DNA of 23,621 nt from a virus: the IMG/VR virus record IMGVR_UViG_3300007276_000313, positions 1 to 23,621 of that record; one strand, 5' to 3'. The stretch's first letter is position 1; each line of letters begins with the position of its first letter. Shown piece by piece: positions 1 through 23,621 of this stretch. The notes under the pieces are model-generated. The model saw nothing but the letters and a program-made list of their open reading frames with translations. It ran no database searches and had not been told where the DNA came from. The position numbers were made by a program, and so were the translations under genes.

Positions 1-1048
1 TAAACCATTCAGACTCAGGAAGTATTACATTTTCCCATACTACGCTAGGATGAACCTTCTTTACTTGACCAGGCAACAAAACTGAATATGGAGTTAAAAA
101 GTCAACGTGTCCTGACCAATTAGATGCTATTACAGGCTTTCCACTTAAACTAGCTTCTAATAGTGGTCTTCCAAATCCTTCTCCCTTTGTAAAACTAATA
201 TGCGTCTTTACTTTAGGATGATTATAAAGTGAATTTAATTCAATAGGCGTTAAATCTCCATGTATTAAATAAACATTTGGGGCATTAGGTATTTGATTTC
301 TAATAGCACGTATTTTTGATAGTGTTTGTTCTCTATCGATTACACTAAATGTTGCACTACTTGTTTTTAATATTAATGCAGGTTTCTTTGTTCCTGATTT
401 AAAGGTATTACAAAAAGTTTGTATTAATCCACCAGTATCTTTTCTACTTTCTCCGTGTGCTCCTGATAGCCAGTGTCCAACATGTAAAAAGCAAAAATCT
501 TCTGGTATTGTTGAAATTTGGTTATGAACTGATTCTGCAAGTTCATCTGTTTTTTTCCAAATATTTAGATCTGCTCCTTCAAATAAAACCTCAATTGGTT
601 TGTCACAAGTTAATGTACCAACCTTTTGTTTTGTTCTATTATCCATTCTATCGTAATTTGTACTAACAAATACTTGCTTAGAATGTTTAGATGGAACAAT
701 ATTTAGATCCATCCTGTTTAATCCTTCTAACCATTGTGCTGAACATAGAGTTGTTTCTATTCCTGCAGTTATTCCAATATTGTATTTTCCTACTGGATTA
801 AATTCATTAGGAACACTTAATTGTACAAAAACATCAGGCTGTCTATCTATTTTGCCTCTAACAATTCTACTAGATATGTCTGTATCTCTTGTTGTTAATG
901 CATTTCTAGGGCAATCTCCCCATCTCAAATCAATAATTTTAATATTAAATCTATCCATTGATATTAGTGCCCTAACAAGATCTCTTGCATGATCGCCATA
1001 ACCTGATCGAGAAGTACATGGTCCTTGAAAAACTAGTAATTCTTTCAT
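1..1048 (-). CDS. GT4-type glycosyltransferase, C-terminus cut by window edge
   Basis: About 349 residues are visible from the start codon; the 3' end lies outside the window. The start MKELLVFQGPCTSRSGYGDHA resembles the N-terminal Rossmann half of GT-B enzymes. The later stretch KGEGFGRPLLEASLSGKPVI contains the E-x7-E type motif that GT4 enzymes use to bind the nucleotide-sugar donor. The start overlaps the upstream stop by one base (TAATG) and is preceded by a strong site (GAGGAGAATAAATA), so it is translated with the neighbouring glycosyltransferase. The acceptor cannot be read from sequence; a virion protein, host surface sugar or modified DNA base are all possible. The family is secure, the substrate is not. 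Confidence 0.8.
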   Translation of the reverse strand, partial: MKELLVFQGPCTSRSGYGDHARDLVRALISMDRFNIKIIDLRWGDCPRNALTTRDTDISSRIVRGKIDRQPDVFVQLSVPNEFNPVGKYNIGITAGIETTLCSAQWLEGLNRMDLNIVPSKHSKQVFVSTNYDRMDNRTKQKVGTLTCDKPIEVLFEGADLNIWKKTDELAESVHNQISTIPEDFCFLHVGHWLSGAHGESRKDTGGLIQTFCNTFKSGTKKPALILKTSSATFSVIDREQTLSKIRAIRNQIPNAPNVYLIHGDLTPIELNSLYNHPKVKTHISFTKGEGFGRPLLEASLSGKPVIASNWSGHVDFLTPYSVLLPGQVKKVHPSVVWENVILPESEWF

Positions 1049-2535
1049 TATTTATTCTCCTCAAATATTTTTTTACTATTAAAAATTAATCCATCTGCGT
1101 ATTTTACAGTTGAATTTTCAGCACTTAATAACGTAAAGTTTGCTCTAGGTGTCCAGGTATCAAAGCATGCTTGCATTGATTGTATGAACGCAGAAGACAT
1201 TCCCTTACTGTTAAATCCATTACTTATTGCCCATTCTCTACCTACTTTTCCACGTCTATTTAGTTCAATACGACCTAATTGTTGAATTTTTTTCAGTTGT
1301 TTTGCCATATCTTTTATACTAGGTCTACTGTCATAAATGTAAGGAGTCATTGGAGAACCTTGTACATTTATTTGTGGAAATAATGGAAATGCCCATTCAC
1401 CATGCTTCGTAAATCTACCATCACTATTACTTGGCCAGTCAGCACTAAAATCAGATAAAGTTACAGGTGTTCCGTCATCATGTTTAAAGCCCATCTGATC
1501 TTGTATACCTCCAATAACTGTTCCTAATATAGGAGTTCCTGACATTATTGATTCCATGACACTTAATCCAAAACCTTCTGCAGATGATGGTTGACAAGTA
1601 ACAGATGCAACATTATATAAATAATTAAGTTGGTTTGCTGGTAGTTTACCTCCTGAAAAAGTTATAGGGTAATTAGGACATAACGCACGAATTAGTGCAG
1701 GTAAATCTGTTCCATTTTGGTCAACTGGATCTGTATGTAGTAGTAATAGGCACTTTGCTGCTTCTTCCTTTGTTAGTGAGTCACACATTAACTTATATGA
1801 AACAATCAAGTCACTAATAGACTTTCTTCTAATGTTTCTACTATTAAAAAAGTATATTGTATCAAATTTATCATAGCCTTTACTTGTAATAAAATCATAA
1901 TATTCATTAAAATCTGAAGAAGATTCACCTATTGGATGGTACAATGAATCATTTATACCGTGTTGAACATATGTTAAATCTACACCTTCTTTTCTAGGTT
2001 TTCTTTGACAAACTTGATTATTTATATTGTAAGTTTGCTTTGATATTGCCATTAAAAGGTCACAAGACTCATAAAAATTTTCGTTCCAATGAGGATAAGG
2101 TAAATCGTCCCAAATATTTAAGTATGTTAAAGGAATATGTTGTCTTATTTCATGTTCCATTGCGTATAACCATCCCCAAAATCTTGGATCTGTGAAGTGG
2201 AGTATTGCATCTGGTTCTTCTATTGACATAACTTCTCTAAGTATTTCAGATGTTCCATAATCACTAACTGGATATATCTTTACACTTGCATGGTCTATTC
2301 CTACTTCTTTGTTTATATCATTAGATACATCAAATACTTTTCCTGCATCTGGATGATTAATTGCTCCTCCAATTTGAACCCAATCAAATATATGAGAAGA
2401 TCCTAATACAATTTCTTTTGACATTGTTCCCACACCTGAATGCAGTCGCATATCGTCTGACAATAGTAAAATTTTTTTCTTTTTTGCCCTTGTAGGGTCT
2501 AGTGCTTTAAGCTTGGGTAGCTCTTTAATATTCAT
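1048..2535 (-). CDS. GT4-type glycosyltransferase
   Basis: GT-B fold glycosyltransferase of about 495 residues. The C-terminal half has the GT4 donor-binding motif: SSAEGFGLSVMESIMSGTPI, with the paired glutamates of E-x7-E. The N-terminal half has KILLLSDDMRLHSGVG, a glycine-rich first Rossmann strand and loop. An in-frame TTG start 26 codons upstream (2613) is possible, but the ATG at 2535 is preferred. It has an AGAGGA site six bases ahead, and using it avoids overlap with the upstream gene, which ends at 2552. It is translationally coupled to the next glycosyltransferase through TAATG. The two share the EGFG motif but differ greatly elsewhere, so they look like a functional pair rather than a recent duplicate. 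The acceptor is unknown. Confidence 0.82.
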   Translation of the reverse strand: MNIKELPKLKALDPTRAKKKKILLLSDDMRLHSGVGTMSKEIVLGSSHIFDWVQIGGAINHPDAGKVFDVSNDINKEVGIDHASVKIYPVSDYGTSEILREVMSIEEPDAILHFTDPRFWGWLYAMEHEIRQHIPLTYLNIWDDLPYPHWNENFYESCDLLMAISKQTYNINNQVCQRKPRKEGVDLTYVQHGINDSLYHPIGESSSDFNEYYDFITSKGYDKFDTIYFFNSRNIRRKSISDLIVSYKLMCDSLTKEEAAKCLLLLHTDPVDQNGTDLPALIRALCPNYPITFSGGKLPANQLNYLYNVASVTCQPSSAEGFGLSVMESIMSGTPILGTVIGGIQDQMGFKHDDGTPVTLSDFSADWPSNSDGRFTKHGEWAFPLFPQINVQGSPMTPYIYDSRPSIKDMAKQLKKIQQLGRIELNRRGKVGREWAISNGFNSKGMSSAFIQSMQACFDTWTPRANFTLLSAENSTVKYADGLIFNSKKIFEENK

Positions 2536-2551
2536 AACCTTTCCTCTAAAT

Positions 2552-2740
2552 TTACTTTGTTGTAATATATAACTCAAATTTGTCGACTTGTTTTTTAAAT
2601 TTATCGTCTTCAATATATAAGACCAAACATCTATTTACAAGTTTTTGGAAATTCATTCCATTTTCTAAACAGATATATTTGAACTTGTTTTGAGCTTCTA
2701 CGCTAACTTTAACCGAAGTTAATTTTGTTTTTTGTTTCAT
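2552..2740 (-). CDS. Small ribbon-helix-helix-like protein
   Basis: A 62-residue basic protein. Residues 7-14 (LTSVKVSV) look like a single beta strand, followed by two predicted helices (about 15-27 and 31-45, NFQKLVNRCLVLYIED). That strand-helix-helix order is typical of Arc/MetJ-type ribbon-helix-helix DNA-binding proteins, which act as dimers. The match is by pattern only. The start is well supported by AGGAGAG seven bases upstream. It is the first of a short run with the two glycosyltransferases (16-base gap to the next). It could be a phage regulator, but no target can be named from the sequence. Confidence 0.5.
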   Translation of the reverse strand: MKQKTKLTSVKVSVEAQNKFKYICLENGMNFQKLVNRCLVLYIEDDKFKKQVDKFELYITTK

Positions 2741-2766
2741 AACATTCTCTCCTATGTATATACATA

Positions 2767-2784
2767 TATAAATATATAAATACC
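2767..2784 (-). promoter_or_regulatory. GGTATTTATA-type AT motif upstream of small RHH-like gene
   Basis: On the coding strand the 53-base gap before the RHH-like gene contains GGTATTTATATATTTATA. A similar GATATTTATA occurs in the leaders of groES, the 497-residue acidic protein and nrdJ. It may be a second promoter class, but AT-richness makes chance occurrence possible. Confidence 0.28.
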
Positions 2785-2793
2785 GCTAAAAAG

Positions 2794-3195
2794 TTATGTT
2801 ATTATGATACATTTTTTATCAAATTTTTCAGCATACATAAGTGTGCTATCCGTGCTGTCAGATTTATGTCCTCTAGGAATAAAGGCTATTAACCTATCAA
2901 CCATACTTGCAAGTATTTTATTTCTTATATGAAAATTTCTTACTGAGAATGGTTTATTATACCAATCTTCTCTCATATATGAATATAAATTTTTACTTGT
3001 ATGAGCTGGATTAACTTCAAGATAATTACAGCCTAATTCTAATGCATATTTTTTAGTGTACTTATCTGCTCCGTCTTGAGATCCACCACCCACAATTGTT
3101 AGTTCATCTCCAAATGTTTGCTTCAGTCTAAAAATCATTTCCTTAATTTTTCGCTTATTTTCATATTGTCTACTTCCAACTATTCCTACTTTCAT
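2794..3195 (-). CDS. SLOG-superfamily protein (DUF2493/YspA-like)
   Basis: A 133-residue protein beginning KVGIVGSRQY (residues 2-11), then IVGGGSQDGADKYTKKYA (residues 34-51), RNKILASMVDRLIAF and a C-terminal beta strand. This order, a GSR motif and then a GG-x(3)-GAD motif, is characteristic of the DprA/LOG-like Rossmann fold called SLOG and of DUF2493 proteins. Members bind nucleotides or nucleotide-derived ligands, and some act as sensors in conflict systems. The start overlaps the stop of the nuclease gene (ATGA), so the two are co-translated. Biochemical role is unknown; the fold assignment is fairly secure. Confidence 0.7.
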   Translation of the reverse strand: MKVGIVGSRQYENKRKIKEMIFRLKQTFGDELTIVGGGSQDGADKYTKKYALELGCNYLEVNPAHTSKNLYSYMREDWYNKPFSVRNFHIRNKILASMVDRLIAFIPRGHKSDSTDSTLMYAEKFDKKCIIIT

Positions 3196-4118
3196 CCCTT
3201 AATTCGTTCTTTTTTAGGACAAAGATCTTCTCTATCCCTATATTCACACCATTTACAGTTTGCATTTTTTATTCCGGATGTTGCAGGATAATTTGCTTCT
3301 TTATTGTGTTTGCCTTCAGGTGTAAATGCATTAGATATAAAACTATCAAGTTGTCGCATAACCTTATTTAATGAGGGTTTTCCTGCTGCAGGTCTTACTA
3401 CTTGAATTCTTTTTTGAGGAAAGTCACAATTTTCCCAAAGCTTTCGTTTACATATAAAATATTCTACTTCAATATCTTTTTCATCTACATGATATTGCTT
3501 TGCAAAGAATTTTTTGTATAGCCGAAGTTGGTCTCCATTTTGACTTTTTTGAGCTGCTTTCCATCCTCTAGTAGATGTTTTTATATCGTAAATTTTAATC
3601 TTATCATGCTCTTTCATTACAATATCTAAGAATCCCATTAACATTACATTTTCATTAGATTCTGTAGTGTGTAAAATAGGCATTTCAATTCCAACCAATT
3701 CAGTATTTTTCTTGGCAAAATAAGCTCCTCTATTTTTCTTAAACCAACTCATTATTTCAACACCATCTTGATAAAATTCTGCTAGTTGTTTTGGATCTGA
3801 GAAATCTTGTCCGCATTCTTCTACAACTTTTGCATATTCTGTGCGCATTGAAGTTAGTAGGATATTATTTACATCTAACTTTTCTGCTGCAACAATTGAT
3901 TCCTTGTACATGGTATCTAAATATGTTTGCATAGTTTCATGAAAAGCTGTTCCGAATATTAGAAATATAGAAGGGTCAAATGAAGTTTCCTTATCTATAT
4001 ATGCTAGTTTCCATGATTTTGGACAATTTTTATATCGAGAAAATTGACTATATGATACAGTCTTTTTTCCCATTTTACGGGCCTTAATGGCTAAATCTTT
4101 TGGGGTTTTTAATTGCAT
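3192..4118 (-). CDS. PD-(D/E)XK nuclease, Cas4/RecB-like with probable Fe-S cluster
   Basis: A 308-residue nuclease of the RecB/AddB/Cas4 group. Visible active-site features are H60 in GTAFHE, D165 in GFLDIVM, D178-x-K180 in IYDIKTS and Q197-x3-Y201. One N-terminal cysteine (C32 in NCPKSW) and three C-terminal ones (C288, C291, C300) fit the split four-cysteine Fe-S site of AddB and Cas4. Relatives resect DNA ends, so a role in phage recombination or host DNA degradation is likely. It follows a terminator and a middle-type promoter whose predicted transcription start falls almost on this ATG, implying a leaderless message. An alternative ATG at 4073, with AAGG seven bases upstream, would leave the catalytic domain intact. 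It is coupled to the SLOG gene. Confidence 0.82.
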   Translation of the reverse strand: MQLKTPKDLAIKARKMGKKTVSYSQFSRYKNCPKSWKLAYIDKETSFDPSIFLIFGTAFHETMQTYLDTMYKESIVAAEKLDVNNILLTSMRTEYAKVVEECGQDFSDPKQLAEFYQDGVEIMSWFKKNRGAYFAKKNTELVGIEMPILHTTESNENVMLMGFLDIVMKEHDKIKIYDIKTSTRGWKAAQKSQNGDQLRLYKKFFAKQYHVDEKDIEVEYFICKRKLWENCDFPQKRIQVVRPAAGKPSLNKVMRQLDSFISNAFTPEGKHNKEANYPATSGIKNANCKWCEYRDREDLCPKKERIKG

Positions 4119-4123
4119 ATATA

Positions 4124-4145
4124 AATATAATAAAAATTTATGACA
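4124..4145 (-). promoter_or_regulatory. Middle-type promoter (TGTCA-N11-TATATT) for the nuclease gene
   Basis: Coding-strand TGTCA (4145-4141), 11 bases, then TATATT (4129-4124). One of seven sites with identical spacing. The -10 ends only five bases before the ATG at 4118. The box directly follows the U-tract of a terminator. Confidence 0.6.
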
Positions 4146-4146
4146 T

Positions 4147-4180
4147 AAAAAAATCTGGTAACGTTATTTTTTACCAGATT
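4147..4180 (-). terminator. Rho-independent terminator after the groES-groEL operon
   Basis: Perfect 10-bp stem: coding-strand AATCTGGTAA (4180-4171) pairs with TTACCAGATT (4161-4152), with a 9-base loop that contains the stop codon of the preceding small gene. A run of T follows (to 4147). It should end transcription from the groE operon just before a new promoter begins. Confidence 0.75.
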
Positions 4181-4352
4181 CTTCTAAATTTTTTTCAATG
4201 TAAACTATGGCATCCATGAGTTCTTCTTGTAAATGAATCATCCATTCTTTAAATGATAAATCATTTCTCTCCATGGTAACTCCATACTTTTCTTTACCAA
4301 CCTTTGCTCTATCTAGAATCTTTTTACAGACTGAATCTTCTATTTTGCTCAT
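4164..4352 (-). CDS. Small helical protein, possibly MazG-like
   Basis: A 62-residue acidic/basic protein: KILDRAKVGKEKYGVTMERN, then EWMIHLQEELMDAIVYIEKN. The pattern of a first helix ending in KYG and a second helix with EELMDAIVYIE resembles short phage proteins of the MazG/dUTPase-like all-alpha group, whose members hydrolyse nucleotides, but the chain is short and the assignment weak. A longer frame opens at 4403, but starting at 4352 removes a 50-base overlap and leaves only one base after the upstream TAA (TAATATG). It is the last gene of the groE operon, and its stop codon lies in the loop of the terminator. Confidence 0.65.
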   Translation of the reverse strand: MSKIEDSVCKKILDRAKVGKEKYGVTMERNDLSFKEWMIHLQEELMDAIVYIEKNLEESGKK

Positions 4353-4353
4353 A

Positions 4354-4599
4354 TTAGGCTTTAGAAAGTGGTGATTCATTTTGCTTAGGTAATAATTCAT
4401 CATTTACATGACCACAATTACTACACTCAAATACTGGCATTGGTAAAAAGCTAGTATTTCCTGATGGTGAAATTGCGGCAGATACCTTTTTTAGTAATAC
4501 TACCTGTCTAAATGTTGAATTTTGACATTTATCACATATTACATCTGGTAGATCTGAAGGTGACATTCCTTTTAGTGCGTTTCCTAAATTGTTTTCCAT
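4354..4599 (-). CDS. Small zinc-ribbon protein
   Basis: An 81-residue protein with two CxxC pairs, CDKC (residues 22-25) and CSNC (about 59-62, followed by GH). They are separated by a beta-rich segment, the classic layout of a zinc ribbon that binds one Zn ion. Such small ribbons often contact nucleic acid or RNA polymerase, but the partner is unknown. AAGGAGAAATTAA precedes the ATG, giving a strong start. It follows groEL by 11 bases and precedes the small helical gene by one base, so it belongs to the groE operon. Confidence 0.72.
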   Translation of the reverse strand: MENNLGNALKGMSPSDLPDVICDKCQNSTFRQVVLLKKVSAAISPSGNTSFLPMPVFECSNCGHVNDELLPKQNESPLSKA

Positions 4600-4610
4600 T
4601 TAATTTCTCC

Positions 4611-6574
<1,964 letters not shown>

Positions 6575-6618
6575 AACCTATTCTCCTTTTTTATTGTGTT
6601 TATAACCGTTTTATATAA

Positions 6619-6628
6619 TATAAATATC
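6619..6628 (-). promoter_or_regulatory. GATATTTATA motif in groES leader
   Basis: Coding-strand GATATTTATA lies a few bases after the DNA polymerase stop and about 45 bases before groES. The same ten bases, or a close variant, lie before three other genes that also have strong ribosome sites. Promoter role is inferred. Confidence 0.32.
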
Positions 6629-6633
6629 ATGTA

Positions 6634-9087
6634 CTACTTAGATAGTGCATTCTGTCTATAGTTTTCTACTAAAGTTTTTACATCATCGATTTTGTCAAAT
6701 TCATCAAGCTGATCTAGTACTTGTTTCTTAAAGAAAGTTTCATAGTCTAGCTCAAATACATCTTTTCTATCATCTATTAAATGTAAATCTTCTTCATTAA
6801 GACAGATTGCTTGCTGTCTCTGTTTTATCTTTTTATCGTCTTCACAATTACTCTTTATGTAAAATAGTAAAGGTGTATCAGAATGAGAAATTGAAGTGTT
6901 AAGTTTTTCATTTGCCCAAAATGAAGCTTTAACATGTTGAGGCATAGTTTTTTTGTACATGTCAAAGGCTTTTGTAAACTTCTTATTTATTCCCATAAGC
7001 TTATAATCTACTGTTTCTATCTTTTTACGCAATAATGTTAAGTGTTCCATTGTTAAAGTACCTCTAACAGCATATTCTGCAATTTTGTTTAGAGCACCTT
7101 TCATAAATTCAGGTGTATCTTTACGAATAATATTCATACCTCTAATGTACTTTTTGCCAGATTCTCTAATGATTGAATAATATCGTTTCTTAGAATCACC
7201 AAAATAAATGTATTCTAAATCATATTCAAATTTTAAATCCATTAACATATATTCATCAGTTATTCCAGGATTATACTTTTCTACAAGTTCTGTTCTAAGT
7301 TGTTTATTAAATTCTATTAACTTAGTTTTCATTTCATCTTCACTACTTCCATTTGATTTCACAAATATAGAATCCGTATCTCCATATAATACATAATGGT
7401 CTAAGTTTTGAAACTTTAATGATGCAAATTTAAGAGCTTGTCTTGCAAAATATGTAATTCCATCTGCACATTCTGGTCTGTATAGTCTAAAGAAGTTGAA
7501 TCCCATTGCACCGTATGCAGAGTTAAGTACTAATTTATATGCTTGCTGTCTTTTATCCATTGCAACAGCTTCATCTCCTGTATATTCGCCAGCATTTAAG
7601 CCTCTATTTACTTCAACTCTTTGAAGAAATAACTTTCTTAATACCTGTGGAAGTAAACCAAGTTTATATTCATGGTCATAAAATAGATATCGTTCTCCAA
7701 ACAATTCAGGCACACCATTTATTTTTGGAGTACCAGTATCTATGAAGCCTATATCATCTGCTTTTAGCTTTTCAATTACATCTTCAATCTTAATACCCAT
7801 TTTTTTGCAAGATTTTTCTGATACTATGAAAGTTTCAGGACTAATATTAAAAGCCATAATAGATGTAGGATATAGTGAAGTATAATCCATTACAGTAACA
7901 TCTTTATGACGACCAGGTTCTCTAGGATTAAAAACTATAGCACCGGCATATTGTTGCTTTGCTCTTGTATGTCGAGTTGGAAATACAATCTTACCATGGT
8001 TTTCTTTTAATATATAGTTATCAACCACCATTGACTTATGGAATGTACCACCTAATGTGTCAGTATGCGCGATCTGCTGAAGTGTAGTATATAAGTCAAA
8101 TATCTGTATTTTCTTATCCATTTCAGCAAGAATTTCAACATCTCGAATACCATACTCAATAAAACCTTTATAGTTATCTAGCCAATCTCTCCATGTAACT
8201 TCAGTAAGTTTGTCTAAATCTTTATCACCAATAATTTCTTTAACTGCAGTTGTTAGTTTCCAGTTAGGAAGATTATATCCCATATCTTGAACTGCTTCCA
8301 TCATGTCGACATGGTCTAAACCTTTAATGTTTATTCTCCAATATTCACCACGTTTTTTAATATAAACATCCTTTAATGGTGAAAGGTTTTCGTATGGAAG
8401 GCCAAGTCTTTTACATCTATTTATAATATATGGAAGGTCATATCCTGCAGAATACCAACCAGTAATAACATCGGTTTTCATAATACTAAGTAGCTCTATA
8501 AAACTAAGTAGCATTGTACTTTCGTCTTTACACATTACATAATTAACATTATCTTCTTCTCGAAGTTGAGGTTCTTCCAAATCTTTAGTATGCTCTGGAT
8601 GCCAAGACATTACCCAATATTTTTTATGAATATTAGAATAACAAACAACAGAAGTTACTGGCATCATGGCTTTATGTGGCATATTTGCTTTAGGCTGTTC
8701 AGGGTCAAACCAAGTTTCAATATCAAAATACATAATATGACGTTTACTTGACCATTCTAGTTTACGATCTAGCATATACTTAAATTCAGGAGTTACATCT
8801 GCTTGATATATTCTGTCTGGATATTTTCTTACTAATTCGTTCTTAGCCTTTATTGCAGTATAATACACTTTATAAACTTTATCTCCATATAAAGTTGTAA
8901 ATATATCTGTTCTTTTACAGTCAAACTGTCTGATATCTAGTATGTCGTCAATATGTTCGCATGAATAATAAAAATAATCTTTTATTCTGTCTACTTTTAC
9001 TCCTAGCTTGCCTTCTGTATCGTATCCGAATTGATACATATTAAAGAAGCCCTTGTCGAACTTACTGGATAGTCTTGATAATTTCAT
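6634..9087 (-). CDS. gp43: Family B replicative DNA polymerase (T4 gp43-like)
   Basis: An 817-residue polymerase with 3'-5' proofreading. Exo I is FDIET (D122, E124). Exo II is GWYSAGYDLPY (D217; the usual Asn after Trp is Tyr). Exo III is YGIRD (Y312, D316). Polymerase motif A is DYTSLYP (D401), motif B is KLVLNSAYG (K518) and motif C is YGDTDS (D570, D572). All catalytic carboxylates are present, so both activities should be intact. T4 gp43 has 898 residues; this one is shorter, but no motif is missing. The C-terminal tail should contact a sliding clamp, not encoded in this window. A middle-type promoter lies 26 bases upstream, with a further TATAAATA at 9101-9108. It is monocistronic or reads on into groES. 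Confidence 0.97.
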   Translation of the reverse strand: MKLSRLSSKFDKGFFNMYQFGYDTEGKLGVKVDRIKDYFYYSCEHIDDILDIRQFDCKRTDIFTTLYGDKVYKVYYTAIKAKNELVRKYPDRIYQADVTPEFKYMLDRKLEWSSKRHIMYFDIETWFDPEQPKANMPHKAMMPVTSVVCYSNIHKKYWVMSWHPEHTKDLEEPQLREEDNVNYVMCKDESTMLLSFIELLSIMKTDVITGWYSAGYDLPYIINRCKRLGLPYENLSPLKDVYIKKRGEYWRINIKGLDHVDMMEAVQDMGYNLPNWKLTTAVKEIIGDKDLDKLTEVTWRDWLDNYKGFIEYGIRDVEILAEMDKKIQIFDLYTTLQQIAHTDTLGGTFHKSMVVDNYILKENHGKIVFPTRHTRAKQQYAGAIVFNPREPGRHKDVTVMDYTSLYPTSIMAFNISPETFIVSEKSCKKMGIKIEDVIEKLKADDIGFIDTGTPKINGVPELFGERYLFYDHEYKLGLLPQVLRKLFLQRVEVNRGLNAGEYTGDEAVAMDKRQQAYKLVLNSAYGAMGFNFFRLYRPECADGITYFARQALKFASLKFQNLDHYVLYGDTDSIFVKSNGSSEDEMKTKLIEFNKQLRTELVEKYNPGITDEYMLMDLKFEYDLEYIYFGDSKKRYYSIIRESGKKYIRGMNIIRKDTPEFMKGALNKIAEYAVRGTLTMEHLTLLRKKIETVDYKLMGINKKFTKAFDMYKKTMPQHVKASFWANEKLNTSISHSDTPLLFYIKSNCEDDKKIKQRQQAICLNEEDLHLIDDRKDVFELDYETFFKKQVLDQLDEFDKIDDVKTLVENYRQNALSK

Positions 9088-9113
9088 ATAACTTTGTCTT
9101 TATTTATAGTATA

Positions 9114-9135
9114 AATATAACCAATTTTTTTGACA
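9114..9135 (-). promoter_or_regulatory. Middle-type promoter (TGTCA-N11-TATATT) for DNA polymerase
   Basis: TGTCA at 9135-9131 and TATATT at 9119-9114 on the coding strand, 11 bases apart. The expected transcription start is near 9107, giving a leader of about 20 bases. GTTAATAAC lies upstream at 9176-9168. Confidence 0.62.
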
Positions 9136-9167
9136 CAGGAAAATCCTGGTTCATTATTTTACAAAAA

Positions 9168-9176
9168 GTTATTAAC
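9168..9176 (-). promoter_or_regulatory. GTTAATAAC element upstream of polymerase promoter
   Basis: GTTAATAACTTTTT on the coding strand, 32 bases upstream of the TGTCA box. The same element precedes the RNase H and UV endonuclease promoters. It may be a protein-binding site or an upstream promoter element. Confidence 0.4.
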
Positions 9177-9178
9177 AA

Positions 9179-9628
9179 TTACTTTGTTCCTGTACTTCCG
9201 AATCCACCTTCTCCACGCTTAGATGCTTTTTCGTACAAGTCTTTTGGCTCAACCTCAATAGGCATTGCATAATTCACAGGTAATAAAACAAATTGTGTTA
9301 TTTTATCGCCTTTTTCGATGATTTGTGGTTGATTACCGGCATTTGTTAAATTTAAGTGCAGTTCTCCCTGGTAATCTTCATCAACTACACATGCACCAAC
9401 GTGTAAGCTCTTTTTAACTGCTACTCCACTTTTATTAAATGCTATTAAAACATGACCTTCAGGTAAACTTACCTTGATTCCGCTTGGAATAAAGCATGAT
9501 TCTCCAGGTAATAATATTACAGTTTTAAACTCATCTGGTACAAAAAAGTCTATACCTGCACTTTGTTCTGTTCCTCTTGCTGGACTTTTTACATTTTTAA
9601 CTTTAATAAATTTTAGTTCTGAAACCAT
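9179..9628 (-). CDS. dut: dUTPase (trimeric type)
   Basis: A 149-residue deoxyuridine triphosphatase. It hydrolyses dUTP to dUMP, keeping uracil out of DNA and feeding dUMP to thymidylate synthesis. All five family motifs are visible: 1, SAGIDFF; 2, NKSGVAV (Lys in place of the usual Arg before Ser-Gly); 3, GACVVDEDYQGEL; 4, EKGDKITQFVL; and 5, the Gly-rich C-terminal arm RGEGGFGSTG that closes on the substrate. Length is normal for the homotrimeric family. The first 16 bases overlap the end of the glucosyltransferase gene, with GAGGAAATACA before the ATG, so it is the last gene of that operon. T4 uses an unrelated dCTPase-dUTPase (gp56). Confidence 0.95.
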   Translation of the reverse strand: MVSELKFIKVKNVKSPARGTEQSAGIDFFVPDEFKTVILLPGESCFIPSGIKVSLPEGHVLIAFNKSGVAVKKSLHVGACVVDEDYQGELHLNLTNAGNQPQIIEKGDKITQFVLLPVNYAMPIEVEPKDLYEKASKRGEGGFGSTGTK

Positions 9629-10788
9629 TGTATTTCCTCTACTTTTTTGTTTTGTAATTTTGATTCTACTATGTTCACAAAAGATTTATAATATTGTTCT
9701 TTTGACATTTTTTGAGTTGCGTCTTCATATTGACGTTTTATTAAATCTTCGAATGCTGCTGGATTGTCATTTAGATATTTCAATCGTACAATAACATCAT
9801 TTCTAGATTCAACATAGTTAAACTTTTGTAATAACGGGTCATTAAATATTCTCATTTGAGGGTCGTAACCTTTATCAATAAATGATACTACATTTCCTAT
9901 TATTGATTCGTTTGTTCTATTTGATATTGCAGATCCTTCGTATAACTTATCACTTATTGTTACAGTTGCTTTTGAAGTTTGCATTCTATCGAAAAATTCT
10001 CTATGTTTTACCTTTTTACTTATAAAATCTGGAAATTTTAAGTCAAGAGTTTTTTTCTTACTAAAATGTTCAGGCTTTATATTTCCAAACATTTGTACAT
10101 TAAGATGTTCTGGATAATTAAAATAGTATTCTATCATTTTTTCTTGTCTATGACCACCTCTAAATGTTCCACCATAAATTAAATCTAACCATCTATCCTC
10201 AGGTTTAACATATTCGATTGGTTGATATTCATGAATAATAAAATCTTGAAGTGGAAAATAAATAATATCGGCATATAATATTCCTCTTTTATCAAGATAT
10301 TTTGCCTGTAATGTTTCCATATTATATATTTGAGATATCATGATTATGTCTTCTCGTACAACTTCAATCTCATCTTTTGTGTATTTATTATCCCAATGGT
10401 ATTGTACTTGCTTTTTTTCAACATTAGGCCATAATTGTTGTAATGGTAATAACCAATCTGTTAGGAAATAGAAAACAGGACATGTTGACTTATTTATAAA
10501 CTTATATGCCATTAGATCTCCTCTTGCTTCTTGTCCACCATAAAAGTTTGCATTACCATTAAATACAATTAATGCATCATAGTCACTAAAAGAATTATCA
10601 GTAACTTCAGCTAGATCGTGAAATGTTGCATGTGGTAAAGGTACCATATTTCTAGTCCTTGTCGTATGATAGTGAACATCATGGCCACAATCTGCAAGCA
10701 TTTTAGTTACAACGTTTATTTCGTCGGTAAGTATACTACCGTTATTGGCATTTATAGTTGCGCCAATTTTCATAACATTTATTTTCAT
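9613..10788 (-). CDS. bgt: T4 beta-glucosyltransferase-like DNA glucosyltransferase
   Basis: A 391-residue GT-B enzyme that lines up with T4 BGT along most of its length. NANFYGG (79-85) and FYFLTDWLLPLQQLWPNV (106-123) match the T4 region holding catalytic D100, here D111. LDLIYGGTFRGGHRQEKMIE (201-220) matches the UDP-binding segment, with R210 and R214 for T4 R191 and R195. NRTNES (290-295) gives E294 for T4 E272. T4 BGT moves glucose from UDP-glucose to 5-hydroxymethylcytosine in DNA, shielding it from restriction. The gene is about 40 residues longer than T4's. It is coupled by ATGA to the DUF6378 gene, which is coupled to the dCMP hydroxymethylase-like gene, supporting a shared modification pathway. 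The exact sugar and base remain inferred. Confidence 0.88.
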   Translation of the reverse strand: MKINVMKIGATINANNGSILTDEINVVTKMLADCGHDVHYHTTRTRNMVPLPHATFHDLAEVTDNSFSDYDALIVFNGNANFYGGQEARGDLMAYKFINKSTCPVFYFLTDWLLPLQQLWPNVEKKQVQYHWDNKYTKDEIEVVREDIIMISQIYNMETLQAKYLDKRGILYADIIYFPLQDFIIHEYQPIEYVKPEDRWLDLIYGGTFRGGHRQEKMIEYYFNYPEHLNVQMFGNIKPEHFSKKKTLDLKFPDFISKKVKHREFFDRMQTSKATVTISDKLYEGSAISNRTNESIIGNVVSFIDKGYDPQMRIFNDPLLQKFNYVESRNDVIVRLKYLNDNPAAFEDLIKRQYEDATQKMSKEQYYKSFVNIVESKLQNKKVEEIQWFQN

Positions 10789-11066
10789 TTTTTATTCTCC
10801 TTTATATAATTATCAAGTGCTCCAAGATATGCTACACAATCCAATAAATTATCTTCTCTATAATTATATGAATGACGAGATAACTTTAATGCAACAAGTG
10901 CTGAGTACATATCTTCGGCTTCAAAATCTTTGCCAGTCATTCCACTTGCTATTTTTGCAGCTCTTTCCATACCTTCACTAAATGGTCCGTACAGTCTTTC
11001 TTTTTCTTCTGATCGATGATTTACAACATTATCAGCACGTTTTAGTATTGAGTCTTTCTTTTTCAT
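10785..11066 (-). CDS. DUF6378-type MazG-like protein
   Basis: A 93-residue helical protein. The pattern ILKRADNVVNHRSEEKERLYG, then MERAAKIASGMTGK, EDMYSALVALKLSR and EDNLLDCVAYLGALDNYI matches the phage DUF6378 family as I know it: R-x(n)-YG, AA-x-AS, LVALKLSR and a D-x(2)-AY helix. The fold resembles all-alpha NTP pyrophosphatases, so it may remove an unwanted nucleotide such as dCTP. That would suit a phage with modified cytosine, but the activity is unproven. It overlaps both neighbours by ATGA, placing it inside the hydroxymethylase-glucosyltransferase-dUTPase operon. Confidence 0.72.
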   Translation of the reverse strand: MKKKDSILKRADNVVNHRSEEKERLYGPFSEGMERAAKIASGMTGKDFEAEDMYSALVALKLSRHSYNYREDNLLDCVAYLGALDNYIKENKK

Positions 11067-11932
11067 ATGTGATATAATCTTTTTTTAGGTTTAAATAACT
11101 TTTGCATTTGTTTTTTTGTAAATGCCATCAATTCTAATTTAGGTAAATCTTCAGTAGGTAATTGCATATTATTTTCTTTAATATACTCTCTAGTTATCCA
11201 AGGATGAAGTTCATATGTTTCTGATGTCCATAAGTCTTGTTTATCTAAAGAAGATGCATCCATTAATATATTGTCTCTCATTTTATAGTGCATATCATAT
11301 AAGTGAAAGCTACCTGCATGGTGGTAATAAGAACCTAGTTCTAAATTAGGATATATTAATTTAAGTTCATTTAACATTAGTTGTTGAAATAGTGCAAAAT
11401 TAAACACATCATTGCAAAATCCATATATAATATCATTAGATCTCATGTTTACACCTAAATGTAATTTATTATTTCTAATAAAAAACTGTAGATATTGAGT
11501 ACAAGGCAAGTCTTTTGAATTTTTAGTTTTATGATATGGTTGATGGATTACTATTGTACAACGTCTAGAATCCTTATCATTTCTAAGTTCTTGTAATATC
11601 CAATCCCATTGTTTACCAAGAATATAACTACCATAGTTTGATTCTACTTCGTTTTGTTCATCTTGTATTTTTAACCAAATATTTGCACATTTTCCAATAT
11701 TATTTGTTTTCTTATGGCTTGAAAGATACCATAAAAATTCTAATACTGAGTATGCAGGATTAAATTTTCTTGATGGATGTGCAATGGCTAATTGTGTTGG
11801 ATTAGTTATGCACATAGACCTAAATAAAAGTTCTGTTTGTTTTGTTCCGTTACTCTCTACTTGTAATCCGAAACCTGATAGTGCTTGCAATTCCGATTGA
11901 AAGCATGTGTGTAAATTTTTAAATTCATTCAT
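11063..11932 (-). CDS. gp42: Thymidylate-synthase-family protein, probable dCMP hydroxymethylase (T4 gp42-like)
   Basis: A 289-residue TS-fold enzyme. Catalytic Cys is C144 (PCT), the phosphate-binding arginines are R123-R124 (DSRRC), and RSND (164-167), E65 and H210-x-Y212 fit the family. In GFCND (171-175) the residue that is Asn in thymidylate synthases, where it reads dUMP, is Asp175, as in T4 dCMP hydroxymethylase (GFRND). That predicts dCMP as substrate and 5-hydroxymethyl-dCMP as product, using methylene-tetrahydrofolate. The neighbouring glucosyltransferase agrees. No Shine-Dalgarno site is seen; a GGTCA-N11-TATATT promoter sits six bases before the ATG, so the message may be leaderless. 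The alternative is an atypical thymidylate synthase. Confidence 0.84.
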   Translation of the reverse strand: MNEFKNLHTCFQSELQALSGFGLQVESNGTKQTELLFRSMCITNPTQLAIAHPSRKFNPAYSVLEFLWYLSSHKKTNNIGKCANIWLKIQDEQNEVESNYGSYILGKQWDWILQELRNDKDSRRCTIVIHQPYHKTKNSKDLPCTQYLQFFIRNNKLHLGVNMRSNDIIYGFCNDVFNFALFQQLMLNELKLIYPNLELGSYYHHAGSFHLYDMHYKMRDNILMDASSLDKQDLWTSETYELHPWITREYIKENNMQLPTEDLPKLELMAFTKKQMQKLFKPKKRLYHI

Positions 11933-11936
11933 ATAG

Positions 11937-12926
11937 TTAATATAATAAATTTTCTTGACCTGGAAAAATTATTTTATGGTTTTTTTCATCATCACTATAA
12001 TATTCTATAAGAGAATTACAGCGTCTAATTACGTGGCCAAAGCCAATAGAATTATTCCATTCTGAACATTTTCCAAGCAGATCTATTCCTGAAACCTTTT
12101 GTATTCCTAGTGTATTTGTTATTTGTGATTCTTCAATATATTCATTAACCGTGTTATTTTCAATTTTATCTTCAAATATTTGTTTCAATGACTCATAAAC
12201 TACACTACCATTATAAAAGGTTTTTCTAAACCATGGTTTTCCAACAGTTGCTATTTGGTCAAATAATTTTGATATTTGAATGTCATTTTCGTTTTCTAAC
12301 TTACACTTGTATATGTATTTGTCTATCACAGGTAAAGTAAATTTTGTACCAGGTGCATAATTTTGTTCTATATTACCTTTAAGTATATTATTTGAGTCTA
12401 GACTGATTAACTTGGTTAATCCAGAAGTAAACAATAGTTTGTCATAAACATATTCCTTATCATCTGATAACTTAATTAGTTTATTCACAACGTCAATACT
12501 TGCAATATCAATGAATTCACACTTGTGCGCAGTTAATTTTTCTAGTTCTTCAAACAATATTATTAGTGAATTAAAGGGAGATTCTCCATTAATTGATACA
12601 ACTTCTAATGTCTCAGAAATAGTTCTAAGATATTCTTTTTCAACATTGGTTTTTCCTCTTGTATATAGTGTATATATTTGATCGAAATTTTTAGGCTTTA
12701 CAGCAGACAAAGTCTTGCGCATATCATACATTGTTCTCATTTCATACTTGGTAATGTTGGCTCCAGGAAAAACTAACTTTACAAAGTCAATACAATAATA
12801 TGGAATATATGATGTTTCAATGTTCCATATGTCTAAATCTCGCTCAAGTGGTTTGATATGTTTTACACTTGGTAAAAGATACGCTGCCATTGTTGCAACT
12901 AAATTATTTCCTATAACATATTTCAT
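11937..12926 (-). CDS. Possible FAD-dependent protein, divergent
   Basis: A 329-residue protein I do not firmly recognise. The start KYVIGNNLVATMAAYLLP resembles a Rossmann strand with an aberrant glycine-rich loop (GNNLVATMAAY in place of GxGxxGxxAA). The C-terminal stretch VSGIDLLGKCSEWNNSIGFG looks like the FAD-closing segment of amine-oxidase or UDP-galactopyranose-mutase-like enzymes (...GR.AxWN...). The middle is poorly conserved in pattern. Its stop lies four bases before the dCMP hydroxymethylase-like gene, and its 3' end contains that gene's promoter. The start overlaps the zinc-binding gene by ATGA. A role in base modification or folate chemistry is a guess from position. Confidence 0.5.
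   Translation of the reverse strand: MKYVIGNNLVATMAAYLLPSVKHIKPLERDLDIWNIETSYIPYYCIDFVKLVFPGANITKYEMRTMYDMRKTLSAVKPKNFDQIYTLYTRGKTNVEKEYLRTISETLEVVSINGESPFNSLIILFEELEKLTAHKCEFIDIASIDVVNKLIKLSDDKEYVYDKLLFTSGLTKLISLDSNNILKGNIEQNYAPGTKFTLPVIDKYIYKCKLENENDIQISKLFDQIATVGKPWFRKTFYNGSVVYESLKQIFEDKIENNTVNEYIEESQITNTLGIQKVSGIDLLGKCSEWNNSIGFGHVIRRCNSLIEYYSDDEKNHKIIFPGQENLLY
11939..11960 (-). promoter_or_regulatory. Middle-type promoter (GGTCA-N11-TATATT) for dCMP hydroxymethylase-like gene
   Basis: GGTCA at 11960-11956 and TATATT at 11944-11939 on the coding strand, 11 bases apart. It lies inside the last codons of the upstream gene. The expected start is at or within a base of the ATG at 11932. Confidence 0.5.
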
Positions 12927-13120
12927 TTACTAATCCAATCCTGTAACTCTTGTTGGCTAGGTAGTCTAATCATTTTATCACACCTATTACAAAACCATCT
13001 AGCATTTTGCTTATCATCAAACCTAATTTGTTGGTTTTTATGTTGGCAATTTTGCTGATACTTTTTTATTTCGTCTTGAAGTTCCTTTAGTTTTTTTTGT
13101 AGGTTTTGAATGCTGTTCAT
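12923..13120 (-). CDS. Small coiled-coil, zinc-binding-like protein
   Basis: A 65-residue protein. Residues 2-24 (NSIQNLQKKLKELQDEIKKY) form a likely coiled-coil helix. C25-x-H27 and C44-NR-C47 then make a plausible zinc site. An open frame extends upstream to a TTG at 13171, but the ATG at 13120 has GGAGA with good spacing and is preferred. The gene overlaps a second small frame (13038..13196) by 83 bases, so one of the two might not be real. Its stop overlaps the start of the possible flavoprotein gene (ATGA). Function unknown. Confidence 0.6.
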   Translation of the reverse strand: MNSIQNLQKKLKELQDEIKKYQQNCQHKNQQIRFDDKQNARWFCNRCDKMIRLPSQQELQDWISK

Positions 13121-13196
13121 GGTTTTTCTCCATATTTTTTTGAGCAACCATTTCCTTATAATACAAATCAACTATCCAATCATTATGTGATTTCAC
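13038..13196 (-). CDS. Small lysine-rich protein, GTG start, overlapping nrdJ
   Basis: A 52-codon frame beginning VKSHNDWIVDLYYKEMVAQK and ending in a Lys/Arg-rich tail. It starts with GTG five bases after a perfect AGGAGG (13207-13202) located in the last codons of nrdJ, so translation would be coupled to that gene. The first 16 residues are amphipathic with four aromatics; the tail (residues 31-50) is highly basic and may bind nucleic acid. It overlaps the zinc-binding-like gene in another frame. Evidence is the unusually good ribosome site plus the non-random N-terminus. Function unknown. Confidence 0.5.
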   Translation of the reverse strand: MKSHNDWIVDLYYKEMVAQKNMEKNHEQHSKPTKKTKGTSRRNKKVSAKLPT

Positions 13197-15042
13197 AACT
13201 TCCTCCTGCACATGCTAATTCACCACTTAAATCTGTATTGTCTTCTATTTCTATAACATTTGATAAGTCTACTGTATGTAGGGACTTCATCATTTCATTA
13301 TATTTTTCTTCAGTAATATCTTCAAATGGAGCTTGTGTATATGTTCCACCATCATATGGTAACACAGATAATCCATTATAATCGTTTCTATTGTTCCACA
13401 TCCATTCTCCGGCCAATTCCCAATCTTCTTTCTTTAAACTTATAGTAGCTGATACATTGTGAGAATTAGAGCCTTTTCTATGACCAGGTTTTACCCATTC
13501 TGTTGCTACCTTTTTTACTCGTTCTAACAATTGGAATGGAGATTCTGTTCTCATTATTGAGCCTACTGGCGCCTTTTGAGGAACTTGAATTACAGCAGTA
13601 TCATGAGGTCTAAAATATTCATCTTCTACTAATTCTGGGTGATTTGACTTTAGGTGCTGATATATAGATTCATTTTTACCAACTCTAATTCTACGAATAT
13701 AAAAGTCATTATGCCATGCATGAATACCTGAACTTGTACCTAATACTAAGGATGTTGTTCCTGCAGGTTTTACGGTTGTTGTTCTTGCAGATTGATTTAT
13801 ACCTATAATTTTAGCAACTCTTGTATTTTCTCTCTTAACAACACTTGCAGCTTTTTTCATATCATATCCAAGTACAACTCCTGAACCAATACCTGTCATT
13901 GACACTCCAATTAGTGCTTCTTTTTCGGTTGTTTCTCTCCATACATCCCTAAGATAATGAAAATCAGTATATCCAGCTTGTAGTGTTCCTATAAATGCAG
14001 CTACTTTGACTCTTTCATTTAGATCTTCTTGTGATTCTATATTAGATACATTTACTTCACAAAGATTACAAAATTGATGAGGTCTTAACGCGATTTCACA
14101 ACATGGATTTGTACCCCAATCCTTATCATTATTTAGATAAATACCAGGTTCACCAGCTCCTGATAATTCTACACGTTTCCATATGTCCATAAAAAATTCC
14201 TTTGTTATTTTATGTCTCATTAGAACTGCTGAATTATTAGCTCTACCTCTTTGTGGATTTAATTCCCACCAATTACCAGATTTACAACTAATCATTTGGT
14301 CATCATCAGCATTAAATAAACTAATTAGTGCTGCTCTTCTGATGCCACCTGCTAACACTGCATCTGCAATATAACATATAATATCATGAGCTTCAAGGGT
14401 TGTTAATTGTTCTCCTGTTTCCTTTGATTCTAATATACCTTTAACTTTAAGTATACATTCCTTTAATGGCTGAGGACCTGGAGCTTTACCACCTGATGTT
14501 ACAAGTTGTGCACCTTTAGGTCTTACATCTGAATAATCAAATTCTATCTTACTACCTCCACCATTCATGTATGATTTCATTAAAACTTTTACTGCATCTG
14601 CCCAGCCTTCAATAGAGTCTCCTATTAAAAATCTCTTTTTTCTTTTTGGCCAAGGTTTCTGTATGCAGGGTAGCTTTTCAACATGGTGTCGTTGTACTGA
14701 GTATCCAACTCCTGTTCCACCTAACAATAAAAACATTGTTTCTGAAAATGCATCAATTGAGTCTATTGGAAGATATGCACAATTATATATTCTATTTGGA
14801 GATATTTCAATTGGCTTACCACCAAATTGCAGGCTTCTCATTGATGGAAGTACTTTTTTATCGTATACTAGTTTATATTTTTGTTCTATTTCATCTGCTA
14901 GTTGTGGAAACTTCTTTTTGTGCATTTCTTTATTTCTAGTAACTAGTTCTTCCCACGTTTCTCGTCTATTTAATTCTGGTACGTATTTTGCGTACTTCAT
15001 GTACACAGTAATTTCCGATAATATTTGATTTGATACTTCCAT
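13183..15042 (-). CDS. nrdJ: Class II (cobalamin-dependent) monomeric ribonucleotide reductase
   Basis: A 619-residue reductase related to the monomeric Lactobacillus-type RTPR. MRSLQFGG, NRIYNCAYLP (C88) and LLLGGTGVGYSVQ occur at the N-terminus. The active-site strand NPCCEI has N312, C314 (thiyl radical) and E316. C325, eleven residues after C314, is the redox partner of C88. C611 and C616 at the C-terminal end (ACAGGSCEIT) are the shuttle cysteines that re-reduce the site. No small radical subunit is needed, but adenosylcobalamin is, so the host must have or import B12. The chain is shorter than RTPR (739). An AAAGGAG site precedes the ATG, and an 18-base hairpin lies in the leader. It supplies deoxynucleotides for replication; T4 uses class I enzymes instead. 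Confidence 0.94.
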   Translation of the reverse strand: MEVSNQILSEITVYMKYAKYVPELNRRETWEELVTRNKEMHKKKFPQLADEIEQKYKLVYDKKVLPSMRSLQFGGKPIEISPNRIYNCAYLPIDSIDAFSETMFLLLGGTGVGYSVQRHHVEKLPCIQKPWPKRKKRFLIGDSIEGWADAVKVLMKSYMNGGGSKIEFDYSDVRPKGAQLVTSGGKAPGPQPLKECILKVKGILESKETGEQLTTLEAHDIICYIADAVLAGGIRRAALISLFNADDDQMISCKSGNWWELNPQRGRANNSAVLMRHKITKEFFMDIWKRVELSGAGEPGIYLNNDKDWGTNPCCEIALRPHQFCNLCEVNVSNIESQEDLNERVKVAAFIGTLQAGYTDFHYLRDVWRETTEKEALIGVSMTGIGSGVVLGYDMKKAASVVKRENTRVAKIIGINQSARTTTVKPAGTTSLVLGTSSGIHAWHNDFYIRRIRVGKNESIYQHLKSNHPELVEDEYFRPHDTAVIQVPQKAPVGSIMRTESPFQLLERVKKVATEWVKPGHRKGSNSHNVSATISLKKEDWELAGEWMWNNRNDYNGLSVLPYDGGTYTQAPFEDITEEKYNEMMKSLHTVDLSNVIEIEDNTDLSGELACAGGSCEIT

Positions 15043-15085
15043 TTTTTCTCCTTTATTGTGTTATATTTCGCCTTTGAAAACAAAT

Positions 15086-15103
15086 GACTGGATTGCTCCA
15101 GTC
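15086..15103 (-). terminator. Hairpin with GCAA loop between helicase gene and nrdJ
   Basis: Perfect 7-bp stem GACTGGA/TCCAGTC closed by a GCAA (GNRA-type) tetraloop on the coding strand, followed by ATTTGTTTT. It may end the helicase message or form the 5' leader of the nrdJ message. A weaker TGTAT-N11-TATTAT promoter-like match (15126-15105) would start transcription at about this hairpin. Confidence 0.5.
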
Positions 15104-15106
15104 TAT

Positions 15107-15116
15107 AATAAATATC
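15107..15116 (-). promoter_or_regulatory. GATATTTATT motif in nrdJ leader
   Basis: Coding-strand GATATTTATT between the helicase stop and the hairpin. It is a variant of the GATATTTATA motif before groES and the 497-residue gene. It overlaps an imperfect middle-type match, so which signal is used is unclear. Confidence 0.28.
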
Positions 15117-15129
15117 GATATATACATAT

Positions 15130-16470
15130 TTAAGATTCTTTATTGTATTTTTGTTTCAATACTTTTCGTAAATATTCAGAATGATTATCCATATCTTGCT
15201 GAATGTCTTGTCCATCTAGTGAATTTGGTGCATGAATGTCAATTTGACCATTACTGGCATTCATCATACTTGGAAAAGTAATTCCATCTTGACCAAATCT
15301 ATTTTTAATTATATGCCATCTACCAGTATTTGCTAGTTTATCTTCTATTTTTCGACTTAATGAAATAACTAAGTCTGCTGTCATTATTTTTGCATACGAT
15401 TCTGCAATTTTTTCTGCTCCAATTATGTCATCACTAAGTGCGGATCTATTTGCCTGAGAAGCTGTCCAACACGGTATTTCTTGTTCACCAGCTAATCCTC
15501 TTAAATCTTCATAAATATTACCAAGTTCATGTCGTACTTCTTTACCATGTCCTCTCAATAAATCTGCATAATCTACTATAATTAAGTCTGGGTCAAATCC
15601 TTGCATTCTACATTTTTCAATATGACTTGCAAGGGTATTTACTGTTCCACCCTTGGTTGGATAATACTTTACAATTAAATTTCCCTTTAGTTTTCCAACA
15701 ATTTCTTTAACTTCTTCTATATGATATTTAAGTTCTTGGGCTTGTATTCCACTTAATACTGCATCATATCTTAATCCAACATAAGCTTCATTTAGTTCAA
15801 GTGTGTAGTGTATTACATTTAAACCAGCCTTTACTGCAGCTGCTCCTACATTTACCAATGCCCATGACTTACCAATACCAGATGGGGCAACCATTACACC
15901 TAATTCACCTTTACCTAGTCCACCATCTGCAATATCATCTACTACATCCCATCCTGTTGCTACTGTATTTCGGACTGATTCTAAATATCTTTCGTCAACA
16001 TGTTCAATGTATTCATGACCAATTGCTCTTTCTAAACCAGCCTTCATAGCTTCATCAATAGTCATTTTTATTTGTTCAAACTCTCCTCGTTCAAGAAGTT
16101 GTACTGATTCCATAATTGCTGACTTTAATACTTGGTTTTTACAAAACTTTATTGTTTGTTCTTTTACAAATTCTAAATCAGGAGCATCCAACTGTTTGTA
16201 TGAATCTTTTAAATGTTCTACAACCTGAGTTTGTAGCATGTCATTGTCAATTTCTTTTACTTTCACAGACATTACTTCCATTGTTGGAGGTTGTTTATAT
16301 TCTGTAAAATAATTTCTAATGTTTTCAACAATGCAAATATTAGCTTCAGACTCAAAATATGATGGCTCTAAAATATCCATAATTTGTTGTAAGAATACCC
16401 TGTCTTTAAACAAGCATGCTATTAGTTTTGTTTGAAAACTGTAGCCATATTGAAATTTATTTTCTTGCAT
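15130..16470 (-). CDS. gp41: Replicative DNA helicase (DnaB family, T4 gp41-like)
   Basis: A 446-residue hexameric helicase that unwinds DNA 5'-3' ahead of the polymerase and should work with a phage primase not present here. Residues 1-150 form the helical N-terminal domain. The RecA-like motor has Walker A APSGIGKS (195-202), Walker B LIIVDYADLL (D300), the glutamine motif in WTASQANRSAL, and a C-terminal basic KNRFGQDG segment that supplies the arginine finger region. AGGAAAATAA precedes the ATG. It begins directly after the RNase H stop, so the two are co-transcribed from the RNase H promoter. Confidence 0.93.
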   Translation of the reverse strand: MQENKFQYGYSFQTKLIACLFKDRVFLQQIMDILEPSYFESEANICIVENIRNYFTEYKQPPTMEVMSVKVKEIDNDMLQTQVVEHLKDSYKQLDAPDLEFVKEQTIKFCKNQVLKSAIMESVQLLERGEFEQIKMTIDEAMKAGLERAIGHEYIEHVDERYLESVRNTVATGWDVVDDIADGGLGKGELGVMVAPSGIGKSWALVNVGAAAVKAGLNVIHYTLELNEAYVGLRYDAVLSGIQAQELKYHIEEVKEIVGKLKGNLIVKYYPTKGGTVNTLASHIEKCRMQGFDPDLIIVDYADLLRGHGKEVRHELGNIYEDLRGLAGEQEIPCWTASQANRSALSDDIIGAEKIAESYAKIMTADLVISLSRKIEDKLANTGRWHIIKNRFGQDGITFPSMMNASNGQIDIHAPNSLDGQDIQQDMDNHSEYLRKVLKQKYNKES

Positions 16471-17505
16471 TTATTTTCCTATTATATTGTCTAGTGGTAA
16501 AAAAGATTCTCTTAACCATAAAGAAGGATTCTTAAATATTCCATTTAGATTGTCTTCTAATATCATTTGTTCAAATTGTGGCTTATTTAGCCTATTGATA
16601 TCGGATCTTACAATATTTATAATTGACTCTTTAGAGTAACCAGATATATCTACGTCTTGCAGTTGCATAAGCTTGTGATTTACTGTTAATAATTCTTCTG
16701 AATCTCGTAGTGCTTGTCCTAGTTTTGTGCCATCACAGTTATTTTTAACATACTCAATAACTTCATCTAACTCTATTCTTTTATCTGTAAATAGTATTGG
16801 CAGTCTTTTTTGTAAAGATTTAATACCTGCTCCTCTTATTCCAGGAATATTATCGGATCCATCTCCTGTTATGCACTTTAGTATGATGAAGTTAGAAGAC
16901 TCTATTCCAAATTCATCTTTAATTGTTTCTTGGGCATAGAATTTTTTCTTTGTTGGTGACCAAACTTGAACTCTATGGTCAACCAATTGTAAAAAATCTC
17001 TGTCTGTTGACATTAAAATGCATTGACTTTTTGGATAAACTTGTTGGCAAATGTAGGCCATAGCATCATCTGCTTCAATATTTTCTGGTGCAAGAACTGT
17101 AATTGGTAAAGAGTCTAAATATTGAGTTAATCTATTTATTTGCTGACCCATAGAGATTCTTTCGTCTTCTATAGATTGAAAAGTATTTGCTCTGGTTAGA
17201 TGCTTTCTTACTCTTCTATTTCCTTTATAGTTTGGAAATATTTTTCTACGTCTTTGACTACCACCTTTGCCATCAAAACATATAATAACTCTAGTAGGTT
17301 TAATATTTCTAATTGCATATCCTATGGAATGTAAAAATCCAGTCATACCACCAACATGTATACCGTCTTCATTGACACTTGGATTGACTGCGAAGCTTCT
17401 AATAAACGTATTTAATCCATCGATAATTAGAATTCTGTCGTTTTGGTCCTTAGGAGATGTGTCTTCACTGAGGCCTTGTAGTATTTCTTTGTACTTGTCT
17501 TTCAT
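16471..17505 (-). CDS. rnh: RNase H / 5'-3' exonuclease (FEN family, T4 Rnh-like)
   Basis: A 344-residue flap-type nuclease that removes RNA primers and DNA flaps from lagging-strand fragments. The acidic metal-binding residues sit in order: D29 (LIIDGLN), D78 (CFDGKGG), E144, D146 and D147 (IEADDA), D168 and D170 (STDRDF), and D215 and D218 in the helix-hairpin-helix region GDGSDNIPGIRGAGIKS. The basic RRRKIFPNYKGNR helix (85-97) follows the arch pattern of the family. A middle-type promoter ends 19 bases upstream; no Shine-Dalgarno site is present, but a TATAAATA lies at 17512-17519. It is followed immediately by the helicase gene. Confidence 0.93.
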   Translation of the reverse strand: MKDKYKEILQGLSEDTSPKDQNDRILIIDGLNTFIRSFAVNPSVNEDGIHVGGMTGFLHSIGYAIRNIKPTRVIICFDGKGGSQRRRKIFPNYKGNRRVRKHLTRANTFQSIEDERISMGQQINRLTQYLDSLPITVLAPENIEADDAMAYICQQVYPKSQCILMSTDRDFLQLVDHRVQVWSPTKKKFYAQETIKDEFGIESSNFIILKCITGDGSDNIPGIRGAGIKSLQKRLPILFTDKRIELDEVIEYVKNNCDGTKLGQALRDSEELLTVNHKLMQLQDVDISGYSKESIINIVRSDINRLNKPQFEQMILEDNLNGIFKNPSLWLRESFLPLDNIIGK

Positions 17506-17524
17506 ATTTATTATTTATATGTTA

Positions 17525-17546
17525 AATATAACCAAATTTATTGACA
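17525..17546 (-). promoter_or_regulatory. Middle-type promoter (TGTCA-N11-TATATT) for RNase H-helicase
   Basis: TGTCA at 17546-17542 and TATATT at 17530-17525 on the coding strand. The flanks match the polymerase site closely (TTTGGTTATATTTA against ATTGGTTATATTTA). The expected start is about 13 bases before the ATG. Confidence 0.62.
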
Positions 17547-17577
17547 TAAAAAAATTCTGGCTATTTATTTTGAAAAA

Positions 17578-17586
17578 GTTATTAAC
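17578..17586 (-). promoter_or_regulatory. GTTAATAAC element upstream of RNase H promoter
   Basis: GTTAATAACTTTTT, identical to the polymerase copy, 31 bases upstream of the TGTCA box and just after the uvsX terminator. Confidence 0.4.
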
Positions 17587-17622
17587 AAAAACAAGGGTTT
17601 CTAATCTCTTAGAAACCCTTGT
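17586..17622 (-). terminator. Strong rho-independent terminator after uvsX
   Basis: Perfect 14-bp stem ACAAGGGTTTCTAA/TTAGAAACCCTTGT with a 4-base loop (GAGA on the coding strand), followed by TTTTTGTT. It lies 33 bases after the uvsX stop and separates the UV endonuclease-gp32-uvsX block from the RNase H-helicase block. Confidence 0.9.
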
Positions 17623-17655
17623 AATGCTAATAGTATAATAGTATGTTTACTATCA

Positions 17656-18774
17656 CTATCCTTCTGGAATTGGTTCGTTTGATATTTCTACATCGTCAAT
17701 ACCTAAGTCTTCACTTTTGTAGTCCATTATCAATGTTTCACAAATAAGATTATATATTTCTGTTCTTAGTTCTTCGTCTTCTAATAACGTAGATTTCCAA
17801 GTTTTTGAAGTACATTTCCAATCTGTTCCATCAGCCTTTGTATATGTATACCATGATCCGCCTTGCTTAATTAATTTGTATGCTTTCATAATAGTAAGAT
17901 AACTACCAAGGTCATCTATTCCACTATCAAAATAAATATCAAATTCTGCTGTTCTCAACGGTGGTCCCATACGATTTTTAACAACTACACATTTTGTTTT
18001 AATACCCACAGTTTGAGCTTGGCCATTTACAGTTGCCTTTATTTGACCAGCTGGTTTTAGCCTTAGTCTACAACTAGCATGAAAAGCTATTGCTTTTCCA
18101 CCAGAAGTAGTCCAAGGGTCTCCAAACATAACTCCCATTTTTTGTCGAAGTTGGTTAGTAAATACCAATGCAATTCTTTGTCGTCCAATCATATTTGTGA
18201 TTTTACGCATTGCCTTTGATAATACAATAGCTTTACTAGTTGCCCAACCGTCTTTACTATAATCTGCAGATTGTTCTACTTTAGTAGTTGCTGCAGCCAC
18301 AGAATCTACGGCTATTGTGACTAGTCTATTTTTTTCACCTTCTCTAACAGTTAAAATGATATTTTCCATTACTTCAAATATGTCTTCAACTGTTTCCAAT
18401 TGAATATAAAGTAATTTTGTTGTATCAATACCCAATGCTTGTAAAAATTCCTCATTTATTGCATTTTCAGTATCAATATAAACAGCTAAACCTCCTGCTT
18501 TTTGTGTATTTGCTAAAATTTGAGCTGCTACTAAAGACTTTCCTGAAGCTTCTAATCCAGTTATTTCGGTAATTCTACCAACTGGTATTCCTCCATTAGG
18601 TCTATTTGATATACATAAATCTAGCATTGATGAGCCTGTGGATATCCATTCAGTTAAGTCTGTAGGTGTGTCTTCAGATCCGTCAAGAAAATATGCAACC
18701 TTATAGTCTTTAAATTTTTTATTTAATGACGTTGCAAGTTGTTCTGCTAGTGCGTCTTTTTCTTGATTTCCCAT
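17656..18774 (-). CDS. uvsX: RecA/UvsX-family recombinase
   Basis: A 372-residue strand-exchange ATPase. Walker A is GLEASGKS (73-80). AVYIDTEN follows with the catalytic Glu region, then VTIAVDSVAA (Walker B), and VFTNQLRQKMGVMFGDPWTTSGGKA spans the DNA-binding loop and allosteric segment. It polymerises on single-stranded DNA coated by gp32 and drives recombination-dependent replication and repair. The GVMFG...TTSGG wording is closer to bacterial RecA than is usual for T4 UvsX, so either label is acceptable. It starts one base after the stop of a 49-residue gene that follows gp32, so all three form one operon, closed by a strong terminator. Confidence 0.95.
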   Translation of the reverse strand: MGNQEKDALAEQLATSLNKKFKDYKVAYFLDGSEDTPTDLTEWISTGSSMLDLCISNRPNGGIPVGRITEITGLEASGKSLVAAQILANTQKAGGLAVYIDTENAINEEFLQALGIDTTKLLYIQLETVEDIFEVMENIILTVREGEKNRLVTIAVDSVAAATTKVEQSADYSKDGWATSKAIVLSKAMRKITNMIGRQRIALVFTNQLRQKMGVMFGDPWTTSGGKAIAFHASCRLRLKPAGQIKATVNGQAQTVGIKTKCVVVKNRMGPPLRTAEFDIYFDSGIDDLGSYLTIMKAYKLIKQGGSWYTYTKADGTDWKCTSKTWKSTLLEDEELRTEIYNLICETLIMDYKSEDLGIDDVEISNEPIPEG

Positions 18775-18775
18775 A

Positions 18776-18925
18776 TTACTTATCTCTACCTAACTCTTTA
18801 ACATTCGTTAAAATTGCATTAACTAATTCAGATATTATACCTGTCATTTGTCCTCTGCCTTCTAATTCTTTTGCTAAAGCCCTAACTGGATTTTCAATTT
18901 TTCTTTTTAATGTTTCTTTTTCCAT
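18776..18925 (-). CDS. Small conserved-position protein between gp32 and uvsX
   Basis: A 49-residue charged protein: MEKETLKRKIENPVRALAKE, then GIISELVNAILTNVKELGRD. It is probably two helices joined by a Gly-rich turn (GRGQMTG). The open frame reaches 18976, but the ATG at 18925 has GGAGAAAAACA ahead of it and avoids overlap with gp32, so it is preferred. It lies ten bases after gp32 and one base before uvsX. It may assist recombinase loading by position alone; sequence shows no such signature. Confidence 0.62.
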   Translation of the reverse strand: MEKETLKRKIENPVRALAKELEGRGQMTGIISELVNAILTNVKELGRDK

Positions 18926-18935
18926 TGTTTTTCTC

Positions 18936-19727
18936 CTATTGATTAAATAAGTCGTCAAAAGCTGCAGATATATCATCAGTAGTTTTTGCGGTTGATGCAG
19001 CTACTACTGGAGCCTTTTCAGTTGTTTGCTTTTTATTTTCCCATGGTAAATCACCTGTTGATTCTTCTCCGTCTGTACTAGGATCTAACCATTCTTCTAA
19101 TGCAGACTTTAAATCATCATATGAAACTTTCTTAAAAATATTAAAAATATCTTCTTGTCCAGTCATAATTTTCTCAGCAGTAGCTTTATCAGTTGTTGCT
19201 GGAGTTTGATTTGGTTTTACTCTAATAGTAGTTTTAGGATAAGATCCTGCACCTTCAGATGGAGTAAATTCAACTACAATATCTCTACCTGATCCTGGAT
19301 CTGTAATATCACCATAATCTGGATCTGTAATAAATCCTAATAGTTCTGTATATACTTGTTTACCAAATCCCCATAATTTTACACCCTCTCCTTCAGCTCC
19401 TCTAACTAAAACAGGAACATAAGTTCTCATTTTTGGTTCTAGCTTTTTAGAAAGTTTCCAATCGTCTGAATTTCCTGTTGCTTTTAACTTTTCAGAAAAT
19501 TCTACAACTGGATCTGGTTCTCCAAATGTTACAGGTGAAAGATAATTCTTTTTACCTAAGTCATAGTGAAAAAACAGTTCCTGAAAGGGATTGTCTTTAT
19601 TGTGTTGGTAAGGTACGATTCTTACTTGATTTTTTCCTGGACTTGGTTTCCATAAGTGGGAAGTCCTTGTTGTTTGAGATTGTAAATCTCCGAGTTTACG
19701 TCTAATTGCGTCTAAGTCAATTGCCAT
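18936..19727 (-). CDS. gp32: Single-stranded DNA-binding protein (T4 gp32-like)
   Basis: A 263-residue SSB that coats unwound DNA and recruits replisome and recombinase. The N-terminal basic segment (AIRRKLGDLQSQTTR) serves cooperative binding. The OB-fold core carries VRIVPY and PFQELFFHYDLG, and the acidic tail ends DDISAAFDDLFNQ. That order matches T4 gp32 (301 residues). The protein has no cysteine at all, so the zinc site of T4 gp32 is absent. It starts after a GAGGA site. A middle-type promoter lies 32 bases upstream, overlapping the end of the UV endonuclease gene. It is followed by the small gene and uvsX. Confidence 0.92.
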   Translation of the reverse strand: MAIDLDAIRRKLGDLQSQTTRTSHLWKPSPGKNQVRIVPYQHNKDNPFQELFFHYDLGKKNYLSPVTFGEPDPVVEFSEKLKATGNSDDWKLSKKLEPKMRTYVPVLVRGAEGEGVKLWGFGKQVYTELLGFITDPDYGDITDPGSGRDIVVEFTPSEGAGSYPKTTIRVKPNQTPATTDKATAEKIMTGQEDIFNIFKKVSYDDLKSALEEWLDPSTDGEESTGDLPWENKKQTTEKAPVVAASTAKTTDDISAAFDDLFNQ

Positions 19728-19759
19728 TTTTTTTCCTCTTTTTTTGTTAATTATTATTT

Positions 19760-19781
19760 AATATATAAAAAAATTCTAACA
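19760..19781 (-). promoter_or_regulatory. Middle-type promoter (TGTTA-N11-TATATT) for gp32
   Basis: TGTTA at 19781-19777, formed by the last Cys codon and stop of the UV endonuclease gene, then 11 bases and TATATT at 19765-19760. Expected leader is about 26 bases with an AGAGGA site. Confidence 0.5.
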
Positions 19782-20786
19782 TGGTAAAACTTCTGTTAAA
19801 ATATTTTTCTTTTCCATAAAAGCTAATTCCTTAGCTTTTGCTTCGACTACAACGTCGATATCTAGACCATAATCATTGATTTCTTCTACAATATAATCAG
19901 AGTGAGCTTGTACTTTTATCTTGCTGAATTCTTTGTACATTGTAGCAAGTGTTGGAAAGTCTTGCATTTGGTCTATTGTTATATTATTGTTTTTGCAAAT
20001 TTGCTCGACAATAAGTTTTTGTTCTGCACGTCTTGATTCTGAATAATGTGTACAAGGTTTTATATCACCCCATGTAGAAGCTGCAAGTTTTAGTGCTTCT
20101 TCTTCTGTCATATCACCTGTGCAAAACTTGTGATGGAAGTAGTCGAATACAATAGGTATACCAACTACTTTGTATACACCATCATATAAATCTTTGACAG
20201 AGTACATGTTTGCTTTATCATCGTTTTCGACAGTTAGACGTGCTTGTGCTGATGGTTGCAATCTTAAGAAGTTTTTACAAAATCTATCTAGTGCAGACTT
20301 TTTATCACCATATGCACCGCCAACATGTATGTTAATTTTTGCCATACGAGACTTTGGTAAACCCATAAGATCCATAATTTGTGCAGATTTATCTAGTTCA
20401 TTCATTGCATTTAGTACTACATTTTCGTTTGGTGAAGCTAGTACACAAAATTGACCTGGATGAAATGATAGTCGTTGACCATTATCCATTGCCAATTTGC
20501 CGATGCCCTTTAGTAAATTACAAATTTTGTCATAGTCTGGTAAATCTGTAAGTTCGTATTCTGACATCCATGGAAACATGTTACTTGACATGCGATAGAC
20601 TTTAATTCCATTTTGATTATTCCAACTTATTACTTTTGTTAAATTTCGTAAGTTTTCCAATATTAATTCTGATGCATACTCTGGACCTTTTGCTTGAAAG
20701 GTTCTACGTATCATACTTCTGTTGCATGATATGCCTTGCTTTGCAAGTGTCATATTTATACATGCGTATCCTAGTTGTTTTGCCAT
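19776..20786 (-). CDS. uvsE: UV damage endonuclease (UvsE/UVDE)
   Basis: A 336-residue TIM-barrel nuclease that cuts 5' of pyrimidine dimers and other distortions. Metal-binding motifs are visible in order: SFHPGQF (H109), NIHVGGAYGDK (H154), TVENDD (E187), FDYFHH (D215, H218), then CTHYSESR and QAHSDY with further histidines. The N-terminal GYACINMTL is also typical. T4 instead repairs dimers with the unrelated DenV, so this is a different solution, fitting a sunlit environment. The gene has a middle-type promoter 18 bases upstream, a short leader and no Shine-Dalgarno site. Confidence 0.95.
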   Translation of the reverse strand: MAKQLGYACINMTLAKQGISCNRSMIRRTFQAKGPEYASELILENLRNLTKVISWNNQNGIKVYRMSSNMFPWMSEYELTDLPDYDKICNLLKGIGKLAMDNGQRLSFHPGQFCVLASPNENVVLNAMNELDKSAQIMDLMGLPKSRMAKINIHVGGAYGDKKSALDRFCKNFLRLQPSAQARLTVENDDKANMYSVKDLYDGVYKVVGIPIVFDYFHHKFCTGDMTEEEALKLAASTWGDIKPCTHYSESRRAEQKLIVEQICKNNNITIDQMQDFPTLATMYKEFSKIKVQAHSDYIVEEINDYGLDIDVVVEAKAKELAFMEKKNILTEVLPC

Positions 20787-20804
20787 AATTTAATTTTATA
20801 TAGT

Positions 20805-20826
20805 AATATAATAAATTTATTTAACA
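20805..20826 (-). promoter_or_regulatory. Middle-type promoter (TGTTA-N11-TATATT) for UV endonuclease
   Basis: TGTTA at 20826-20822 and TATATT at 20810-20805 on the coding strand, 11 bases apart. The same CAGAATTTTTTTATG lead-in as at the RNase H site is present. Confidence 0.55.
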
Positions 20827-20847
20827 TAAAAAAATTCTGAGTTAAAA

Positions 20848-20856
20848 GTTATTAAC
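20848..20856 (-). promoter_or_regulatory. GTTAATAAC element upstream of UV endonuclease promoter
   Basis: Third copy of GTTAATAACTTTT. It is 21 bases from the TGTTA box, about one helical turn closer than in the other two copies. Confidence 0.4.
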
Positions 20857-20857
20857 A

Positions 20858-21202
20858 TTATTTCCAAAATAATTGTACACTGATTATTCCCATTGCTAAG
20901 ATTAATGATGTGAAGGTTTTTAAAGATATGCCTTCTCCCATAAAAATCCAAGTTAAAATTGCATAGGAGCTTATACCTAGTGCAAATCCTAAGAATCTAC
21001 CAGGCCATAATAATCCATCAAAGTGTTCAAACGCAAACTTAGTTGCTATTATAAACGCATAAGATATTGTAGATCCTCCTACAATCGATAAAAATATGGG
21101 GTGTTTTTGAAACCATGGCCATATGAATTGACCATTAGTTTGAAACCAAATTAAGGTTTGTCCAAACAAGAAAAGAAGGACGCTCAGCGAAAGCTTTGTC
21201 AT
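20858..21202 (-). CDS. Small four-helix membrane protein
   Basis: A 114-residue protein with four hydrophobic segments at about 3-19, 35-55, 63-87 and 92-112, joined by short loops with few charges. A tryptophan-rich loop (FIWPWFQKH) follows the first helix. Size and four-helix plan resemble small multidrug/DMT-type transporters, but I see no diagnostic motif such as the SMR glutamate in helix 1. It probably sits in the host inner membrane. A middle-type promoter lies 45 bases upstream; no Shine-Dalgarno site is seen. Function unknown. Confidence 0.72.
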   Translation of the reverse strand: MTKLSLSVLLFLFGQTLIWFQTNGQFIWPWFQKHPIFLSIVGGSTISYAFIIATKFAFEHFDGLLWPGRFLGFALGISSYAILTWIFMGEGISLKTFTSLILAMGIISVQLFWK

Positions 21203-21247
21203 AAGTTAATTATTAGTTAGTATTTAGTTATTCTTTAATTATTATTA

Positions 21248-21269
21248 AATATAAACAAAATAATTGACA
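21248..21269 (-). promoter_or_regulatory. Middle-type promoter (TGTCA-N11-TATATT) for membrane protein gene
   Basis: TGTCA at 21269-21265 and TATATT at 21253-21248 on the coding strand, 11 bases apart. The expected leader of about 39 bases is AT-rich with no clear ribosome site. Confidence 0.55.
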
Positions 21270-21296
21270 TGGTAAAATCCAGGCCAAATATTTTTA

Positions 21297-21494
21297 CTAT
21301 TTTTTTACAAATAGATTTTTTATTTCGTTTTGTATAAGGTCACGTAAAAGCTTTCTTAGTTCTTCTTCGTCCTTTTCACGTCGCTTATTGTGTGCATCAG
21401 GGTCAGACTTAATACCTAGCTTCTTACCATGATACGACATAGTATTGCCTTTCTTTTTCTTATCTTTACCTAATATTAAGTTTTGGTCTGCCAT
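21297..21494 (-). CDS. Small charged hypothetical protein
   Basis: A 65-residue, highly charged protein: basic N-terminal half (GKDKKKKGNTMSYHGKKLG), then a likely amphipathic helix (EEELRKLLRDLIQNEIKNLF). No family is recognised. The ATG overlaps the stop of the acidic 497-residue gene by one base (TAATG), and no ribosome site is visible, so translation is probably coupled. Its basic character may let it pair with the acidic neighbour, but that is only an inference. Confidence 0.6.
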   Translation of the reverse strand: MADQNLILGKDKKKKGNTMSYHGKKLGIKSDPDAHNKRREKDEEELRKLLRDLIQNEIKNLFVKK

Positions 21495-22987
21495 TATTTT
21501 TTTAGTAGGCTTTTTAATTTAATCATGCCTTCTGTTTTATTTCTTCTTTTGGGTTCATAATCTTGTTTAATAGGAATATCACGTCGTAATTTACCTGTTT
21601 TCTCATCTTTATATCGCCAAGGCTCTCGTTCAGCTTTAGTCATAAATCTCCTGTCACCAGAATAGGTTGTAAATGTCTCACCTGATTTGGTTTTATCAGT
21701 TGACTCCTTTGAGTCGTCAAAAATATCCCAATTTTTATCATCTAGTTTATACTTTGAAGGACCTTTTGTCATACCACCAATTCCTGTGTAAGCTTCACCA
21801 TCTTTTTCAGGAGTAACAATCCTACTCATAAGTTTCATGATATTTCCATCAGCTAAATTATCAAGGTCCTGCATGATGCCTATTCTTAATCGCTCATCAC
21901 TTATCTTTTCCATTTTCTGTCCAATAGGGTTTTTATCATCATTATAAAATGTATCTCTTACAAATTGTACATCTTCGTCAGATATGTCTGCTGGCCCGTC
22001 GAATTTCTTTCCTCTTTTAAGAAATTTTGCAACTTGTTGTAGTTTTTTCTTAGGATGCATGACTGAATATGGCCATTTCTTGCTTGCCATGGCTTTTGGA
22101 AGTGTTTCTAAATGCTCATCTTCATCTGGTAGATTTTCATAAAATTCTTTATCCTCATCTTCGAATTTATATTCAAGGGATCCTTTATATTCAGTTTTTC
22201 TTGTTGGTTGTTCTGTGTAAGGATCAACAAATCTAGGATCTCGATCTGGATTTCCTGCTGAGAAGCCTGCTGCTTCCTGTTTTTTATCTTCATCGCTAGC
22301 ATCCATATTTTCATCGTCGTCATCATCCATATCTTCATCGTTGTCATAATCCTCACCTTCATCTTCTGGTTTTATATCGTCATGGTATTGATGCTTTAAT
22401 AGATCTTCTAAACCGTCCCTCATTTCTTCCTGCTGGTCGTCGGATAAACTAGAAGATTGTGCATCAAAATCATAGTGTCCGTCATTTTCTACTTGTGCAC
22501 TAATGTCTCCTATCTTATCATCATAGAAACTAAAGTCTATTCTTCCATCTGAATCAGCATCTATACCTGCATCTCCTGATTCGAACTTTTTAGCTAAAGT
22601 TTTTGCATCTATTCCTGGAATGTTAAGTGTATTGGCCAAGTCTTCTACGTCAACTTCTACTGTGTTATCATCTTCTCCTATAGTAATCTTTCCATCAACA
22701 ACTTTTTGACCTTTACCAGCACTACCATCAACACTATAGTCTGACTTTGAATCTGTATCATTACCTGCTGTTCTATCAAATGAAACCTTTTGACTGTCAT
22801 CTTTTTTGTCGTCACCACCTTCTGAATCTTTTTCTGCCATCTTATCCCAAGCTATTTTTGCTGGATGACCTTTTTCCATTGTTTTTGCAGAACCAGCCTT
22901 CATTTCTCCTGGTTTTCCGTCTTTATCCTTATATTTAATGATTTTTTCATCATCAATTTCAGTTAGTAGGTCTTTTAATTTTATCAT
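21494..22987 (-). CDS. Very acidic protein, candidate internal head or scaffold protein
   Basis: A 497-residue hydrophilic protein. It contains long Asp/Glu runs (for example around residues 205-240) and a mixed basic C-terminal third. It begins MIKLKDLLTEI and its last residues repeat this as GMIKLKSLLKK. T4 internal head proteins start with a short capsid-targeting peptide (MKTYQEFIAEA) that is cut by the prohead protease after Glu; MIKLKDLLTE has a similar length, amphipathic character and a Glu at the right place. Packaging or a core/scaffold role is therefore suggested but not shown. An AGGAGAG site gives a firm start. It is coupled to the small charged gene. Confidence 0.6.
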   Translation of the reverse strand: MIKLKDLLTEIDDEKIIKYKDKDGKPGEMKAGSAKTMEKGHPAKIAWDKMAEKDSEGGDDKKDDSQKVSFDRTAGNDTDSKSDYSVDGSAGKGQKVVDGKITIGEDDNTVEVDVEDLANTLNIPGIDAKTLAKKFESGDAGIDADSDGRIDFSFYDDKIGDISAQVENDGHYDFDAQSSSLSDDQQEEMRDGLEDLLKHQYHDDIKPEDEGEDYDNDEDMDDDDDENMDASDEDKKQEAAGFSAGNPDRDPRFVDPYTEQPTRKTEYKGSLEYKFEDEDKEFYENLPDEDEHLETLPKAMASKKWPYSVMHPKKKLQQVAKFLKRGKKFDGPADISDEDVQFVRDTFYNDDKNPIGQKMEKISDERLRIGIMQDLDNLADGNIMKLMSRIVTPEKDGEAYTGIGGMTKGPSKYKLDDKNWDIFDDSKESTDKTKSGETFTTYSGDRRFMTKAEREPWRYKDEKTGKLRRDIPIKQDYEPKRRNKTEGMIKLKSLLKK

Positions 22988-23015
22988 TGATTCTCTCCTA
23001 AGATAGTTAACTATA

Positions 23016-23025
23016 TATAAATATC
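23016..23025 (-). promoter_or_regulatory. GATATTTATA motif before the acidic 497-residue gene
   Basis: Coding-strand GATATTTATA overlaps the stop codon of the upstream gene and lies about 28 bases before the ATG. It matches the groES copy. Promoter role is inferred. Confidence 0.32.
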
Positions 23026-23425
23026 ATCGTTTTACCTTAATATGTATAATTTCCTTGACAGATGTATCTATTCGTCTTAATCCATCTTCATTAGTAACCA
23101 TTATACAGTTTCTATAATTTTCCCAATCTACCTGAAAAGTTGTATCTAGGACACCGTTATTACAGGTTTTAATTGTTTCGTTTAAGGCGTTAATTGTATA
23201 AAGGGTATTTGTTTGTTTTTTCCTGTGTAGGGATATAGTTTCTGGAAAGATTTCTACCCTTCCTGTAGCATCTATATTATATGTACACATCAATTCTCTA
23301 GTATCATTTTCATTCTTGAGAACAAACATTTTATTATATAAGATATCGTAAGCATCTATAATTCTATCGACTGTTTTAGATAGGGCACGATTATTTGTAA
23401 ATGTACAAAGGAGCTGGGTTCTCAT
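23024..23425 (-). CDS. Hypothetical protein resembling one in marine T4-like phages
   Basis: A 133-residue protein: MRTQLLCTFTNNRALSKTVD, YNKMFVLKNENDTRELMCTYN, then SLHRKKQTNTLYTINALNE and a final beta-rich segment ending HIKVKR. I recall proteins with the SLHRKK-x-TNTLYTINALN phrase in marine T4-like phages, annotated only as hypothetical; this could not be checked here. The mix of strand and helix suggests a compact globular protein. It overlaps the upstream stop by one base (TAATG) with a GGAGA site, and is followed by the acidic gene. Confidence 0.7.
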   Translation of the reverse strand: MRTQLLCTFTNNRALSKTVDRIIDAYDILYNKMFVLKNENDTRELMCTYNIDATGRVEIFPETISLHRKKQTNTLYTINALNETIKTCNNGVLDTTFQVDWENYRNCIMVTNEDGLRRIDTSVKEIIHIKVKR

Positions 23426-23621
23426 TAACTATTTCTCCTTTCATCTATATTTTCTTTTAGACAAGTTCTCATACCTTTACCAATTGCAGATGCAACCTTT
23501 TGAGAAGTTCCTGCTGTTCTCCACACATCAGTTGCCAATTCTACTTTACCGTCTGGTGAATTTATAGTTAGTGCACCAGTTTCAGCATCTACTTTACTAG
23601 TTTTTAATATATGCTCATTTA
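23425..23621 (-). CDS. Unknown gene, N-terminus outside window
   Basis: The last 64 codons of a gene that begins beyond the right edge. The visible part reads KTSKVDAETGALTINSPDGK, then ATDVWRTAGTSQKVASAIGK, and ends ENIDERRNS. It has a short beta-rich stretch followed by a helix. No family recognised. The stop is shared with the start of the next gene (TAATG), so they are co-translated. The open frame and coupling are the only evidence that it is real. Confidence 0.6.
   Translation of the reverse strand, partial: NEHILKTSKVDAETGALTINSPDGKVELATDVWRTAGTSQKVASAIGKGMRTCLKENIDERRNS

Follow-up and report, generated by a model that had tools for sequence, protein, structure and literature searches.

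Does an uncultivated virus from a lineage far from T4 carry glucosylated 5-hydroxymethylcytosine (hmC) in its DNA? The question is raised by three minus-strand open reading frames in record IMGVR_UViG_3300007276_000313, all 23,621 bases of which are referred to here as the window. They encode a thymidylate synthase (TS)-family enzyme, a DUF6378 protein, and a homologue of the T4 DNA β-glucosyltransferase (BGT) (Table 1). The coupling of the three genes by ATGA overlaps, proposed in an earlier sequence-only reading, is confirmed at both junctions, 11063–11066 (TS-family/DUF6378) and 10785–10788 (DUF6378/BGT). The pairing of a dCMP hydroxymethylase with an hmC β-glucosyltransferase put forward in the same reading has strong support from its residues, from homology, and from recurrent linkage of the genes, and the operon very probably makes β-glucosyl-5-hydroxymethylcytosine DNA, as in T4.

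Table 1. Genes of the predicted modification cluster and further features of the window.
Feature	Position (strand)	Matches and remarks
Small protein with EE..D motif (HLQEELMDAIVYIEK)	4164..4403 (-)	Motif read from sequence
dUTPase, trimeric type	9179..9628 (-)	TIGR00576 1.3e-30
DNA β-glucosyltransferase, T4 β-GT homologue	9613..10788 (-)	PHROG 7922 5.1e-54; PDB 1bgt 3.7e-39
DUF6378 protein, 93 aa	10785..11066 (-)	PF19905 3.2e-9
TS-family enzyme, predicted dCMP 5-hydroxymethylase	11063..11932 (-)	PF00303 3.8e-17; catalytic Cys144, specificity Asp175
ORF329, clade-specific protein	11937..12926 (-)	Present in 16 related loci
Ribonucleotide reductase, B12-type insertion domain	13183..15042 (-)	PHROG 367 4.6e-135; PF21995 3.6e-6; upstream of cluster

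The cluster lies in a gene run of ribonucleotide reductase, an 82-aa ORF, ORF329, hydroxymethylase, DUF6378, BGT, dUTPase, family-B DNA polymerase, GroES, and GroEL. The dUTPase gene overlaps the BGT gene by 16 bp and is likely part of the same operon, serving as nucleotide-pool support. T4-type replication genes are found elsewhere in the window (UvsX/RecA, DnaB-type helicase, 5'-3' exonuclease, gp32, and a PD-(D/E)XK nuclease), and the phage replication region also holds a homologue of the UV-damage endonuclease UvdE (19776–20786). The abutting GroEL and GroES genes (4611–6281 and 6281–6574) are named from sequence and from comparison of GroEL with phage proteins. A nucleotide search of the window against phage records returns no relative; a 61,953-base contig (G001) is 99.9% identical to the window over 21.5 kb. 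Gene order is conserved in relatives at protein identities of 68–100%, and dN/dS values of ~0.05–0.2 indicate purifying selection. Thus, the three-gene arrangement is not a product of chance.

The TS-family enzyme finds its best PDB matches in the CMP hydroxymethylase MilA (6e-20) and the T4 dCMP hydroxymethylase gp42 (6.5e-19), while the best true TS follows at 6e-12. As the sequence-only reading had claimed, it carries Asp at the specificity site, where D175 aligns with N177 of Escherichia coli ThyA and D179 of gp42. The residue is Asp in 40/40 BGT-linked homologues, a set of loci that includes some near-duplicates, and Asn in both ThyA and the dUMP hydroxymethylase gp29 of SPO1. Since gp29 is itself a hydroxymethylase, the site separates substrates and not merely reaction types, in line with the reported association of Asp at this position with cytosine substrates (PMC5175136). 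Together with position 147, Asp177 has been tied to modified-cytosine contigs (PMC8670742), and the window enzyme has Asp and Thr at these two positions, matching gp42. The catalytic set is kept (E58, Y94, R126, C146, R166, H207, and Y209 in E. coli numbering), although the enzyme as a whole is only ~30% identical to gp42. Asp is also common to CMP hydroxymethylases, an identity against which the sequence argues: Ser165 and Arg123/Arg124, changed at the same positions in the ribo-specific MilA, are kept here, which points to a deoxy-substrate rather than to the CMP preference of MilA.

A hydroxymethylase lies within 10 kb of the BGT in 32 of 38 distinct BGT loci, and four of the remaining six carry a D-type homologue elsewhere in the record. 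Six BGT phages encode a canonical TS (316–355 bits to PF00303) beside a divergent copy (48–88 bits); Asn occupies the specificity site in each of the six canonical copies, while the divergent copies have Asp and a CT active-site context. The window enzyme scores 62.8 bits.

Besides the matches in Table 1, where the PHROG 7922 homology spans residues 1–370 and thus the whole enzyme, the BGT matches PF09198 (5.9e-20). The earlier assignment of Asp100, Arg191/195, and Glu272 equivalents holds: T4 E22, D100, R191, R195, R269, and E272 correspond to E23, D111, R210, R214, R291, and E294 of the window, and all six are identical in nine close relatives. E272 is not universal, as the BGT of the uncultured jumbo phage LR756500 has Gln in its place. 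Overall identity to T4 BGT is ~28–29%, and local substitutions in the vicinity of the active site, with W, L, and H in place of T4 I101, R102, and M240, indicate that acceptor or sugar could differ from T4. In the BGT tree, the window groups with large environmental phages, apart from T4 and the Enterococcus phages; several branches are long, so that the finer placement is unsure.

How far do these data separate a dCMP hydroxymethylase from related enzymes? In RB69-type phages, a homologous enzyme makes 5-hydroxy-dCMP (PMC13390438), and RB69 ORF048c likewise has Asp at the specificity site, so that Asp alone leaves the product undecided. An RB69-like synthase in the window, with the glycosyltransferase adding sugar directly to the ring oxygen, is nevertheless very unlikely. 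W86, D167, G171, and Y212 (W80, D169, G173, and Y209 in E. coli) are kept in the window enzyme and in 15/15 hydroxymethylase-like sequences but are changed to A, N, V, and F in RB69 ORF048c; this discrimination, which favours a folate-dependent reaction, is drawn from a single RB69 sequence whose designation as a synthase follows from position and annotation. Moreover, RB69 has no BGT annotated beside the enzyme, between uvsX and gene 43, the location of T4 beta-gt. What the Mosigvirus 5-hydroxycytosine arabinosylation system shares with the window is the Asp-bearing TS-family enzyme and a sugar on cytosine.

An ordinary thymidylate synthase or dUMP hydroxymethylase, next to a BGT with another target, would account for the PF00303 membership and for the lack of a separate TS gene in the window and G001. 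We regard it as highly improbable, given Asp rather than Asn, PCT in place of PCH or PCN, an MRSN context as in the BGT-linked homologues, and a bit score far below that of the true TS genes of BGT phages. The chance that the enzyme is a dCMP methylase forming 5-methylcytosine, as in phage Xp12, while the transferase glycosylates another target, is slimmer again. Asp at 177 by itself turns TS into a dCMP methylase, according to literature cited in PMC8670742; yet the gene is tightly coupled to a BGT, an enzyme needing a hydroxyl acceptor, and the best PDB matches are hydroxymethylases. The residue alignments drew on thymidylate synthase, hydroxymethylases, and the RB69 enzyme. On balance, the sequence favours assignment of the window protein as a folate-dependent dCMP hydroxymethylase.

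In the proposed pathway, this enzyme would place a hydroxymethyl group on dCMP via methylene-tetrahydrofolate, with substrate and product as predicted from its residues. A kinase not seen within the sequence sampled would take the first step from hmdCMP to the triphosphate, which the family-B polymerase of the phage would incorporate. The BGT would then move glucose from UDP-glucose onto the DNA hydroxyl, as its completely retained T4 active site suggests. Such a modification probably serves to hide the phage genome from nucleases of the host.

Between the two pathway genes lies the DUF6378 protein, which the sequence-only reading had described as MazG-like and as a possible dCTP-destroying substitute for T4 gp56. 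Its family membership is real, with a PF19905 match above the gathering score, while the MazG label is unsupported by sequence, motif, and fold. In place of the acidic ExxE...ExxD metal motif, which is not present, the protein has a conserved KxxR...(E)DNxxDxxxY motif; KxxR...DNxxD is largely retained in Escherichia and Pectobacterium phage homologues, and K, R, and the last D persist in distant DUF6378 proteins. A PDB sequence search gives no match, and the all-helical model of moderate quality (pLDDT 66.8) retrieves only DUF6378 proteins with Foldseek, without a significant PDB match. In PHROG, DUF6378 relatives bear the name “phosphofructokinase”, which we set aside as a mislabelled family.

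The protein is 85–97% identical across the clade and more conserved than its neighbours: relative to locus L052, identity is 86% for DUF6378 and 60% for BGT. Conservation at this level suggests that the protein contributes to the operon. Among 20 phage records with a BGT or its kin, DUF6378 is present in two, both of the window's clade, and absent from 18; elsewhere it occurs in small phages beside methylase genes. DUF6378 is read as a dedicated partner of the hydroxymethylase/BGT pair in this clade. Destruction of dCTP in place of gp56 would be compatible with the main explanation, and the ATGA coupling between both pathway genes, the high conservation, and the lack of a T4-type gp56 in the window, G001, and relatives speak for it. 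However, neither motif nor structure gives positive support, hhalign connects DUF6378 with neither gp56 nor an Nmad1-type protein, the family also accompanies methylase genes, and the small protein at 4164–4403 carries a more typical EE..D motif; we therefore consider this role unlikely. Less likely still is that DUF6378 is a new enzyme or carrier for the hmC pathway, acting for example in dCTP removal or in handing on hmdCMP and replacing gp56 or a thymidylate-kinase-like kinase, which would make the operon a distinct variant of the pathway. The 4164–4403 protein, with matches to the unnamed PHROG families 17558, 23240, and 11184 and none in Pfam, is a candidate NTP pyrophosphohydrolase-like enzyme and as such an alternative for dCTP removal.

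A search for an hmdCMP kinase, which the sequence-only reading had suggested, returns none in the window or the near-identical 62-kb G001, an incomplete genome. Likewise, no T4 gp1 kinase or gp56 dCTPase is found in these or in relatives, and no T4 α-GT or thymidylate-kinase-like protein in the window's clade, all of them partial records. Most non-T4 BGT phages, by comparison, have a thymidylate-kinase-like gene near the BGT or hydroxymethylase. Of the 38 distinct loci, 21 have it within 10 kb of the BGT, and in 12 no more than 60 bp separate it from BGT or hydroxymethylase; three further records have it near the hydroxymethylase, at a distance of 213 bp in G009. As judged by linkage alone, the thymidylate-kinase-like protein makes a good hmdCMP kinase candidate for phages without T4 gp1. 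Such P-loop genes neighbour BGT or hydroxymethylase in L053, L056, L063, L068, L069, L072, L076, L079, L088, L025, and L026. A CofD-like gene is located between BGT and hydroxymethylase in L053 (11107–13044), and another ~3.6 kb upstream of the hydroxymethylase in L025 (7265–9103).

ORF329 lies 4 bp upstream of the hydroxymethylase gene and is strongly conserved (dN/dS 0.06–0.21), with no detectable relative outside the clade and no Pfam, PHROG, or phage match. It is absent from L052 and can thus be accessory at most. A second glycosyltransferase, like those neighbouring the genes in CC31 or VPE25, was considered for ORF329 and rejected for lack of a match; nor did comparison with UDP-galactopyranose mutase yield anything. 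Flavoprotein-type matches are weak (3vrd, E 0.21; HcaD, E 0.18) and by themselves do not lead us to assert such an identity, and the AF2 model is of low confidence (pLDDT 33.8).

Compared with T4, the window has homologues of both the dCMP hydroxymethylase and the BGT, identical in their catalytic residues and encoded by neighbouring genes beside replication genes (polymerase, UvsX, helicase, and gp32). In contrast to T4, DUF6378 separates the two genes, the dUTPase is of the trimeric type, the BGT belongs to a separate environmental clade, and the partial genome yields no T4-type gp1 or gp56. The Enterococcus phage VPE25/VFW cluster (L026) likewise combines an Asp-type TS-family enzyme, dUTPase, and BGT in a single gene run, but has a thymidylate-kinase-like gene immediately upstream, a DNA polymerase III alpha-type polymerase, and no DUF6378 adjoining the pair. 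LR756500.1 and the large environmental BGT phages (L053–L076, L088) contain the nearest BGT relatives outside the clade, with a D-type hydroxymethylase nearby. Here, however, the genes are spread over up to 9 kb, a thymidylate-kinase-like gene lies near BGT or hydroxymethylase, and the records searched contain no DUF6378.

Two features suggest a Bacteroidota host: G001 encodes a 1127-aa protein (42720–46103; L034:2720–6103) carrying a C-terminal sorting domain for type IX secretion (PF18962, 3.9e-11), and the closest phage GroEL by coverage is that of a Flavobacterium phage (53.7%). On this sequence evidence, the host is probably a member of the Bacteroidota. Literature searches returned no report of the pathway in Bacteroidota phages, which, at partial coverage, weighs little. 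G001 also codes for an 822-aa phage protein that combines GT2, GT11, and GT10 fucosyltransferase domains on a single polypeptide (24285–26753; L033:4285–6753), with GDP-mannose dehydratase and epimerase nearby, possibly forming a phage-encoded fucose glycan pathway. Within the sugar gene cluster, transketolase is encoded as two adjacent genes (27629–29265; L033:7629–9265).

The operon adds a new and divergent example to a well-known pathway, found in a lineage distant from T4; the broader occurrence of BGT together with a kinase-like partner is more informative. For phages that lack T4 gp1, the comparison provides a thymidylate-kinase-like hmdCMP kinase candidate, and it opens a further source of β-glucosyltransferases, a reagent in wide use. 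If the prediction is correct, glucosylated hydroxymethylcytosine would extend beyond the T-even and a few Gram-positive phages to uncultivated, probably Bacteroidota phages and to many large environmental phages. By analogy with T4, resistance to restriction or CRISPR can reasonably be inferred: such phages would be expected to withstand many restriction enzymes and some CRISPR systems. Methods requiring unmodified DNA may sample their genomes too sparsely.
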